Shown: positions 1-64,000 of the stretch, in pieces
Layout: every line of letters begins with the position of its first letter
Numbering within the stretch: the stretch's first letter is position 1
Source of the DNA: Gemmata palustris
Lineage (GTDB): Bacteria; Planctomycetota; Planctomycetia; Gemmatales; Gemmataceae
Direction of reading: 5' to 3'
NCBI RefSeq assembly: GCF_017939745.1
Contig: NZ_JAGKQQ010000001.1
Coordinates: forward strand, 5,580,001 to 5,644,000
DNA length: 64,000 nt
Made by a program: the position numbers and the translations under genes
Notes under the pieces: model-generated
Seen by the model: only the letters and a program-made list of their open reading frames with translations
The model's database searches: none
Told to the model about the DNA's origin: nothing

Positions 1-207
1 TTCGTTGCCGTGTGCCTCGCGGTGGTCGACTTCTGGGCCACGCGGAAATACTGGATGGCGCGTTACAAAGAGCTGAAGGCCGACCACGATGTGAAGTTGC
101 AGCGCGACCTAGCCGTGTACCGGCAGCAGAAGCTAAACGCACGTGCCCCCGGGCTGAAGCCCCCCTCCGTGGCCGACGATACCGCGATCGACGAACCGCC
201 GGTGTGA
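1..207 (+). CDS. C-terminal fragment of a hypothetical protein
   Basis: An open frame enters from the left edge and stops with TGA at 205-207. About 68 residues are visible. The first part (FVAVCLAVVDFWATRKYWMA) looks like the end of a membrane helix followed by a positively charged, then mixed-charge tail ending in DEPPV. The true start lies outside the window, since no ribosome-binding site precedes the GTG at 10. No family is recognised. It is followed by about 80 bp without coding before the end of the convergent histone-like gene. Confidence 0.45.
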   Translation, partial: FVAVCLAVVDFWATRKYWMARYKELKADHDVKLQRDLAVYRQQKLNARAPGLKPPSVADDTAIDEPPV

Positions 208-290
208 TCCGCAGTTCTTCCAATCACAAAAAATGAAAAAGGGTGAGCCGAAGCCCACCCCGTCCGAAACCTGCCAACCGTTCCGCGAAC

Positions 291-644
291 TTACGCGGGC
301 GGGGCGGCCGGCGCGGGCGCCGGTTCCGGGGTCGTCACGGGCGCGGGGGCCGGCGCGACCGGCTTCTTGGCGGCGGGCTTCTTCTTGGTAACTTTGCTCG
401 CGGCGGTCGCGGTCTTCTTGGGGGCGGCCTTCACCGCGGCTTTCGGCGCGGCTTTGGGGGCCGCCTTCTTCACTGCGGGTTTCGGTGCGGCCTTCGCGGG
501 CGCGGCCTTCTTCACCGCCGCCTTCGGCGCGGCCTTCTTCACTGCGGGTTTCGGTGCGGCCTTCGCGGGCGCGGCCTTCTTCACCGCCGCCTTCGGCGCG
601 GGTTTCTTAGCGGGTGCGGGTTTCTTAGCGGGTGCCTTTGCCAC
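291..644 (-). CDS. Histone H1-like Lys/Ala/Pro-rich protein
   Basis: 117 residues made almost only of alanine, lysine and proline, built from PAKKPA, KAAPK and AVKKAAP units, then an acidic-free Pro/Ala tail (PAPAPV...). This composition is that of bacterial histone H1-like nucleoid proteins, which bind DNA without a fixed fold. The GTG start at 644 is preceded by a good AAGGAG ribosome-binding site about 8 bases upstream. The centre holds a perfect 69-bp tandem duplication (463-531 and 532-600), and the N-terminal PAKKPA pair is an 18-bp tandem (598-615, 616-633). A role in nucleoid compaction is inferred from composition alone. A surface or linker function cannot be excluded. Confidence 0.7.
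   Translation of the reverse strand: MAKAPAKKPAPAKKPAPKAAVKKAAPAKAAPKPAVKKAAPKAAVKKAAPAKAAPKPAVKKAAPKAAPKAAVKAAPKKTATAASKVTKKKPAAKKPVAPAPAPVTTPEPAPAPAAPPA
463..600. repeat. Perfect 69-bp tandem duplication inside the histone-like gene
   Basis: Positions 463-531 and 532-600 are identical, head to tail, 23 codons each, so the frame is kept. An 18-bp tandem follows at 598-615 and 616-633. Such repeats are prone to copy-number change by slippage. Confidence 0.9.
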
Positions 645-1013
645 GATGCGGACTCCTTGAACTTGGGGGGGAATGGGGCGGTTCGACCGTGCCCGGAATC
701 AAACCGGTGTCGCACTCATCGACCGCGACGAGATCGGCGGGCAGCGAATCAAGCCGAGTTGCGGGACATCTTGTACATACCCGCCGCGCCAACCGGCGCC
801 GCCACACTCTCTGTGTTAACTCTGGCACACGACGCGAACCGCGCAACTGGCGCAGGCGCGGAATTTCACCCAACTGCTGAACACGGCCGGTATGTTCGGC
901 CGATCTAGTCCAAGTTCACCCAAAAACGGGTGCATTCGGGGTCGAGCGGCACGCCGAGTCACGGATTTGGGACTCGATCACCCGGAGCCGAAACTTCCGC
1001 GGACGAGGTTGTC
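645..1013. other. Intergenic region without a supported gene
   Basis: About 370 bp between the divergent histone-like gene and the proline-rich lipoprotein gene. Open frames here are GC-driven and have no ribosome-binding site. It presumably holds both promoters, but I see no convincing -35/-10 pair and no strong palindrome. Confidence 0.4.
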
Positions 1014-1937
1014 ATGGGCTGGAAGTCGATCGCGTGGACGGGGTTGCTCGTCCCGGCGCTCGCCGGGTGCGGCGCGCTCCGTCACGCCGCACCCGGCGTA
1101 TCGGACGATAACGTACCGAGCCGAACCCGGCTCGGGATCGAGCGCGACCAGCGCCGCGACGCCCGCGCCGCGTGGCAGGCGGTGGGCGCGCGGCACACGG
1201 ACCGCGCCTTCAGTACCGAGTTCCGGGACGGGTTCCTGGACGGCTACGCGGCCTACCTCGATCGCGGTGAGGCCGCCCAACCGCCGGCCGTGTCACCGGC
1301 CAGTTTCGTGCAGAACAAGACCTCTAGTTCTTCCGAAGACGGCGGACTGATCCGCGACTACTACATCGGCTTCCAGTACGGCGGCGAGGTCGCGGGCGCG
1401 AACGTCCGCCGACCGGCGCCGATCACCCTACCGACCGAACCGGTCCGCCCGGCTCCGATTACCCCGACCGTTCCCTACGTGCCGCCGGCCTGGTCGAACC
1501 CGAACTCGAAGCCAACACCGGCCCCGCTGCCGCACTCGGGGCCGAGCGCCCCCGGGACCAATACGGGCAAGTTCGACACGATCGATTCCTGGTCCCCGGA
1601 AGGTTCGGGCAAGCCGGTTCCGCCGCTCCCGAAACCGGAGCTACCGGTCATCAAGCCGTTTACCCCGACCCTGCCGGGCGACACGAAGCTCGCGCCGCTG
1701 CCCGTGCCCCCCGCACCGGATCGACTGCCGTTGCCCGTGCCGCCCTCTTCACGACCGGACCCGCTGCCCGTGCCCGCGCCGCCGGGCACGCTGGTGCCAC
1801 CCGCGCCGACTCCGAACGTACCTCTCCCGCCGCCGGGTGCGTCCGCGCCCTCTTTTCTGGGTGAGGTGCCCGTGATCCCGTTCCAGTTCGCGCCCGTGCC
1901 GGTCCCCCCAGTGGTCGTCCTGAGCCCGCAGAAGTAG
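1014..1937 (+). CDS. Proline-rich lipoprotein
   Basis: 307 residues. The ATG at 1014 is chosen because it starts a lipoprotein signal: a short charged head, a hydrophobic stretch and the lipobox LAGC with Cys19. An upstream in-frame extension to 930 would bury this signal. After the lipid anchor comes a charged segment with several Tyr/Arg (FRDGFLDGYAAYLDRG), then a long Pro-rich region dominated by PLPVP and PAPI units that should be extended and could reach across the envelope. No enzymatic motif is seen. A structural envelope role is an inference. No operon partner; dps follows after 129 bp. Confidence 0.75.
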   Translation: MGWKSIAWTGLLVPALAGCGALRHAAPGVSDDNVPSRTRLGIERDQRRDARAAWQAVGARHTDRAFSTEFRDGFLDGYAAYLDRGEAAQPPAVSPASFVQNKTSSSSEDGGLIRDYYIGFQYGGEVAGANVRRPAPITLPTEPVRPAPITPTVPYVPPAWSNPNSKPTPAPLPHSGPSAPGTNTGKFDTIDSWSPEGSGKPVPPLPKPELPVIKPFTPTLPGDTKLAPLPVPPAPDRLPLPVPPSSRPDPLPVPAPPGTLVPPAPTPNVPLPPPGASAPSFLGEVPVIPFQFAPVPVPPVVVLSPQK

Positions 1938-2066
1938 AGGGGGCGCCGAACCGCGATATCGGCACGCCCGTTGCTCTCTATCGGTCGAAAAGTGCGTTAG
2001 ATACCGCCCCGCATCGGGTACACTTCCGTGTTGTGGGACGGAAACTCGCCACCGAAGGAGACGAAC

Positions 2067-2585
2067 ATGAGCGCCAACACCGCCACCAAGAAGGCCGAAG
2101 CGGGCACGAGCTTTCCCACGCGAAACGACCTCGCCGCCGAAACCCGGACGAAGGCGATTTCGCTGCTAAACCAGCACCTCGCGGACACGTTCGACCTGAT
2201 GTCGCAAACCAAGTTCGCCCACTGGAACGTGAAGGGGCCGAACTTCATCGCGCTGCACAAACTGTTCGATGAACTCGCGGAAGGCTTGGAAGAACACATT
2301 GATGAGATTGCGGAGCGCACGACCGCTCTGGGAGGGGTCGCGACGGGTACCGCGCGCCAAGCCGCGGCATCGAGCCGCGTGCCCGAGTTCCCGTCCGGCA
2401 CACACAAGGGGTTGGACGTCGTCACCGCGCTGGCCGAACGGTTCGCGGCGCTGGGCAAAACGACCCGCGAAGCCATCGACACCGCGGACGAACTGGGCGA
2501 CAAGAACACGGCCGACCTGTTTACGCAGGTGTCACGCGACCTCGACCAGTCGCTGTACTTCCTCGAAGCTCACTTGCAGGGGTAG
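2067..2585 (+). CDS. dps: Dps family DNA-protection ferritin
   Basis: 172 residues. Dps assembles into a 12-subunit shell that oxidises and stores iron and shields DNA during starvation or peroxide stress. The ferroxidase ligands at the subunit interface are all present: His52 in the HWNVKG motif, His64, Asp68, Asp79 and Glu83 (EHIDEIAER). The N-terminal 20 residues are Lys/Ala/Thr-rich, as in Dps proteins that also bind DNA. The start at 2067 is supported by AAGGAG 8 bases upstream; the in-frame ATG at 2028 has no such site. It is a single-gene unit ending in front of a compound palindrome (2597-2707). Confidence 0.95.
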   Translation: MSANTATKKAEAGTSFPTRNDLAAETRTKAISLLNQHLADTFDLMSQTKFAHWNVKGPNFIALHKLFDELAEGLEEHIDEIAERTTALGGVATGTARQAAASSRVPEFPSGTHKGLDVVTALAERFAALGKTTREAIDTADELGDKNTADLFTQVSRDLDQSLYFLEAHLQG

Positions 2586-2596
2586 GGGGAAAAGCA

Positions 2597-2707
2597 AAAT
2601 CCGCCGCGGATAAACGCAGATAACACGGATCAAGACCGAAGGCAGATTGGTCTTCGGTCTTTTCAGTTTTGATCTGTGCTAATCTGTGTTCATCCGCGGC
2701 GAATTTT
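2597..2707. repeat. Compound palindromic intergenic element, family A
   Basis: Arms at about 2597-2633 and 2669-2707 are near-perfect inverted copies built on CCGCGGATAAACGCAGATAA. They enclose an inner perfect 8-bp hairpin (GACCGAAG 2634-2641 with CTTCGGTC 2652-2659). It lies between the convergent dps and HEPN-like genes and probably ends transcription from both sides. Related arms occur at 6203-6556. Confidence 0.8.
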
Positions 2708-2718
2708 CTCTTCGCGAC

Positions 2719-3066
2719 TCACACCAATCGCCAGACCGCACCCACAACTCCGACCAATAGCACCAGCCCGAAACATCCCTTGTTGATGACCTTCGGTGGA
2801 GCGGCTAGCGCCCGCAGTTCGGCTTCGGCTTCGTCACAGGCGCGGATGTAGCCGTCGCGGTCGTCGATGTGCTTGTAGTCCGATTCGTGGACGATTTTAT
2901 TCCGCACGGTGGCGACGAACCGGATCTTCCTCACCAGGGGTTGAGGGAGCCGGTTCTGCGCGCTGGTCACTTTCTCGTGTAGCCCCTTACCGGTCGCGTG
3001 GAAGGCTTGCTCCAGAAGTGCTTCCAGTGCCTTGGTCCGCGTGATGGCCAGTTCGATGTCACTCAT
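2719..3066 (-). CDS. HEPN/DUF4145-like protein with C-terminal membrane helix
   Basis: 115 residues. A helical N-terminal domain contains RNKIVH at residues 55-60, preceded by KIRFVATV. This matches the R-x4-H signature of HEPN/DUF4145-type folds, which in many members forms an RNA-cutting site as a dimer. A single hydrophobic helix (about 97-113) ends the protein and would anchor it in the membrane. It begins 3 bp after the stop of the upstream gene (3070-3864), so the two are very likely co-translated. HEPN proteins are frequent in toxin and defence pairs, but nothing here proves such a role. Catalysis by this short version is unproven. Confidence 0.6.
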   Translation of the reverse strand: MSDIELAITRTKALEALLEQAFHATGKGLHEKVTSAQNRLPQPLVRKIRFVATVRNKIVHESDYKHIDDRDGYIRACDEAEAELRALAAPPKVINKGCFGLVLLVGVVGAVWRLV

Positions 3067-3069
3067 GGG

Positions 3070-3864
3070 CTATTTCTTACCCAAAAGGAGATCAACGACC
3101 CAGCACCCGCGCACGTGAATCTGGTCGGCGTCGCGACAGTGGTTCAGAATGTTGACGTTGTCGCAGCCCGCGTCCTGAAGCGCGTCTGCCAAAATCGGCA
3201 TCACGCTGAAATCACGCGAGTCGTACATCTGCTTCGCCAAAGCGAGAACTGTCGATGTGCTCCAAGTTCGTTTGATACTCGCTAACCAAACTACATTTTC
3301 AAATACGTCGCGCAGAAACGTGATTTGTGTATCAGCGATCGGGTTCGAGCCTGGATCACCGGAGGCAACAGAGGCAACTTCGGCGGCCGCACCACCCATC
3401 CACCTGACACGTGCCCCGGGATTTTCTTGGTGGGCCAGGGCTGAAGCGAGTTCCAGTGCAGCACGTGTGAGGTCGTCCAGCGGCGGTCGGGGGAGACATT
3501 CAGGAGGAGGCCCGTACTCTCTGAGCGCTTCCCTAATCGACCCACTCGTCGATAAGAAACGGGTCTTTAACCACTCAGTCCCTTCTGCTGCCTCCGTTGC
3601 AAGTTCCACGGTTCGCCGAAGGAGTTCATTGTCGCGGAGGGGTAAAACATGCCGAGCGCAGGCGATGTCGTATAGGAAAATCTTGCGATCAGTAACGATC
3701 GGACAGCCATCAAGGATAAGACTTTGAAAGCTGAGCTGGATGCTGTAGAAGTCTCGTGCTCCAATACACCTCATCCAATCCGCTTCGGCGAACCAGCAAC
3801 GTATCGTTTGTTGCTGGTCTCCAATGAGTTGAGCTGAAACGCGCGGTTTCCGCTTCTTCGCCAT
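3070..3864 (-). CDS. Lineage-specific protein with the conserved C-terminal CxWVxDLLLGK module
   Basis: 264 residues, no known enzymatic motif. The C-terminal 60 residues (TSTVLALAKQMYDSRDFS, then PILADALQDAGCDN and HCRDADQIHVRGCWVVDLLL) match a pattern I recognise from many Gemmata-type hypothetical proteins. The N-terminal half (EADWMRC..., then DRKIFLYDIACARHVLPL) looks like a worn version of the matching N-terminal module. The gene at 17678-18643 carries the same two modules. ATG at 3864, first gene of a two-gene unit with the HEPN-like membrane protein 3 bp downstream. Function unknown. Confidence 0.7.
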   Translation of the reverse strand: MAKKRKPRVSAQLIGDQQQTIRCWFAEADWMRCIGARDFYSIQLSFQSLILDGCPIVTDRKIFLYDIACARHVLPLRDNELLRRTVELATEAAEGTEWLKTRFLSTSGSIREALREYGPPPECLPRPPLDDLTRAALELASALAHQENPGARVRWMGGAAAEVASVASGDPGSNPIADTQITFLRDVFENVVWLASIKRTWSTSTVLALAKQMYDSRDFSVMPILADALQDAGCDNVNILNHCRDADQIHVRGCWVVDLLLGKK

Positions 3865-3921
3865 ATCCGCCCCCGGCTCGGAAAATGCCTTCAGGTCGGA
3901 CAGTCGCTCACCGCTTGCAGC

Positions 3922-4212
3922 TCACGCCTTCGGAGCGAGGTTCGCGTTGAAGAACACCATCTTCCACGGGCGGACGGTCCACTTCAGGAACACCCCCGCG
4001 GCGTGGAACGGGTCGGCCTTCATCAGCGCCTCGACCCCTTCCGGTGAATCGGCCTCGTAGATGATGAGCGCGCCGTATCCGTCTTCCGTCGGGCCGGACG
4101 CGAAGAGCTGGTTCTTCTCGATGAGGCTCGTCAGGTACGCCCGGTGTGCGGGGCGGTGCGATTCGACGAGCGCCTTGTCCTGGCTGTATTCGATCAGGGC
4201 TGCGTATTTCAC
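3922..4212 (-). CDS. YciI family protein
   Basis: 96 residues matching the YciI/YCII-related ferredoxin-like fold: start MKYAALIEYSQDKALVESHR, a central SGPTEDGYGALIIYEADSPE strand-turn-strand and the KADPFHAAGVFLKW segment holding the conserved D-P-F. The family contains small dimeric proteins, a few of them dehydrochlorinase-like enzymes, but most have no known substrate. Its start overlaps the stop of the DUF6580 gene by 4 bp (ATGA), so translation is coupled to that membrane protein. This is a C-terminal gene in a two-gene unit. Confidence 0.85.
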   Translation of the reverse strand: MKYAALIEYSQDKALVESHRPAHRAYLTSLIEKNQLFASGPTEDGYGALIIYEADSPEGVEALMKADPFHAAGVFLKWTVRPWKMVFFNANLAPKA

Positions 4213-4838
4213 CAGTTGTTCTCCGTGGCACCAACTTGTTCAGGGGCGGCGTTCACTCGCTCCGCGGGGAAGTACACCCGGCTCAGCACCGCATGGGCAC
4301 TGAAAAACGCCGCGCTGAACGCGACGTCGCCGACAAACGTGCCCCGGTAGAACGGAATCGCCGAAACGTAGCAATCAATGAGTCCGGCGAGCGAATGCTC
4401 GTATTGGGGTAGCGCTTTTTCCAACCAGCTCACGAAGTTGCTGGCGAAAAAGAACAGCAACCCGGACCCGAGTGCCACAGTCATGATGCGGCTGATCGAC
4501 TCGGACCGCTGGAGGAACGCCCAGCCCATCACCACATACCCGGTGAAGTACACCCACGAGAGGGGGTACGGCTGCCACCAAGCCGCGGTGAAATAGAGGC
4601 ACACGTCCTTCAGCGCGATGGCCAGGGCGGTCACCCCGACGCCGGGCCAGAAGCCCAGGCGCCCCGCGGTGAACAGAGCGAGTGCCCCGATCACCGAGGC
4701 GTTCCACATGCTGTATTCCGTGGGCAACTGAGCGAACGTCAGCGTGAGCAGCGCGGTGAGTGCCAGTCCCACCCCGGCGAGCGCGAGCGTCATCGGTTTG
4801 TAGTAGGGCGAAGCGGGTCGGGGCGTTGGCGCGGCCAT
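4209..4838 (-). CDS. DUF6580 family integral membrane protein
   Basis: 209 residues with about five to six hydrophobic helices. Conserved features are GRLGFWPGVG, the aromatic-rich YFTAAWWQPYPLSWVYFTGY and a later NFVSWLEKALPQYEHS segment, which fit the DUF6580 family of small membrane proteins. Function is not known; a carrier-like S-component shape is possible but unproven. ATG at 4838, with the YciI gene overlapping its end by 4 bp. The last 20 residues (after YFPAERV) are polar and probably cytoplasmic or periplasmic tail. Confidence 0.75.
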   Translation of the reverse strand: MAAPTPRPASPYYKPMTLALAGVGLALTALLTLTFAQLPTEYSMWNASVIGALALFTAGRLGFWPGVGVTALAIALKDVCLYFTAAWWQPYPLSWVYFTGYVVMGWAFLQRSESISRIMTVALGSGLLFFFASNFVSWLEKALPQYEHSLAGLIDCYVSAIPFYRGTFVGDVAFSAAFFSAHAVLSRVYFPAERVNAAPEQVGATENNW

Positions 4839-4961
4839 GTGCGTTCTCCGATACGATTGTCGGCTTCAATGTAGGTACGGCGCGGTTCGGCCGCAAGTCG
4901 GGTACAATGGTCCCGCGCCGCGAACCGCCCGCGGTCATGGTCATTGAGGGAGGCTCAATTC

Positions 4962-6185
4962 ATGAAGTCCGATGACGACGACTTCCGAATCGGCGTGCCG
5001 GGCTTGGGGCGTGCGGCAATTGCACCGACCCTCGCGTCGCCGCCGGTGGTTCGCCAAGAAACAGACGAAGCGGCCCCGGAATTGCGCCCGGGCGAAACCG
5101 AACTCGGCCGCCCGCCGCAAGTTCCATCCGACCTCGCACCGCTTTCTACGCACGATCTCGCCGCGCTGAAATTGCTCGACGACGAACAGGCCGCGCGCGA
5201 CATTGCAGAGGCCGAGTTGCTCCTCGCCTCCGACCCGACCGGTCTCGGGTGGCTGGGCTGGTTCGGGTCGCCGCTCGCGTTCGCGTTCATGCTCGGGATG
5301 ACCGGCGTGATCGGGATCTTCCTGTTCAACCAGACCGCGTCGCTGCTCCAGACGCTCGCGGCTCAACCAGAGTGGGCACAGTACGTCGGCTATACCGGCC
5401 TCGGGCTCTTCGGCGCGTGCGTGCTGTACTCGTTCATTCGGCTCATGGTGCTGTACGTTCGGCTCCGCGAGAACCGACAATTGCGCGTGAAGGGCATCAA
5501 AGAGTTATCGAACCGCACGCGACTCCGGTGGCTCGCCGCGGCCAAGTCCACGGAAGCACGAAACCAGATCGAGACCTATCTCCGAACGTACCCGATCGAT
5601 ACCGAGAAGGACCGCCGGGCGCTCGCGAAGCTCGGCATCACGGACGAAGCGATAGCTCGACTGAAGTCGGTGCGCACGGAACTGCTCGATCACGATCGGT
5701 TCGCGTCCACGGAGCAATGGTTCGCTCGGTTCCGCGATGCCTTTCAGAGCGTGATCGACGAAGCCGCGGACGGGCGCACGAAATACTGGGCGAGCCGCAT
5801 CTGGGTAGTAACGGCCGTGGCCCCGAACACGGTCGTCGATTCGGGCGCAACCCTGTTCTACACGTTCTCGATGCTCTCGGATCTATGCCAGCTTTACAAC
5901 CTGCGTGCCGGGCGCGCGGGCACCGCGGTGCTGATGGGGCGCACGTTCTTCAATGCGTATCTGGCGGGCCAGGGGACCGAGTGGGAGAAACTCGCGGAAG
6001 ACCAGTACGACCAACTGTTCAACGAAGCGATGAACGCGGTCGGCGTGGGCGTGAGTGCAAACGTGGTCGGGAAGATCGTGGGCAAGGTCGGCGCGAAGGT
6101 GACGACGGGTTACCTGAACCGCGTGCTACTCATCCGCCTCGGCCGCTACGCAACGCGACTCCTGCGCCCAGTGACAAAGGATTAG
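4962..6185 (+). CDS. DUF697/YcjF-type membrane protein
   Basis: 407 residues. Layout: polar Pro/Glu-rich head (1-95), two membrane helices (about 101-130 and 142-167), a charged helical middle (170-260) and a C-terminal DUF697-like domain with WASRIWVVTAVAPNTVVDSG, a second hydrophobic region and the ending GYLNRVLLIRLGRYATRLLRP. This matches the YcjF/TIGR01620 layout, an inner-membrane protein often linked with a YcjX-type GTPase. No such GTPase gene is in the window. ATG at 4962 is chosen because GAGGGAGG stands about 9 bases upstream; the GTG at 4944 is inside that site. Role unknown, stress-related in enteric relatives. Confidence 0.75.
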   Translation: MKSDDDDFRIGVPGLGRAAIAPTLASPPVVRQETDEAAPELRPGETELGRPPQVPSDLAPLSTHDLAALKLLDDEQAARDIAEAELLLASDPTGLGWLGWFGSPLAFAFMLGMTGVIGIFLFNQTASLLQTLAAQPEWAQYVGYTGLGLFGACVLYSFIRLMVLYVRLRENRQLRVKGIKELSNRTRLRWLAAAKSTEARNQIETYLRTYPIDTEKDRRALAKLGITDEAIARLKSVRTELLDHDRFASTEQWFARFRDAFQSVIDEAADGRTKYWASRIWVVTAVAPNTVVDSGATLFYTFSMLSDLCQLYNLRAGRAGTAVLMGRTFFNAYLAGQGTEWEKLAEDQYDQLFNEAMNAVGVGVSANVVGKIVGKVGAKVTTGYLNRVLLIRLGRYATRLLRPVTKD

Positions 6186-6202
6186 GTGAGGGAAAGAAGG
6201 AA

Positions 6203-6556
6203 TGCGCCGCGGATCGCGCAGATAACGCGGATCAGACGAGAAGGCAGGAATAAAGGCAGATTGGCCACAAAAAGGCACAAAAGGCACAAAAAAGAGATCA
6301 GAAGGCAGAGGGCAGAGATCAAGAATAGAACGCAGAAGACAGTACGGTCGAAAGCATTGATTGAGACTCGATCGGGGCTCGAAATCATTCTCGTGTCTGA
6401 TCCGCGTAATCTGCGTGATCCGCGGTTCTGCCTTCTTGCTTGAACGCTGCTCTCTGTCCTCTGCCTCCTGATCTCTTTTTTGTGCCCTTTGTGCCTTTTG
6501 TGGCCAATCCGCCTTCTGTCTTGATCTGCGTTACCTGTGTTTATCCGTGGCGCGTT
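6203..6556. repeat. Nested palindromic intergenic element, family A plus a second arm pair
   Basis: Outer arms about 6203-6240 and 6519-6556 use the GCGCAGATAACGCGGATCA motif also seen at 2597-2707. Inside sits a second inverted pair built on GGCCACAAAAAGGCACAAAA (6253-6305) and its complement (6467-6517). A further copy of the family A right arm lies in the loop (6395-6432). The whole fills the gap between the convergent DUF697 and pyrE genes. Confidence 0.8.
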
Positions 6557-6563
6557 CTCTACC

Positions 6564-7112
6564 TCACGCCTTCGGCGGTTCGATACCGAAGTCGCGGATG
6601 GTGAACAGCGGGCGGAAGTCGTACTTCGCGAGCGCCTCCCGCGCGCCCTGAAGCCGGTCGCAGATGCACACCACGCGAGCGACCGTCGCGCCCTTCGCTT
6701 CGACCGCCTCGATCGCCTGAACCACGCTCCCGCCGGTGGTCAGTACGTCGTCAATCACGACCACCTTGTCGCCCGCATTGACCTGCCCTTCGAGCTGCTC
6801 CTTTCCGCCGTGCTCCTTCACCTTCTTGCGGACGAAGAAACCCTCCAAATGCCGCCCGTTGCGGTGGAACGCCGTCAGCGCCGCCGCCGCCATCGGGATC
6901 GCGCCGACTTCCAGCCCGCCGATGGCCTGGAAATCGAGATCGCGCGTTGCGTCGAACAGGAGGTCGCCTAAGAGCGTGATCGCTTCCGCGTGGAAGAGCA
7001 CCTTCTTCGAGTTCACGTAGTAGGTGCTCTTCTTCCCGGACGCGAGCGTGAAATCGCCGAACTGGAGGGCGCGTTCGCGGAACAGTTCCTTGAGTCGATC
7101 GCGGGCTGACAT
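6564..7112 (-). CDS. pyrE: Orotate phosphoribosyltransferase
   Basis: 182 residues. Joins orotate with PRPP to give orotidine 5'-phosphate in pyrimidine synthesis. The PRPP-binding signature VVVIDDVLTTGGSV lies at 117-130, and the flexible catalytic loop with RKKVKEHGG at 95-103 is complete. The N-terminal FTLASGKKSTYYVNSKKV segment is typical of the bacterial enzyme. Length is near the family norm. The pterin dehydratase gene lies upstream on the same strand with 25 bp between, so the two may share a transcript. Cytosolic dimer. Confidence 0.95.
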   Translation of the reverse strand: MSARDRLKELFRERALQFGDFTLASGKKSTYYVNSKKVLFHAEAITLLGDLLFDATRDLDFQAIGGLEVGAIPMAAAALTAFHRNGRHLEGFFVRKKVKEHGGKEQLEGQVNAGDKVVVIDDVLTTGGSVVQAIEAVEAKGATVARVVCICDRLQGAREALAKYDFRPLFTIRDFGIEPPKA

Positions 7113-7137
7113 GCGTGCCTCAAAATAATGGGATCAC

Positions 7138-7485
7138 TTACACCGGCAGTTTGTCAATCTTCGCGGCCACGATGAAGTCGTTCGCGGACAGCCCGCCGAT
7201 GGCGTGCGTGCTGAGTTCGATCGCGACGTTCTTGTACCCGGTCAGGTGTAGGTCCGGGTGGTGCTCTTCCTCTTCGGCCAGCACCGCGACCTTCTGCAAG
7301 AACGCCATCGCGGTCACGAAGTCTTTGAATTTATACTTGCGGCGGATCGATTTTCCGTCCTCGGTGAGTTTCCACTCCGGTACGGCGGTGAGGTGCTCGG
7401 TGATTTGATCTTTGGTAAAGGCCGGGGTATCGCCCTCGCACGCGGTACACTTCTTGGCGGTCAACTCGGCGGCGGATACGCTCAT
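7138..7485 (-). CDS. 4a-hydroxytetrahydrobiopterin dehydratase (PCD/DCoH)
   Basis: 115 residues. Removes water from 4a-hydroxytetrahydrobiopterin to recycle the pterin cofactor; in many bacteria it serves another pterin or molybdopterin function. The signature E-E-H-H-P-D-x5-G-Y ... THAIGGLSANDF is present with the paired histidines at about 75-76. The start at 7485 follows GGGAGGG by about 8 bases; a longer frame to 7824 runs antisense into the divergent gene and is rejected. A short N-terminal CTACEG pair of cysteines is extra relative to the fold and common in bacterial forms. pyrE follows on the same strand. Confidence 0.92.
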   Translation of the reverse strand: MSVSAAELTAKKCTACEGDTPAFTKDQITEHLTAVPEWKLTEDGKSIRRKYKFKDFVTAMAFLQKVAVLAEEEEHHPDLHLTGYKNVAIELSTHAIGGLSANDFIVAAKIDKLPV

Positions 7486-7567
7486 TGGTGTTCCCTCCCG
7501 AAATTGGGGCGAGGCCGGTTCTATCTTACGCAAGAACCGTTCCGCGCCCCCTTCCCCGAGTGCCAAC

Positions 7568-8773
7568 ATGATTCGCGCGCTGCCCGCACTCGCCCTGTTG
7601 CTCACACTTACTGCCCCCGCGCCCGCCCAGAAGATCGTCGTGACAGGCGGCAAACTGGACGACACGAACGTGGTCGTTACCGCGAAGCTCCCGGCCGGAG
7701 CCACCGCACCGAACGCGGTCACGCTGCCGGACGGATTGCACACCGCGGCCCAGGTTACCGACGACGGCAAGGCGCTCGTGTTCGTGCTGCCGAAGCTCAA
7801 GGCCGGTGAAACGATCGAAGTCACCCCGACGACGCTGAACTACGTGAAAGCTCCCCCGCAGTTCAAGTTCTCCGAGGAGAAGGACGGCACGACACTACTC
7901 GCGTTCGACGGGCGGAAGGTGCTCCAGTATTTCAATTTGCCACACGACCCGAAGGACCACTACTACACGTTCAAGCCGTTCCACAACGTCTACGACCCGG
8001 CGACGGGCGGGACGATGCTCACCAACACGTCCGCGAAGACCGACAAGGACGGCCAGTTCCCGCACCACCGCGGGCTGTTCTTCGGCTTCAACAAGGTCAC
8101 CTACGGCGACAAGCAGTCCGCCGACATCTGGCACGGCACGAACAACGTGTTCTCCCAACACGACAAGATGCTCGCGACCGAAGCGGGCGAAGTGTTCGGT
8201 CGGCACCGGTCCGCGATCTCGTGGCACGGCAAGGACGGGGCCGGGATCGCTAACGAGGAACGGGACGTAACCGTCTACGCGACCACCGGCGGCACGCTCA
8301 TCGACTGGAGCACGGTGCTTTCCACGAAGCTCGATAAGGTCAAGCTCGACGGCGACCCGCAGCACGCGGGGTTCCACTTCCGCGCGAACCAAGAGGTTGC
8401 CAAGAACGGCAAGGAGAACACCTACTATCTGCGGCCGGACGGTCAGGGGAAGGTCGGTGAAACGCGGAACTGGGAGCCCAAGAGCAAGGACGAAAAAACG
8501 ATTAACCTGCCGTGGAACGCTTGCAGCTTCGTGACAGGCGGGAAGCGCTACACGGTCGTCCGCATCAATCACCCGGACAATCCAAAAGAGACCCGTGGAA
8601 GCGAGCGCGACTACGGCCGGTTCGGGGACTACTTCGAGTACGAACTGACGCCCACGAAGCCGCTCAAGCTGAAGTACCGCGTGTGGGTGCAAGAGGGCGA
8701 AATGACAGTGGCCGGTTGCAAGTCACTGGCCGATGCGTTCGTGAACCCGCCCGAGACGAAAACCACCAAGTAA
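7568..8773 (+). CDS. Secreted DUF6807 (PmoA-like) protein
   Basis: 401 residues. A clear signal peptide (MIRALPALALLLTLTAPAPA, cut near residue 20) directs export. The body carries the DUF6807/PmoA-like features: YYTFKPFHNVYDP, the FPHHRGLFFGFNKV motif with paired histidines, and LIDWSTVL. The family is common in Planctomycetes and Bacteroidetes, often beside glycan-degrading genes, and is probably a beta-sandwich sugar-related protein. The PmoA label is historic and does not mean methane oxidation. ATG at 7568 is preferred over 7412, which would place 52 unlikely residues before the signal. Divergent from the pterin dehydratase gene. Confidence 0.8.
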   Translation: MIRALPALALLLTLTAPAPAQKIVVTGGKLDDTNVVVTAKLPAGATAPNAVTLPDGLHTAAQVTDDGKALVFVLPKLKAGETIEVTPTTLNYVKAPPQFKFSEEKDGTTLLAFDGRKVLQYFNLPHDPKDHYYTFKPFHNVYDPATGGTMLTNTSAKTDKDGQFPHHRGLFFGFNKVTYGDKQSADIWHGTNNVFSQHDKMLATEAGEVFGRHRSAISWHGKDGAGIANEERDVTVYATTGGTLIDWSTVLSTKLDKVKLDGDPQHAGFHFRANQEVAKNGKENTYYLRPDGQGKVGETRNWEPKSKDEKTINLPWNACSFVTGGKRYTVVRINHPDNPKETRGSERDYGRFGDYFEYELTPTKPLKLKYRVWVQEGEMTVAGCKSLADAFVNPPETKTTK

Positions 8774-8880
8774 GCACCCTTCGGCGCTGATTCTGGCTAC
8801 TCGTGCTGTCGCGTGCGGGGCGCTTGTGCGACCACACGCGACACCAACGGTTCATTTCCACTTCCGCGAAGCGAAGCCGG

Positions 8881-9564
8881 ATGAAACTCGCGCCCCTCGG
8901 TGACCAAGCGGTGTTGGTGCACCACGCGGACGAACCGACCGCGGTCGAGTTCGCGAACCGCGTGCGCGCGGCGAACCCGGCGTGGTTGTTCGATGTGGTG
9001 CCGGCCTACGCCAGCGTCGGCGTCTTCTTCGACGCGGACCGAACCGGCACAACGGACGTCATCGCATGGTTGGAAGCACTGGTTCGTGCCGAGCCCACAC
9101 CTTCCGATCAGTCCCCGGCGCTCGCGCCCCGGCACTTCGCGATTCCCGTCTGCTACGAGATGCAGCTCGATTTAGCGCGCGTGTCCGAGCACACCGGGCT
9201 GCCTCCGGACGAGGTCATCCGGCTACACACCGCGACCACCTACACCGTGTACGCGATCGGGTTCGTGCCAGGGTTCCCGTACCTAGGGTACTTGCCGCAA
9301 GAATTGTGTGGCGTGGGGCGCTTGCCGAGTCCGCGTGTGCGTGTGGAACCCAGAAGCGTGGGTCTGACGGCCCGACAGACGGGCATTTACCCGCTCGCGC
9401 GCCCGGGGGGGTGGAACCTCATCGGGCGCACGCCACTCACGATCGTGGACGTCGCGAGCGGTTTCTTCCCGCTCCGCGTAGGCGACGCGGTGCGGTTCGA
9501 GCGAATTGATGAACAGCGGTATCGCGAACTGGAAGGCGAGCGGCTTTCGACAGAGACGAAATGA
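8881..9564 (+). CDS. pxpB: 5-oxoprolinase subunit PxpB (KipI-like)
   Basis: 227 residues. PxpA, PxpB and PxpC together hydrolyse 5-oxoproline to glutamate with ATP. Recognised by the family core YAIGFVPGFPYLGYLP (near 120-140), the LPSPRVRVEPRSVGLT segment and GGWNLIGRTPL. The ATG at 8881 gives the usual family length and begins with the standard LAPLGDQAVLV strand. It stands alone: no pxpA or pxpC lies nearby, which is unusual since they are normally adjacent. The stop codon is inside the left arm of a perfect 22-bp hairpin. Confidence 0.9.
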   Translation: MKLAPLGDQAVLVHHADEPTAVEFANRVRAANPAWLFDVVPAYASVGVFFDADRTGTTDVIAWLEALVRAEPTPSDQSPALAPRHFAIPVCYEMQLDLARVSEHTGLPPDEVIRLHTATTYTVYAIGFVPGFPYLGYLPQELCGVGRLPSPRVRVEPRSVGLTARQTGIYPLARPGGWNLIGRTPLTIVDVASGFFPLRVGDAVRFERIDEQRYRELEGERLSTETK

Positions 9565-9611
9565 GCACGGGCGCCGGGAGCCATTTATGCTCCCGGCGCC
9601 CGTGCTCATTT
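9559..9611. terminator. Perfect 22-bp bidirectional terminator hairpin
   Basis: Arms 9559-9580 and 9590-9611 pair without mismatch around a 9-base loop. It includes the pxpB stop codon and ends 8 bp before the stop of the convergent ABC permease gene. Confidence 0.9.
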
Positions 9612-9619
9612 CCCACCGA

Positions 9620-11023
9620 TTAGTAATCTCGGCGGCTCAGGCGCCAGCACGACAGCGCCAACATCAGCACGATGAAGGCCAGCGATACTCCGAAAGTGCC
9701 GCCCCACGAAGGGTAGTCGATCAAATCGAGCGCCCGCATGCGCAGCTCGGCCGGCGTGAGCGTACCTTCCGAGAGCACCTTGGTCGTGAGTTTGTCCAAA
9801 TCCTTGTAGCGCGGCAGGATGTTGTTCAGCGTATCGACGAGCGTGAACGACCACTCCGGAAGCTCGTTCTTGGTTTTCTCGTCGGTTTTGATCGCATCGA
9901 AGACGGATTTCACTTGTCCGACGACGTACAAGAAGAACGCGAACCCGACCGAGAGCAGTATGGAAACGATCGCGCTGCGCGTGAACACGGCGGCGAACGT
10001 GGACACGGCGTACAGGATGGCGAACGTGAACGTCAGCACGGGGATGACGACCAGGAACTTCGGATCCCACACCCCGCTCCGTAGCGCGAGAACGAGCCAC
10101 ACGCCGCCGACCGTGAACGTCGTAACCAGGAACATGAACGTCAGCCCGCCAATGTACTTGTAGACGAGCAACTGGCTGCGCCCGATGGGTTTGGAAATCA
10201 GCAGGTCGATGCTCCCCTTGCGGAGCATGTTCGGGATGAAGAACGCGGTAATGACGATGCTGATGAGCAGCGCGAGTACCGCACCGAGGCCGTTCACCAG
10301 CCGGTCCTGAATCCAGAACAGTGTCGAGCCCAGGTTGAACGGGACGGGCAGAGTCCAGGCCCCGAAGAACAGGCTGACCTTGTGCGGCCACCCGCGAACG
10401 GCGCTGCCCCCGGTGGTGGTGACGTCGAACTCGTACCGCGGCTCCTCCACCCCGGCCATCACGCGCGTAACAGTCGCGCTCATGCCCGCGTGGATCGCGA
10501 ACTGGTTCTTGATGAAGTCACATAGCAAATCGTCGGGAACCGCGCGCTGGTCCGCAATCGAGGTGCTCCCGGGTTGGGCCAACTGGATCTTCTGCCCCTT
10601 TGCCTCCACGTCCTTTACGCGCTCCGCGGGCCGGCTCCACAGGAGAACGGTTTCGCGGAACGAGTCGCCCGCGGGCTTGTCGGACTTGCCACCGGCCATC
10701 TCCACCGGATCGTCCTTCACCCCCTTGCGCTGCGCGCTGACGGCCACGCGCAACTTGTACCCGCCCGCGGCCGGTTGAACGTCGGCGGCGCTGAAGGAGT
10801 TCTCGAACGACGGGGTGATCGCCCGGCTGAGCCCCTTGTCCGGGAACACCAGGGGGAACTGCTTGACGATCTGATCGAGCGCCTCTTTGGGCGGCTCCGG
10901 GGTGAAGGAGATGCTCCCCAAAAGGGCGATGACCAGGGCGGACATCACGAGCATCGCGTAAATGACGAACCCGTCCACCGCTTCGCGGAACGAGTCCTTC
11001 AGGATGGCGATAAATTGCAACAC
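9620..11023 (-). CDS. ABC-2 type transporter permease
   Basis: 467 residues. An N-terminal helix (about 18-42) is followed by a large extracytoplasmic domain of roughly 170 residues with DRLVNGLGAVLALLISIVI starting the membrane core, then five or so further helices and the ending SLAFIVLMLALSCWRLSRRDY. This is the ABC-2 layout with a big first loop as found in NatB/gliding-type exporters. The ATPase gene lies 3 bp upstream in the same direction, so this is its partner. Substrate unknown. The short Arg-rich end after the last helix is typical of these permeases. Confidence 0.85.
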   Translation of the reverse strand: MLQFIAILKDSFREAVDGFVIYAMLVMSALVIALLGSISFTPEPPKEALDQIVKQFPLVFPDKGLSRAITPSFENSFSAADVQPAAGGYKLRVAVSAQRKGVKDDPVEMAGGKSDKPAGDSFRETVLLWSRPAERVKDVEAKGQKIQLAQPGSTSIADQRAVPDDLLCDFIKNQFAIHAGMSATVTRVMAGVEEPRYEFDVTTTGGSAVRGWPHKVSLFFGAWTLPVPFNLGSTLFWIQDRLVNGLGAVLALLISIVITAFFIPNMLRKGSIDLLISKPIGRSQLLVYKYIGGLTFMFLVTTFTVGGVWLVLALRSGVWDPKFLVVIPVLTFTFAILYAVSTFAAVFTRSAIVSILLSVGFAFFLYVVGQVKSVFDAIKTDEKTKNELPEWSFTLVDTLNNILPRYKDLDKLTTKVLSEGTLTPAELRMRALDLIDYPSWGGTFGVSLAFIVLMLALSCWRLSRRDY

Positions 11024-11026
11024 GGC

Positions 11027-11998
11027 TCAGTCCCTCCCCCCGACCGGGCGGGCGGCCCCGCGCCGCGGTTTGCGATCGACACCGGGTTCGGCCCCTTCCA
11101 CGGTCGTCATGAACACGTCTTCGAGCGACTGCTTCTTCTCGACGACGTGCGTCGGAGTCAGCCCGCGCTCGAACAATTGCTTCATTACCGGCTCGATCGT
11201 CTGCCCGCCGGACAGCGTGACCTCGAACAGCCCCGGCTGGTCCGCGAGCGGGCGCACGGCGAACCCGAACTTGATGACCGCGTCCACCGGGAACGTCTGC
11301 CCGGGCATCAGCCCGATGACGAACGTGCCCTTCGTCTGGGTCAGTTCCGCGATCGTTCCCTCGCGGACCAGTTTCCCCTGTTGCAGGATCGCGACGCGGT
11401 CGCACACCAGTTCCACTTCGCCGAGGAGGTGCGAATTCAAGAAAATGGTGTGCCCGCGCGCCTTGAGCTGCGCCATGACCTCGCGGATCTCGCGCCGGCC
11501 CATCGGGTCCACGCCGTCGGTCGGCTCGTCGAGAACGATCAGGTCCGGCTCGTGCATCATCGCGCAAGCGATACCGAGCCGCTGTTTCATGCCCTTCGAA
11601 TACGCCTTGATCTTGGAGTGCATCCGCCCCGCGATCCCGACCAGTTCGAGTGTCTCGGGGATGCGCTTCTTCCGCTCCGAAGCCGCCATCCCGTAGAGGC
11701 TGCCGTAGAAGTCCATCAGCGAATAGCCGGTGTGGTACCCGGGGAACGCATGGTCCTCGGGCAGGTACCCGACCCGCCGGCGCGCCGACGCGGCGCCGGC
11801 CGGTGCGCCGAGCAGCGACGCCTCACCGTCGGTGAGCCGCACGATGCCGAGCAGGATCTTGATGAGTGTGGTCTTGCCGGCACCGTTCTGGCCCAGCAGA
11901 CCGTAGATCTGACCCTTCTCGACGCGGAGCGAAACACCCTTGAGGGCTTCGAGCCGGCCGTAAGACTTGCGAAGCTCCACCGTCTCGATCACCGACAC
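11027..11998 (-). CDS. ABC-2 type transporter ATPase
   Basis: 323 residues. Walker A GQNGAGKTT, signature YSKGMKQRLG, Walker B LIVLDEPTDGVDP and the switch histidine in SHLLGEVE are all intact. The C-terminal 100 residues form the accessory domain seen in drug/Nat-type exporters and end in a long basic tail. The GTG at 11998 is chosen because GGAGG lies about 5 bases upstream and the product then begins VSVIETVELRKSYG; the longer open frame to 12472 is antisense to the ferredoxin gene. Forms an operon with the permease (gap 3 bp). Confidence 0.9.
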   Translation of the reverse strand: MSVIETVELRKSYGRLEALKGVSLRVEKGQIYGLLGQNGAGKTTLIKILLGIVRLTDGEASLLGAPAGAASARRRVGYLPEDHAFPGYHTGYSLMDFYGSLYGMAASERKKRIPETLELVGIAGRMHSKIKAYSKGMKQRLGIACAMMHEPDLIVLDEPTDGVDPMGRREIREVMAQLKARGHTIFLNSHLLGEVELVCDRVAILQQGKLVREGTIAELTQTKGTFVIGLMPGQTFPVDAVIKFGFAVRPLADQPGLFEVTLSGGQTIEPVMKQLFERGLTPTHVVEKKQSLEDVFMTTVEGAEPGVDRKPRRGAARPVGGRD

Positions 11999-12138
11999 GG
12001 GCGCCTCCGGGGCTGGGGTCGTTGGGAACCTGTTAGAATCGGATTCGCTGTCTCGCAGAAGATATTGACAATTACCTGTGGGAGCAATGGATTGGGTAGA
12101 TACGAATCGCCCCGTCGTTCCAATCGGAGTAACTGGCC

Positions 12139-12495
12139 ATGTCCAAACTGACCGTTGAAGGAGTCGGATCGTTCGAGGTGCCCGCCGACAAGCGCCTCGT
12201 ACTCGCGCTCGTGGACGAAGCCGGCGTCGATCAGTTGCACGCCTGCGGCGGGAGGGCCGCATGTACGACGTGCCGGGTCGAATTCGTGGCCGGCGAACCG
12301 GACCAGATGACGGAGGCCGAAAAGACGGTCCTGGCCGCGAAGGGACTGACCGGCGTGCGACTGAGTTGCCAGATCGCGTGTACCGCGGACATGACCGTGC
12401 GGTGCGTGAGCCGGTTCGCGGGCAGCGGCCGGAAGAACTCCGGTGCGCGCCCGGCGGACGCCATCGAGCCACCGCCGGTGTGGGTCGCGAAATGA
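12139..12495 (+). CDS. [2Fe-2S] ferredoxin
   Basis: 118 residues. Plant-type [2Fe-2S] fold: cluster ligands Cys36, Cys42, Cys45 and Cys77 in the pattern C-x5-C-x2-C-x31-C, with HACGGRAACTTCRVEF around the first three. It carries electrons between a reductase and an unknown acceptor in the cytosol. The C-terminal 25 residues after VSRFAG are a disordered Pro/Lys tail. ATG at 12139, divergent from the ABC operon with about 140 bp between. Single gene, followed by a repeat-rich intergenic stretch. Confidence 0.92.
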   Translation: MSKLTVEGVGSFEVPADKRLVLALVDEAGVDQLHACGGRAACTTCRVEFVAGEPDQMTEAEKTVLAAKGLTGVRLSCQIACTADMTVRCVSRFAGSGRKNSGARPADAIEPPPVWVAK

Positions 12496-12520
12496 AATAA
12501 GGGCGACGCTCCCTAATAGT

Positions 12521-12726
12521 GCCCGGGTTTGAAACCCCGGGCTATTCCCGGTGACCCCATTCGGGGTCCAAAAACCACAAGCCGGGGTGCGTTTGCGGCC
12601 CCAACGGGGCCACCGGGAATAGCCCGGGGTTTCAAACCCAGGTACCCGAGCGCGTGTCCATAGAGTTGCCTTTATGTCCCCGAATGGGGCACCGGAAATA
12701 GCCCGGGTGTTTCAAACCCGGATACC
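12521..12726. repeat. Three copies of a 48-bp palindrome-forming repeat
   Basis: A unit centred on GGGTTTGAAACCCCGGGCTA, followed by TTCCCGGTG and a CCCC(N)GGGG hairpin, occurs forward at 12521-12568 and reversed at 12597-12645 and 12675-12726. Each unit folds alone, and forward and reverse copies can pair. It fills the 393-bp gap between the ferredoxin and the second ABC ATPase; no gene is seen in it. Confidence 0.8.
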
Positions 12727-12888
12727 GACGCCTCATCCCGCGCAATCGCTCCCATCATCACCTTCGCACCACCCCGTCGGCACAGTTTACCAACTCGCGT
12801 TTGTCGCTTTTACAACTGCCCTGGATTCGTTAAAGCCCCGCGGTTATACGCGCTATATGGGTGCGAATGTCTTTGTGGGGAGGCGACC

Positions 12889-13893
12889 GTGGCGGACGAC
12901 GCGACCGAGTTGGTGGTCGAGACTCAACACCTGACGAAGATCTACCAAAACCGGCAGATCGCGCTGAACGACGTGTCCCTCTCCATCGAGCCGGGGTGCG
13001 TCCTCGGTCTGCTCGGTCCCAACGGAGCGGGCAAGACGACGTTCCTGCGTCTGATCCTCGGACTACACCGCCCGACGGCGGGGTGGGCGAAGGTGTTCAA
13101 GCAGACCATGTCGCCGAACGCGGCCGACTTGCGGCGCCGGATCGGGTACATCCCCACGAACCCGCAGTTCCCTAAAGGGATGACGCCGATCGTCTACCTG
13201 GACTACATCGCGCGCCTCTTCGGGCTGCCCGCGGACGTGCGGAAGCCCCGGCTCGCCACGCTCATTCGCGCGGTGGACCTGCTGCCGCACTCCGGCGATT
13301 CCATCGCGCACTTCACGCCGGGGATGACGGCCCGGCTCGCGGTCGCGGCCAGCCTCATCAACGAGCCCGATCTCCTGATCTGGGACGAACCGACGCACGG
13401 CCTCGATATCGAGGCACGCCGGTCGATGCTGGAACTCATCAAGTCGCTCGCGGCGGAAAAAACACTCATCATCAGCAGCCACAACTTGAGTGACGTCGAC
13501 GAGGTGTGTAATCACGCCTGCGTTCTGAATAAAGGGCAGATGATCTTCCACGGGAGCCTGCAAGACCTCAAGGGACGCATCCGCAAGAACCACTACGAAC
13601 TCGATCTGGACGGCGAACAGAAGGCGATCACGAAGAGCGTGCAGGTGATCCGCGCGATGAAGGACGTGACGCACGCGGTTCTGCGGCTCCGCCGATTGGA
13701 AGTGAAGCTCGGGGACGAAACGCCCAACGCCCTCGTTCTGGCCCAAATCTTCCAGACGCTCGCGGACCACAAGATCACGCTGATTACCGTGCGCAGTGTC
13801 GGGATGCAGACGGAGCAGGCTTATTTGGATCTGGTCGAGCGAGAAGAGAGTCGCGGGTTCGCGCGCTTGTACAAGGACGTAGAAGCGGCGTAG
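12889..13893 (+). CDS. ABC-2 type transporter ATPase
   Basis: 334 residues. Walker A GPNGAGKTT and Walker B LLIWDEPTHGLD are normal and the switch histidine is present (SSHNLSDVDE). The signature, normally LSGGQ or YSxGM, reads FTPGMTARLAVA, a weak form. The C-terminal ~110 residues hold an accessory domain. GTG start at 12889 with GGGGAGG 6 bases upstream. The permease gene follows after 94 bp on the same strand. It resembles the Nat/CcmA-like exporter group; the substrate is unknown. Confidence 0.88.
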   Translation: MADDATELVVETQHLTKIYQNRQIALNDVSLSIEPGCVLGLLGPNGAGKTTFLRLILGLHRPTAGWAKVFKQTMSPNAADLRRRIGYIPTNPQFPKGMTPIVYLDYIARLFGLPADVRKPRLATLIRAVDLLPHSGDSIAHFTPGMTARLAVAASLINEPDLLIWDEPTHGLDIEARRSMLELIKSLAAEKTLIISSHNLSDVDEVCNHACVLNKGQMIFHGSLQDLKGRIRKNHYELDLDGEQKAITKSVQVIRAMKDVTHAVLRLRRLEVKLGDETPNALVLAQIFQTLADHKITLITVRSVGMQTEQAYLDLVEREESRGFARLYKDVEAA

Positions 13894-13987
13894 TTATTGG
13901 TCGTTGGCCCTCAGCCTTTGTCGTTTTCTCGTGAATCACTTTACCCCGTGTTCGACCGCATGACGAACGACGAAGGACTGGCGACCA

Positions 13988-14800
13988 ATGTCGAAGGATA
14001 AAGGACGAAAGAAGATGGACGCGCCACCGCCGGTCGTCACGGTGCGGTTCAACAAGTTCTTACCGTACTGGGCCGTGTTCCAAACCGACCTGCGGCAAAC
14101 CGCGCGCAGTTGGATCTACCGCCTTTGGGTGGTGACGATGGTACTCGCGGCGGCGGGGCTGTTGCTCTATCGCGTCGGGCTCCACAAAGAGGCCGGCATG
14201 TTCCAGAGTGCCGCGGCCCAAACCGGCGACCTGTTTCGCCTCATGATTTTGGGGAGCCTCGCGCTCGTGGTGGTGCTGGCGGTGTCGAGCGTCAGTTCCG
14301 AGCGCGGAACGGTGGCCGATTCGGTGCTGAGTCGCGGAATCAGCCGGTACCAGTATTTCCTGGCGAAGTGGCACGCGCGGTTAGTAGTCGTCACGGCGAC
14401 GTTCGCGGTGCTCGCGCTCGGGGTGGTTCTGGCGAGCTACTTCCTCTTCAAAGACGACTCGCAAACCGACCTTTCGTTCGGTGGTTCGTGCGCCGCGGTG
14501 CTGGTCGTGTGTGCGATCCTCGCGGTGATCGTGTCGTGGGGCGTGACCATCGGGGCACTGGCGAACAGCACGATGCTGGGCATCACGGTGTTCTGGCTCG
14601 TGCTGTACGGTGCCGGGTTCCTGCTCACGCTGATGCCCGAACCGTGGCCCTCACCGGAGCGGCAACTGGCCCGCCTGAAGTTCGTCCTCCAGGGGCAGTA
14701 CAACCCCGCGGCACTCACGCAACTACTCATAACGTCGTTCGTGCTATGCACAGCAGCGGCCACCGTGGGCTTGTTCGGGTTCAGCAAGCGCGACGTGTAA
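13988..14800 (+). CDS. ABC-2 type transporter permease
   Basis: 270 residues with about six membrane helices. After a basic head (MSKDKGRKK) and a first helix near 45-62 comes the ABC-2 core with the LVVVLAVSSVSSERGTVADS segment, typical of permeases whose second helix is followed by a conserved S-S-E-R-x-x-G element and SRYQYFLAKW. It partners the ATPase 94 bp upstream. Its stop lies only 3 bp from the stop of the convergent secreted-protein gene, with no room for a terminator between. Confidence 0.85.
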   Translation: MSKDKGRKKMDAPPPVVTVRFNKFLPYWAVFQTDLRQTARSWIYRLWVVTMVLAAAGLLLYRVGLHKEAGMFQSAAAQTGDLFRLMILGSLALVVVLAVSSVSSERGTVADSVLSRGISRYQYFLAKWHARLVVVTATFAVLALGVVLASYFLFKDDSQTDLSFGGSCAAVLVVCAILAVIVSWGVTIGALANSTMLGITVFWLVLYGAGFLLTLMPEPWPSPERQLARLKFVLQGQYNPAALTQLLITSFVLCTAAATVGLFGFSKRDV

Positions 14801-14803
14801 GGA

Positions 14804-15349
14804 TCACTTCCGCGCATCGAGAGTGAAGAACATCTTCTGTTGGGCCGGCTTGCCCTTGTACATCACGCCGAGGTACAGGCCCGGTTCGACCTCCCGCACT
14901 TCGTCGCGCACGTCGGGCCAGAGCTTCGAGCGCGAGTAATCCAGGATCAGTGACGGTTGCCCGTCGAGCAGACTTTCGCCTTGGTACACGTCGGCCGGAA
15001 TCGCCTTCGCGCCGCCGAAGACGCGGTTAATCATGGTGCCGTCGTTGCGGAAGATTTTCCCCTGCCACGCGAGGCGCGTGATACGAGAGTTCGGCACGGT
15101 GAGGCGCGAACCGGGTGACTTGATCGCCCGGCCGGGCACGAATCCGCTCGGCGCCGAAGCAGGAGGAGAGGCGAGGTACAGTGCCTCCAATTCACTCTTG
15201 GGCATCCGCACCAAATCGCTCATCTCGCGCCGCGGGGCGATTGCCGGGGCATCGCTAGCTGCAGCAGCCGGTACTGCGGCCAACACGCCCGCAAGTACCG
15301 CGAGACCCGCGAAGCCGGGGACGGCCGCCCGGCGAATGTTCCATGTCAT
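14804..15349 (-). CDS. Secreted hypothetical protein
   Basis: 181 residues from the ATG at 15349, chosen because GGAG lies 8 bases upstream (the ATG at 15355 is too close). A signal peptide covers about residues 1-32 (AVPGFAGLAVLAGVLAAVPA). The mature part has VPNSRITRLAWQGKIF, LILDYSRSKLWPDVRDEVRE and EPGLYLGVMYKG, suggesting a small beta-barrel, lipid-binding-like protein, but I do not recognise the family with certainty. Convergent with the ABC permease gene. Confidence 0.6.
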   Translation of the reverse strand: MTWNIRRAAVPGFAGLAVLAGVLAAVPAAAASDAPAIAPRREMSDLVRMPKSELEALYLASPPASAPSGFVPGRAIKSPGSRLTVPNSRITRLAWQGKIFRNDGTMINRVFGGAKAIPADVYQGESLLDGQPSLILDYSRSKLWPDVRDEVREVEPGLYLGVMYKGKPAQQKMFFTLDARK

Positions 15350-15519
15350 TGCCATATCTCCGCGTTGACACATCCAGGTGTGTCAACGGGATCGGCACTT
15401 CTTGCGCGGCTTATCTAGTTTTCGCACCCGGCCGGGGCGGGCAGCAGTACAGTGCGCCGGTGAAATCGGCGCAACCGCGCGAACCGCATCGAGTGCCGGC
15501 GGTCGCACCCTCAACTGTC

Positions 15520-17184
15520 TTACTTGTCTTTCTTCTCAGCGACCCATGTATCTTGCGGCGGGCGTTTGAGGTGGTGGCCGGTGGCCTCCTGGTAGGCTTG
15601 GGCGACCGCGAGCAGTGTGCTTTCGCCGAAGAGCCGGCCCGTGAAGGTGAGCGCCGTGGGTGAGTTGCCGCGGAAGCCGTTCGGCAAGCAGACAGTTGGG
15701 TGCCCGGTCAGGTTCGTGATTTGCAGATCGTTTCCGCCGGCGTACAGATCGACCTTCTCCATCACTTTCGCCATCTCGCGCATCAGGAGCGTGCGCGCAC
15801 GTTGCGCTTTGAGGTAATCGACGGCCGACACGAACCGCCCGCGGCGGAACGTGTTCGGCCACAGGCCGATGCCCTCCTTCACGTCCGCGCGGGTGATGTC
15901 GTCGAACGCCGTCGCTGCTTCCACGTCCAGAATCATGCTCACGATCTGTCCCGCGGCCTGTTGCGGCAACTTGATCGGCACCATCTTCGCACCCAATTCC
16001 TTGAGCACCTTCAGGTCCGTTTCGGACAAATTGCCCTCAACGAAGCCCACATTCAGTTCTTTCAGATTCACTTGCGAGGGCCAGTTAAACGGCCGGTCCT
16101 GGGCGGTCGCGTCCTTGCCGTCGAAGCCGTGGATCGCCCCGAACACCAGTGCGCAGTCCTCGGCGCTGCGGCACATCGGGCCGATCTTGTCGAGCGACCA
16201 GCACAGCGCCATGCACCCGTGCCGGCTCACGCGCCCGAACGTCGGGCGCAACCCGGTCACGCCGCACCGCGTGCTCGGCGAAACGATGCTGCCGAGCGTT
16301 TCGCTGCCCAACCCGAACCCGACCAGCCCCGCCGCAACGCTCGACGCGGTCCCCGCGGACGACCCGCTGCTCCCCTGTTTGATGTTCCACGGGTTGCGGG
16401 TGGTGCCGCCGAACCAAATATCGCCCCACGCGAGCGAGCCGAGCGTCGATTTACACGCCAGCACCGCCCCCGCATCGTCCAGGCGCGCGGCGACCGTCGC
16501 CTTCTCGTCGAGCTTTTGTTCTTGGAAATGCCCCGCGCCCCATGTGGTCGGATAACCAGGGTACGCGATCAGGTCTTTTGCGGCCCACGGGATGCCGTGG
16601 AGCGCTCCGCGGTACTTCCCCGCGGCAATCTCCCTGTCAGCTTCCGCCGCCTGCTTCAGTGCGAGTTCTTCCGTAAGCGAGACGGCACATAAGAGCGCCG
16701 GATTGTATTTCTTCAGCCGCGCGAGATAGATCTTCGTGAGATCGGCGGAAGTGATTTTCTTCAGGCGAATCAGTTCCGCCAGTGTTGCGAGTGGTAAGAA
16801 CGCGAGGTCATCGTCGGTGTCGGGCTTCTTCGGTACGGCGGGGCGTGCGCGAAGCTCGGTCTTCCCGCGCCCGTCTTTCGAGGGCGATTCCCACGGGACC
16901 GCGTTGAAGTGAATGGCGGGCGGAACCGCGTTCCCGAGGTCGAGTTTGTTGAACGCCGAGACGCTCCGCAGTGTGTTGGTAAGCGCGCTGGCTACGGTCT
17001 TTCGTTCCGCGTCCGTGAGTGTGACGCCGGCAACCCATTCCGCGTTCTGCACCATTTCTGCAGTGACCGTTTCGATCTTCGGTTGCGCTGCGGTGGCCGC
17101 GACCGCGCGCTGGAACGTGGCGCTACCAACGCCGACCGCGGCAACGGTGGCGAAGAGTTCGCGGCGCGAAACGTCGGGTGACAT
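15520..17184 (-). CDS. Tat-exported amidase (amidase signature family)
   Basis: 554 residues. Hydrolyses an amide bond of an unknown substrate. The Ser-cisSer-Lys triad is complete: Lys203 in PWAAKDL, Ser275 in GSSGSSAG and nucleophile Ser299 in GSETLGSI. A twin-arginine signal starts the protein (SRRELFATVAAVGVGSA), so the folded enzyme is exported across the cytoplasmic membrane. Residues 35-130 are an extra N-terminal extension compared with GatA, so it is not the tRNA amidotransferase subunit. ATG at 17184. Stands alone, divergent from the YceK-type lipoprotein gene by 78 bp. Confidence 0.9.
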   Translation of the reverse strand: MSPDVSRRELFATVAAVGVGSATFQRAVAATAAQPKIETVTAEMVQNAEWVAGVTLTDAERKTVASALTNTLRSVSAFNKLDLGNAVPPAIHFNAVPWESPSKDGRGKTELRARPAVPKKPDTDDDLAFLPLATLAELIRLKKITSADLTKIYLARLKKYNPALLCAVSLTEELALKQAAEADREIAAGKYRGALHGIPWAAKDLIAYPGYPTTWGAGHFQEQKLDEKATVAARLDDAGAVLACKSTLGSLAWGDIWFGGTTRNPWNIKQGSSGSSAGTASSVAAGLVGFGLGSETLGSIVSPSTRCGVTGLRPTFGRVSRHGCMALCWSLDKIGPMCRSAEDCALVFGAIHGFDGKDATAQDRPFNWPSQVNLKELNVGFVEGNLSETDLKVLKELGAKMVPIKLPQQAAGQIVSMILDVEAATAFDDITRADVKEGIGLWPNTFRRGRFVSAVDYLKAQRARTLLMREMAKVMEKVDLYAGGNDLQITNLTGHPTVCLPNGFRGNSPTALTFTGRLFGESTLLAVAQAYQEATGHHLKRPPQDTWVAEKKDK

Positions 17185-17262
17185 TTGGGGCCTTTCCTTG
17201 ATTGACGACGCGGAGTGTGAATGGTATTCGCCCGACGATTCTACCTCAGTTGCGAGTTGAGT

Positions 17263-17613
17263 ATGCTGCGGATTCCCGCGATTGCAGCGCTCGCGTTCGT
17301 GCTCGCCGGTTGTGGCACTGTGGAGAATTTCACGCGCGGCTACAAGGGTCAGACGAAGCCCTATGGCGGGGTACAGATCGCGGCGAACCGGTTCAACGAA
17401 GACCCCATTGCGGTCGCCTTGATGCTACCCTTCTGGACCACCGATCTGGGGCTTTCCGCGGTCGGCGATACGGTCGCTCTGCCGGTTACCGTTTCGCTCG
17501 CGATCGTTCGCGGGATCAGCGACTACTACTTCCCGAAAGACGAGACGCCAGTAAGCCAGAACGAACCGCGCACCGACGCTCCCGCAACCGACAAGCCACC
17601 GACCGCCCCCTGA
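17263..17613 (+). CDS. YceK/YidQ-family lipoprotein
   Basis: 116 residues. Lipoprotein signal with lipobox LAGC (Cys17), then a short domain with FTRGYKGQTKPYGGVQIA and the FWTTDLGLSAVGDTVALPVTV segment characteristic of YceK/YidQ-type (DUF1375) lipoproteins. The tail is polar and proline-rich. Function in the envelope is not known. ATG at 17263 starts the signal; the upstream ATG at 17221 would add 14 residues of non-signal sequence. Ribosome-binding site weak. Confidence 0.7.
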   Translation: MLRIPAIAALAFVLAGCGTVENFTRGYKGQTKPYGGVQIAANRFNEDPIAVALMLPFWTTDLGLSAVGDTVALPVTVSLAIVRGISDYYFPKDETPVSQNEPRTDAPATDKPPTAP

Positions 17614-17677
17614 ACCAAACTCCCGCGCCGCGTGTCCCGTGTTTGTCGCACGGGAAACCGAGGTTCGGGACACTTCG

Positions 17678-18643
17678 ATGGGTGCTTCACACGAAGAAAG
17701 TTGGCGCACCACAACGAACCCGCGGTACCTCCTGAAACTGTCGCGGATTCGACCCAACGGCCGCAAGTATCTGCTTCTTGTGTGCGCCGCAGTCCGTCAC
17801 CTGATGCCCGGTCCGCAGACCGGGATCGCGAACCGGGTTCTTACGGAAATCGAACGGTTCGCGGTCGCGCAGCCCCGCAAGGGCGTTCAGACGCACATCT
17901 GGCGGGATGTGATTCAGCGTGCGATCCCGCAAATCTCCGGCCCGTCATCGCGCTCGGGGCTTTCAGCTAACGGCACTTGGCTGCGCGTTTTGGAACACCG
18001 ATTGGGCGCGCTATCACAGATCCGCGCGGCGGACGTGAACGTGGTATTCGACTCGGCATTCTCTCAAGTCGAATATCGCACCCGGACGGATACGGCTACC
18101 GAGGTACGGGCACTAACCGCGCGCCTCGTCCCCGGGCGGCAACCCGCGGTGCCCGGCTGGTTCAGGCGATTGTTGGGTGCTCCTGTGCCTCCCAAACCAG
18201 CTCCAAACCTGTCGGCTCAACAGCTCCGGGACGAAATTGTGTCGCGTGTGTCCCCAGATCGCCAAGAGGCAGTTCGTGCGACGTGGTCCGGGATCACAGA
18301 TACCACGGCCGCAATAACACAAGCGTACCGCCTCGTCGACGAGCACACCCAACAGCAGATGGCCGAACTGACCGCACGGGCTTGTGATCTGGTGCGCGAA
18401 GTGTTCGGCAATCCGTTTAGCCCGCCCGTGATCGACCCCGGGTGGCTTCAGTGGAATCACGGCGCGGTCCACCACATCGCGGAACGAATCGCGACGAGCG
18501 GTGACTTCACCGATTTGCCCATTCTGAGTGACGCACTCGAAGACGCGGGTTGTTGCGATGAGGAACTGTTGCGCCACTGTCGCGAGCCGCACCTGCACGT
18601 TCCCGGGTGCTGGGCGCTCGATGCCGTGCGGGGGCGGAACTGA
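17678..18643 (+). CDS. Gemmata-type hypothetical protein, second member of the family at 3070-3864
   Basis: 321 residues. N-terminal module: ESWRTTTNPRYLLKLSRI, then RKYLLLVCAAVRHLMP and ERFAVAQP, the degenerate form of an N-terminal domain common in Gemmata hypothetical proteins. C-terminal module: VREVFGNPFSPPVIDPGWL, then DFTDLPILSDALEDAGC and HCREPHLHVPGCWALDAV, closely similar in layout to the end of the product of 3070-3864. Cysteine and histidine positions in the last 30 residues are shared. A middle Pro-rich linker separates them. No enzymatic motif. ATG at 17678 assumed. Function unknown. Confidence 0.7.
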   Translation: MGASHEESWRTTTNPRYLLKLSRIRPNGRKYLLLVCAAVRHLMPGPQTGIANRVLTEIERFAVAQPRKGVQTHIWRDVIQRAIPQISGPSSRSGLSANGTWLRVLEHRLGALSQIRAADVNVVFDSAFSQVEYRTRTDTATEVRALTARLVPGRQPAVPGWFRRLLGAPVPPKPAPNLSAQQLRDEIVSRVSPDRQEAVRATWSGITDTTAAITQAYRLVDEHTQQQMAELTARACDLVREVFGNPFSPPVIDPGWLQWNHGAVHHIAERIATSGDFTDLPILSDALEDAGCCDEELLRHCREPHLHVPGCWALDAVRGRN

Positions 18644-18645
18644 GT

Positions 18646-18734
18646 TCGGTGATTCGTGCCAGAAGTCGAAGTGCTGGCAACCGAAATAGCGCAAAAACGT
18701 GACCCGATTACGGCGACTCGTGGGGCACCGTAAC
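18646..18734. terminator. Two hairpins between convergent genes
   Basis: First: TTCGGT 18646-18651 with ACCGAA 18681-18686 enclosing TGCCAG 18658-18663 with CTGGCA 18675-18680. Second: arms about 18705-18714 and 18729-18738 with one mismatch. They lie between the family gene and the convergent DUF1559 gene; no strong U-tract is seen. Confidence 0.55.
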
Positions 18735-18758
18735 CGGGGTGAGCGAAGAACAAATGGG

Positions 18759-19655
18759 TTACCAATCGTTGCTCAGAACCTCGCCGCCGGCGCGCGTACA
18801 GGCGTAGGCGAGTGTGACCGGCGAAACCGACGACCGAACGAACCGCACGCTCCCGTCCGCCAGAACCACGTTCGCCCCGCCCGTGTGGAAGCTGTACATT
18901 TCACTGTCGTTTGTGCAGTTAACGACGCAGGTACCGGGCGTCTTGTTCGTGCCGCTCGTCACCCCACTGATGCTGAACCCCGTGTCCGGGTCCGCCCACC
19001 CCCACCCGTCGGCCGTGTTGGTTCCCTGGTCCTTGCCCAGGATGAACACGTTCGGGCGCCCGGCGTCCTCCGCGAGCATGATCGTGTTCGACGTTCCGTC
19101 GGTGATCGCGGTGATCCGGACCCGCAGGGGGAAGTTCGACGCTGTTTCTTTTTCCAGCACGCCGACCGCCGCGCCCGCCCCGGGATACGTCAGCCCGTTG
19201 GCGGGCCAGAAGTCGGGCTTCACCTCGTTGACCGAGCCGTAGTCCCCAGCGCCCAACGTGCCGAGGCTCGTGGCGCGCCGACTGTCCGGGGCCGACGGGC
19301 ACTTGAACAGTTTGAACGAGGTCTGCGACACGACCGCGTTTGTCCCACTGTTCCACGCCACGTTCAGATCCCACTGCTTAGCGACGTTGTCCTGTTCGAC
19401 GTAGGGCAGCCCGAGCGTCGTCCACGACCGCTTGGCCGGAACGGTCGTCCGGCTGGGAGGCAAGAATCCGTTCGAGCTTTCAAAGTTGTGGATCGCCAGT
19501 CCGAACTGCTTCAAATTGTTCTGGCAGCTCATGCGGGCCGCGGCCTCGCGCACTTTCTGCACCGCGGGGAGAAGCAGCCCAATGAGGATGGCAATGATCG
19601 CGATCACCACCAGCAATTCAATGAGTGTAAAAGCGCGACGCGGGCGCTGGAGCAT
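18759..19655 (-). CDS. DUF1559 pseudopilin-like protein
   Basis: 298 residues. Type IV prepilin N-terminus: cleavage region RRAFTLIELLVVIAIIAILI followed by GLLLPAVQKVREAAARMSC, the usual planctomycete form. The large C-terminal globular DUF1559 domain ends with the FHTGGANVVLADGSV motif (H...DG). Such proteins occur in dozens of copies in planctomycete genomes and are thought to be exported by a type II secretion-like/pilin system, with unclear roles in the envelope. Two short palindromes lie 52-100 bp upstream of its start. No pilus genes are adjacent. Confidence 0.93.
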   Translation of the reverse strand: MLQRPRRAFTLIELLVVIAIIAILIGLLLPAVQKVREAAARMSCQNNLKQFGLAIHNFESSNGFLPPSRTTVPAKRSWTTLGLPYVEQDNVAKQWDLNVAWNSGTNAVVSQTSFKLFKCPSAPDSRRATSLGTLGAGDYGSVNEVKPDFWPANGLTYPGAGAAVGVLEKETASNFPLRVRITAITDGTSNTIMLAEDAGRPNVFILGKDQGTNTADGWGWADPDTGFSISGVTSGTNKTPGTCVVNCTNDSEMYSFHTGGANVVLADGSVRFVRSSVSPVTLAYACTRAGGEVLSNDW

Positions 19656-19706
19656 GAAGCACCTTGTTCGGAATCGGGATCGAATGAGAACTGAAGAGGT
19701 GTAGAA

Positions 19707-19755
19707 TTCTTACCGCCACGGGTAAGAAAGTCTCATTGATATTCGATGAATATCA
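19707..19755. promoter_or_regulatory. Two short palindromes upstream of the DUF1559 gene
   Basis: TTCTTACC 19707-19714 pairs with GGTAAGAA 19721-19728 (6-base loop), and TGATATTC 19737-19744 pairs with GAATATCA 19748-19755 (3-base centre). They lie 52-100 bp before the start at 19655, in an AT-rich stretch, and could be operator or leader structures. The remaining sequence to 19952 shows no gene. Confidence 0.45.
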
Positions 19756-19952
19756 CGTGTTGAAAATGTGAAGGCGACCAGGCTGATACGGCCGTGATGC
19801 GCAGTGCAAGAGTGGGTTACACGCGGTCGGTGACGTGTCCGCTCCCGTGGGCAGAACCGGCGGGGCGCTCGGGCGCCCGGTGCCGGCAGAAATGTGGATC
19901 GAGTAGCCGGCGGGCCGTTCCCAACAACGGAACCCGCCGAAAACGATCGAGG

Positions 19953-22061
19953 TTACTTGCGCAGTACCAGATTCTCGATGAAGAACTCCATCATCCGCGG
20001 CTGCGAGATCCCGGAGTGGCCCGCGTCCGGGCCGACCTGCAGGTCGAAGCTCTTGCCCGCGCGCTGGAGCGCGCGGATCAGTTGCAGCGAGTTCGACGGG
20101 TGGACGTTGTTGTCCGCGGTACCGTAGTAGATCATCAGCCGGCCCTTCAGTTTCGCCGCGTGGACCACCGCGCTGCCCGCGTCGTACCCGGCCTTGTTGT
20201 CCTGCGGCAGCCCCATGTACCGCTCCGTATAGATCGAATCGTATAGCCGGTAGTCGGTCACCGGGGACGAGGCGCACGCGGCTTGAAACACGTCCGGGTG
20301 CCGCAGTAGGCACATAACGGATGCGTACCCGCCGTAAGAGCCCCCGTAGATGCCCACGCGGGTCTTATCGAGGTACGGGCGCTCCCACAGCGCCTTCACC
20401 CCGGCTGCCTGGTCGTCGATCTCGACCACACCGAGTTTCCCGTAGATCGCGTCGAGGAACTTCTTTCCCCGCCCGCCCGCGCTGCGCGAATCGAACGACG
20501 CGACCAGGAACCCGTACTCGGCCAGCGCCGACGGTGCGGCGTGCGTCTCGCGGGCGCCGTTCGTTCCCGGCCCGGCGTACACTGATACGAGCAGCGGGTA
20601 CTTTTTCGCGGGGTCGAAGTTCGATGGGAAGTGCAGCAGTCCGTACAGGTCTGTCGCGCCGTCCCCGGCTTTGAACTTCAGCAGTTCCGGTGCGCGGAGT
20701 CCGAGCTTCTCGAACTTCGTGGTGTCGCTCTTCGCCAGGTCCGCGACCGCCTTCCCGTCCGCGGAGACGAGCCGGCTCGCGGGGGGAACGGCGTGCGTCT
20801 GGTACACGTCGATGAAGTGCTTGCCGTCCGGGGCGAAGTCGACGGCGTGGTGGAACGCGGGATCGGTCAGGCGCGTGTCGCCCGTGCCGTCGAGCCCCAC
20901 GCGGTGGAGTTGGAGCTTCATCGGGTTGTCGCCGCTGCGGGCGGTGTAGTAGAGTACGCCCGCCTCTTCATCGACGCGGACGACGTTCGCCACCTCGAAC
21001 GGGTAATTCGTCAGGGTGGCGAGGAGCTTCCCACCGAGGTCGTAGAGGTAGAGGTTGCGCCAGCCGGTGCGCTCCGAGGTCCAGATGAACCGGCGCCCGT
21101 CTTTGAGGAACCGCATCGGCGGCAGGTTCTCGACCCAGCTCGCCGGCCACTCCTCGCGGACCACGACCCGGCACTTCCCACCCACCGGGTCCGCGGCGGC
21201 GAGTTCCAGCACGTTCTGGCGCCGGTTCGTCCGCTCGAAGAGTAACTCCTTGCCGTCCGCCGCCCAGGAAACCCGGTACGCGTAGTGCCCGACCACATCG
21301 TTAGCGAACGGCTTACCGTCGCGCACGTCGAGCTTCGTCGTCTTCTTGGTGGTGAGGTCGTAGACGAGCAGATCGACGACCGGGTTCGGGGCGCCCGGCT
21401 TCGGGTACGGTTCGGCGTCGAGCTTCGTCATGAGCGCCGTCTGATCGAGCGCCAGGTAATAATCGGGGACGCTCGTCTCGTCGAACCGGTAGAACGCGAC
21501 CTTCTTGCTGTCCGGGGACCACCACATCGCCGAGCGCTGGAACAGTTCCTCGCCGTACACCCAGCTCGCGGAGCCGTTCTTGATGCGGGACTTCTCGCTC
21601 CCGTCGGTGGTCACCGCCATTTCGATCAGCCCCTTGGCGTCCGACAGCCACAGGTTCCGGTCGCGGTAGAACGCCTTGAACTGGCCGTCCGGGGACGTGG
21701 TCGAGGTGGACTGTCGCCCGCGCGGTGCCCCGCCTTGGGGTGCCCCACCGAACGGCCCGCGCCCGCCCGGCCCTTTCGGGGCGTCCTTCGCGTCCGCGAC
21801 CGGGGTAATCTTACCCGTGGCGATGTCGAACCGGAGGAATTTCCCCTCGTGCCGGTACTCGAACGCCTTCCCCTCGTCCTTCCATGTGACCGAGACCGCG
21901 CCGGACTTCACCGCACCCGGGAGCTCCTTGCTCACCTTTTGGTAGTTGTCGTACCCCGGCATCGTCGCGAGCCGGTCCTGTGCGGCGAGTTCGCGACACG
22001 CGAGGGAAACGGTGACGGCACACAGTACAGCGAGCGAAATCGTCTGACCCGACATCTTCAC
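19953..22061 (-). CDS. DPP4-type S9 family peptidase, exported
   Basis: 702 residues. A signal peptide (hydrophobic stretch about 8-22) precedes a beta-propeller domain (about 50-460) and an alpha/beta-hydrolase domain. Catalytic triad: Ser575 in GIYGGSYGGYAS, Asp650 in YGTADNN and His682 in DAGHSG. The propeller carries SWVYGEELF with the Glu pair (171-172) that in dipeptidyl peptidase IV holds the substrate amino end, so it should remove X-Pro or similar dipeptides in the periplasm. A Gly/Pro-rich insert at 96-116 is unusual. GTG at 22061 follows GGGGGACC; ATG at 22055 is an alternative. Confidence 0.93.
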   Translation of the reverse strand: MKMSGQTISLAVLCAVTVSLACRELAAQDRLATMPGYDNYQKVSKELPGAVKSGAVSVTWKDEGKAFEYRHEGKFLRFDIATGKITPVADAKDAPKGPGGRGPFGGAPQGGAPRGRQSTSTTSPDGQFKAFYRDRNLWLSDAKGLIEMAVTTDGSEKSRIKNGSASWVYGEELFQRSAMWWSPDSKKVAFYRFDETSVPDYYLALDQTALMTKLDAEPYPKPGAPNPVVDLLVYDLTTKKTTKLDVRDGKPFANDVVGHYAYRVSWAADGKELLFERTNRRQNVLELAAADPVGGKCRVVVREEWPASWVENLPPMRFLKDGRRFIWTSERTGWRNLYLYDLGGKLLATLTNYPFEVANVVRVDEEAGVLYYTARSGDNPMKLQLHRVGLDGTGDTRLTDPAFHHAVDFAPDGKHFIDVYQTHAVPPASRLVSADGKAVADLAKSDTTKFEKLGLRAPELLKFKAGDGATDLYGLLHFPSNFDPAKKYPLLVSVYAGPGTNGARETHAAPSALAEYGFLVASFDSRSAGGRGKKFLDAIYGKLGVVEIDDQAAGVKALWERPYLDKTRVGIYGGSYGGYASVMCLLRHPDVFQAACASSPVTDYRLYDSIYTERYMGLPQDNKAGYDAGSAVVHAAKLKGRLMIYYGTADNNVHPSNSLQLIRALQRAGKSFDLQVGPDAGHSGISQPRMMEFFIENLVLRK

Positions 22062-22262
22062 GACGGTCCCCCAGTGCGAGCGGAGTGGACGGCGCCGCCC
22101 GGCGAGACTCGGGCGGCCGAGTGTCCATGATTCATCGGGCGCCGGTCCGGGTCAAATGAGAAGCCGGAAAGAAGTCGCGGTCGGGCGACGAGCGGCCCTT
22201 GCTCGTTCCCGGTCGGTGAAACCGGTCTACCGAAGTAATTGGGAACTTCAGATCGGGGTTCC

Positions 22263-22463
22263 TCACTCGATCATCAGCACGGCACCCGTGGGGCCGATTG
22301 CTAGGCAGATGTGGTCGTAACGGATCTCGAGCTTCTCGAACACGTTTAAGACGGTGTACGCGGCGATGTCGCGGATTTGGGTGAGGTTCGCGAGCTCCAT
22401 GATCGGCCCCAGTTGGAGAACGATCGGGGTGTCAATCATGATGCGGTCGGCGACGATGGGCAC
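22263..22463 (-). CDS. Small hypothetical protein
   Basis: 66 residues from a GTG at 22463, which has GAGGGGAG 4-5 bases upstream. The product is hydrophobic and well formed: PIVLQLGPIMELANLTQI, then YTVLNVFEKLEIRYDHICLA and ending GPTGAVLMIE. Codon use and composition look coding, unlike the sequence upstream of it. No family is recognised. It lies between the DPP4-type gene and a secreted-protein gene, all on the minus strand. It could also be the end of a decayed longer gene. Confidence 0.45.
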   Translation of the reverse strand: MPIVADRIMIDTPIVLQLGPIMELANLTQIRDIAAYTVLNVFEKLEIRYDHICLAIGPTGAVLMIE

Positions 22464-22788
22464 GGTGCTCCCCTCAAACTGTTCATGGAAATTAGCGGCG
22501 AAGCGCGCTGGGCTCCGCCGCACGCCGGTCACAGCGATGTCCGCACCCGGAGCGGGCGCGGGCGGCACCCGTCGGCGGTGCTGGTACTGTCGAGCGCGAA
22601 CGGGCCGGTGCCCCCGGCCGCGGTGAGCGAAACCCCTGAAATACTCGCTCCTGCTGCCGATGCGCCCGGCGGACCGCTTGTCCCCCAACTCGCGTAACCG
22701 CACGTCGCGCGAGTTGGGAAACAACGTGGGTGCTCGGTGCGGGCCGGCGCGCCACGCTTGGAGCGCCGGCCCGGGGCGAACCGGGGCG
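22464..22788. other. Intergenic region with two strong hairpins
   Basis: An 11-bp perfect hairpin (22684-22694 with 22708-22718) and an 11-bp terminator (22740-22773) lie here. No gene is supported; open frames on both strands lack ribosome-binding sites. Confidence 0.5.
22740..22773 (-). terminator. Terminator hairpin of the secreted-protein gene
   Basis: Perfect 11-bp GC-rich arms 22740-22750 and 22763-22773 with a 12-base loop, 15 bp past the stop of the gene at 22789-24378. No U-tract follows on the minus strand. Confidence 0.65.
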
Positions 22789-24378
22789 TTACTTCTTGGT
22801 CCTCACGTCGAGCCCGGTGAGCCGGAAGTCGAACGGCCCCGGCCCCTTTTTCTCGGCCGTCTTGAACTTCAGTTCGCTCTTCACGTTGTTGTTCCCGATC
22901 GCCAGCAGCTTTCCGTCCGGGGTGGCGCGGAACGTGTCGGTGTCGAGGGTTTGCGCATCCGGCAACCCGGCCGCGATCTGGTCGATGAGCAGATTCGCCG
23001 GCACCACGAACCCGCCAGCCGCGGCCCCCGCTGGAGCGGTGACGATCGCGACCGTGACAATGACCACGTCCACGAGCGCTTTCACCAGCGTCTTCACCAG
23101 GCCGATGTTGTTGTCCTGCTCGAACAGCGTGGCCGTCACCAGCACGTCCCCGGCGGAGGTCAGGTTCGGCTGCTCGGCCGGGGGAAACACAACGCGGTCG
23201 GCCGCGGCGAAGGTCCTGGTGTCCCCGTTACCGATCCCCGTCAGTACCGCCGTCGTCTTGGTGAACACCTGATTATCGGCACCAATCACGTAGATGGCGA
23301 AGATCTCGTCCTTGACTTCACCGGTCGTGTCCAGCGCGCGGAGCTCCTTAATCGACACCTGGGAGACGGTCGGCGCGGTGTTCGACCGCGGCGTCTTCGC
23401 GGCTGGTTGGATCCCGGCGGCCTTCACGAGTTCGCCCATGCGCTCGACCGTCAGCGCTTTCGTCGGGTCCATCTTCGCAAGTTCCGGGCCGGCGAGCCGC
23501 TGGCGCACCGCGACGGGGATCTTTTCCCAGTTCTTCTCGTAGTCGATGATCGCCTGTTTGGGGAGCTTGCGGAGCTGGGCGAACGCGGCCTCTTCCACCT
23601 TCGTTTCGGGCTTGGCCCCGGTGTTGAACCGCTTAACCATATGAATCAGCGCGGGCAGCAGCGGGTTGCCGTTCTGCGGCGTCTTGGTCTGGATGCGGGC
23701 GAGGAACTCGGCCCGGCGCGCTGGCGAGAACCCCTTCACCTTCTTGCCCTTGGGCGGCTGGGCCGGGTTCTGCACGCGCTGCCCGGCGACCTGTGCCCCG
23801 TTCTTGCCCGCCGGTGCCTTCACGCCCCCGATCACCCCATTATTCGGAACTACACCGGCCCCTTTCGTGTTCGGGCGCTGCACCCCGCCGGCGACGAACC
23901 CGTCCTCGTCGATCACCCACCCGAACAGGCCGTCGCCGTCTTCGGCGCGGTACAACCCGGCCACCACGTGATCGTCGCACCGCTTGGCGGTGAACGTCAG
24001 CGCCGTGTCGCCGGACCTGAGTTCGCCGCTCACGGTGTCGGCCGTGACCGTGGCCTTGAGCGTGCGGGCGCCGTTGACGGCTTCGATTTTGTCGCCCGCC
24101 GACGCCCCCTTGAACCACGCCGCGTGGTCGGCGTTGAACCCCTTGTCGTCGCTGCACGCATAAACCAAGAAAGATTTCCCGTCGCACACGACGCCGATCC
24201 GCGCCGACTCGGGCGCGCCGGCGATGGTGCCAACGAAAGTGTGGGCGGCGGCCGCGTCCGGCGGGGCCGGGGGCTGAGTGGCTCCGGCCGGGGCCGCCTC
24301 CGTACCGATGAGCAGAACCGCGGCGAGCAGCGCGAGCAGCGTGCCCGCGCGAATCAACGTAACTGCGGAGCGGGTCAT
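22789..24378 (-). CDS. Secreted hypothetical protein
   Basis: 529 residues. Signal peptide: ALLAAVLLIGTEAAPAGA within the first 35 residues. A first domain (40-160) has repeated short beta strands (FVGTIAGAPESARIGVVCDG, VAGLYRAEDGDGLFGW). A basic Pro/Gly linker (170-215) leads to a helical part (215-330) and a C-terminal part with a hydrophobic, possibly membrane-associating stretch DVVIVTVAIVTAPAGAAAGG near 440. I do not recognise a family or catalytic motif. ATG at 24378 is preceded by GGAGGAACG. Divergent from the sigma factor gene. Probably an envelope or extracellular protein. Confidence 0.65.
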   Translation of the reverse strand: MTRSAVTLIRAGTLLALLAAVLLIGTEAAPAGATQPPAPPDAAAAHTFVGTIAGAPESARIGVVCDGKSFLVYACSDDKGFNADHAAWFKGASAGDKIEAVNGARTLKATVTADTVSGELRSGDTALTFTAKRCDDHVVAGLYRAEDGDGLFGWVIDEDGFVAGGVQRPNTKGAGVVPNNGVIGGVKAPAGKNGAQVAGQRVQNPAQPPKGKKVKGFSPARRAEFLARIQTKTPQNGNPLLPALIHMVKRFNTGAKPETKVEEAAFAQLRKLPKQAIIDYEKNWEKIPVAVRQRLAGPELAKMDPTKALTVERMGELVKAAGIQPAAKTPRSNTAPTVSQVSIKELRALDTTGEVKDEIFAIYVIGADNQVFTKTTAVLTGIGNGDTRTFAAADRVVFPPAEQPNLTSAGDVLVTATLFEQDNNIGLVKTLVKALVDVVIVTVAIVTAPAGAAAGGFVVPANLLIDQIAAGLPDAQTLDTDTFRATPDGKLLAIGNNNVKSELKFKTAEKKGPGPFDFRLTGLDVRTKK

Positions 24379-24711
24379 GTCGTTCCTCCGTAATCCAGGC
24401 GCACCGGGACCGGGGCCGCGACGCGCGGCGGGACCGGGAACCGGGCCGTAGTGAAATGGGACAGTTCCTACCTGACGGGCAGAGCGGCGACGGGCGAACC
24501 GCTCACCGGTACCAACGCGAGGGCCTTACGCGAATAATTTCGTGTCCGGCGGGCGCGGGGCGATTCGCTTGCGCAAGTACCGCACGGGCGAGTGTTCAGG
24601 AGCACCGAGACCCCTACCCGGCGCACGGGCGCGCCGATCCAATAACCGGACCACTCCATGTCACCGGGCGCGAGAATTGTTCCACAGAAATCGGATCGGT
24701 ATACTCACGCC
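24379..24711. other. Divergent intergenic region
   Basis: About 330 bp between the secreted protein and sigma factor genes. Promoters for both must lie here. No clear -35/-10 hexamers, strong palindrome or coding frame is visible. Confidence 0.4.
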
Positions 24712-25347
24712 ATGAGCGAGTCCGCGCCCGCGTCCGACGACGCGACCTCTCCAACACTGCTGCACGACGCGCGGAACCGCGACCCGGGGGCGTGGCGCCG
24801 ACTGGTTCACCTCTACAGCCCCGCGATCTTCCGCTGGGCGAAGCGCACCGGCCTGAGTGACGAGGACGCGGGCGACATCGTTCAGGACGTGTGGGCCTCG
24901 GTCAGCTCCGCCCTGGAGCGGTTCCGCCGGGACCGGCGGACGGACACCTTTCGCGGCTGGCTCTGGACGGTGACCCGTAACAAGGTGCGTGACCTCGCGC
25001 GGCGCCGCGAAGAGTCCGCGGCAGCGGCCGGGGGCACGGACGCGCAACAGATACTCAACCACGTTCCCGAAGCGGAACCGCCGGACGCCGTCGACGCCGA
25101 TTCCGCGGAGTGGCTGAACCGGGCGCTCGACCTGGTGCGCCCCGACTTCGAGGAGAGCACCTGGCAGGCGTTCTGGCGGATGGTGGTGCAGGGGCAACCG
25201 GCGCGCGACGTGGCCGAAGCCCTGGGCATGGCCCCGAACGCGGTACACCAAGCGAAGTTCCGCGTGGTCAAGCGGTTGCGCCAGGAGCTCGAGCTCATCG
25301 GAGCGGCCGACGACCCGTCGTTCACGAATCTTTTCCCAGTCGCGTAA
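24712..25347 (+). CDS. ECF-type RNA polymerase sigma factor, kinase-linked group
   Basis: 211 residues. Region 2 includes DEDAGDIVQDVWASVSSAL and the FRGWLWTVTRNKVRDLARR helix; region 4 includes ALGMAPNAVHQAKFRVVKRL, a normal helix-turn-helix. Between them is an acidic, Ala-rich linker. It directs RNA polymerase to a special promoter set. The kinase gene with an anti-sigma-like zinc finger starts 34 bp downstream, so they form a module of the type known from Gemmata, where the kinase is thought to control the sigma factor. ATG at 24712 begins with MSESAP. The second such module is at 44214-47268. Confidence 0.9.
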   Translation: MSESAPASDDATSPTLLHDARNRDPGAWRRLVHLYSPAIFRWAKRTGLSDEDAGDIVQDVWASVSSALERFRRDRRTDTFRGWLWTVTRNKVRDLARRREESAAAAGGTDAQQILNHVPEAEPPDAVDADSAEWLNRALDLVRPDFEESTWQAFWRMVVQGQPARDVAEALGMAPNAVHQAKFRVVKRLRQELELIGAADDPSFTNLFPVA

Positions 25348-25381
25348 GAGGTCCGCGTTAAGTGGAGGGGAGAGGCCCACG

Positions 25382-27412
25382 ATGCCAACACCTTGCCCCC
25401 CGCCCAACGAACTCGCCCGGTACGCCGCCGGGGACTGTGACGACGCGCGCGCCTCGGAACTGGTCGAGCACCTCGGTCACTGCGACCGGTGCCTCGACCG
25501 GCTGGACGGACTCGCGCGTCCCGGCCCGCGGTGCCCGGCGCGCGACCCTTCTTCCGGCGCGCCGGCGGCACTCGCCGCTGCGGTCGGGCGCGTTTTGGGG
25601 GCGCCACCGGCTCCCGCGGACGTGCCGCCGGAAATCCCGGGCTACCGCGTCATGGAACGGTTGGGGCAGGGCGGCATGGGAACGGTCTTCAAGGCGGTTC
25701 ACGTGCGGCTGGGCAAAGTCGTTGCGCTCAAGGTCATTCGGGGCGCGCGGGACGCAGCCGCCGTCGCCCGGTTCGATCGCGAGATGCGCGCGGTCGGTCG
25801 GCTCGACCACCCGAACATCGTGCGCGCCTCCGACGCGGGCGAGGCGAACGGCGTTCACTTCCTAGTCATGGAGTACGTTCCGGGGGAAACGCTCGCACAG
25901 GTCGTGCGGTCCGGCGGCCCGATGGGGCTCGACCGGGCGCGCGCCGCGATCACCCAACTGGCCGCCGGGCTGGCGGTCGCCCACGCCGCCGGGATCGTCC
26001 ACCGAGACGTGAAACCCTCGAACGCGATCCTAACGCCCGACGGAACGGTGAAGTTGCTCGACCTGGGACTGGCGGCGCTGCCGGACGCGGCACCGGAGCG
26101 CACCTCGACGGAGGGCGCCGAATTGACGGCGGTCGACGGATCGAGCCTGACTCGGACCGGGCGCGCGATGGGTACCCGGGATTACATGGCCCCCGAACAG
26201 GCGACCGCGCCCGGGGCGGTGGACGCGCGGGCGGACGTGTACGGGCTCGGCGCGACGCTCTGGTTCTTGCTCACCGGCACGCCGCCGCCGCGCCACGGGC
26301 TGCCACACGGGTCACTCCCTGGGGCACTGTCCCGCGAGGTGTGGCACCAGTTTCTCGCGAACGACCCGGGGGCGCGCCTGCCGTCCGCTCGGTCCGTCAC
26401 GGTGCGCTTGTTTCGGCCGGTCCCGCGCCGGCGCAAAGTCATTCGGGTGGTCGGGGTACTCGTTACGACTCTCGTCGCGGGGGCCGCGGGAATGGCGCTC
26501 CGCGCGCCGCACCATCCAGAAACCTCTCCACCCGTACCGGCCCCGGCTCCCGCGATCGGCCGGTTGCCGTTCGACGCAGGAACCGCGAAACGATTACAGG
26601 ACGTGTGGGCCGATCATTCTCAGGTTCCGGTCCGGCTCGCCAACCAGCACGGAATGAACTTCGTGCTGATCCCGCCCGGCGAACTGGGGCTGACGGCCGA
26701 GTGCCGCACGACAATTACCCGGCCGTACTACCTAGCGACGACGGAAACGACGATCGGGCTGTACCGGCGGTTCGTCGATGCGACCGGGCACCGCACCGCG
26801 GCCGAGGTGGACGAAAAGGGCGGCTACTTCCTCGATTTTGCCGCACCCGCGGGCAAGAAGTTCCAGCGCGGCCCGCAGTTCAATTGGCGCACGCCAGGGC
26901 ACCCCGAAGCGACCGACCGGTACCCCGTGGTTCACCTGAGTTGGGACGACGCGGTAGCGTTCTGCGAATGGTTGTCGCGCACCGACGGGCGCCGGTACCG
27001 TTTGCCGACCGAGGCCGAGTGGGTCTGGGCGGCGCGGTGCGGGAACGAGAGCGAGGTCGGGGAACCGGTGCTGAGGGCCAAGCCGTTCGACGCGCCCTGG
27101 CAGGTGGACGAGTGGACCCGCGCGAACGCGGGCACCCCGCCCGCGCCGAAAGCGGTGGGCGGGCGCGGCGCGAACGTATGGGGCGTACACGACATTCTCG
27201 GAAACGTCCGCGAGATCTGCCGTGATGAATTCGACGCGCTCCCCGCGGGGGCGTGGACCGATTACGTGAAGCTCGGCACGCACCACCAATTTCACGTGAT
27301 TCAAGGGGGCTGCTATTACTCGCCCCGACTTCCGCTGCGGGAGCACCGCGGGCGGTTGGAGTCGCACACCTTCGACACCGGGTTCCGCGTGGCGCTCGAC
27401 CCCGCACCGTAA
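25382..27412 (+). CDS. Zinc-finger/Ser-Thr kinase with C-terminal FGE-sulfatase-like domain
   Basis: 676 residues. Order: zinc-finger (His30-x3-Cys34-x2-Cys37, ELVEHLGHCDRC); kinase (about 88-345) with GQGGMGTV loop, Lys117, HRD-type catalytic HRDVKPSN (Asp209), DLG in place of DFG (Asp227) and MAPEQ; one membrane helix (354-373); then a formylglycine-generating-enzyme/EgtB-like domain (about 415-676) with PPGELGL, YLATTETTIGLYRRFV, DAVAFCEWLS, YRLPTEAEWVWAARCG and GNVREIC. The domain may bind ligand rather than catalyse. It follows the sigma factor gene by 34 bp. ATG at 25382 after GGAGGGGAG. Confidence 0.93.
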   Translation: MPTPCPPPNELARYAAGDCDDARASELVEHLGHCDRCLDRLDGLARPGPRCPARDPSSGAPAALAAAVGRVLGAPPAPADVPPEIPGYRVMERLGQGGMGTVFKAVHVRLGKVVALKVIRGARDAAAVARFDREMRAVGRLDHPNIVRASDAGEANGVHFLVMEYVPGETLAQVVRSGGPMGLDRARAAITQLAAGLAVAHAAGIVHRDVKPSNAILTPDGTVKLLDLGLAALPDAAPERTSTEGAELTAVDGSSLTRTGRAMGTRDYMAPEQATAPGAVDARADVYGLGATLWFLLTGTPPPRHGLPHGSLPGALSREVWHQFLANDPGARLPSARSVTVRLFRPVPRRRKVIRVVGVLVTTLVAGAAGMALRAPHHPETSPPVPAPAPAIGRLPFDAGTAKRLQDVWADHSQVPVRLANQHGMNFVLIPPGELGLTAECRTTITRPYYLATTETTIGLYRRFVDATGHRTAAEVDEKGGYFLDFAAPAGKKFQRGPQFNWRTPGHPEATDRYPVVHLSWDDAVAFCEWLSRTDGRRYRLPTEAEWVWAARCGNESEVGEPVLRAKPFDAPWQVDEWTRANAGTPPAPKAVGGRGANVWGVHDILGNVREICRDEFDALPAGAWTDYVKLGTHHQFHVIQGGCYYSPRLPLREHRGRLESHTFDTGFRVALDPAP

Positions 27413-27485
27413 TGAACGGTGCGGTGCCCCTCTACTCGCTCTCGGTCACCCGATCAAACACGGAAAGGAGCGCGAAGAGCCGCAC

Positions 27486-30400
27486 TTACGGCTTCTTCAA
27501 ACTCTTGCACCACTCGGTCATCAGTTCCACCCCGAGCGCGTCCACGCGACTCGACGACAGTGGCGGCATCTGACCCGAGTTCGGCCCGCGCTGGCCGATG
27601 CGGTGAATCACCACGCTCTTCTCCGGTGCCCCCGGCGCGATGAGCTTCGCGCCCTTCAGGTCGAACGTCTGGTGAACCGGGGTCGCGCCGATGAGACGCA
27701 TCTTGTCCCACTCGGTGGGGAAGTCGAGTTGCATCTGGGCGTTCCCGCCGCCGGCTTCGACGTGGCAGGTCGCGCAGTTCGTGTGCAGCCACGCCTTCGC
27801 GCGGGCGGTCAGGTCTTGCGTCTTGTCGTAAGGGTCGGCCAACTTCTTCAGCCCCGCGGGCGGCGCCGGTAACATCCCGGTCGGCTTCGGCTCGCGCTGG
27901 TTCGGCTGCTGCTTGCTCGTAGCGTCCTTTATTGCCCCCTCCACCTCGCCGGCCCAGGCCACGTTTAAGAGGCCCAGGCGCTCGAGCACGCGGAGCTGGT
28001 TGTCCGTGCGCCCGCTGAGGTAGGTGTAGTCCTTGTTCATCTGCACTTCGCACAGCCCCAGAACGTAGTTTGCAGCGCGACTGTGACACACCATGCACTC
28101 GGCCCGGCTCGGGTAGTGCCACGCCTGCTGGCGCGCACCGGTCGCGGTGGCGACCGTGAACGTGCGATCGAGCCCCGGGGAGTCCACAAGGGTGGCGTCG
28201 GTCCCGGCCTCGTTCCACACGTAGGAATAGCCGTACCACTCGCCGTCCTGCTTCGTCATGAACCGCGTTTCGATCCACTTCCGGGTGCTCGGGTCGCCCT
28301 CTTTTAGCTCGAGCGCGAAACTCTTCACGAGCACGGCTTTGTCGGGCATGTCCCACCCGCCGTTGCGCTTGAACTGGATCGTGCCTTCGGGCACCGCCAG
28401 GAAGCGCTCCTTGTGCGCCCCGTCGGACCAGAACGGCGCGTTGACCGAGTACGGGATCACGCCCGGCTTCATCGCGTGGTCCTTCACCGAATCGAACAGC
28501 CCACTGTCGCTCAGTTTTTTGGGGAACGTGCCCGCGTGCTTGGCCGTGTTGGGTGCGAGCGTGTAAAGCCCGCCGTCACCGGCCGCGGAGTGGTGGCAGA
28601 TTAAAAGTTCGCCGTCGGGATCGAGTGCGAAGCTCGTGATCTTCAGCGTGGTGATCGCGATCTTCTTGTGCCACTCGATCTTCGTCCCGGTGTGCTTCAC
28701 GGCCCAGATGTGCCCGGTGCTGTAGTCGCCGTAGATGTACGCGCCCTTCAAGTCGGGGTGTTTGGCGCCGTGATACACCACCCCACCCGTCAGCGATCTC
28801 GCTTCCGAGTGGTGGTGCTCCACGGTGGGTTTACTGATCGGCGTCGGGCCGGCTTTGCGGTTCGGGTAGAACGGGTGGCTGCCCTCCATCACGCTCCACC
28901 CGTAATTGTCGCCCTTCTCCACCAAGTAGGCTTGTTCCCACAAGTCTTGCCCGTTCTGGCCGACCCAGAGCTGTTTCGTCTTCGCGTCGAAGGTGATGCG
29001 CCACGGGTTGCGCAGCCCGTATGCCCACGTCTCGGGGGCAAAGTCCTTCTTGCCCACATACGGGTTGTCCTTCGGTACGCTGTACGCTTTCCCCTCAGCG
29101 GGTGAATCGACGTCGATGCGAAGCACCTTCGCGAGAAGCAGGTCCGTGCGCTGTCCCGTCAGATTCGTGTCGGAGTCGGAAGTCCCGTCACCGCTGGTGA
29201 CGAACATCGTGCCGTCGCTCCCGAAACACACCGCACACCCGTTGTGGCCGTCGGACTCCCATTCGATGATGGTCTTCGCGCTCTTGGGATCGAGATCGTG
29301 CGGCGCGTTCTTGCTCATCGTGTAGCGGGTGATCGTGCTCCACTTGCCCTTGCGCCCGGGTGTCGCTCCGTTCCAGCCGATGTAGACGTACCGGTTCTCC
29401 GCGAACTTCGGGTGGAACGCGATGTCATAGGCGGTCCCGCCGTTCGGCGTCTCCATCAGCTTCACCGCGTCCTTGTTGGTCGTCGCTGCACCATACGCGG
29501 CACGCCACATCTGCGTCGGCCCGTAGGGTTGCGGTTGCGTGATGAGGAGCAGATCCGCGGTACCCGGAATCGGCTCCACGCGAATCGGGAACTCCGGTCG
29601 GTACTTGTCGAGGGCACGGACCGCGATGAACGGCGGCGGGGGATCGGGAAAACCAACGACCGTGGACGTGGTGAGCGGCGCGCGATTCTCGATCCCGAAC
29701 GGTTTCGCGGTGGTGGCGTCCGGGCCGACGAACGCGAGCGTCGCGTAGTCTTCACTTTGGTGGAAGAACGGCGGGATCTTCTTCTTCGTGATCGGCGCGA
29801 CACACGATAGTTCTTCGTTCTTCCAGTTCGTGTTGTAGTCGAACCGGCAAAGATTCAGTTTCCACTTCTCGCCCGCGACCGGCCGGCCCCCGGTGCGCAG
29901 GAAGTCCGTCCACGGGATTCGGCCCTCCACGCTCCACCCCTTGTCGACGTCATCGCGCTTGTTAAGTGTGCCGTTTAACTTCACCTTCGATTCCATTCGG
30001 AACGTGCCCACCTTCGACTGCTTCGCGATCGAGTCCAGATCGTACTTTGGGTAAAAGGCATCGAATCGCGTGCCCGCAGCGCTCACCTGGAACTCGTAGT
30101 AACCGGTCTTCTCAAAATCCGGGCGCAAGAAGAGCTCGAACACGTCGTTCTTCCACAAATCGCCATCGTGCTCGGTGATGTCCGCGAAGAGGTCGGAGTC
30201 TTCCATCTCGGCGTGGAAGTATAGGTATTCGCGGTCCCAGAGGAGTTTCGCCGTGGTCGCAGTGCGGGCCATGCGAGCCGCGTCCCCGAGCCACGGCACG
30301 TGAAATGCGTTAATCGATTGTGCGTGCTTCCAGGCCGCCTCGTCCGCAACGCCATCAAGGGCGATGGGGGTATCCGCCCAGCGGCACTCGAAGTGACTCG

Positions 30401-30551
30401 GTGGGGCCTGCTTGTACGGTTCCGGGACGGGGCGTTCGGGCTTTGCGTCGGTTTGTGAACGGGACGAACTGCCAGAGCCCACTGCGAGAATCAAAGAGCC
30501 AAGCGCGACGAACGCGAGAGCCACACGGAGGAGTCGAGCGTGAGGAGGCAT
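27486..30551 (-). CDS. CBM9 / PQQ-type sugar dehydrogenase / c-type cytochrome fusion
   Basis: 1021 residues. Signal-like hydrophobic segment about 8-25 (VALAFVALGSLILAVG). Residues about 45-265: carbohydrate-binding CBM9-like sandwich (FECRWADTPIALDGVADEAA). About 285-650: soluble glucose dehydrogenase-like beta-propeller (GSDGTMFVTSGDGTSDSD, ETWAYGLRNPWRITFD, GDNYGWSVMEGSHP). The last part has CMVCHSRAA and a haem site NCATCHVEAG with cytochrome c features near the end. Together these suggest a periplasmic enzyme that binds a sugar, oxidises it and passes electrons to haem. ATG at 30551 is chosen over 30614 since it starts at the basic head of the signal. Confidence 0.85.
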   Translation of the reverse strand: MPPHARLLRVALAFVALGSLILAVGSGSSSRSQTDAKPERPVPEPYKQAPPSHFECRWADTPIALDGVADEAAWKHAQSINAFHVPWLGDAARMARTATTAKLLWDREYLYFHAEMEDSDLFADITEHDGDLWKNDVFELFLRPDFEKTGYYEFQVSAAGTRFDAFYPKYDLDSIAKQSKVGTFRMESKVKLNGTLNKRDDVDKGWSVEGRIPWTDFLRTGGRPVAGEKWKLNLCRFDYNTNWKNEELSCVAPITKKKIPPFFHQSEDYATLAFVGPDATTAKPFGIENRAPLTTSTVVGFPDPPPPFIAVRALDKYRPEFPIRVEPIPGTADLLLITQPQPYGPTQMWRAAYGAATTNKDAVKLMETPNGGTAYDIAFHPKFAENRYVYIGWNGATPGRKGKWSTITRYTMSKNAPHDLDPKSAKTIIEWESDGHNGCAVCFGSDGTMFVTSGDGTSDSDTNLTGQRTDLLLAKVLRIDVDSPAEGKAYSVPKDNPYVGKKDFAPETWAYGLRNPWRITFDAKTKQLWVGQNGQDLWEQAYLVEKGDNYGWSVMEGSHPFYPNRKAGPTPISKPTVEHHHSEARSLTGGVVYHGAKHPDLKGAYIYGDYSTGHIWAVKHTGTKIEWHKKIAITTLKITSFALDPDGELLICHHSAAGDGGLYTLAPNTAKHAGTFPKKLSDSGLFDSVKDHAMKPGVIPYSVNAPFWSDGAHKERFLAVPEGTIQFKRNGGWDMPDKAVLVKSFALELKEGDPSTRKWIETRFMTKQDGEWYGYSYVWNEAGTDATLVDSPGLDRTFTVATATGARQQAWHYPSRAECMVCHSRAANYVLGLCEVQMNKDYTYLSGRTDNQLRVLERLGLLNVAWAGEVEGAIKDATSKQQPNQREPKPTGMLPAPPAGLKKLADPYDKTQDLTARAKAWLHTNCATCHVEAGGGNAQMQLDFPTEWDKMRLIGATPVHQTFDLKGAKLIAPGAPEKSVVIHRIGQRGPNSGQMPPLSSSRVDALGVELMTEWCKSLKKP

Positions 30552-30610
30552 GTGCGAAAACTCAACACGGGTGAGTGGCAGATTCGCACATGGTACCCGC
30601 ACGAGGGTGC

Positions 30611-30643
30611 GCAAAAAAGCCCCCGCTCAGGATGAGCGGGGGC
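30611..30643 (-). terminator. Intrinsic terminator of the FG-GAP protein gene
   Basis: Perfect 11-bp stem (30619-30629 with 30633-30643) and a 3-base loop, followed on the minus strand by TTTTTT (30613-30618). It ends transcription of 30674-33082 about 60 bp before the next minus-strand gene starts. Confidence 0.92.
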
Positions 30644-30673
30644 GCCCCAAATGTCCGGTCTTTGACAACTTAC

Positions 30674-33082
30674 TCAGCCGACGAACACGCTGGTGGTGAG
30701 TCCGGGGAACGCATCGATCCACTGGACCCCGGTCGGGTTCGGCGGGATCAGGTTCGCCGACGTAACCAGGCCCACGCGCCCGTTGGTCGAGTTGCCCGAG
30801 GTGAGCATGACGTCGGTGCGCCCGTCGCCGTCCGCGTCCACCGCGGTCACGCGCAGGCCGCTGGTGTCCCCGGTCCAGGCGATCGTGCTGACCAGGTCGA
30901 GTTGCCCCTGCCCGGTGGTAAGTGCTCGCCCGCTGACGATCCGCAGGTGCGCGGGGCCGCTGCCCGGCCCGGCGATGATGTCCGCGAACCCGTCGCCGTC
31001 CACATCGCCCACCGTGAGGTTCAACCCGGCGGTCATGGTGGGTGAATACATATAGAAGTCGTTCACCAACTTCCGCGGCCCCTGCCCTAGCGCGAGTGAC
31101 CGGCCATCGAACGTGGCCACGTGCGGTCCGGCACCGTACCCGGCGCCAGTGACGAGGTCCGCGTACCCGTCGCGGTTCAGGTCGCCCATTGACACACGGA
31201 CCCCGCCGAGGAACCCCGGCGCGTAGGCATAGAAGCTCGCCAGTTCGGTCATTCCGCGCCCGCTGAACACCTTCACGTGCGGCACGTTGCCCAGATCAGT
31301 ACCGATCGCGATATCGGGCACGCCGTCCGCGTTCAGGTCGCCGGCCGCGACCCACAGCCCGCCCTGGTACCCGGGGAACGGGTCGAAGTCCGCGATCATG
31401 GCCGCGGTCGCGCCGTCCCACACGCGGACGCGCGCGGCGATGCCCGCGCCGCTGGCAGTAATGAGGTCCGCGACCCCGTCGCCGTTGATATCCGCCCGCG
31501 CGATGCGCACCCCGCCGCGGTAGCCGTCGCCGAACGGCTTCACGGTCATCGCCAGGCTGCCGTTCGGCCGGTACACGAGCACCTGCGTCGTCGTGACACC
31601 GGCGCCGGACGCGACCGCCCACCCGGTCGGCAAGGCTGTTGAGGTGCCCGACGATACGGGCAGCGCGACCGGTGGGGAAGTGACAATCGGTGGCGAGGGC
31701 GCAACCGGCGGAGAGTTCGAGACCGGAGGCAAGGCGGACCCGTATGGCGCGTTCACGTCAACCACCGCGAAATCGGTGCGGACCGGGTTCTTGTTCCCAT
31801 CAACTGTGCTGGTCGCTTGCAAGCCGGCGAACGTTGTCTGCCCTTTGAATGTCGCGGCGACCGGGAAGAAGAGCTGGTTGCGGATCGGGTCGGTTTGGCG
31901 GAACACCGTTGAGAGCGACCACGCCGAGCCGTTGAGCGTCGCGAGCCGAATTTGGCCCGCGAACTCGTTCGCGTAACTCACGGGAAGGTGTTCGCCCGCT
32001 TCGTCAGAGAAAACGATGTTCGCGCGCCCGGAGGCATCGAAATACAGTTGCGGCGCGAATCCGGTGAACCGCGCGCCGTCCCCCGCAACGTACCCGTCGG
32101 GCGTGCTCGTGACCGTGGCGTGCGTCCACCCGCCCGCGGTGAGGGTGTGGTACATCAGCTTCGAGCTCTGGGGGGAGCCGGTGTTGTACCGGTCCACGTA
32201 GTAGCTCGCGATCGCGATTTGGTCGCCCGGTCCAACAGCCACGCTCGCCCCCAGGCCCGCGTCGGCGGTGCTGTCCAGTGGGGCCATCACCGTTTGCGAC
32301 GCCCACGCACCGCCCCGGTTGGTGGCGTACATCAGCGTGCTGTTCACCGTGGAGAACGCGCCCGCGATGTAGAACTGCGGTGTGTAGGTCACGTGCGCGT
32401 GATTCGTGGAATCGACCGCCAGTGACAGGAACCGCGGGGTCCACCGGCCCCCCGTGAACCACACGTCCTGGCTCAGGTCGGCCGTGTCCGCGATCTTGGC
32501 GAAGCCCCACGCGCCGCCCGCGTTGGTGGCGTACATCAGCGTGCCCGTGCCGAAATTGCCCACGCCCGTGGCCGCAGCGTTGGTCTCGGTGAAGATCAGG
32601 TGAATCGAGTTGTTCGCCCCGGCTTCCGCGACGAGGTTGTTCGGCCCCCACTGGCTCATCCAGTTCGGGGTGATCGTCTCGACCTTCTGCCACCCGGCCG
32701 ACGTGCGAGCGTAGTGCTGGATCAGCGTCTGGTACCGGCCCGCGCCCCCGTTCCACTGTTTCTCGAGGAAGAGCGCGTGCGGGGTGCCGTCGGACGTGAA
32801 CACGAGCTGCGCCGTTTGCGACGCCCGCTCCACGGCATCGGCCGAGTTGTACTCGGCCGCGGTGAACGCGCCGGACGTGGCAACAGTTTGGGCCGACCAA
32901 GCGCCCGCTACACGGGACTGGTAGACGAGGTTCCCGCCGTTCCAGAGTAACTGACCCAGTTCGCCCGTGGGGCTGTACTGGGTCCAGTTGAACTCTCCGG
33001 CGGGAATAATGGAACCGGCTGGGTTCAGCCGGTCTTCCAGTAGCTCAACCTGAAGCGCGGGCGAGTACGCGCGTCGGAGCAT
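30674..33082 (-). CDS. Surface protein with FG-GAP repeats and L-E-D-R N-terminus
   Basis: 802 residues. Starts with a motif instead of a plain signal peptide: VELLEDRLNPAGS, similar to the LEPR-XLL type N-terminus of large exported planctomycete proteins. Residues 25-455 look like a sialidase/propeller-like beta domain (FTSDGTPHALFLE, NSIHLIFTETN, LAVDSTNHAHVTY). A Pro-rich linker (457-485) follows. Residues 495-800 carry five FG-GAP/VCBS units, each with a Ca-binding D-x-D/N-x-D-G core: DINGDGVADL, DLNADGVPDI, DLNRDGYADL, DVDGDGFADI, DADGDGRTDV. Likely exported and calcium-bound on the surface. ATG at 33082. Confidence 0.85.
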   Translation of the reverse strand: MLRRAYSPALQVELLEDRLNPAGSIIPAGEFNWTQYSPTGELGQLLWNGGNLVYQSRVAGAWSAQTVATSGAFTAAEYNSADAVERASQTAQLVFTSDGTPHALFLEKQWNGGAGRYQTLIQHYARTSAGWQKVETITPNWMSQWGPNNLVAEAGANNSIHLIFTETNAAATGVGNFGTGTLMYATNAGGAWGFAKIADTADLSQDVWFTGGRWTPRFLSLAVDSTNHAHVTYTPQFYIAGAFSTVNSTLMYATNRGGAWASQTVMAPLDSTADAGLGASVAVGPGDQIAIASYYVDRYNTGSPQSSKLMYHTLTAGGWTHATVTSTPDGYVAGDGARFTGFAPQLYFDASGRANIVFSDEAGEHLPVSYANEFAGQIRLATLNGSAWSLSTVFRQTDPIRNQLFFPVAATFKGQTTFAGLQATSTVDGNKNPVRTDFAVVDVNAPYGSALPPVSNSPPVAPSPPIVTSPPVALPVSSGTSTALPTGWAVASGAGVTTTQVLVYRPNGSLAMTVKPFGDGYRGGVRIARADINGDGVADLITASGAGIAARVRVWDGATAAMIADFDPFPGYQGGLWVAAGDLNADGVPDIAIGTDLGNVPHVKVFSGRGMTELASFYAYAPGFLGGVRVSMGDLNRDGYADLVTGAGYGAGPHVATFDGRSLALGQGPRKLVNDFYMYSPTMTAGLNLTVGDVDGDGFADIIAGPGSGPAHLRIVSGRALTTGQGQLDLVSTIAWTGDTSGLRVTAVDADGDGRTDVMLTSGNSTNGRVGLVTSANLIPPNPTGVQWIDAFPGLTTSVFVG

Positions 33083-33363
33083 CAGTCACCTGATGTGTGC
33101 GAGGTTCGGAACGGGGGAGCCGAACGTTTACATTCCGGGCGTATTTACCGGCGTTGCGACGGGCGGTCAATACGGCTTCGCCAGTGAACGAGGAAGTTTA
33201 ACCCCGCATTACTGCCGAAGTGAAGATCTCCTTACACTTCATCCCCTCCCTGAATGCGAATCGACTCGTACCTGACCCGATCGACCGCCAGCAGCGCACG
33301 TACTGGGGCGGGTTACCCGAATTACCACCGCTCCCTGACCGGCACCGCTGCGCGTAGAATGCG

Positions 33364-34401
33364 ATGATGGAACCCCTGGCGATCCGCACCGAAGGTCTGA
33401 CCCGCACGTACCGCAAGCCCCGCAAGCGGCGCTGGTGGTGGTCCAAATCAAAACCTGTTGGGGCCGAGGAGCGCGATTTCGTTGCCCTCGACCAAGTGTC
33501 CCTCGAGGTCCGCCCGGGTGAGCTGTTCGGGCTACTTGGGCCGAACGGTGCCGGGAAGACCACGCTCATCAAGATCCTAACGACCCTTCTCGCGCCGTCA
33601 TCCGGTTCCGCGCGCGTGGACGGTTTGGACGTGATTGCCGATGCGGAGCTGCTCCGCCCGCGCATCAACATGGTGTCCGGCGGCGAGTCGAGCGGGTACG
33701 GCATCTTGAACGTGCGCGAGAACCTGTGGCTCTTCGCGCGCATTTACGGTGTACCCACGGCCGTTGCGGAAGAACGCATCGACAAAATGCTCGGCGTCGT
33801 CGGGTTAACCGACAAAGCAACGAGCCGTATCAGCTACCTTTCGACCGGCCAGCGACAGAAAATGAACTTTTGTCGCGGGTTCATCACAGATCCCAAAATC
33901 CTGTTCCTTGATGAGCCGACGCTCGGGCTCGACGTGACGAGTGCGCGCGCAATTCGCACTTTTGTTAAAGATTGGATGAAGGAGCGCCCGGACCGCACGC
34001 TGCTCCTTACGACGCACTACATGGCCGAAGCGGACGAACTCTGCGACCGGCTCGCGATCATCGATCGGGGCAAGGTGCTCGCGTGCGACACGCCCGCCAA
34101 CCTGAAGCGCCAGGTGCAGAAGTACCCGATTTATGAGCTGAGCCTCGCACCGGGGCATCAAGGTTGGGGCGAAGTGAGCAAACTCCCCGGCGTCCACCAG
34201 GCCACGACAACCACCACACCCACGACGGTGGAACTTAAGGTGTCGTTGATTGAAGAACCGGCCATCGGTGCGGTGGTGCAGGCCCTCGTCACCGCCGGCG
34301 GACGCATTCTCACCATGAAGAAAGTGGAGCCGACCCTCGAAGACGTGTTCATTGAACTGGTCGGCCACGGGCTGACGGAAGACGAAGGGCCGAAGGGCTG
34401 A
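33364..34401 (+). CDS. ABC-2 type transporter ATPase
   Basis: 345 residues. Walker A GPNGAGKTTLI, signature YLSTGQRQKMNF, Walker B ILFLDEPTLGLD and switch HYMAEADE are all intact. The N-terminus has an insert of basic and Trp residues (RKPRKRRWWWSKSK, 18-31) before the normal first strand, as in NodI/DrrA-like subfamily members with a bulky start. C-terminal accessory domain (about 260-345). The permease gene starts 58 bp downstream. Start at 33364 (ATGATG) with a weak ribosome-binding site. Confidence 0.88.
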   Translation: MMEPLAIRTEGLTRTYRKPRKRRWWWSKSKPVGAEERDFVALDQVSLEVRPGELFGLLGPNGAGKTTLIKILTTLLAPSSGSARVDGLDVIADAELLRPRINMVSGGESSGYGILNVRENLWLFARIYGVPTAVAEERIDKMLGVVGLTDKATSRISYLSTGQRQKMNFCRGFITDPKILFLDEPTLGLDVTSARAIRTFVKDWMKERPDRTLLLTTHYMAEADELCDRLAIIDRGKVLACDTPANLKRQVQKYPIYELSLAPGHQGWGEVSKLPGVHQATTTTTPTTVELKVSLIEEPAIGAVVQALVTAGGRILTMKKVEPTLEDVFIELVGHGLTEDEGPKG

Positions 34402-34458
34402 GCGGACGAAAGGGATTGGGAACGGGTCATCGTCTCGAATGCGGAAAGAGGGTTCGCG

Positions 34459-35262
34459 GTGTCAGCCAAGCTCTTCCTTCAAGTGGTTCAGGCGCGAACC
34501 TATCCGCGGTTGGCGTGGTTGTTCCGCAGCAACTCCTGGATGATTCAGGAAACCGTGCTGCCGGTTCTGGCGGTGTCCGCGTTCGCGTATGCGTACCGCG
34601 CGATGGAGGCGCCGCAAGCGTACACCGGGTTCCTCGTGCTCGGCGCCGCGATGACGACGTTCTGGCTGAACGTGCTGTGGGGCATGGGGGCTCAACTCTA
34701 CTGGGAGCGCGACTCCGGGAACCTCGAACTCTACGTGATGTCGCCGGCCCCGATGATCGCCATTCTCACCGGCATGGCGCTCGGCGGTATGACCACGACC
34801 ATTATTCGCGCCACCGCGATCACGGTCGCGGGGATACTGCTGTTCGATGTGCCGATCGACCCATCGAGCTGGTGGCTGCTCGTGTTGGGCTTCGTCATCA
34901 CGCTCGCGGCGCTGTACGGTTTGGGGATGCTGTTCGCGTCCGTGTTTCTGATGTGGGGGCGCGAGGCGTGGCACCTCGTCGCGCTGTTACAAGAGCCGAT
35001 CTACCTGATGAGCGGCACGAACTTCCCGGTGTCGGTGCTGCCGCGCGCGGTGGCACTCGTCGCGAGTGCGATTCCGCTCACACTCGGCATGGACGCGATG
35101 CGCCAGGTGCTGTTCCGCTCGGCCGGCCTGTTCGATGTGTGGACCGAGCTGAGTGTGTTGGGTTCGCTCGCGGTCGTGTTCTTCTTCATCGCGCGCTGGA
35201 GCCTGCGCCGCCTGGAGCGCCGCGCCCGTGAAGAGGGGAAGCTCACGGTCCGGTGGCAGTGA
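34459..35262 (+). CDS. ABC-2 type transporter permease
   Basis: 267 residues with six membrane helices. Segments typical of the DrrB/NodJ-like group: QARTYPRLAWLFRSNSWMIQ at the N-terminal amphipathic helix, GGMTTTIIRATAITVAGIL, and LLQEPIYLMSGTNFPVSVLP before helix five. It partners the ATPase upstream (gap 58 bp). GTG at 34459 begins MSAKLFLQVV. The tail (RLERRAREEGKLTVRWQ) is basic. Export of an unknown compound is inferred from the family. Confidence 0.87.
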   Translation: MSAKLFLQVVQARTYPRLAWLFRSNSWMIQETVLPVLAVSAFAYAYRAMEAPQAYTGFLVLGAAMTTFWLNVLWGMGAQLYWERDSGNLELYVMSPAPMIAILTGMALGGMTTTIIRATAITVAGILLFDVPIDPSSWWLLVLGFVITLAALYGLGMLFASVFLMWGREAWHLVALLQEPIYLMSGTNFPVSVLPRAVALVASAIPLTLGMDAMRQVLFRSAGLFDVWTELSVLGSLAVVFFFIARWSLRRLERRAREEGKLTVRWQ

Positions 35263-35388
35263 GCAAACAATTCCCGCAGTTACTTCACGTTCGTAACGAC
35301 CTCCGCTCATCTCTTCGCCAACGCCGGCCGGTCGGGTAGCGTTGGTACTTGCGACACGTCACACACATCCAATCACCGGAGTGCCACC

Positions 35389-37179
35389 ATGTCCCGTTTC
35401 ACGGTGTGGGGCCGGCGGTCGTTCACCGCAGGAATCCCAGCGCTGCTTCTCGTACTGTTGGTTGGGTGCGGAAAGCGAGACGCCGAAATCGCTCAAGAAA
35501 CGGCGCGCATCGAAAGTAAGCGCGAACCCACGGATGAGAACCTCTCCGCCAATGGCTCAAAGCCCAATTCCTCGGCACAATCAATTACGCGCGACATGCT
35601 TCTGGCAAAACTAAAGTCTTCAGCACGCGGAAGCCTCTATGTAGCGAAGCCTACGAATTCAGCCTTTGGGTACGAACGACCGAATCCCGTCAACAACAGC
35701 GCCCCCGAAGTCGGCGGCGGGCACAACGCGCAGAACGCAGAAGCCTACGGCGTGTACCGCGAGAACGAGTTCCGCTCGCCGCTTGTTGCGCCGCTATCCA
35801 CGTTCTCTGCCGACGTGAACACTGCGTCGTACTCGAACGTTCGGCGCATGCTCAACGAGGGCAAGTTGCCGCCCGCAAGCGCGGTGTTCCTCGCGGAGTT
35901 CGTGAACTACTTCCCTTACCAGTACGCGCAACCCAAAGGCGACGATCCGGTCGCGTTCCACGTCGAAATGGGTCCGTGCCCGTGGAACCGGCAGCACCAC
36001 CTCGTGCGCGTCGGGGTGCAGGCGTACCAAATTCCGGCGGACAAACTGCCAGCCCGGAATCTCGTGTTCCTCATCGACACGTCCGGCTCCATGCAAGCCC
36101 TCAATCGACTGCCACTCGTGAAGCAATCGCTCGGACTGCTCGTGGGCACACTCACCGAGCGGGATCGCGTGAGCATTGTGACCTACGCGGGCGACTCGCG
36201 CGTGGCCCTCGGCCCCACGAAGGGCAGCGACAAGAAAACCATCATGGACGTGGTAACGGGACTCGACGCGAACGGCGGTACCAACGGCGAAGGTGGGATC
36301 AAGAAGGCTTACCAGTCGGCCCGCGACACGTTCATTGAGGGCGGCGTGAACCGCGTCATTCTCTGCACCGACGGCGATTTCAATGTCGGCGTCACCGATA
36401 ACGGTGAGCTGGTAAAGCTGATCGAAGAACAGCGGCGGAGCAAGGTGTTCCTCACGATCCTCGGTTACGGGATGGGCAACTACAAGGACGACCGGCTCAA
36501 GGAACTCGCGAACCACGGCAACGGGCACCACGCCTACATCGACACCATCGACGAAGCGAAAAAGGTGTTCGTGGAGCAAGGCGGCGCGCTGGTGTGCGTC
36601 GCGAAGGATGTGAAGTTCCAGGTGGACTTCAACCCGGAAAAAGTGAATGCGTACCGGCTCGTCGGGTACGAAAACCGGTTGCTGAAGGACGAAGACTTCA
36701 AGAATGATGCGAAGGACGCGGGTGATATGGGCAGCGGGCACCAAGTAACTGTGCTCTACGAAATCGTCCCCGTTGGCGTGAAGATCGATTTGCCGGAAGT
36801 CGATCCGAGCAAGTACCAGAAGCCGAAGGAAGTGCCCGCGAACGTTTCCGACGAGTGGCTCACGGTGAGAATGCGGTACAAACAGCCCGAAGCCGACGCG
36901 AGCAAAGAACTCGCGAAACTGCACACAGGCGAGGTGGCGAAAGACCTCAGCGACGACTTCCGGTTCGCCGCGACCGCCGCGTCGTTCGGCATGCTGCTCC
37001 GCGACTCGAAGTTCCGCGGTGTGATGACCTATGCGGGAGTCTTGGAGGAAGCCCAGGGATGTATCGGTGTCGACCCGAACGGGCACCGCAAGCAGTTCGC
37101 CGAGTTGGTGGCGCTCGCGAAGGAATTGGCCCTGAAAGAGAAGAACCCGGACCCGAAAGGCATCGGCGCGAACGACTAA
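35389..37179 (+). CDS. VWA-domain lipoprotein (YfbK-like)
   Basis: 596 residues. Lipobox VGC with Cys27 after LLLVLLVG. An N-terminal YfbK-type region (STFSADVNTASYSNVRRML, AVFLAEFVNYFPYQY) precedes the von Willebrand A domain, whose metal site begins with Asp230 in FLIDTSGSM and continues with GGTNGEGG and ILCTDGDFNVG. A C-terminal DUF3520-like domain follows (SGHQVTVLYEIVPVG, FRFAATAASFGMLLRDSKF). The family is envelope-anchored with unknown role, sometimes linked to surface binding. It follows the ABC permease by 127 bp; ATG at 35389 after CCGGAG. Confidence 0.9.
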   Translation: MSRFTVWGRRSFTAGIPALLLVLLVGCGKRDAEIAQETARIESKREPTDENLSANGSKPNSSAQSITRDMLLAKLKSSARGSLYVAKPTNSAFGYERPNPVNNSAPEVGGGHNAQNAEAYGVYRENEFRSPLVAPLSTFSADVNTASYSNVRRMLNEGKLPPASAVFLAEFVNYFPYQYAQPKGDDPVAFHVEMGPCPWNRQHHLVRVGVQAYQIPADKLPARNLVFLIDTSGSMQALNRLPLVKQSLGLLVGTLTERDRVSIVTYAGDSRVALGPTKGSDKKTIMDVVTGLDANGGTNGEGGIKKAYQSARDTFIEGGVNRVILCTDGDFNVGVTDNGELVKLIEEQRRSKVFLTILGYGMGNYKDDRLKELANHGNGHHAYIDTIDEAKKVFVEQGGALVCVAKDVKFQVDFNPEKVNAYRLVGYENRLLKDEDFKNDAKDAGDMGSGHQVTVLYEIVPVGVKIDLPEVDPSKYQKPKEVPANVSDEWLTVRMRYKQPEADASKELAKLHTGEVAKDLSDDFRFAATAASFGMLLRDSKFRGVMTYAGVLEEAQGCIGVDPNGHRKQFAELVALAKELALKEKNPDPKGIGAND

Positions 37180-37490
37180 CCAGATCAGGGGTCGATCAAG
37201 ATCCACCGCGGTTCGGGATCGGCTTCGGTGCCCCCCACCGAACATTGTCAAAACCTGTTTGAAGACCACACAATCCGCGCAGTAGTCGAGCAATCGGCCA
37301 ATGCCGCGCGGCCCGCGATATCCAGAAGCGCCAAAAGTACGACGGGAACGCGCCGATGAGCGCGCCGGCGAGGAAAGAAGAACCCAGGTGCCGAGCGCAC
37401 AAGGCCCGAAGAGATGATGATGGCGCGTAGTCAAGGGTTAATCCTCGCCTACACGCCCCCGGAACTACAAACACGTCGCCAGTTCCTGCC
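37180..37490. other. Intergenic region between convergent genes
   Basis: It contains a 7-bp hairpin with a CCCCC loop (37224-37242). A minus-strand frame at 37196-37474 encodes a possible hydrophobic stretch (FLAGALIGAFPSYFWRFW), but without a ribosome-binding site it stays unconvincing. Confidence 0.4.
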
Positions 37491-39425
37491 TCACTCGTCG
37501 CTCCACTTCACGAACGCTTCGAGAGCGTAGTATTCGGGCAGCCCCAGTGCGTCGTAAGTGCGGGCGGTGGCGATGTTCCGCTGCTCGGCGCGCTGCCAAA
37601 ACTCGCGCCGGTCCGTGCCGCCGGGGAACATCGCCTTGTCCTTCTGACTCTGGTGCCGGAAGATCGCCTGCTTCTTGCGCTCCAGCACTTCCGGGCTGAG
37701 CGGCACCGCCATTTCGATTTCGTGCGGCTCCCACTCTTCCCACGCGCCCTTGTACAACCACACGTCCGGGTCGAAACCTTCCGCGCGCACCCGTCGCGTG
37801 GCCGCGTAGATCGCTTCCGCGCACACGCGGTGCGTACCGTGCGGGTCGCTCAACTCGCCCGCGACGTACACCTGGTGCGGGTTCAGTCGCTTCAGCAATT
37901 CGACGACGTCCTCAATGTCCTGCGGGTGGATCGGGTTCTTGGTCTTGGCCCCGGTGTGGTAGAACCGCAGGTTCATGAACTCCAACTGCTCCGGCGGGAT
38001 GCCGCACGCGAGCGCCCCGGCGCGGGCCTCCGTGGTGCGAATCACGGCCTTCACCTTCAACACATCGGCGCTGTCCAGTTCGCCCGGCTTCTTCGCGTCG
38101 AGGAACTGGTACACGCGCTCTTTGATGGTGCCGGCGCTGGTCTGCTCCGTGGCGCTGCCGAACGACTGCACGAACTCGTCCACGAAGTCCACGAACCGGC
38201 GCGCGTCGTGGTCGAACACCGCGACGTTCCCGCTCGTCATGTACGCGATGTGGACCTTGTGCCCCTGCTCGACGAGCCGGATGATCGTACCGCCCATCGA
38301 GATCACGTCGTCGTCGGGGTGCGGCGAGAACACGAGCACGGTCTTCGGCGCCTGGATGTCGCCCTTGCGCCGGCCGAGGCGCGGGTCACCGTCCACGCTC
38401 GAGACCGGCGCGACGCGGCCCGCGGGGTACGGCTTGATCGTCTCCATGCGGTCGAGGAAGACCGCTTCGCCGATCTGTTCGGCTGGTCCCTTTTCGCGGA
38501 GCAGTTCGTACAGGTGGTGGTCGCGGAAGTCGTCGTCGTTGAGCTTTTGCAGCCCCTTCTTCACCGTCAGCGCGAGCGTGACGACGGCCTTGCGGACCAG
38601 TTCCGGCGCCCACTGGCACGGCCCGACTTCCCACGGGCGCTTGATCGCGGTCAGTTCCGCGGCGGCGGCCTCGTCGAGAACGATCGTCGCGTCCTTGTGG
38701 TCCTGCAGGAAACTCGCGGAAATGACTTCCGTGGGCGCCTGTTCCAGTGCCTTGTAAACGATGCCGGCCTTGTGTTCGCCGAACGCCATCAGGAAGATGC
38801 GCCGGGCCTCGAGGATGCTGGAGACGCCCATCGTGAGCGCGTGGTGCGGTACGTTCTTTTCGCCGAAGAACCCGTCCGCCGCGTCGCGCCGGGTGATGCT
38901 GTCGAGGGTCACGAGCCGGGTGCGGCTGTTCTGCGGGCTCCCCGGTTCGTTGAACGCGATGTGCCCGGTGCGGCCGATGCCCAGAATCTGGATGTCAATC
39001 CCGCCGAACGACTTGATCTTCTCTTCGTACTCGGCGCACGCCGCGTCCACTTCTTCCGGCTTGAGCGTGCCGTCGGGAATGTGGATGTTTTCCCACTTAA
39101 TGTTGACGTGCCCGAAGAGCGTTTCGTGCATCCACCGGAAGTACGAGTGCTGGCTCTCCTTCGGCATCGGGTAGTATTCGTCGAGGTTGAACGTCACGAC
39201 CCGCGACAGGTCCAACCCTTCTTCCTTGTGCATCCGAATCAGTTCGCGGTACAACCCGACGGGCGTGCTCCCGGTAGCCAGCCCGAGCACGGTGGGCTTG
39301 CCGGCGGCGTTCCGCGCGCGGACGAGTTTGTCGATCTCCTTCGCGACGTATCGGGCGGCGACCGCAGCAGTCGGGAACTTGACGGTCCGTGTTCGCGTGT
39401 GTGGCAGTGTTTGCGGGGCAGTCAT
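37491..39425 (-). CDS. nagB: Glucosamine-6-phosphate deaminase fused to a PIG-L deacetylase-like domain
   Basis: 644 residues. Domain 1 (about 15-280) is NagB-like: TGSTPVGLYREL, catalytic Asp82 in LDEYY, GRTGHIAFNEPGS (His155), and turns glucosamine-6-phosphate into fructose-6-phosphate and ammonia. Domain 2 (about 365-640) is PIG-L/LmbE-like: metal-binding FSPHPDDDVISMGGT and later SDPHGTHRV, typical of GlcNAc deacetylases. Fused forms of this type occur in several phyla and suggest coupled deacetylation and deamination of amino-sugar phosphates. ATG at 39425 starts the NagB fold; the longer frame to 39851 lacks support. No nag regulator or transporter adjacent. Confidence 0.92.
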   Translation of the reverse strand: MTAPQTLPHTRTRTVKFPTAAVAARYVAKEIDKLVRARNAAGKPTVLGLATGSTPVGLYRELIRMHKEEGLDLSRVVTFNLDEYYPMPKESQHSYFRWMHETLFGHVNIKWENIHIPDGTLKPEEVDAACAEYEEKIKSFGGIDIQILGIGRTGHIAFNEPGSPQNSRTRLVTLDSITRRDAADGFFGEKNVPHHALTMGVSSILEARRIFLMAFGEHKAGIVYKALEQAPTEVISASFLQDHKDATIVLDEAAAAELTAIKRPWEVGPCQWAPELVRKAVVTLALTVKKGLQKLNDDDFRDHHLYELLREKGPAEQIGEAVFLDRMETIKPYPAGRVAPVSSVDGDPRLGRRKGDIQAPKTVLVFSPHPDDDVISMGGTIIRLVEQGHKVHIAYMTSGNVAVFDHDARRFVDFVDEFVQSFGSATEQTSAGTIKERVYQFLDAKKPGELDSADVLKVKAVIRTTEARAGALACGIPPEQLEFMNLRFYHTGAKTKNPIHPQDIEDVVELLKRLNPHQVYVAGELSDPHGTHRVCAEAIYAATRRVRAEGFDPDVWLYKGAWEEWEPHEIEMAVPLSPEVLERKKQAIFRHQSQKDKAMFPGGTDRREFWQRAEQRNIATARTYDALGLPEYYALEAFVKWSDE

Positions 39426-39786
39426 GCGTGATGCCTTCTGTGGGAACCAACGTTCCGCGCCGTGGGTGTTGTGAATGGGTGTTTTAGCAGCGTGCGCACC
39501 GAGCGGGTATGCCGATCGCGAGAACGGATGAGGTGCCACCGGCGGAACCGCGGACGTACAAGTGCTACACTGAGAAGAGCTTAATTTTGAGCGCCCGCCC
39601 GAAGTCGCGCACCGGGCCAGAAGCGAACGGGTGCGGCCCGAACACGCGCGGCGCGGCATCTCGGTTTCACTGTGCGGTGCGTCTCGGATAAGATACCCGA
39701 ACCGGCTGCACGCGCCACCGGCCCGCTCCGGCACCCGTTCGCGCGATTCCGGTTCGCCGTACCGCCCCAGGACACCCACGGTAGCT
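39426..39786. other. Divergent intergenic region
   Basis: About 360 bp between nagB and the TPR protein gene. Both promoters should be here. I see no clear promoter, hairpin or gene. Confidence 0.4.
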
Positions 39787-41043
39787 ATGTCACGCGACCG
39801 CGCCACCGACGACGCCCAAGACCTGTTCACACGCGGCCACAAAGCGCTCACCGCCGGTGATTACCAGGAAGCCATCGAGTGCTACTCGCGCGCGATCCGG
39901 CTGCGGCCCGGCGATTCCGCCGGCTACCGGTACCGCGCGCACGCCTATCTCGAAATGGGCGACCGCGTGCGCGCCCTCAACGACCTGGACCACGCCATTC
40001 GCCTCAAACCGGACGACGCGCAACTGTTCGCCGATCGCGCGGCCGAACTGTTCGCGCAAACGCAGTACGATCAGGCCATTGCGGACTGCGACCGCGCGCT
40101 GAAGCTCGATTCCACGCGGACCGGACTGATCGCACTCCGGGCGCGGTGCCACGCGGACCGCGGCGACAGTGCGTCCGCTTTTCAAGACTTCGAGACCGCG
40201 ATCACCGCGGACCACGCGAACGCCCCTCGCTACCGGTTGTGGCGCGCGCAACTGCACCTCGACATCGAAGACTACTTCGCCGCGACCGAGGACGTGACCG
40301 CGGTCATCACAGCCGACCCGAAGAACGCGGATGCGTTCCGCCTGCGGGCCACGATCCGCCAGCAGGGGGGCGACTACGCGAGAGCAGCGGACGACTTTAC
40401 CACTGCGCTCGAACTGAAACCCGGCGACCCGCTCGTGCATTTGGGCCGCGCGATCTGCCGGTTCCTGCTCCGCGATCACGTCGGGGCCACGGCCGACGGC
40501 GACGAAGTGATTAAGCAGTTGCCGGGCGTGGTAAAGGCCTACGAGATCCGCGGGAACGCGCGCAAGGCGCTCGCCGACCTCGATGGCGCACTAGCGGACT
40601 TCAACGAAGCGATCAAACTCGCACCGAGCGCGGTCATGCCGTACAACTTTCGCGCCGGCGTGAACTACGCGATGAAGAAGTACACCGCGGCGGTTCGCGA
40701 CCACATGGACGCACTGAAGCGCGACCCGCGGAGTTCGGGCACGTTCAACCAGCTCGCGTGGATCTGGGCCACCTGCCCGGACCCGGACGTGCGCAACGGT
40801 GACCGGGCACGCGAGTGCGCCACGCGCGCGTGCGAACTCACCGAATGGAGCGAACCGGGTTACCTCGACACCCTTGCTGCCGCGTGCGCCGAGTGCGGCG
40901 AGTTCGACGACGCGATCAAGTGGCAGGAGAAGGCGATCGATCTCCTGAGCGACTCGGAGCGCCGGGCCGACTACCAAACGCGCCTCGACCTTTACGAAGA
41001 CGGCAAACCCGTCCGCGTCGTCGGTGGTGGTGAAGGAGCATAG
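39787..41043 (+). CDS. Tetratricopeptide-repeat protein
   Basis: 418 residues with about nine TPR motifs running from residue 9 to the end, e.g. AGDYQEAIECYSRAIRLRPG, DRVRALNDLDHAIRLKPD and FDDAIKWQEKAIDLLSD. The pattern A-x-x-D-x-x-x-A-I-x-L-x-P is repeated with the usual 34-residue period. No signal peptide, so a cytosolic scaffold is likely. The partner is unknown. ATG at 39787; upstream in-frame residues 39631-39786 are not TPR-like. It ends before a palindromic element at 41052-41168. Confidence 0.9.
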   Translation: MSRDRATDDAQDLFTRGHKALTAGDYQEAIECYSRAIRLRPGDSAGYRYRAHAYLEMGDRVRALNDLDHAIRLKPDDAQLFADRAAELFAQTQYDQAIADCDRALKLDSTRTGLIALRARCHADRGDSASAFQDFETAITADHANAPRYRLWRAQLHLDIEDYFAATEDVTAVITADPKNADAFRLRATIRQQGGDYARAADDFTTALELKPGDPLVHLGRAICRFLLRDHVGATADGDEVIKQLPGVVKAYEIRGNARKALADLDGALADFNEAIKLAPSAVMPYNFRAGVNYAMKKYTAAVRDHMDALKRDPRSSGTFNQLAWIWATCPDPDVRNGDRARECATRACELTEWSEPGYLDTLAAACAECGEFDDAIKWQEKAIDLLSDSERRADYQTRLDLYEDGKPVRVVGGGEGA

Positions 41044-41051
41044 CCAATAAT

Positions 41052-41168
41052 GCACAGGGCTTCCGCCCTGTGCTACGAGCGCCGGCCGCTCCGCGGCGGA
41101 AAGGCGTTGAAGGCTCTGGTCTTCGCCCCGGAGGGGCCGTCTGACGTAGCACCGGGCGGAAGCCCTGT
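41052..41168. repeat. Palindromic intergenic element between convergent genes
   Basis: GCACAGGGC 41052-41060 and GCCCTGTGC 41065-41073 form a hairpin with a TTCC loop. The 23-base stretch 41054-41076 recurs inverted at 41146-41168 with one mismatch, so a larger stem is also possible. It separates the TPR gene from the ABC ATPase. Confidence 0.75.
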
Positions 41169-41199
41169 ACCCCCTGTGCCAGCACCGGCCGGTCGCCAG

Positions 41200-41832
41200 T
41201 CACTTCACGGCCCCGTCCTTCAAGTGAAACACTACGTCCGCGAGGCGCTCCGCTTCTGTGCGATTGTGCGTGACGTGCAGCACCGTCACTTCTCGCGTGT
41301 CGCGCACGCGCGCCAGCACCGAAACGAGGTGATCGCGCGTGTCGTCGTCGAGGGACGCGAGCGGCTCGTCGAGCAGCAGCACCGGCGGGCGGCTCGCCAG
41401 TGCCCGCCCGAGCGCCACGCGGTGCTTCTCGCCGCCGCTCAGAAAGTACGGGAAGCGGTCGAGCAGGTGCGCGACTTCGAGCCGCTCCGCCAGTTCCGCG
41501 ACCCGTTTCGCGACATCGGCCGCAGCGTCTCCGCGAACCGCGAGGGCGAACCCGATGTTATCGCGCACCGTCATCGTCGAAAAAAGCACGCCGTCTTGGG
41601 GAACGTAGCCGATGTGTCGTGCGGCCGGGCGCAGGTGCGTTACGTCGCGGCCCGCGAGGACGATCGTGCCGGTTTGCGGTTTTCGCAAGCCGGCGATCGA
41701 TTCGAGGACGGTCGTTTTACCGCACCCGCTCTTACCCATCAGCACCGCGTATTGAGTCTGTGGGACGGTGAGCGCCACGCCTTTTAGCGCGAACGTGCCC
41801 TGCCGAATGGATAGGTTCTGGATGTCGATCAC
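41200..41832 (-). CDS. Stand-alone ABC transporter ATPase
   Basis: 210 residues. Walker A GKSGCGKTTV, signature FLSGGEKHRVALG, Walker B VLLLDEPLASLDDD and switch HVTHNRTE are complete. The layout resembles importer ATPases of the molybdate/tungstate type but it is short: the regulatory C-terminal domain is missing. No permease or binding-protein gene is adjacent. GTG at 41832 is chosen to match the family start (VIDIQNLSIR); ribosome-binding site weak. Substrate unknown. Confidence 0.85.
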   Translation of the reverse strand: MIDIQNLSIRQGTFALKGVALTVPQTQYAVLMGKSGCGKTTVLESIAGLRKPQTGTIVLAGRDVTHLRPAARHIGYVPQDGVLFSTMTVRDNIGFALAVRGDAAADVAKRVAELAERLEVAHLLDRFPYFLSGGEKHRVALGRALASRPPVLLLDEPLASLDDDTRDHLVSVLARVRDTREVTVLHVTHNRTEAERLADVVFHLKDGAVK

Positions 41833-41971
41833 GCGACTGTTGTAGGGCCGGCCGCGTCCGCCGTCTGAGCCCCGATGCGTACAACCGGCCCGAACTCGCA
41901 ATTGGGTGAACCTTCGCGCGTCGCACCATCTCCATTCATCTTCGCGGCGCGGGTCCAAACGAGGTTCTGTC

Positions 41972-43123
41972 ATGGCCGAGATATGGCGCATTCCGGGCTG
42001 CCCGGAGCCACCCGATTGGACGGTGGACTTAGCGGCGCTGCGCGAACTCTACCCGTGGCTCGAACCGCTCGGCGAGTGCCCGCAAGACCCGATCTTCCAC
42101 GCGGAAGGCGACGTACTCACGCACCTGGGTATGGTGCTCACGGAACTCGCCGCACTCCCGGCATTTCGCGCGCTGACCGAGCAAGACCGGCACATTGTCT
42201 TCGCCGGCACGCTGCTACACGACATCTCGAAGCCGGAATGCACGCGCATCGAAGACGACGGTCGCGTGCGGTCGCCCGGGCACGCGGTGAAGGGCGTGTA
42301 CAAGGCACGGCGAATACTCACGGACGACGAAGCGTTTGCGCCGCTCGGCACACCGTTCGAGATTCGTGAGCAAATTCTCGCGCTCGTGCGCTGGCACGGA
42401 CTCCCCGCGAACTACCTCGATAAGCCGGACCCGCAGCGCGCGGTGATCCTCACCGGCCTGACGACGCGCATGGATCTGCTCACGATTCTCGCCGAAGCCG
42501 ACCACCGCGGGCGCATCGTGAAGAAGGCCGACGACACGATGACGCGGATCGAGTTGTTCCGCGACTTCTGTGAAGAGTGCGAATCGTGGGACGGTCCGCG
42601 TGCGTTCGCCAACGATGTGTCGCGGTTCCACTACTTCCGCACGCCGAGCGAGCACCCGACACTGCACCTCTTCGATGACTCGAAATGCGAAGTCACAGTT
42701 CTCAGCGGCCTGCCCGGTAGCGGAAAGGACACGTGGGTGAGCGAACGTGCGGACGGCCACGAAGTCATCTCGCTCGACGACATTCGCCGCGAACTCGATG
42801 TCGAACCGGGCGACAACCAAAGTGCGGTGGTCGCGGCGGCTTACGATCGGGCGAAAGTGCTACTGCGTCGCAGTGAATCGTTTGTGTGGAACGCGACGAA
42901 CGTGTCCCGCATGCTGCGCGGCAAAGTGATCGACCTGAGCGCGGCGTACAAGGCGCGAATCCGCGTGGTGTACCTGGAACCGCCGATTCCATCGATCCGT
43001 TCGCGCAACACCGGCCGCACGAAGCGCGTTCCCGAGCGCGTTTGGGAGCGGCTATTCGACAAGCTCGACGTGCCGACTCCCGCGGAATGCCACGCGGTCG
43101 AATATCTGGTGGGTGAAGTTTGA
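41972..43123 (+). CDS. HD-Pnk-type nucleic acid end-healing enzyme
   Basis: 383 residues. N-terminal HD phosphohydrolase domain: His51 (VLTHLG), His83-Asp84 in LLHDISKP, His104, His142 and Asp177 give a metal site. C-terminal P-loop kinase: GLPGSGKDTW (246-255), ISLDDIRREL (Asp269-Asp270 area), WNATN (306-310) and Arg-rich RSRNTGRTKRVPE lid. This order is that of the Runella slithyformis HD-Pnk family, in which the HD domain removes 2',3'-cyclic or 3'-phosphate ends and the kinase phosphorylates 5'-OH ends. It would prepare broken RNA or DNA for ligation. No ligase gene is in the window. ATG at 41972 with GAGG upstream. Confidence 0.85.
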   Translation: MAEIWRIPGCPEPPDWTVDLAALRELYPWLEPLGECPQDPIFHAEGDVLTHLGMVLTELAALPAFRALTEQDRHIVFAGTLLHDISKPECTRIEDDGRVRSPGHAVKGVYKARRILTDDEAFAPLGTPFEIREQILALVRWHGLPANYLDKPDPQRAVILTGLTTRMDLLTILAEADHRGRIVKKADDTMTRIELFRDFCEECESWDGPRAFANDVSRFHYFRTPSEHPTLHLFDDSKCEVTVLSGLPGSGKDTWVSERADGHEVISLDDIRRELDVEPGDNQSAVVAAAYDRAKVLLRRSESFVWNATNVSRMLRGKVIDLSAAYKARIRVVYLEPPIPSIRSRNTGRTKRVPERVWERLFDKLDVPTPAECHAVEYLVGEV

Positions 43124-43168
43124 TGACGGCACTCGAACCGCCCTCAAACTTCGCCCACCGGTACGGAG

Positions 43169-43340
43169 GCTAACATTTGCTAACATTTTGGCCCGGCGGA
43201 GGGATCGCCTCCGCTGGGTGTAATACGAACTGCTGACATTTCCAGTTCGACCGCGTTATTTCGCCTCTGCATTGAACGACGAACACGGCTAACAATTGCT
43301 AATGAACGCTAACGTTCTCCGCCAGCCCACGCTAACTTCC
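43169..43340. repeat. Two clusters of a 10-bp direct repeat (RCTAACAWTY), locus 1
   Basis: Units at 43169-43178 and 43179-43188 (GCTAACATTT twice), and at 43288-43297, 43298-43307 and 43308-43317 (GCTAACAATT, GCTAATGAAC, GCTAACGTTC), plus GCTAACTTCC at 43331-43340. The clusters are about 119 bp apart. A 7-bp hairpin lies between them. The whole gap 43124-43558 has no gene. The same repeat recurs at 62881-63018. Confidence 0.75.
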
Positions 43341-43558
43341 GCAACGGATCGCATCAAAGTGCTCCCGGCACGCCCGGCCGGTCGGTCTTGATAGATAATG
43401 TAATTATGACCAATTTGTGAACGGAAATCCAGTAAAATTAGAAAATGGAGCCAGCGTTCTCAATGGGTGCCAACTCGATGCCGGAGAACACGTTTGAATC
43501 GCCACCTCGACGTACCCGAGCACCCGAATTCGGTGCCCCTAAACGGAGGCGTTCGGCC

Positions 43559-44011
43559 TCACTTCTTGCCGACTTCCTTGAACCGAATCGTCACCTCACG
43601 GGGGCTGCCGTCCGTGAGTACCTTGTTGAACGGTTCCTTCACGTGGTCGGCCTGACCGATGTGCGTGCGTTCCTCGCCCTTCAGCACGAACGCGGTAACG
43701 TAGTAGCGGTTGTTGGCGTTTAATTCGCCCTTCGCGCCGATGGTGAACTCTTTCTTGGTCTCTTTGCCGGTCGCGTGCGTAAAATCCTTGATCTCCACTC
43801 TCTCCACCAGGTCCGCGGCCTTGTCCGCAATCCGTTTATCGATGCTATAGAGCCGGAGTTCCAACACGCGCCCGTCGAACGATGCGACATCTTTTGGGAC
43901 GATCACCGTAACGGTGACCTTCGTAGTCGTGTCGTCCTTTTTGTCTTCGGCACGCGCAATCGTGGCGCCGATGAACAGAATTGCGGCACACGCGATGAGG
44001 CGGCCGAACAT
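43559..44011 (-). CDS. Secreted YbaY-like beta protein
   Basis: 150 residues. Signal peptide: LIACAAILFIGATIARA (cut near 22). The mature part, VTVTVIVPKDVASFDGRVLE to REVTIRFKEVGKK, has the beta-sandwich pattern of YbaY-like domains: an alternating strand core with ELRLYSIDK, FTIGAKGELNANNRYYVTAF and HIGQADH. This family is envelope-associated with no known activity. ATG at 44011 starts the signal; the longer frame is rejected. Divergent from the sigma factor gene by about 200 bp. Family call is tentative. Confidence 0.6.
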   Translation of the reverse strand: MFGRLIACAAILFIGATIARAEDKKDDTTTKVTVTVIVPKDVASFDGRVLELRLYSIDKRIADKAADLVERVEIKDFTHATGKETKKEFTIGAKGELNANNRYYVTAFVLKGEERTHIGQADHVKEPFNKVLTDGSPREVTIRFKEVGKK

Positions 44012-44213
44012 GGAGTTACGCCTTTGCGAAGTGAGGTATCGAAGGAAACGATACGTCGCAATGGCGGGTTCGACGAGGACCGATGTCGCAACCGGGCACA
44101 CGAGTCGTAAAATGAGTGACAACCGGGTCCGTATTCCCTTCCGCGCACAACCGCCCCCAGGAGCGCGTAAGTCGCCAGCCACGAACCTGTATCAATTGTT
44201 GGGAAGTCTACGC

Positions 44214-44825
44214 ATGGCCGAGCCACCGCTCACTCGCGTCACGCTGCTCACCCGTCTCAAGGACGGGCGCGACGCCGATGCGTGGCGGGAGTTCGTGCAG
44301 CTCTACGGCCCGGTCGTGTACCGGTTCGCACGCAACCGCGGCCTCCAGGACGCCGACGCCGCCGACCTCATGCAGGACGTGCTGCGGAGCGTCGCTCGCA
44401 ACGCCCACCGCATGGAATACGACCCCAAGCGCGGCACCTTTCGCGGGTGGCTGTACACGGTCACGCGGAACAAGATTTACAACTTCCTCAGCAGCCAGCG
44501 GAACCGCCCCCGCGGGACCGGAGACGCGGACGCCCAGGAGCGCTTGGACGCGACCCCGGCCCGTGAGGAAGAGGGACCGGACGCGGACTGGGAAAAAGAG
44601 TACCAGCGCCGGCTCAGCGCCCGCGCGATGGAACTCGTTAAGGGCGAGTTCCAGCCCAACACGTGGTCCGCGTTCTGGCAGACGGCGGTGGAGGGCAAGT
44701 CCGCCGCCGAAGTGGGGACCGAATTGAAGATGAGCCCCGGCGCCGTGTACGTCGCCAAGAGCCGGGTGCTCGCCCGGCTCCGCGACGAGGTGCAGAAAAT
44801 CATGGTCGAGGAAGACGCGGCCTGA
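44214..44825 (+). CDS. ECF-type RNA polymerase sigma factor, kinase-linked group (module 2)
   Basis: 203 residues. Region 2: LQDADAADLMQDVLRSVARN and TFRGWLYTVTRNKIYNFLSS; region 4: LKMSPGAVYVAKSRVLARLR. Regions match the sigma factor at 24712-25347 in order and spacing, including the long acidic linker. The kinase gene with a zinc finger starts 100 bp downstream. ATG at 44214 follows a TTGGGAAG site; the upstream frame is antisense to the YbaY-like gene. Probably a member of the same Gemmata-type ECF group, with its own target promoters. Confidence 0.9.
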   Translation: MAEPPLTRVTLLTRLKDGRDADAWREFVQLYGPVVYRFARNRGLQDADAADLMQDVLRSVARNAHRMEYDPKRGTFRGWLYTVTRNKIYNFLSSQRNRPRGTGDADAQERLDATPAREEEGPDADWEKEYQRRLSARAMELVKGEFQPNTWSAFWQTAVEGKSAAEVGTELKMSPGAVYVAKSRVLARLRDEVQKIMVEEDAA

Positions 44826-44925
44826 TTTAGCGCCCCTCGACCGCCCGGTACAATCATCCGCCGGCCCGCGGCCGGGGTTCGCCCGGCCCACCGGTTCCGC
44901 AGCCGGATTCGCCCGGAAGCAACAT

Positions 44926-47268
44926 ATGACAACCAACACGACGACGACCACCGAGTGCCCGCCGCTGAATGAGCTGGAACGGCTCATGCGCGGGCGCTGC
45001 ACCGACGCCCGCACGTCGGCGCTGTGCGACCACGTCGGTGCGTGCCCCGCGTGCCAGAAGCGGCTCGATGCGCTCACCGGGTCCGGGTCCGGCTCCGGCC
45101 TCACCGACCACCTGCGAGAAGCGGACAAGGAAACTCCGCCCACTGACTCGTCGTACTGGCGCGCCCTGGCCAATGCCGAAGAAGAGTTACGGCGCACGGT
45201 CGCGTTCCCGGACAACGGGCTGGCCGACACCCCGGTTCCGCAAGACGAACTGAACCTCGACTTCCTTCAGCCGCCCGAAAAATCGGGGCGCCTCGGCAAG
45301 TTGGCGCAGTTCGACGTGATCCGCGTGGTCGGGCGCGGGGGCATGGGCGTCGTACTGCACGCCTACGACCCGTCGCTCGATCGCGACGTCGCCATCAAGG
45401 TCATCGACCCGCAACTCGCGAACAACGAGGTCGCGCGCCAGCGGTTCTGCCGCGAAGCCCGCGCCGCCGCCGCCGTCACGCACGACAACCTCGTCGCGGT
45501 CCACCAGGTGAACGAGGACGAGCCCTCGGGGCTGCCGTACCTCGTGATGCAGCTCGTGAACGGCGAATCGCTGGAACAGCGCATCCGGCGCGCCGGAAAA
45601 CTGACCGCGGGCGAAGTCGCGCGGCTCGGGATGCAGGCCGCCGCCGGGCTCGCCGCCGCGCACGCCGGCGGGCTGATTCACCGCGACATCAAGCCCGCGA
45701 ACATGCTGTTGGAATCGCCCGTCGATCGCGTAAAGCTGACCGACTTCGGGCTCGCCCGCGCTGCAGAAGACGTGAAACTCACGCGCACGGGATTCGTGGC
45801 CGGGTCGCCGCTGTACATGGCCCCGGAACAGGCCCGCGGGGACGAAGTGGACGCCCGCGCCGACCTGTTCTCGCTCGGCACCGTGCTCTACGAGGCCGCG
45901 ACCGGTACCGCGCCGTTCGACGCGAAGACGCCGCTCGCCGTGCTCCGGCGCGTGTCCGACGAAACGCAGATGCCGCTGATGCGGATCAACCGCTCGATCC
46001 CCAAGTGGCTCTCCGACGCGGTGGACAAACTGCTCCAGAAGGAACCGGCCGATCGGTACCAGACCGCGTCCGAAGTGGCCGAAGTGTTCGCGTCCGGGCT
46101 GGCCGAGATGCACCTGCTCTCGCCACTGGACGTGCCGGCAGAAGTGTGTGCCGGGTCGCGAACGTCGTCCACTCGTGCCCCGCGCCAACCGATCTGCTGG
46201 AAGGCGGTCGGCTACCGCGCCAAACCGTGGGTGGGAGGGGCGATCCTCGGGGGATTGACCGTTGGGTTACTTTGGGGCTTCACGGGTAGCAAGTCCGCCC
46301 CCGTCGTGGAGCCGCCCCCGTCGGTGGCGCCCGTGGCCTCCGTCATGCCGGTGGAATCCGGACCTGAACCGCGCGTCGTGCTTAACGGCAACGGCGGACC
46401 GGTGTGGGGGCTCACGTTCCTCGACAATGAACGACTCGCGATGGGCCTCGAGTCCGGTGTGGTCAAAATCTGGGACTGGCAGAAGTCCACGGTGCGGAAC
46501 ACACTCGATCACAAAGAGAGCAACGGCGGGAACATCTGGTCGACGTCTTTGTCTCCGGACGGGAAGTACCTGATGACCGCGTCCGACGACTCGGCCGTTA
46601 CGTTCTGGAACCTCCGAACGCTGTCCGTTGAACTGTCGTTCCCGGAATCGGTTTCGACCAAGACGGCCGTGTTCAGCCCGGACGGTCGGCACCTCGCGAC
46701 CGGGAACCGGAACTCGAAGGTTCGCATTTGGGACTGGGCGGGTCAGGTCCCGCTCGTCGAACTGCGCCACCGCGGAACGGTCCACTCGATGTCGTACAAC
46801 CCGGACGGTTCGCGGCTCGCGAGTGCCGGGTCCGACGGTAAGGTGCGCGTGTGGGACGTGAAGGACGTCGGTGTGACGCGCGACGCGCCGGTCAAGCTGC
46901 TGATGGAACTGAGTGAGCACCGGGGGGCGGTCTATTCGGTCGCGTACAACCCGGACGGGTCGAAACTCGCCAGCTCGGGTTGGGACGGGTACGTCCGGAT
47001 CTGGGACGCGACCACCGGAACGCAGCTCCAGTCCATCAAGGGGCACGACGGCGACGCCTGGTCGGTGGCCTTCAGCAACTGCGGGAAGTGGGTCGCGAGT
47101 GCCGGGTCCGACGGCTTCGTGAAGGTGTGGGAAATCGAAACAGGTAAGGAAGCGTTCGCGTACCGCGGGTCGCGGCCTTTTCATGTAGTTCGGTTCGCAC
47201 CGGACGGCACCACGCTCGCGGCCGGCGGGCGCGACGGCACCGTTCGGGTATGGGATCTCAAGAAGTAA
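44926..47268 (+). CDS. Zinc-finger/Ser-Thr kinase with C-terminal WD40 propeller
   Basis: 780 residues. Order: zinc finger with His36-x3-Cys40-x2-Cys43 (DHVGACPAC); kinase (128-395) with GRGGMGVV loop, Lys158, HRDIKPAN (Asp254), DFG Asp273 and MAPEQ (298-302); membrane helix (about 438-456, GGAILGGLTVGLLWGF); then at least six WD40 repeats (470-780), e.g. SPDGKYLMTASDDSAVTFW and NPDGSRLASAGSDGKVRVWD. The propeller should lie outside and sense or bind a partner. Follows its sigma factor gene by 100 bp. ATG at 44926. Perfect hairpin terminator at 47281. Confidence 0.93.
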   Translation: MTTNTTTTTECPPLNELERLMRGRCTDARTSALCDHVGACPACQKRLDALTGSGSGSGLTDHLREADKETPPTDSSYWRALANAEEELRRTVAFPDNGLADTPVPQDELNLDFLQPPEKSGRLGKLAQFDVIRVVGRGGMGVVLHAYDPSLDRDVAIKVIDPQLANNEVARQRFCREARAAAAVTHDNLVAVHQVNEDEPSGLPYLVMQLVNGESLEQRIRRAGKLTAGEVARLGMQAAAGLAAAHAGGLIHRDIKPANMLLESPVDRVKLTDFGLARAAEDVKLTRTGFVAGSPLYMAPEQARGDEVDARADLFSLGTVLYEAATGTAPFDAKTPLAVLRRVSDETQMPLMRINRSIPKWLSDAVDKLLQKEPADRYQTASEVAEVFASGLAEMHLLSPLDVPAEVCAGSRTSSTRAPRQPICWKAVGYRAKPWVGGAILGGLTVGLLWGFTGSKSAPVVEPPPSVAPVASVMPVESGPEPRVVLNGNGGPVWGLTFLDNERLAMGLESGVVKIWDWQKSTVRNTLDHKESNGGNIWSTSLSPDGKYLMTASDDSAVTFWNLRTLSVELSFPESVSTKTAVFSPDGRHLATGNRNSKVRIWDWAGQVPLVELRHRGTVHSMSYNPDGSRLASAGSDGKVRVWDVKDVGVTRDAPVKLLMELSEHRGAVYSVAYNPDGSKLASSGWDGYVRIWDATTGTQLQSIKGHDGDAWSVAFSNCGKWVASAGSDGFVKVWEIETGKEAFAYRGSRPFHVVRFAPDGTTLAAGGRDGTVRVWDLKK

Positions 47269-47280
47269 GATGCGCGATAA

Positions 47281-47330
47281 ACGGTAGCGGGCCAGAAGTC
47301 ACTGTGCTTCTGGCCCGCTACCGTTTTTTA
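47281..47330 (+). terminator. Intrinsic terminator of the WD40 kinase gene
   Basis: Perfect 18-bp stem (47281-47298 with 47307-47324), 8-base loop, then TTTTTA. Ideal rho-independent form on the plus strand, 12 bp past the stop codon. Confidence 0.95.
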
Positions 47331-47355
47331 GATGCGCGCAGAGCAGTTGCCCACT

Positions 47356-47426
47356 CCACCCGCTCGTTAACACTCGCGGTTCGCCTGGAGTCGCTTGGCG
47401 AACCGCGAGTGTTAACGAGCGGGTGG
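47356..47426. repeat. Perfect 30-bp inverted repeat
   Basis: Arms 47356-47385 and 47397-47426 match without error around an 11-base loop. The inner CGCGGTTCGCC core is shared with the terminator at 57739-57782. It probably ends transcription from the minus-strand secreted-protein gene. Confidence 0.85.
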
Positions 47427-47541
47427 TACTTTTGATCCTGTGAATCCTGTCCAAAACTCTTCGTGGTTCACACCGGCCGGCTCACACCAGCCGTGCGCCT
47501 CAAGCCGTACTGATTATCCGCGCCTTCACGTTGCAATTGTG

Positions 47542-47955
47542 TCACTTCGCGGGTGCGACTTTCACCTCAGCGTCCTTCGGGACCACGAACAACTTGACGT
47601 GCTGGCGCAGGTCGCGGGTGAGGCCCCGCGTGTAGGTCACCGCCAGCGCGGTTTTGCCGTCTTTCGTATCGCCGGTGAGGGCCACTTTGTCCCCGCCGGA
47701 CCCGGCCCACGCGAACACTAACAATTTCTCCTTCGAGAAGTCCACCGACTTCTTCACGTCGTCGGCCGCGTCCTTGAGCACCGGGGACTTGGCGAGGTCA
47801 TCGGCGGTCTTGATCTCCGTCGGCTCGCTCGCCTTCCCGCCATCGGGCACCTTCACCTTGAGGTCTTTGGTGGGGATCTCCTTCACCACCGACTTCTCTT
47901 CGGCTGCCAGAACCGGAGCCGCCAGAAACAGTGTCGCCAGAATTGCGCTTCGCAT
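47542..47955 (-). CDS. Small secreted hypothetical protein
   Basis: 137 residues. Signal peptide MRSAILATLFLAAPVLA followed by a lysine- and aspartate-rich mature part: KSVVKEIPTKDLKVKVPDGG, FSKEKLLVFAWAGSGGDKVA and LRQHVKLFVVPKDAEVKVAPAK. The central helix-strand pattern resembles a small alpha/beta fold, but I recognise no family. ATG at 47955; the ORF could start at 47997 without a signal. Probably periplasmic. Neighbours are a kinase (+) and an SDR gene (-) with 34 bp of shared upstream region. Confidence 0.6.
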   Translation of the reverse strand: MRSAILATLFLAAPVLAAEEKSVVKEIPTKDLKVKVPDGGKASEPTEIKTADDLAKSPVLKDAADDVKKSVDFSKEKLLVFAWAGSGGDKVALTGDTKDGKTALAVTYTRGLTRDLRQHVKLFVVPKDAEVKVAPAK

Positions 47956-48031
47956 GGTTGAACCCTTAAATGGGGCGACGCGAGCAATTGCCCGCACCCC
48001 AAAAAGACGTATCGGCCCCGTGCTCGGATTG

Positions 48032-48832
48032 CTACTTTTGCCGGTCCGCGACGGCTTGTTGGGCTTCGCTGTCGTAGTCGCCCATCGCCCAGTTCATCAC
48101 GCGGTCGGGCATCCAGCGGCTCAGTTTGATGAGCAGGTGCAGCGCCCGGGGGAAGTTGTACACCTTCTTACCGGCCCGAATCGCGCGGATCATCTTTCGC
48201 GCCGCGTAGTCGGCTTCCATTAATTGCGGCATGTGGAACTTGTTCGTCTCGGTCATCGGGGTCTTGATGAAGCCGGGACAGATGGTGGTCGTCCGCACGC
48301 CGGTGCCGCGCAGGTGCATTCGCAGCCCGTCCATGTACACGTTGACGGCGGCCTTGCTCGCGCAGTACGCGGACTCGGCCGGCAACCCGCGGTACGCGGC
48401 CAGGCTGGACACCGCCACGAGGTGCCCGCTCTTGCGCGCGAGCATCTCGGGGAGCGCGGCGGAGAGGGTGTAGATCACGCCCATCAGGTTGATGCGGAAC
48501 GTGTCCTCGACGTCGCCCATGTTCACCGGGTCGCGGAGCGTGGGGCGCCCGACGCCCGCGTTCGCGATGACGAGATCGATGGGGCCGAGTTGCGCGCGCA
48601 CGCGGGCGAACGCCGATTCGACTTGCTCGCGGTGCCCGACGTCCGCGGGCGCGGCGAGTGCCCGACCGTTCACAGTGCTGATTTGCGAGACGAGTTCGTT
48701 CAGCGGTTCTGCCCGGCGCGCGACGACGCCGACTTTTGCCCCTTCCGCCGCGAGTTGCTTCGCCAGTTCCCGGCCGATACCGCTCGACGCCCCGGTGACG
48801 AGCGCCACCTTCCCCGCGAATGCTCCTGCCAT
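48032..48832 (-). CDS. Short-chain dehydrogenase/reductase
   Basis: 266 residues. Rossmann fold with NAD(P)-binding TGASSGIG (residues 12-19 region), ANAGVGRP and catalytic Ser-Tyr-Lys as VAVSSLAAYRGLP, YCASKAAV. Oxidises or reduces an unknown alcohol/ketone substrate. The C-terminal part with PRALHLLIKLSRWMPD is longer than the core SDR and suggests a lipid-type substrate or membrane contact, as in DltE-like SDRs. ATG at 48832 with GAGGGGAG upstream, first codons MAGAFAGKVALVTG. Stands alone in its unit. Confidence 0.9.
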   Translation of the reverse strand: MAGAFAGKVALVTGASSGIGRELAKQLAAEGAKVGVVARRAEPLNELVSQISTVNGRALAAPADVGHREQVESAFARVRAQLGPIDLVIANAGVGRPTLRDPVNMGDVEDTFRINLMGVIYTLSAALPEMLARKSGHLVAVSSLAAYRGLPAESAYCASKAAVNVYMDGLRMHLRGTGVRTTTICPGFIKTPMTETNKFHMPQLMEADYAARKMIRAIRAGKKVYNFPRALHLLIKLSRWMPDRVMNWAMGDYDSEAQQAVADRQK

Positions 48833-49365
48833 CGACTCCCCTCGACTCGACACGTGGTTTGTTGCGGGCAGTTTATGGATCGCGCGGAATAAAGAGGTGC
48901 TGCCGGAAAAATGTGCAAGGCGCGGGCAAGTGTGCGCGAATCGGGCGTCTCATTTGCAGATGACGCGGCAATTTGAAGCAACTTTGCGGCCGCAACGTTC
49001 GATTATTCAGGTGTGAGCGGCCGCGTTTTAGGAAGTGCCTGACTCAGCGGCAACCCTGATTCACAAAAAGTATTGTATAATTCTGGTGACTTGCTTATAG
49101 GCATGTCACTACGCCGCGGAAGCCCGACGCCGACCACTCGCACCACCCAAGTGCGAGGTGTCCCGAGGTGCATTTCGCGGTGGGTAGCCGGATCGCCGAG
49201 GCCCCGGGCCGATTGCCGCGACGTGAATAACGAAGCGGCCCCTTTCCACATCGGCCGCCCGCACCTCCCCGACCCGACACTCACAGGTGTCGTTACACGG
49301 GTCTTTTTACCAACCGCACACGCGGCAACGCCCTCCGTGCGCGCGTTCCAACTTACGGTGCGCCT
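48833..49365. other. Intergenic region with hairpins, possible RNA
   Basis: TATAAT at 49076-49081 (no matching -35), a hairpin CTCGCAC 49137-49143 with GTGCGAG 49151-49157 carrying a CACCCAA loop, and a bulged terminator-like structure 49271-49311 ending in TTTTT (49303-49307). No convincing gene is present. Confidence 0.3.
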
Positions 49366-49923
49366 ATGTCCCCTTCTGATCTGGTTCTGGCCGCGATATT
49401 ACTGTCCGCTCCGGTCGGCACGCCCGAGCAAGTGCCGGTACCGGAGCGGTGGCCCGCGGTCCGCGAGGCGATCCACAAGACCGCCGTCCGCTGGGAAATC
49501 ATGGACCCGCGCGAGGAGCGGTACCTGCTGGCCGTGCGCGAGGACTTTGAACCGGATCTGAACCTGCTGCGGAAGCGGTACGTGGAACTGAGCGACGCGC
49601 CGAAGCTCATCGAGTGCCAGCGCCTGCCGGACCGCAGAACCGTGAACGAACTGATAAAGTTCAACCGCGCGTTCCGCAAGCACCTCGAAGAGCGCGAGGT
49701 GTGGGAGCAGGACCGCAGCGACCTGTTCACCCAGACGATGCAGGAAACCGATCGGCTCTACCAGCACTGGGACGCGATCCGCGACGCGCAGTGCGACTTC
49801 TACTACGTGACGGTGCGCCGGGCGGCCCTGAAGAAGCTCCGCGAGGCCATCGGCGAGGAAGCGTTCCTGGCCGGGGTGATGCCGTCCTACGTTCCCGAAT
49901 GGCGGTTCGCGTTCGCCCCGTGA
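49366..49923 (+). CDS. Hypothetical exported helical protein
   Basis: 185 residues. Hydrophobic start MSPSDLVLAAILLSAPVG looks like a signal peptide. The rest is strongly charged and helical (RWPAVREAIHKTAVRWEIM, EEREVWEQDRSDLFTQTMQE) with a conserved-looking C-terminal IGEEAFLAGVMPSYVPEWRF. No family is recognised. ATG at 49366; the ribosome-binding site is weak. It stands alone; downstream is the long intergenic stretch with the C-loop RNA candidate. Confidence 0.6.
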   Translation: MSPSDLVLAAILLSAPVGTPEQVPVPERWPAVREAIHKTAVRWEIMDPREERYLLAVREDFEPDLNLLRKRYVELSDAPKLIECQRLPDRRTVNELIKFNRAFRKHLEEREVWEQDRSDLFTQTMQETDRLYQHWDAIRDAQCDFYYVTVRRAALKKLREAIGEEAFLAGVMPSYVPEWRFAFAP

Positions 49924-50033
49924 TCGGGGACAGTGGCGAACGGAAAGCCCGAAAACAAAGGGCAGAAATATAAACGCCTGTGGCGTGTTGAACCCCTGAT
50001 GGGGCGCAGCGAGCTAAACTCTGGTCCCGTTAA

Positions 50034-50107
50034 AAGCAGAACGAGCCCCGTGAGGGCGATGGAGGCTTTCGAGCCGGTCCGTCGCCCCCACGGGACTCGT
50101 TCTGCTT
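50034..50107. repeat. Inverted repeat, 26-bp arms
   Basis: Arms 50034-50059 and 50082-50107 (AAGCAGAACGAGCCCCGTGA core) pair with two mismatches. It lies about 110 bp downstream of the gene at 49366-49923 and is likely its terminator; no gene is in the stretch to 50378. Confidence 0.75.
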
Positions 50108-50378
50108 CTGACTTCCACTTCGGCTACCAACCGCCCGTTACCCGTGAAGTCAAAAGCCTCACGGACGGACTTCCAGCCCAGTCGTCTGCCATCCAAACAG
50201 GGTGTCATCTTTTCCGGCCGGGTAATCCTTACCGGTAAGAGTTGCAACGCGACCGCGAGAAATTGCAAGCGCGTTAAAAGCTACCGAGCCGCATTCGACA
50301 TCAATTCAGTAGCTTGATAAGCCATTTCGTCTTATTCAGAAACGACTTGCGACAAATCACTGGAAACAAACTCCGATC

Positions 50379-50394
50379 TGGCACGGGTCGTGCT
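50379..50394 (+). promoter_or_regulatory. Sigma-54 (-24/-12) promoter, locus A
   Basis: TGGCACGGGTCGTGCT: -24 GG at 50380-50381 and -12 GC at 50392-50393, exactly 10 bases between, in the TGGCAC-N5-TTGC layout. A 7-bp inverted repeat (AAGCTAC 50278-50284, GTAGCTT 50309-50315) lies about 80 bp upstream and could be an activator site. Confidence 0.7.
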
Positions 50395-50403
50395 TTAACC
50401 TGA

Positions 50404-50543
50404 TTCGTCGAAACGGTTCTCCCCCAGAACCCCGACAGAGGCCGAGTGGTTCCCCCAAATACACCGCCGCCTCCGCATCCGGTTTGCCTCCATCCCCCCA
50501 AGTAAGCCGCCCGGTCCCCCAACCGGGCGGCTTGCTCGTTTTT
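50404..50543 (+). ncRNA. Candidate C-rich-loop small RNA, locus A
   Basis: About 140 nt from the predicted start (about 11 bases after the -12 element) to the U-tract. Four CCCCC(A) motifs: loop CCCCC in hairpin GGTTCT/AGAACC (50415-50431), CCCCCA at 50452-50457, CCCCCCA at 50494-50500 and the loop CCCCCA of the terminator (50504-50533). No open frame with a ribosome-binding site is present. It resembles, in design only, the actinobacterial 6C RNA with C-rich loops that pair with G-rich mRNA. It ends 115 bp before the next gene. Confidence 0.6.
50504..50543 (+). terminator. Intrinsic terminator of the locus A RNA
   Basis: Perfect 12-bp stem 50504-50515 with 50522-50533, loop CCCCCA (50516-50521), followed by GCTCGTTTTT. 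Confidence 0.85.
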
Positions 50544-50658
50544 CCCTGCCTGTTTCACCTCAACACGAGTTCACGACCGGACACGCAACAGCTATCTTTC
50601 ACACCGGTAGACTCCGTATAATCACGTCAGTGTACCCATTACCCTCGCGAGCGCACCT

Positions 50659-51087
50659 ATGAGTGCCCCCGTCTACGTGCTGCCGCCGCTGTTGACCGGC
50701 CCGGCTCAGACGGCCCCCGCCCCCACCGAGCTGACGGACCTGCTGCGACAACTGATCGCGTTGCAACAAGAACAGGTGTCGCTGCTCAAAGCGCAAAGCA
50801 CCAACCACGACCCGTCGAGTCGGTGGCGCGCGCTCCTCGCGCGGTGGACCGGTGAGTTCCCCAATATTGGTGGCGCGTGTAAGCAGGTGCTCCCGGCGAT
50901 CGAGCGCGCGTATTTGGGACTCGTTCGCGAAGTGACGGATAAGCTCACTGACGATGCCGAGGTACTGACCGACGAATTCGTACTCGCCGAATTCCTCGAC
51001 CGCTACGGCACGAAGCTGGCCCAGATGGGAAACATCGTGAACCAACTCACGCCGCTGGCCGATGCCTCTTCGACGGACAAAGGGTGA
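50659..51087 (+). CDS. Hypothetical helical protein
   Basis: 142 residues. Pro/Thr-rich start (VLPPLLTGPAQTAPAPT), then a helix-prone stretch LTDLLRQLIALQQEQVSLL and a helical C-terminal part with WTGEFPNIGGACKQVLPAIE and FVLAEFLDRYGTKLAQMG. No known family or signal. ATG at 50659. It is followed by a terminator (51119) and the giant TPR gene. Possible dimer by its leucine-rich helix at 25-45. Confidence 0.55.
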   Translation: MSAPVYVLPPLLTGPAQTAPAPTELTDLLRQLIALQQEQVSLLKAQSTNHDPSSRWRALLARWTGEFPNIGGACKQVLPAIERAYLGLVREVTDKLTDDAEVLTDEFVLAEFLDRYGTKLAQMGNIVNQLTPLADASSTDKG

Positions 51088-51118
51088 CCGAGACCGGGAT
51101 TGAACGGGTGGGGAGGCG

Positions 51119-51146
51119 GCACTGGTAACAGTGCGCTCCGTTTTTT
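51119..51146 (+). terminator. Intrinsic terminator
   Basis: 6-bp stem GCACTG 51119-51124 with CAGTGC 51129-51134, 4-base loop, then GCTCCGTTTTTT (T6 at 51141-51146). Ends the gene at 50659-51087. Confidence 0.8.
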
Positions 51147-51203
51147 CTTACCCCTTCACCCGCTGACCGGTTTACCCTGGCTCCATCCTTCCGGACTCGC
51201 TGC

Positions 51204-54200
51204 ATGGAAATCGCACCCGCCGACCTGACCCGCGTTCGCGAACTGTACACACAAGGCCGCTACCGCCAGGCGCACGACGCGGCGACCGCGCTCGGACCCC
51301 TACGGGAGTGGTCCGGCACGACCGCGCGGCTCATCGGCGGGCGCCTCGCGATCCAGCTCGCCGCCCCGAAGCTCGGGCGCCGGATGCACCTCGCCGCGTT
51401 CCGCGCCACGCCCGCGTACCCCGAAGCGATCTACTACCACGCCCGCTACCGCATGGAGCGCTTCGGCCCGCTGTCCACGTGGCGGTTCATGCGGAACAAC
51501 CCCGACTGGTCCGACGCGCCGCCCGAACTGCACGCGGACTGGCTCGCCCTCAGTGCGTTCATCGTCGCCCGGTTGCGCGACTTCGACCGCGCCGAGCGCC
51601 TGCTGAACCGCGCCGAGACGATCACCCCGGACCGCCCGTGGCCGTGCATCGAGCGCTCGAGCGCCTACGAGTTCGCCGACCGCCTCGACGACGCGATGGT
51701 CGCGGCGCGCCGGTCACTGGAGCTCCACCCGTGGTTCCGGCCCGGCGTGCAATCCGTTGCGCACCTGCTGCTCCGACAGGGCCGGGACCGCGAAGCACTC
51801 GATTTCCTCACGGAAGCGGACCGGAACCTCGAAAGCGGGTTAGTTTCCGCACAACTCGCAGCACTTCAGACCGACCTCGGCCACTACACCGACGCCCGGC
51901 GCACGCTCGACCGCTACGTGGAACTGTCGCCGTTGATTGAGCCGGAAGTGTCGAAGTGGTTGGCCGCGCGCCGGGCGGATTCCGCGTACTTCCTCGGTGA
52001 ACCGGTAGTCGCAGCGCGCTTCGCCCGCGAGGTGAAGGACGAGTTCTACAACCAGTTCGCGGAACGACTGGAAGCGCGAGCGAGTGCCCCCGCCGCTCCC
52101 GTAAAGGAAGAAGAGCCCCCGAGAACGATCATCAAACTCGATTTCCCGCCCGCGCCCGCTGCGCCGAGCGTGTACGAGTTACTGGCCCGGTTCTGGCAGC
52201 ACCCGCTCCCGGGAACGAGCGAGGGCGGTTCGCCGGCCGACGGGCTCCCGGACGCCCAAGAGCGCCAGCGGGTGGAAGAAGCCGGCTGGGTCGCGCGCGA
52301 GTTCACGCTCTCGCTCGGCGCCGCCGTCGCGCTCATCGAGCGCCGCGTGCCGTTCATCATCACGCTGGTCGAGGCCGGGTTTTCGCAACCCCGCTTGTGT
52401 GTCGGTGCGGACGCGATGCGCGGATCGGTATCCGTGGTGGACGGTTCCGACCGCAGGCCGGTCGATGCACCGGTCGGTTCCCTCGTGAAGCGGTTCGGAC
52501 CATTCGGCCCGCGCTGCCTCGCGCTCGTACCGCCGGCGGAAGCGGGCAAACTCGACGACGTGCCGTTTACAGATGCGAGTGAGCGCGAAGCGCTGCACCA
52601 GGTGCAGAAGCCGCTGATCGCGCACGATCGGGGCGCGGCCGAAAGCGCCCTGCGCGTCATGCGCGACCAGTTCACCGACAGCAAGTTCACCACTTACGGC
52701 GAACTCGCGCTCGCCCGGTTCGACGCGCAACCGCTGCGCCTCCTCGAAATCTACGACGCGCTCCTCGCGAAGCACCCGCACGAATCGACGTGGGTGCTCT
52801 CGAAGGCGAACGTGTTGCGCGAACTGAACCGGATGTCCGAGCGCGAGGCGCTCCTCGGGGCCGAGAGCGCCCGCCTCGACGCCGAACCGATGGTGTCGCA
52901 GACGTTCGCACAGGCGATCCTGCCGTACCCGCACCGCCAGGCCGACGCGACGCGCCTCCTGCGCCGATCGGTGCAGGACCGGCCGACGGCCGCGGCGGGC
53001 TACTACCTGCTCGCGACGCAGTGGTGGGAAGAACGAAACTTCGACGAGGCCGCGGAACTGTACCGGTTCGCGTGTACGCTCGAAGAGCGCGAGGACCAGT
53101 TCGCGGACGCCTACTTCCGTGCGGCCCGCGCAACAGAGCAGGTGCCCGAAGCGCTCCGGCTGTTCCAACAGCGCGCGGGCCGCGCCGCGGTCCCGGTGCC
53201 CGCCGCGACGCGCGCGCTCTTCCAGGCGCTCATGGACCGCGACGAGCCGCAGCAGGCCGCAGCCGCCGTCGACCAGGCGATCCGCAAGTTGCAGGAACCT
53301 CCCCCGGCCCTCCCTGAAGGGAAAGGGGAGCCGGCGCGCGAAACCTCCGTAACAGGAACTGCGCCGGTAGATCGCGCCGGTTCTTTCTCCCCCCTCCCTT
53401 CAGGGAGGGGGGCCGGGGGGGTAGGTTCTTCCGAACGCTCCCAGGCACTCGGCGAACTGCTCCTCTTCCGCGCGGAGTGCCACGCCTCCGCGGACCGGTT
53501 CGCGGAGGCCGATGCCGACCTCACGGCCGCGAAGCCGCTCGTTCCGCCCGTTGCGTGGCACAAGGCGGCCGCCCGCGTCGCGCGCACCAAGCCCGACATC
53601 GCCAGCGCCGGCGCGCACTACCTCGAAGCGGTTAAACTCGAACCGCTTTCAATGGACGCGCACCGCACGCTCACGGCTCTGCTCGCCGACACCGACGGGC
53701 GCGCTGCGGCGCGCACGCACCTCGCGCAAGTGTGCCAGCGGTTCCCGCACCACTACCCGCTCCTGAAGCTCCGGGCCGAGTTCCTGTCGGGCGATACCGA
53801 CGGCGACGCGGACCGCGCGCTCGTGGACGTGCTCACGGAGTACCCGAACGACGCCTGGGCGCTCCGCCAGCGTGCTCTCGTGCTCGCGGACCGCAAGCGG
53901 ACCGACGAGGCCCTTCAGGACGTCACGCGCGCGGGCGAAATCGAGCCCAACCACCCGTGGTACTTTTCGGTACTCGCACAGGTCTACAAGCGCGCGGACC
54001 GCACCGCCGACGCGCTCGCCGCGATCCGCGACGGGCTGCGGCGCAACATCGACCAGGAGCCGCTAATCACGGAGTTCGTGCAACTCAGCCGCGGGCGCCG
54101 GGAGAAGCGCGAGGCCCTCGAGTTCATCGAGACCGAACTGCGCCGGCAACCGCACACGGGCGAGGGGCTGATGGCGTTCGTCGGCACCTCGCACCACGTG

Positions 54201-57194
54201 CTGCAGAGCAACGGCGACGCGGACGACCACGCCCGCTTACTCGAAACCCTCGAGCACGTCCTCGACGACCGGCCCGATCTCTGGCACGCTTGGTCCGTCG
54301 TCGCCCAGCAAATGGCCGGGATGGGGCGCCTGGACGAGGCCCATTCCCTTGCCCTGGAAGCGACCGAGCGCTTCCCCCTACTCGGCAAACTGTGGCTCGA
54401 TCTCGCCCAGGTGTGCCACGCGATGGGCAACGCCGAGGGGCGCCTCGAAGCGCTGCGGCAAGCGGTCGCGGTGTCGCCGGGGTGGTCGCTGGCAGCGCGC
54501 GAACTGGCCGACGCGCTCGACGACGCCGAGCTGCGCGGGGAAGCCATTACCGTGCTCGAGCGCGCGACCGTGCGCAACCCGCTCGACGCGCTCGCCCACG
54601 GGTTCCTGGCCGAGCGGCTCTGGGACGAGGGCCGGTCGCGCGAGGCGCTCGACCGCGCGAAGACCGCGGTGCGCCTGGAACCGGGCTACGACTGGGCCTG
54701 GCACGCGGTCCAGATGTGGGCCGACCGGCTGGACGAGCCCGACGAGCCGGCGGACCTCACGCGCGAACTCGCGCGCGACCGGGCCGGCGACCCGCGCGTG
54801 TGGCTGCGGCTCGCGCGCATGCTCGGGCACCCGCGGCACAACGACGAGGTGCTGTCCGCGCTCGACCGCGCCATCGCGCTCGATCCGAAAAACGTGGAAG
54901 CACACGACCTGAAGGCCGAGCGGCTCGCGGAGATGGGTAAATTCGACGCCGCACTCGAGGCCGCGCAACCGGTGCAGTTCGCCGAGGACCGGCCGATCAT
55001 CCTGCAGGGCCGCGAGGCGTGGGTCCAGGCGCGCCGCGGGAACTACGCCGCCGCGATCCCGCCCATGCAGGCGCTCGTCGCGGTCGACCCGTCGTATGTG
55101 TGGGGCTGGCACCAACTGGCCGACTGGTACAACGAGACCGGGCGCCCGGAGAACTACCTCGAGGCCGCGTCCGAACTGGTCCGGCTCCAACCTCACCACC
55201 CGACCGGCTGGACCATGCGCGGCGAGGCGAAGCTCCAGACCGGCGAGCGCGAGGGGGGCAAGAGCGACCTGCGCGAGGCGCTGAAGATCAGCGCGACCTA
55301 CTCGCCGGCGGCCGCCATCCTGTTCGATGCGCACCTGGCGGACGAAGAGTTCCGCGAAGCTCGGGTCGCGCTGGCCGTGCTCCAGGAGCACGCGGGCGGG
55401 CCGGAAGTCGCGGTGAAACAGATCCAGCTCGCGTGCCGCACCGACGACGCGGAAACTGCCACGCGCGCGTTCGGCGAAATCTGCGAGGGGCCGGGAACGT
55501 CCGCGTTCCCCATTCAGGCCGCGCTCAATGAACTGCGCGGGTCGGGCTGGGAGGACCGCGCGCACCGCGTGCTGCGCGAGGCGTGGCAGAGCGGCGGGCC
55601 GTTCCACCCGTGGGTACCGATCTTCTGGATCGATTCGCCCGAGGGCCAGGACGCGGACCCCGGCGACCGGCTCCGCGCGGCCGAGGCGGTCATTAAGGCG
55701 TACCCGAAGTTCATGCCCGGGCACGACTGCAAGGCCGAGCAACTCGCACTCGCAGGGCGGTACGAAGAGGCGCTCGCCGCGTGCAAGCCCGCCGAGATGG
55801 GCGACCCGTTACCGGCGGAACTGCGCGGGCGCGGCGCCTGGATCGAGGCGCGCCGCGGGGACCGGGCGAAGGCCATTTCTATCATGCGGCAACTGGTGTC
55901 CGAGCACCCGCACTTCGTTCTGGGCTGGCGGCAACTCGCCGCGTGGTTCGACGCGACCGGGCGGCCCCGCGACTGCCTCGAAGCGAGCGAGCAGTTCGTG
56001 AAGCTCGAACCGGCCAACCCGCTCGCGTACATCTATCGCGGTGAGGCGCGGCGCAGCGTCGCGGACCGGCGCGGCGCGCTGGCCGACTTCCAGAAGGCGT
56101 TCGACCTCGACCCGACGTTTGAAGCGGCGGGCCTGAACCTCATCACCGAGCAACTCGCCGCGGGCGATACGGATTCCGCAGCGCGCACGCTGGCCGCGCT
56201 CCAGGAGCACGCGAGCGGCCCGCTCGTGCGCCTGCGCGGGATTCAGGTCGCGTGTCGCCAGGGGGCACTCGAACTCGCGGTGTCCCAGTTCCGCGAACTC
56301 GCGTCCGACCCGGAGGTGACGCGCGGCACGCTCCGCGAAGCCGTCCTCGCGTTCGACAGCGAGGGGTGGGGCGCGAAACTCACCGATGAACTCAAAGAAC
56401 TCGCGTTCACCGCAGATGTGAACGCGGACGTGGCCGGACTGTGGGCCGACCGCGCGGTCGCGGCGGGCACGTCGGACGCGGTTTCCGAGCGCCTCCCGGA
56501 CCTGCTCGTGCAGAATCCGACGGCCGGACGCGAGGTCGTACTCGCGTACCTGTGGGCACTCGCCGAGGCCGGCAAGCCGGTGCAGGGCACCGTTCAAAAA
56601 CACAATGAAATCCTGCGCGCCGACGATACCGCTTGGGCACGAACGGGCGCCGCACTGGTCGCGGCCGGGCACCACGGCATGGCGTCCGCGTGGCTGGCCG
56701 ACTGGCGCGACCGCCCGAACGTGGAAGCGTGGATGCTGCGCCCGCTTGCAATGGCGTTCCGCCTGCTGGACCAGGACGAGCGCGCGGCCGATGTGTGCCG
56801 CGCCGCGGTGAAGCTCGGCGGCACCGAAGACGTACTCGCGGACTTCCGCGCGTGGCTCGCGCTCGATCTGGCGCTCAGCGGCCAAACAGCGGAAGCCACC
56901 GCGCACACGGCGAAGATCGACCCCGTCACGGTGCCCGACAGCACGCGCCTGATTCTGGCGATGGCGCAAGCGGTGGTCATGGTGAAGCAGGCCGGGCCGG
57001 ACGGCAAGGCCGGGGCCTTCAAGGAAGCGAAGGACACGCTGCGCGTGGCCGCGGCCGCGTGTGCAGCGAAGGACGTGCCCGCGGGGGCGGCCCGCGCGTA
57101 CCGCCGCGTGGTGTCGTGCGTGGCGGGCGAGGCCAGCGCGCTCACGGCGAAACTCTGGGCCGTTTGGCAGCGCATCGCCCCCTGGGTCAAGTGA
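51204..57194 (+). CDS. Giant TPR protein with an embedded C39-like domain
   Basis: 1996 residues, one of the largest genes here. TPR-type helical repeats run through most of it (e.g. RDFDRAERLLNRAETITPDR, LDDAMVAARRSLELHP, FDEAAELYRFACTLEERE, REALDRAKTAVRLEPGYDW). Residues about 345-455 form a peptidase C39-like domain (VAREFTLSLGAAVALIERRV, PFIITLVEAGFS, FGPRCLALVPP), probably inactive without a clear catalytic Cys. Residues 698-742 come from a palindromic DNA element inserted in frame. No signal peptide. The response regulator gene follows 116 bp downstream. A scaffold role is inferred. ATG at 51204. Confidence 0.85.
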   Translation: MEIAPADLTRVRELYTQGRYRQAHDAATALGPLREWSGTTARLIGGRLAIQLAAPKLGRRMHLAAFRATPAYPEAIYYHARYRMERFGPLSTWRFMRNNPDWSDAPPELHADWLALSAFIVARLRDFDRAERLLNRAETITPDRPWPCIERSSAYEFADRLDDAMVAARRSLELHPWFRPGVQSVAHLLLRQGRDREALDFLTEADRNLESGLVSAQLAALQTDLGHYTDARRTLDRYVELSPLIEPEVSKWLAARRADSAYFLGEPVVAARFAREVKDEFYNQFAERLEARASAPAAPVKEEEPPRTIIKLDFPPAPAAPSVYELLARFWQHPLPGTSEGGSPADGLPDAQERQRVEEAGWVAREFTLSLGAAVALIERRVPFIITLVEAGFSQPRLCVGADAMRGSVSVVDGSDRRPVDAPVGSLVKRFGPFGPRCLALVPPAEAGKLDDVPFTDASEREALHQVQKPLIAHDRGAAESALRVMRDQFTDSKFTTYGELALARFDAQPLRLLEIYDALLAKHPHESTWVLSKANVLRELNRMSEREALLGAESARLDAEPMVSQTFAQAILPYPHRQADATRLLRRSVQDRPTAAAGYYLLATQWWEERNFDEAAELYRFACTLEEREDQFADAYFRAARATEQVPEALRLFQQRAGRAAVPVPAATRALFQALMDRDEPQQAAAAVDQAIRKLQEPPPALPEGKGEPARETSVTGTAPVDRAGSFSPLPSGRGAGGVGSSERSQALGELLLFRAECHASADRFAEADADLTAAKPLVPPVAWHKAAARVARTKPDIASAGAHYLEAVKLEPLSMDAHRTLTALLADTDGRAAARTHLAQVCQRFPHHYPLLKLRAEFLSGDTDGDADRALVDVLTEYPNDAWALRQRALVLADRKRTDEALQDVTRAGEIEPNHPWYFSVLAQVYKRADRTADALAAIRDGLRRNIDQEPLITEFVQLSRGRREKREALEFIETELRRQPHTGEGLMAFVGTSHHVLQSNGDADDHARLLETLEHVLDDRPDLWHAWSVVAQQMAGMGRLDEAHSLALEATERFPLLGKLWLDLAQVCHAMGNAEGRLEALRQAVAVSPGWSLAARELADALDDAELRGEAITVLERATVRNPLDALAHGFLAERLWDEGRSREALDRAKTAVRLEPGYDWAWHAVQMWADRLDEPDEPADLTRELARDRAGDPRVWLRLARMLGHPRHNDEVLSALDRAIALDPKNVEAHDLKAERLAEMGKFDAALEAAQPVQFAEDRPIILQGREAWVQARRGNYAAAIPPMQALVAVDPSYVWGWHQLADWYNETGRPENYLEAASELVRLQPHHPTGWTMRGEAKLQTGEREGGKSDLREALKISATYSPAAAILFDAHLADEEFREARVALAVLQEHAGGPEVAVKQIQLACRTDDAETATRAFGEICEGPGTSAFPIQAALNELRGSGWEDRAHRVLREAWQSGGPFHPWVPIFWIDSPEGQDADPGDRLRAAEAVIKAYPKFMPGHDCKAEQLALAGRYEEALAACKPAEMGDPLPAELRGRGAWIEARRGDRAKAISIMRQLVSEHPHFVLGWRQLAAWFDATGRPRDCLEASEQFVKLEPANPLAYIYRGEARRSVADRRGALADFQKAFDLDPTFEAAGLNLITEQLAAGDTDSAARTLAALQEHASGPLVRLRGIQVACRQGALELAVSQFRELASDPEVTRGTLREAVLAFDSEGWGAKLTDELKELAFTADVNADVAGLWADRAVAAGTSDAVSERLPDLLVQNPTAGREVVLAYLWALAEAGKPVQGTVQKHNEILRADDTAWARTGAALVAAGHHGMASAWLADWRDRPNVEAWMLRPLAMAFRLLDQDERAADVCRAAVKLGGTEDVLADFRAWLALDLALSGQTAEATAHTAKIDPVTVPDSTRLILAMAQAVVMVKQAGPDGKAGAFKEAKDTLRVAAAACAAKDVPAGAARAYRRVVSCVAGEASALTAKLWAVWQRIAPWVK
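53296..53427. repeat. Palindromic element inserted in frame in the giant TPR gene
   Basis: Inverted arms about 53296-53327 and 53387-53427 (AACCTCCCCCGGCCCTCCCT and its complement-type right arm). Exactly 132 bp, 44 codons, without a stop. The encoded Pro/Gly/Ser-rich stretch interrupts a helical region. Confidence 0.75.
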
Positions 57195-57310
57195 TCCCGC
57201 CGGCGCGCCCGAGCGCCGGCACCCCTGAGACGCCCACGCTGCTTGTGACCGCGCAGCGCAATTGGTATTGTGGACGTTGCAAAACCGCGACCGAAAGAAG
57301 AGGGCCGGAC

Positions 57311-57727
57311 ATGGCCGAGCAAAAGCTGATCCTGGTGGTGGACGACGACCGCGAGCTGGTGGACGCGATGCGCGCGGTCCTGGAGCGCCAGGGCTTCAAA
57401 GTGATCCAGGCCCACGACGGGCACCAGGGTAAGCAGGCGATCTACAACGCGCGGCCCGACCTCGTGATCCTGGACATGATGATGCCGCGTATGGGCGGCT
57501 ACCCGGTCCTCGAGCACTTCAAGGACAAGGGCGACGCGCCGCCGATCATCATGGTCACGGCCAACGAGGGCAGCCGGCACAAAGTGTACGCGGAGTACCT
57601 CGGCGTCATCGACTACATCCGCAAGCCGTTCGCGATGGAGCGCCTGCTCGATACGGTAAACAGGGCTCTGGGCACGGGTAAGCCGAAAGAAGAAAAGAAG
57701 GAAGAAGAGAAGCCAAAAGCCGAGTGA
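57311..57727 (+). CDS. Single-domain response regulator with charged tail
   Basis: 138 residues. CheY-like receiver: acidic pair Asp11-Asp12, phospho-acceptor Asp55 in ILDMMMPRMGG, Thr83 and Lys105 in IRKPF. After residue 120 comes only a Lys/Glu tail (KPKEEKKEEEKPKAE), with no DNA-binding output domain. It should act by protein contact. Starts 116 bp after the giant TPR gene and may be co-transcribed. ATG at 57311. No histidine kinase is in the window. Confidence 0.93.
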   Translation: MAEQKLILVVDDDRELVDAMRAVLERQGFKVIQAHDGHQGKQAIYNARPDLVILDMMMPRMGGYPVLEHFKDKGDAPPIIMVTANEGSRHKVYAEYLGVIDYIRKPFAMERLLDTVNRALGTGKPKEEKKEEEKPKAE

Positions 57728-57738
57728 GTGCCTTGTCC

Positions 57739-57782
57739 GCTCGTGCGCGGTTCGCCTCACAATTGGCGAACCGCGCACGAGC
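57739..57782. terminator. Perfect 18-bp bidirectional hairpin
   Basis: Arms 57739-57756 and 57765-57782 with an 8-base loop, between the convergent response regulator and epimerase genes. Shares the CGCGGTTCGCC core with 47356-47426. Confidence 0.85.
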
Positions 57783-57797
57783 AGTGAAGTGCCGGAA

Positions 57798-58751
57798 CTA
57801 TCGCACCCGCTGGCGCCACCGGGTACAGAGATCGCGTGCGGCCTCCGGCCACGACGGGAACCGGAACGCGAACCCCGCCTCCAGTAACTTCCCCGGTACG
57901 ACGCGCCGACTCTTCAGCACCAGTTCCGATTCCGTTCTCAGCGCCCACGCGCCGAGTTCCACCATCCACTTCGCGGCGGGCAGCCCGAACCGCACGCCCC
58001 ACGCTTCGCGGAGCGCCCGCATGAACTCCGCGTTCGGCAGAGGTTCCGGTGCGGCAATGTTTACCGGCCCGCGCATCGTGTCGTTCTGAATGAGGAACTC
58101 GACCGACGCGATGAAATCGTGCTCGTGGACCCACGACACGAACTGCCGACCGTCGCCCGCGCGCCCGCCGAGGCGCCGGCGCACCAGTCCCAGGAGCACA
58201 TCGAAGACGCCCCCGCGGTCCGGGCTCAGGGTTATCGCCGAGCGCATCGCGACCTTTCGCGTGTGCGGCGTTTGGACCGAATCGAGTGCCTTTTCCCACG
58301 AAGTGGCCACATCGATACTGAACGTCCACGTGTCGGGCGCGTTCGGCTCGGTGCCCCCAATGGTGCCCGTGGTTTCATCGTTCGGCGCGTCGAAGCGGTG
58401 CGCGTAGATGGTCGCGGTGCTCGATTGCAGCCACACGCGGGGCGGGCGATTACACTTCCCGATCGCGTCCCCGACGAGCTGCACGGACCGCACGCGCGAT
58501 TCGACGATCTCGCGCCGGTTCGCGGGCGTGTAGCGACAGTTCACGCTGCGCCCGACGAGATTAATGACCGCGTCCGCGCCTTCGAGTTCGTCCGCCCACG
58601 ACCCCATCGTTCGCGCGTCCCACGGTACGGTGCGCCACGCGGTCGGGGCCGGCTTGCGGCTCAGGACAACGACCTCGTGCCCCGTTGCGTGGAAGTGCCG
58701 CGCGAGGATCGTGCCCACCTGCCCGGATCCACCGGGAATAACGATCTTCAT
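57798..58751 (-). CDS. TIGR01777-family epimerase/oxidoreductase (YfcH-like)
   Basis: 317 residues. Rossmann start MKIVIPGGSGQVGTILARHF with the G-x-x-G-x-x-G motif (7-13), then DAVINLVGRSVNCRYTP, RSVQLVGDAI, WLQSSTATIYA and the family C-terminal segment ending EAGFAFRFPSWPEAARDL (DUF1731). Members bind NADP and act in an unknown sugar/tetrapyrrole-like reaction. ATG at 58751; the longer frame to 58790 adds only poor residues. Faces the membrane-protein gene upstream on the same strand with 135 bp between. Confidence 0.88.
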   Translation of the reverse strand: MKIVIPGGSGQVGTILARHFHATGHEVVVLSRKPAPTAWRTVPWDARTMGSWADELEGADAVINLVGRSVNCRYTPANRREIVESRVRSVQLVGDAIGKCNRPPRVWLQSSTATIYAHRFDAPNDETTGTIGGTEPNAPDTWTFSIDVATSWEKALDSVQTPHTRKVAMRSAITLSPDRGGVFDVLLGLVRRRLGGRAGDGRQFVSWVHEHDFIASVEFLIQNDTMRGPVNIAAPEPLPNAEFMRALREAWGVRFGLPAAKWMVELGAWALRTESELVLKSRRVVPGKLLEAGFAFRFPSWPEAARDLCTRWRQRVR

Positions 58752-58886
58752 TGGGAAATGCCCCGGAGGAGAATCGCTCCGGGGTATCAACCGCGAGAGG
58801 TAGAAGCCGGCAACAGAAATTGCGCCAGCCGCTTGATGCCATGCGCCCGAACGCCAAGTAGGAGCCTCGTTCCATCGAAAAGCGTT

Positions 58887-59333
58887 TCACTTACCGATTA
58901 GCGCGAAAGCGGCCAAGCCCAGGCCGATCACCGTGAGCACGAGCGCACCGAAGATCAGCGTGCGAAGCAAGCCGTACATCGACCGCAGCGAGCCGAGCGC
59001 GTTCATCAGGTGCCAGATGTCCTCGTTCTTCGTTTCCACGACCTTGCGGAACGACGTGGCCGCGCCGCCGGTCCAGAACCCGATGCACAGGCACAACAGC
59101 GCCGCGGACCCGAGGCCGATCGCGGGACCGTAGTTCCCCCCGGAGTTCACCGTTTGCATGGTCGTCAGCGCGGCCAGCACCACGAACGCCAGCCCGACCA
59201 ACAGCATGAGCCCGGACGTGACCCGCATGGCGTCCGCGAGAGCGGATATCTCGCGGTTGTGTTCGTCGTTGAACTCGTACTGCTGCGATTTGTACTCTTT
59301 GATCGGCGGCAGATCGGGAACGGGGCTGGACAC
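58887..59333 (-). CDS. Membrane protein of unknown family
   Basis: 148 residues with three to four membrane helices (about 40-62, 68-92 and 120-146: LRTLIFGALVLTVIGLGLAA). A polar N-terminus with acidic and Gln residues (KEYKSQQYEFNDEHNREIS) precedes the first helix, and a short loop with SFRKVVETKNEDIWHLMNAL separates helices. I do not recognise a family. ATG at 59333. It lies between the epimerase gene and the long non-coding stretch with RNA candidates. Confidence 0.65.
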   Translation of the reverse strand: MSSPVPDLPPIKEYKSQQYEFNDEHNREISALADAMRVTSGLMLLVGLAFVVLAALTTMQTVNSGGNYGPAIGLGSAALLCLCIGFWTGGAATSFRKVVETKNEDIWHLMNALGSLRSMYGLLRTLIFGALVLTVIGLGLAAFALIGK

Positions 59334-59579
59334 GGGTCACCTCGGGAACGGGTAGGGACACGTCTTGAATTGTACCCCGGCCGTGTAGCCCGAACTCACA
59401 ATTGCGACACCCGACGGTGAACCGCTGTCGTATGTTCGGGACGACACAGACCGGATGTCGCGAATGAACTTCGACCGCCCCGCGACCAATGTATTCCGGC
59501 GTGCCGATCGTGATGAGGTCGGACGGAGTGTCGTGTGGAAGTTGATTAAGTGTGGGAGTTGATGAGCAGAAATGAAAGA

Positions 59580-59645
59580 ACCGGCCGCGATGTCCTGAAC
59601 TGTCGCCCATTCAGTTCAAAACTCGCGGCCGGTCTTCTTCTATCT
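59580..59645 (+). ncRNA. Hairpin element with a TCGCCCA loop
   Basis: Outer stem of 11 bp (59580-59590 with 59623-59633) and inner stem TGAACT 59596-59601 with AGTTCA 59613-59618, whose loop contains TCGCCCA (59603-59609). It is followed by a pyrimidine-rich CTTCTTCTATCTTT. No promoter of the -24/-12 type is seen upstream. The gap 59334-59825 has no gene. Confidence 0.4.
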
Positions 59646-59825
59646 TTACTCCGCGTTCCACAGTTGGTCAACTTCGGGCGGCGGAAAGTCGGACTCATTT
59701 TCCGCACGTGTCGGATTACACGACGACTCAAGCAGCGCCCCCAGTAGTGGTGCCGAACAAATTCGTCGATCACAAATCGTTTATTACTATTACTTTGCAC
59801 CAATCATCCGGAAATTTCCCGTTCG

Positions 59826-59841
59826 TGGTACGAGTCGTGCT
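59826..59841 (+). promoter_or_regulatory. Sigma-54 (-24/-12) promoter, locus B
   Basis: TGGTACGAGTCGTGCT: GG at 59827-59828 and GC at 59839-59840 with 10 bases between. Differs from the locus A promoter at two of 16 positions. TTTGC follows directly. Confidence 0.7.
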
Positions 59842-59851
59842 TTGCATCACC

Positions 59852-60022
59852 GCGTCGCCCAGGATCGCCCAAAAAGAATCGCCCAATTTCGCCCAAACTT
59901 GGTTCGCCCAGCCCGCCGGTAGTCGCCCACCATCGCCCTGGTTCGCCCAAAGTTCGCCCGCCCACGAGCGTCGCCCTCGCCCAGCGATAACCCGGCCGCA
60001 CGCCCACGGCCGGGTTTCATTT
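59852..60022 (+). ncRNA. Candidate C-rich-motif small RNA, locus B (TCGCCC array)
   Basis: About 170 nt. Eleven TCGCCC motifs, eight followed by A, start at 59855, 59865, 59879, 59889, 59904, 59923, 59933, 59943, 59954, 59971 and 59977, often 10 bases apart. Several are flanked by short complementary bases that could put CGCCC in a loop. It ends in a stem-loop with loop CACGCCCA. The start is about 12 bases past the -12 element. No open frame with a ribosome-binding site fits. Not a CRISPR: units are too short and unevenly spaced. Confidence 0.6.
59989..60022 (+). terminator. Stem-loop ending the TCGCCC array
   Basis: Perfect 10-bp stem 59989-59998 with 60007-60016, loop CACGCCCA, then TCATTT. 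The U-tract is only moderate, so read-through to the next stem-loop is possible. Confidence 0.65.
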
Positions 60023-60042
60023 GGACACCCACACTATCAATA

Positions 60043-60120
60043 TTCCGTTCCGGTTCGCCCTCGGAACGCTGCCCGCGTCGAGCGCCCGTTCGCCCACCGC
60101 TCGACGCGGGCAGTTTCGTT
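60043..60120 (+). ncRNA. Second structured unit with two TCGCCC loops
   Basis: Hairpin GTTCCG/CGGAAC (about 60046-60066) with TCGCCCT in the loop, then a 16-bp perfect stem (60069-60084 with 60098-60113) with a 13-base loop containing TCGCCCA (60090-60096), followed by TTTCGTTT. It may be the 3' part of the locus B RNA or its own unit. Confidence 0.5.
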
Positions 60121-60393
60121 TCCACACACAGATCAGGCCGCACAAACCGGATAATCGATTCGTTGAGCACAAAACGCGCCCTGTTTGTAAGCCCACCACG
60201 AACCGTTCCGGTGCAATTTCTTGCACTGCGACTTAAGCCCCCGTATAGTCGGTATCTCGAACCAACAAGTACGATTGCCGAAGTTATATCACCGACTCTC
60301 TACGATAATTCTGGCCGACCATAGTAGTTGATCCCTCACAACTGCGGTCGATCCAACTGCGCGATTGCGCGTTCTTGAATTGAAGGTAGTGCC

Positions 60394-62760
60394 ATGAGTT
60401 CGCGCCGAAGCACGCCCCCCAACCCCCGCCAGTTCGTGCCCCGCGTGGAGGGACTTGAGGACCGCACGGTCCCGGCGGGGAACGTGCGAGTCACCGTGTT
60501 CGACGGCACCCTTTACGTCGCGGGCGACGATCAGGGCAACAAGATCTGGATCGCGGGCGCGGGCAGCGACCGGGCCACGATCCGCGCGCTCGACGCGACG
60601 ACCACGATCAACGGGCAGGCCGGCCCCATCTCTGTGGGCGGGATCAGGCACGACCTCTACGTTCGGCTGTACGGCGGCGACGACCAACTGCTCGTCACCG
60701 GGATGCGCAACCGGGGCACGCTCGACGTCGATACGGGCGACGGGAACGACATCCTGGGCGTCTCCGACGCGGGGCAACGGGGCGCGACGATCCTGCACAC
60801 CGGGGCCGGCAACGACAACGTGATCCTGAACGGGTCCATCTTCCGCAAGTACCTGTTCCTCGACACCGGGGCCGGGGACGACAGCGTGACGGCCTCGCGC
60901 ATCGGCGTCATCAACTTCGGGATGCTCAACCCGTCGGGTAACGACTTCTTCGACAACCAGAATTCCACCATCACGCGCCCGGTAACGGTCGGTACGGTCA
61001 CCAACGGCCCCGCCCCTGCCCCGGACACGACCGCGCCGACCGCCACCGTTACGACCACGGCTTCGGCCCGAACCAACACGAACCCGATCGCGCTGACGGT
61101 CTCCTTCGACGAGGACGTGACCGGGTTCGACGCAGCGGACCTGATCGTGACCAACGGCACGGTCGCGTCGGTGACGGCGCAGGACGCGCGAACGTACTCG
61201 GTCCAGGTCACCCCCGCGGGACAAGGGCCCATCACCGTGACGGTCGACGCGAACGGCGCGAGCGACGCGGCGGGTAACGGGAACCTGGCGTCGAACACGG
61301 TGGTCCTCACGTTCGACGACGTGGCCCCGGCGATCACGATCAACACCCTGTCGACCAACGACACGACCCCGACCCTGACGGGCACCGTGGACGATCCGAC
61401 GGCGATCGTGCGGATAACGGTCAACAACCGGACGTACACCGCGACCGTGACGGGGACGACCTGGAGCGCGACCGTGACCGACGCGCTCGCCGATAACACC
61501 TACCCGGTCGCTGCGACGGCCACCGACACGGCCGGGAACATCGGCACGGCCGCATCCCCCACGGGCTTGGTACTGGACGCAACGGCACCGGCCGCCGTTT
61601 CGACGTTCGATCTCGCCGCCGCGTCCGACAGTGGGACGGTTGGGGACCTCCGCACCGATGCGAGCACGGTCACCCTCACCGGCACGGCCCCGGCCGGAAC
61701 AATCGTCCGCCTGTACCGCATTGCTTCCGGTGTATCGGGTATCGGTACACAGATCGGAGAGGTAACGGCCGCGGGGAACGGAACGTACAGCTTCACCAAC
61801 GTGGCGCTCAACGTCGGCCCCAACAGTTTGGCCGTTCGCGCCGTGGACAGCTTTGGTAACACCAGTACGGCACTCGCCCAGACCTTCACGCGGAACACCG
61901 CGCCGACCGTTACCTCTCCGATCGCCCCGCAAACGGTGGGCGTCGGCGCGCCCGACCTGATGTTCGATCTCACCACCAGGTTCGCCGACGCGGAGCGGGT
62001 CGTCCGGATGACGACCACCTACCCGACCGGCCAGACCGGGGCGATCGACATCAATCTGTTCGCGAGCGCCGCGCCCGCGACCGTGGCGAACTTCCTGTCG
62101 TACAACTACGACGGTACGGTCTTCCACCGACTGGAACCGAACTTCGTCCTTCAGGGCGGCGGGTTCACGTTCAACGACAGCGGAACGACCACGGCCACGG
62201 CGTTCCCGCCGATCACTACGTCCCCGCCCGTTGTGAACGAACCGAACGTCTCGAACACGCGCGGCACGATCGCGATGGCCAAACTCGGTAGCGATCCCAA
62301 CAGTGCGACCAACCAGTTCTTCTTCAACCTGGGCGACAACTCGGGCAACCTCGACGCCCAGAACAGCGGGTTCACGGTGTTCGGGCAGGTCATGCACGGC
62401 GGTCAACAGGTGGTGGACGCCATCGCCGGGCTCTCCGTCTTCCGGAGCCTCAATTCCCCGGGCGCGGGGGCGGAAGCCTCGCCGTTCCCGATTCGGAGCG
62501 GAGCGGACACGACCAACTTCCCGGCCAACGTCAACGCGACCGATATCGCGATTGTGACCACCGTGCGCGAACTGGCCGCGGTCGATCGGATGGGCTTCGT
62601 GCCCACGAGTTCGGCCCCGGGTGTCGCGACGGCCAGCGTAAACCCAATGGGCCAACTGACGATCCACGCGGTCGCGAGCGGTACGACGACGATCACCGTG
62701 ACCGCAACCGACCTCGATGGCTCGGCCACCCAGATCCAGTTCACGGTGACCGTGCCCTAA
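60394..62760 (+). CDS. Exported cyclophilin-type peptidyl-prolyl isomerase with Ig-like domains
   Basis: 788 residues. The N-terminus has the planctomycete motif VEGLEDRTVPAGN. Residues 60-190 carry RTX-like turns (DTGDGNDILGVSDAG, GAGNDNVILNG, DTGAGDDSV) that may bind Ca. Three Ig-like domains follow (about 210-500, e.g. PTLTGTVDDPTAIVRI). The cyclophilin domain is at about 540-720: ATVANFLSYNYDGTVFHRLE, FVLQGGG, GTIAMAKLGS, TNQFFFNLGDNSG and FTVFGQVMHGGQ, with the catalytic Arg after H in FHR. A bacterial Ig-2-like end follows. ATG at 60394 with GAAGG upstream. Likely surface-exposed folding helper. Confidence 0.85.
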   Translation: MSSRRSTPPNPRQFVPRVEGLEDRTVPAGNVRVTVFDGTLYVAGDDQGNKIWIAGAGSDRATIRALDATTTINGQAGPISVGGIRHDLYVRLYGGDDQLLVTGMRNRGTLDVDTGDGNDILGVSDAGQRGATILHTGAGNDNVILNGSIFRKYLFLDTGAGDDSVTASRIGVINFGMLNPSGNDFFDNQNSTITRPVTVGTVTNGPAPAPDTTAPTATVTTTASARTNTNPIALTVSFDEDVTGFDAADLIVTNGTVASVTAQDARTYSVQVTPAGQGPITVTVDANGASDAAGNGNLASNTVVLTFDDVAPAITINTLSTNDTTPTLTGTVDDPTAIVRITVNNRTYTATVTGTTWSATVTDALADNTYPVAATATDTAGNIGTAASPTGLVLDATAPAAVSTFDLAAASDSGTVGDLRTDASTVTLTGTAPAGTIVRLYRIASGVSGIGTQIGEVTAAGNGTYSFTNVALNVGPNSLAVRAVDSFGNTSTALAQTFTRNTAPTVTSPIAPQTVGVGAPDLMFDLTTRFADAERVVRMTTTYPTGQTGAIDINLFASAAPATVANFLSYNYDGTVFHRLEPNFVLQGGGFTFNDSGTTTATAFPPITTSPPVVNEPNVSNTRGTIAMAKLGSDPNSATNQFFFNLGDNSGNLDAQNSGFTVFGQVMHGGQQVVDAIAGLSVFRSLNSPGAGAEASPFPIRSGADTTNFPANVNATDIAIVTTVRELAAVDRMGFVPTSSAPGVATASVNPMGQLTIHAVASGTTTITVTATDLDGSATQIQFTVTVP

Positions 62761-62796
62761 TCTGCAGCCGAACTTGTTGTTACAGTGAACACAATC

Positions 62797-62827
62797 GAGC
62801 CCGTACCGTTCATTGCGGTGCGGGCTC
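62797..62827 (+). terminator. Terminator of the cyclophilin gene
   Basis: 11-bp stem with one G-U (62797-62807 with 62817-62827), 9-base loop, 36 bp past the stop codon. Followed by AAGCCGTTTCT, a weak U-tract. Confidence 0.65.
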
Positions 62828-62880
62828 AAGCCGTTTCTCGGATCAATCGATGCCCAGCACATCGACGCGGGTCACTGATT

Positions 62881-63018
62881 ACTAACAATCACTAACATTC
62901 CCACCTCTGCGAACGGCTTTTTCGTCGAGCGGAGCCGGTCGCGGACCGGGTCAATTCTGCGATATTGCTGGACTTTTCTCCTCTGGGGGGCGAGCGCGAC
63001 TAACATTCGCTAACATTT
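62881..63018. repeat. Two clusters of the 10-bp direct repeat (RCTAACAWTY), locus 2
   Basis: ACTAACAATC 62881-62890, ACTAACATTC 62891-62900; then ACTAACATTC 62999-63008, GCTAACATTT 63009-63018. Clusters are 118 bp apart, matching the 119 bp at locus 1 (43169). The surrounding 62828-63242 holds no gene. Confidence 0.75.
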
Positions 63019-63242
63019 TCGGGCTCCCGCCCGGGTCCACGCCGCTTTTAACCCACAACAGCACGAGAGCGCACAAAACACCGGACGAATGCCGCGGCCC
63101 GCCACTAGTGAACTTGAATACATTATACCCAATCTCCGCGCCGCGCGAAGCACAACGCGAAAAAATCTCCGCCACCGGAGTGGGGTGAAATCACACGAAC
63201 CGCGCGCCGCGCCCACCGACGATGAATACCCCGTGCCCCGTT

Positions 63243-63623
63243 CTACTCCCGGTAGAAGCGCACACCGAACACGACGCGGAGAACGGCACCCGCCGCGCAC
63301 ACGAGGACCAGCGCGCCGCCGCTCATAATCACCCGGAAGTTCTTCGCGTCCCGAGTGCCTTGCAACCCGATAAACTCGCAGACCGAGCCCGCTGCGGCAC
63401 CCGTAACGAGAACGACAACAACGGCGAGAATCACAAACACCCAACCGAGTTCCGTTAAACGCGACGGCCTCGAACCGGCGCGCTCGCGATCATCGCCCCC
63501 GGGCGGTCTTCGCCAGGCGGGAACCTCGACCTCGCGCCCGCACGGGCACCGCACCGCGAGCCCCGCTTGCGACGAATCGGCCGCGACGTGTTGCCCGCAC
63601 CCGCAGGGGATTTGAACGTTCAT
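63243..63623 (-). CDS. Zinc-ribbon membrane protein
   Basis: 126 residues. N-terminal CGCGQHVAADSSQAGLAVRC with a following CPCG gives two C-x-C-type knuckles (Cys7, Cys9, Cys26, Cys28 area) as in small zinc ribbons; then a Pro-rich basic linker and two membrane helices (about 58-82 and 100-118). ATG at 63623 follows GAGGCGG. The layout matches many planctomycete small zinc-ribbon membrane proteins of unknown role. Confidence 0.7.
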   Translation of the reverse strand: MNVQIPCGCGQHVAADSSQAGLAVRCPCGREVEVPAWRRPPGGDDRERAGSRPSRLTELGWVFVILAVVVVLVTGAAAGSVCEFIGLQGTRDAKNFRVIMSGGALVLVCAAGAVLRVVFGVRFYRE

Positions 63624-63926
63624 CGAAGACCGCCTCGCGATCGAATTCGCCGCCCCGTGTGAGCGAATTACGCGCTCACAGAAATGACTCACGGGTCGGG
63701 CGCTGTGCCGGATATGCTACCGCCACTTTAGCGCGAGATCGAGCCTCAATATTCGGGCCAGATAATCGCGCGAGAAGAGCTTAGAAAGTGTGGTCCGCGC
63801 GCTCCACGAGCGGGATCAGAAAGTCGCTCGTAACCCTTAACAGTGTTCACGATTCGGCCAAACAACAAAGCCCGCGCACGGAGCGAGCGGGCCACATTCA
63901 AAACAAACGGTCTTCAGTCGCTCGTA
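63624..63926. other. Intergenic region
   Basis: About 300 bp between the zinc-ribbon protein and the partial gene at the right edge. Apart from the terminator at 63862-63892 I see no feature or gene here. Confidence 0.4.
63862..63892 (-). terminator. Intrinsic terminator of the partial gene at the right edge
   Basis: GCCCGC 63870-63875 with GCGGGC 63887-63892 plus inner pairing, followed on the minus strand by TTTGTTGTT. It lies 34 bp past the stop at 63927. Confidence 0.75.
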
Positions 63927-64000
63927 TCACTTACCCGCGGTCCACCCGGGCCGGTCGAACGCGACCATCACCGTGGCGTTGCGGAGGTACAACCGCCCGC
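63927..64000 (-). CDS. C-terminal end of a partial gene
   Basis: The frame enters from the right edge and stops at 63927-63929. It encodes GRLYLRNATVMVAFDRPG followed by WTAGK. The sequence looks coding (good codon use, terminator downstream), but it is too short to assign a family. Confidence 0.5.
   Translation of the reverse strand, partial: GRLYLRNATVMVAFDRPGWTAGK

Follow-up and report, generated by a model that had tools for sequence, protein, structure and literature searches.

The TCGCCC Array and Its Promoter

Within a 64,000-nucleotide stretch of the Gemmata palustris genome (hereafter, the window), a putative sigma-54-type promoter is followed by many copies of the hexamer TCGCCC, and the question that this locus raises is what these repeats could bind. 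The answer developed here is that the locus is probably a divergent pair of genes, one for a hairpin small RNA (sRNA) and the other for a sigma-54-controlled, multi-site RNA sponge.

The predicted -24/-12 promoter of the sponge-like RNA, TGGTACGAGTCGTGCT, is located on the + strand at 59826-59841, has the GG-N10-GC spacing and, as the initial annotation had reported, differs in 2 of 16 bases from the promoter of another locus in the window (locus A; TGGCACGGGTCGTGCT, at 50379). It is followed by an array (59855-59982, + strand) of eleven TCGCCC motifs, mostly TCGCCCA, that are complementary to the loop of the sRNA described below and start at 59855, 59865, 59879, 59889, 59904, 59923, 59933, 59943, 59954, 59971, and 59977. 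The claim of eleven motifs within 130 bases is borne out (128 bases by our count), and so is that of frequent 10-base spacing, with exactly 10 bases in 4 of the 10 spacings and a range of 6 to 19 for the remainder. The entire 295-base segment contains 13 TCGCCC on one strand, two of these in hairpin loops at 60055 and 60090, compared to approximately 0.2 expected from shuffled sequence (88.9 per 64 kb on both strands). The array folds worse than its shuffled versions (z +1.7; 191 of the 200 shuffles fold at least as well), suggesting that it is rather open.

When the 9.2 Mb genome of this organism was searched for three TCGCCC separated by gaps of 3-11 bases, 19 matches were obtained, 18 of which (overlapping) fall within three loci of the array family, whereas the reversed control pattern yielded none. 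The array thus has relatives and is not the isolated low-complexity stretch that the initial annotation had named as the outcome that would speak against it; a low-complexity artefact can be ruled out. Neither does the array appear to encode a protein. Although a 148-aa open reading frame covers it in the window copy and a stop-free + frame of some kind is present in six of the seven long copies of the array, this is not always the same frame, and the spacing between the first motif and the second hairpin, taken modulo 3 in the seven copies, is 0, 1, 0, 2, 2, 1, and 1. The reading frame is not kept, so that coding is unlikely, as was originally claimed. Comparison with Rfam 15 detected no family above the gathering threshold in the window, so that a known Rfam family can be rejected; the only five matches at 59500-60200 are far below the gathering scores (best E 0.11). 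A search of plasmid records produced no match. The original reading of the locus as a non-coding RNA gene of a multi-copy family, with a sigma-54-type promoter and C-rich loops, is supported by these sequence comparisons.

A sigma-54 gene is present in the same genome, and all seven long copies have a -24/-12 match, with the first motif 29-30 bases downstream of the promoter start. Among 55 related loci, 30 show no such match at a loose threshold applied without a control, the count of 25 matches missing at least two cases, namely the long copies L046 and L017, in which the sRNA was misplaced by the script, and possibly including some low-scoring chance matches (G026:C1:8921814 was left out). 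Sigma-54 control, as predicted from these promoter matches, is not universal among the related loci. In L086, L023, and L024, inspection by eye suggests a putative promoter of the TTAACA...TACGAT/TATCAT type in place of -24/-12.

Hairpins Downstream of the Array

Three hairpins follow the array on the + strand. The first, H1 (59989-60016; fold z -3.8), has the loop CACGCCCA (59999-60006), which contains CGCCC without the full TCGCCC, so that the hexamer claimed for the loop of this closing hairpin is not there; for the two following loops (60055 and 60090) the claim stands. H2 (60046-60068), with the loop UUCGCCC, and H3 (60069-60113), with the loop CCCGUUCGCCCAC followed by the terminator-like TTTCGTTT, fold together with z -5.6 and make up the covariance model R1. 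A terminator scan placed one site at H3, compared to 1.3 expected in shuffles of the region.

The two-hairpin structure is consistently paired in the relatives (99.2% of the cells for H2+H3; 98.8% for H3, with two-sided changes in 7 of its 13 pairs). Of five covariation measures, four lie above every one of 500 shuffles, but the number of further pair types was matched or surpassed by 139 of them; all five exceed the slid versions, over which the structures of both H2+H3 and the sRNA are favored because they were drawn by hand from the same sequences. R1 matches 17 of the 95 genomes of the family, in 5 of 39 genera, including seven genomes that supplied sequences for the model and 10 new ones.

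A Divergent Small RNA Gene

Overlooked by the initial annotation was a divergent small RNA with a UGGGCGA loop that would explain the array. Its gene is located approximately 190 bp upstream of the array promoter, on the opposite strand. The predicted hairpin body (59580-59634, - strand; ~55-70 nt), recognized from its fold, covariation, and a family model, presents the apical loop AAUGGGCGA, the complement of TCGCCCATT and of + strand positions 59603-59611. The segment 59577-59633 folds with -37.5 kcal/mol (z -6.9), leaving the loop open. Upstream is a putative sigma-70-type promoter (59643-59671, - strand) of conserved position and spacing, with the -35 element TTGACC (59666-59671), a 17-base spacer and the -10 element TAAAGA (59643-59648). 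Downstream, the T-rich tail TCTTTCATTTCT (59568-59579, - strand) resembles a terminator, as judged from the T-runs of the relatives. In the window copy, the -10 element and the T-run (at most three T) are weak and the promoter is a weak match; a generic promoter and terminator scan of the window called neither.

The evidence for this gene comes from comparison. The inner stem covaries, with two-sided changes in 4 of 7 pairs among 12 sequences; in further pair types, 267 of 500 shuffles did as well or better. The corresponding covariance model, R2, matches 32 of the 95 family genomes, in 12 of 39 genera (seven of the 32 genomes supplied model sequences and 25 are new). In a first collection of 58 sRNA genes, the promoter was found in 44 (shuffled mean 1.83, largest 8) and the T-run in 52 versus 0. 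Since this collection had been chosen partly by stem pairing and a T-rich tail, the counts were redone on 80 R2 matches not chosen in this way, namely those with flanks among the 103 rows left after dropping 25 reverse-strand echoes. Of these matches, which are related to each other and so are not independent events, 58 have a sigma-70-type promoter (at least 8 of 12 positions) on the - side and one on the other strand, and 71 have at least four T in a row within 20 bases on the - side, compared to none on the + side. This asymmetry indicates that the sRNA is read on the - strand.

The region between the divergent genes (59688-59725) contains the elements GTCGGACT ... TGTCGGATTACACGACG, which might function as a shared operator or enhancer. 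TGTCGG, in either orientation, is found upstream of 33 of the 58 sRNA genes, and 42 of its 49 occurrences are 81-120 bases upstream of the loop G; such clustering of TGTCGG/CCGACA suggests a shared regulator.

A Family of sRNAs with a Common Loop

The TGGGCGA loop is found in all 65 sRNA genes that we collected, on three stem types and one unclassed stem. Together with the closing pair, it reads GAATGGGCGAC in 55 of these distinct genes, GATTGGGCGAC in seven, and one of three other forms in one gene each, the invariance being in part a result of selection because GGGCGAC was required for inclusion. The stems, in contrast, differ from gene to gene (most have A-T, C-G, or G-C as pair 5), with pairing percentages that lean upward because most genes were chosen for a paired inner stem. 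By pattern, 50 genes belong to class I, 11 to class II, and three to class III. The G. palustris genome itself contains about 12 sRNA genes: eight matches to the class I model, two of which are weaker and without H2+H3, one gene of class II, and three of class III. The exact pattern TCGCCCATTCA occurs 11 times in this genome, nine times in such hairpins (three, those of class III, assigned by eye) and twice in long open frames. This pattern is not rare (eight matches for the reversed control), and the weight of the result lies in the nine of 11 that are hairpins, not in the number of matches.

Class II (L091, L223-L229, L082, L083, and L085) has a characteristic neighborhood: the divergent strand encodes the DIHLG motif of a calcineurin-like phosphoesterase in 11 of 12 loci examined, the Pfam match to this family having been made for one neighbor only. 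The third stem type, with the same loop, was recognized by eye in L236 at 1500 (G000:C1:5820425), L233, and L234; in one case, it is found ~300 bases past another copy's H2+H3 unit.

Distribution and Arrangement of Related Loci

The search for further copies of the promoter with its array, proposed in the initial annotation, was productive. In the DNA search of the same genome with the window locus, two additional copies were found, L002 (75% identity) and L003/L004; a pair of long copies is also present in each of two other members of the genus, G009 and G010. The seven long copies contain 7 to 18 TCGCCC each in all, and in each of them a second hairpin, with the + strand loop TCGCCCA, starts ~245 bases upstream of the promoter. 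No genome other than these three yielded a long array, the array pattern itself having been searched in the G. palustris genome only, and the DNA search of the 95 family genomes matched 10. More distant relatives retain H2 and H3 with fewer motifs; the other related loci contain 0-7 TCGCCY. In L020 (1333-1580), two H2+H3 units are in tandem behind a single sigma-54-type promoter match.

The sRNA hairpin is linked to the H2+H3 unit well beyond the long copies. It is present 266-530 bp (median 369) upstream of 45 of the 56 H2+H3 matches, and the relative orientation of the two is identical in all 45 linked loci, which implies divergent transcription. The 11 matches without an sRNA within 700 bp upstream include at least one contig end and at least one second unit of a tandem; conversely, many sRNA genes have no recognized partner. 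A scan of genome contigs for one form of the sRNA yielded 17, which carry the names Gemmataceae, Gemmata, Fimbriiglobus, Planctomycetaceae, or Planctomycetota; a single isolate labeled only "Bacterium" accounts for three of the 17. At E<=1e-5, the sRNA was matched in 24 of 102 genomes of the order, all within the family, in a set with only about seven genomes outside it.

Locus A is a Separate RNA

The initial annotation had placed locus A (50379-50540) and the array locus in a single RNA family. This assignment is not supported: locus A was not listed in the search of the genome with the array locus, and it has a different upstream palindrome and different hairpins, so that a common family is rejected. 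Locus A has its own sigma-54-type promoter and CCCCCA repeats, some in hairpin loops, and it is matched in 18 of 19 genomes of the genus. CCCCCA recurs downstream of the promoter in the 13 aligned copies (the alignment excluded five matches in which the motif occurs fewer than three times), and the palindrome TTACCGGTAA is exact in nine of the 13. We consider locus A to be a separate conserved RNA; the promoter type and C-rich loops common to both loci are a resemblance that does not imply kinship. A divergent sRNA with a UGGGGG loop was sought at locus A and not found; the GGGGG there is paired in a - strand hairpin.

Some additional observations pertain to this region and this motif. At 50030-50106 on the - strand, TTTT follows a long hairpin of very high stability (-62 kcal/mol), with similar stretches (78%) at G000:C1:3022-3095 and 6560192-6560257. 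In the sample of gene start regions described below, 17 copies of CCCCCA were counted at -60 to -1 (32,940 bases; 5.2 per 10 kb) compared to 1.7 per 10 kb in gene bodies, an excess that possibly reflects only pyrimidine-rich leaders.

The Array RNA as a Putative Sponge

The two genes, their strands, promoters, structures, complementarity, and linkage are supported by sequence comparison; transcription, pairing of the two RNAs, sequestration, an activator, and mRNA targets are what we infer from them. All 13 TCGCCC sites are complementary to the sRNA loop AAUGGGCGA. The computed duplex between loop and site has -15.3 kcal/mol with 8 pairs, including the closing base of the sRNA, compared to -11.6 for the H1 loop and -9.7 for the H2 variant of distant relatives. 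Across the seven long copies, the mean probability of being unpaired is 0.57-0.67 for the motif bases versus 0.26-0.30 for other G/C bases. Because both the loop and the motif are near-invariant, there is no compensatory change that would prove the pairing. It also speaks against the sponge proposal that TCGCCCA, the sequence to be expected in mRNA targets of the sRNA, shows no clear enrichment near gene starts and yields no target set: in 549 start regions (-60 to -1; 32,940 bases), from crude gene calls on 864 kb of the same genome, it occurs seven times (2.1 per 10 kb vs. 1.1 in gene bodies), a small count. Further points against the proposal are the small number of genomes (three) in which long arrays were found, the H2+H3 matches without a nearby sRNA, the sRNA genes without a recognized partner, the relatives without a -24/-12 match, and the weak -10 element and T-run of the window copy.

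We hypothesize that, from the - strand, the sigma-70-type promoter yields a hairpin sRNA (~55-70 nt) with AAUGGGCGA exposed in its loop, and that, from the + strand, the sigma-54-type promoter yields a longer RNA in which numerous UCGCCCA sites are for the most part unpaired: the array contributes eleven, and the hairpin loops add two with the hexamer UCGCCC and one with CGCCCA. Sigma-54, together with an activator, would switch the longer RNA on. Each molecule could then capture multiple sRNA molecules, including siblings encoded elsewhere in the genome, by pairing their loops with its single-stranded sites or with its own loops, and would thereby withdraw them from their mRNA targets, acting as a multi-site sponge. 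The two features expected of such a system are found by comparison: a predicted transcript whose frame is not conserved and that carries complements of the sRNA seed, and an sRNA that appears to be a real gene given its promoter, T-run, covariation, and conservation. Hfq (PF17209) was detected in none of the 19 genus genomes (the control was positive in 5 of 14 named genomes), and ProQ was not found in the G. palustris genome, which would fit a multi-site design that operates without those chaperones.

Alternative Explanations

A serious rival, although one to which we assign a distinctly smaller probability, is that the array RNA is itself the effector, for example, a decoy for an RNA-binding protein like CrcZ or RsmZ, and that the small hairpin RNA, instead of being its cargo, represses it as an antisense RNA. 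Repetition of the motif in single strands and in hairpin loops is reminiscent of protein decoys, and a sigma-54 promoter is a feature of CrcZ. Furthermore, H2 is alike in many relatives, in a set partly chosen for H2, with distant copies showing GTCCCG/CGGGAC instead of GTTCCG/CGGAAC. Speaking against this rival are the sRNA genes that have no recognized partner and occur in more genomes than the H2+H3 unit (32 vs. 17 of 95), the recurrence of one kind of neighbor gene in 11 of 12 loci of one sRNA class, and the retention of the loop on different stems. As for a decoy, Hfq, the cargo of CrcZ, was not found in the 19 genus genomes, and there is no known protein partner.

Quite unlikely, in our assessment, is the reading of the initial annotation, under which the array RNA would act on mRNAs with TGGGCGA in the 5' region. 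The exposure of most of the motif is compatible with mRNA targeting, and C-rich sRNA loops of other bacteria pair with G-rich ribosome-binding sites, which also fits. In the 549 start regions sampled above, however, TGGGCGA shows no clear enrichment, occurring three times (0.91 per 10 kb vs. 2.25 inside genes), again a small count. Thus, TGGGCGA in 5' regions did not emerge as a target mark, and the loop of the divergent sRNA is a perfect, conserved partner that makes an mRNA unnecessary to explain the motif.

Less probable still is a multi-copy mobile or repetitive element devoid of host function. Such an element could account for the several dispersed copies per genome, including about a dozen sRNA genes in that of G. 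palustris, and one relative, the solitary sRNA copy L073, has by eye a transposase-like reading frame on its divergent side. Against this possibility, one sRNA class has a recurrent type of neighbor gene (11 of 12 loci), L023 and L024 are a copy common to two genomes with flanks that look alike by eye, both hairpin units covary, and Pfam matches, obtained for three of four nearby window proteins tested, include none to a transposase. The least probable option, namely that a regulator binds the TCGCCC repeats as DNA and that they are not an RNA feature, draws on the one-helical-turn distance in 4 of 10 spacings in the window but is at odds with the other spacings of 6 to 19, with the location of the array behind the promoter in each of the seven long copies, and with the presence of the motif in loops of hairpins with covarying stems.

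Significance and Comparison with Known Systems

The reading of the locus as an sRNA paired with its sponge can accordingly be set against known systems. A search of the literature on sRNAs in Gemmata, Gemmataceae, and Planctomycetes, and on sponge arrays, revealed nothing on an sRNA-array system among the open-licence matches listed; the pair looks undescribed, and sRNA regulation in Planctomycetota seems to be hardly studied. If the proposal is true, a tandem-site sponge adjoining the sRNA that it titrates would amount to a simple threshold device made of RNA only, the regulon could be approached through the many siblings that share one loop, and sRNA action without Hfq would become testable in a cultivable group. 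A more specific claim, which to us is evenly balanced between being right and wrong, is that this is a natural bacterial multi-site sponge with up to 18 sites, divergent from one of about a dozen sRNAs with the same loop on different stems and switched by sigma-54 where Hfq is not found, in which site copy number, not a chaperone, sets titration.

CrcZ and CrcY of Pseudomonas and Azotobacter, which have a sigma-54-type promoter, titrate Hfq through A-rich motifs. They resemble the array RNA in the repeated binding motifs, the promoter type (here predicted), and the titration of a regulator (here proposed), and differ from it in that their motifs are A-rich and bind Hfq, whereas here no Hfq is found and the motif fits an RNA loop. 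Of the features of a CrcZ-type decoy, the cargo Hfq was not found in the 19 genus genomes; a -24/-12 sequence and a sigma-54 gene are present, with 30 of 55 relatives lacking a promoter match in the loose count. MicroRNA sponges of eukaryotes, engineered or natural, carry many tandem seed-complement sites on one transcript, as the array RNA appears to do; here, in contrast, there is no microRNA machinery, the cargo would be a bacterial hairpin sRNA, and the sponge-like RNA has hairpins at its 3' end.

Among bacterial sponges, the closest parallels are those of sibling sRNAs. The Qrr sRNAs of Vibrio are sigma-54 dependent. QrrX shares with the proposed system both the action on several sibling sRNAs and a link to sigma-54, with the difference that here sigma-54 seems to drive the sponge and not the sRNAs, that the sites form a tandem array, and that the phylum is another one. 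QrrX is named as a sponge of the Qrr sRNAs in a report on CrfA of Caulobacter (PMC12559287). According to that report, CrfA is induced by carbon starvation and is a sponge of four sibling sRNAs, SisA-D, through one binding loop and largely via Hfq (PMC12559287); the Hfq on which a sponge of this type depends was found in 0 of 19 genus genomes here (PF17209). To the extent that CrfA is described there, the two systems are alike in that one non-coding RNA antagonizes (here, by prediction) a dispersed family of sibling sRNAs through a common seed, with an induced sponge and pairing of a loop with a single strand (PMC12559287). Within the same limits, they differ in the site, which in CrfA is one G/A-rich stem loop and in the array RNA is repeated up to 18 times, and in the arrangement, the siblings of CrfA being located at different places in the genome, whereas here the putative sponge is back to back with one of its own siblings (PMC12559287).
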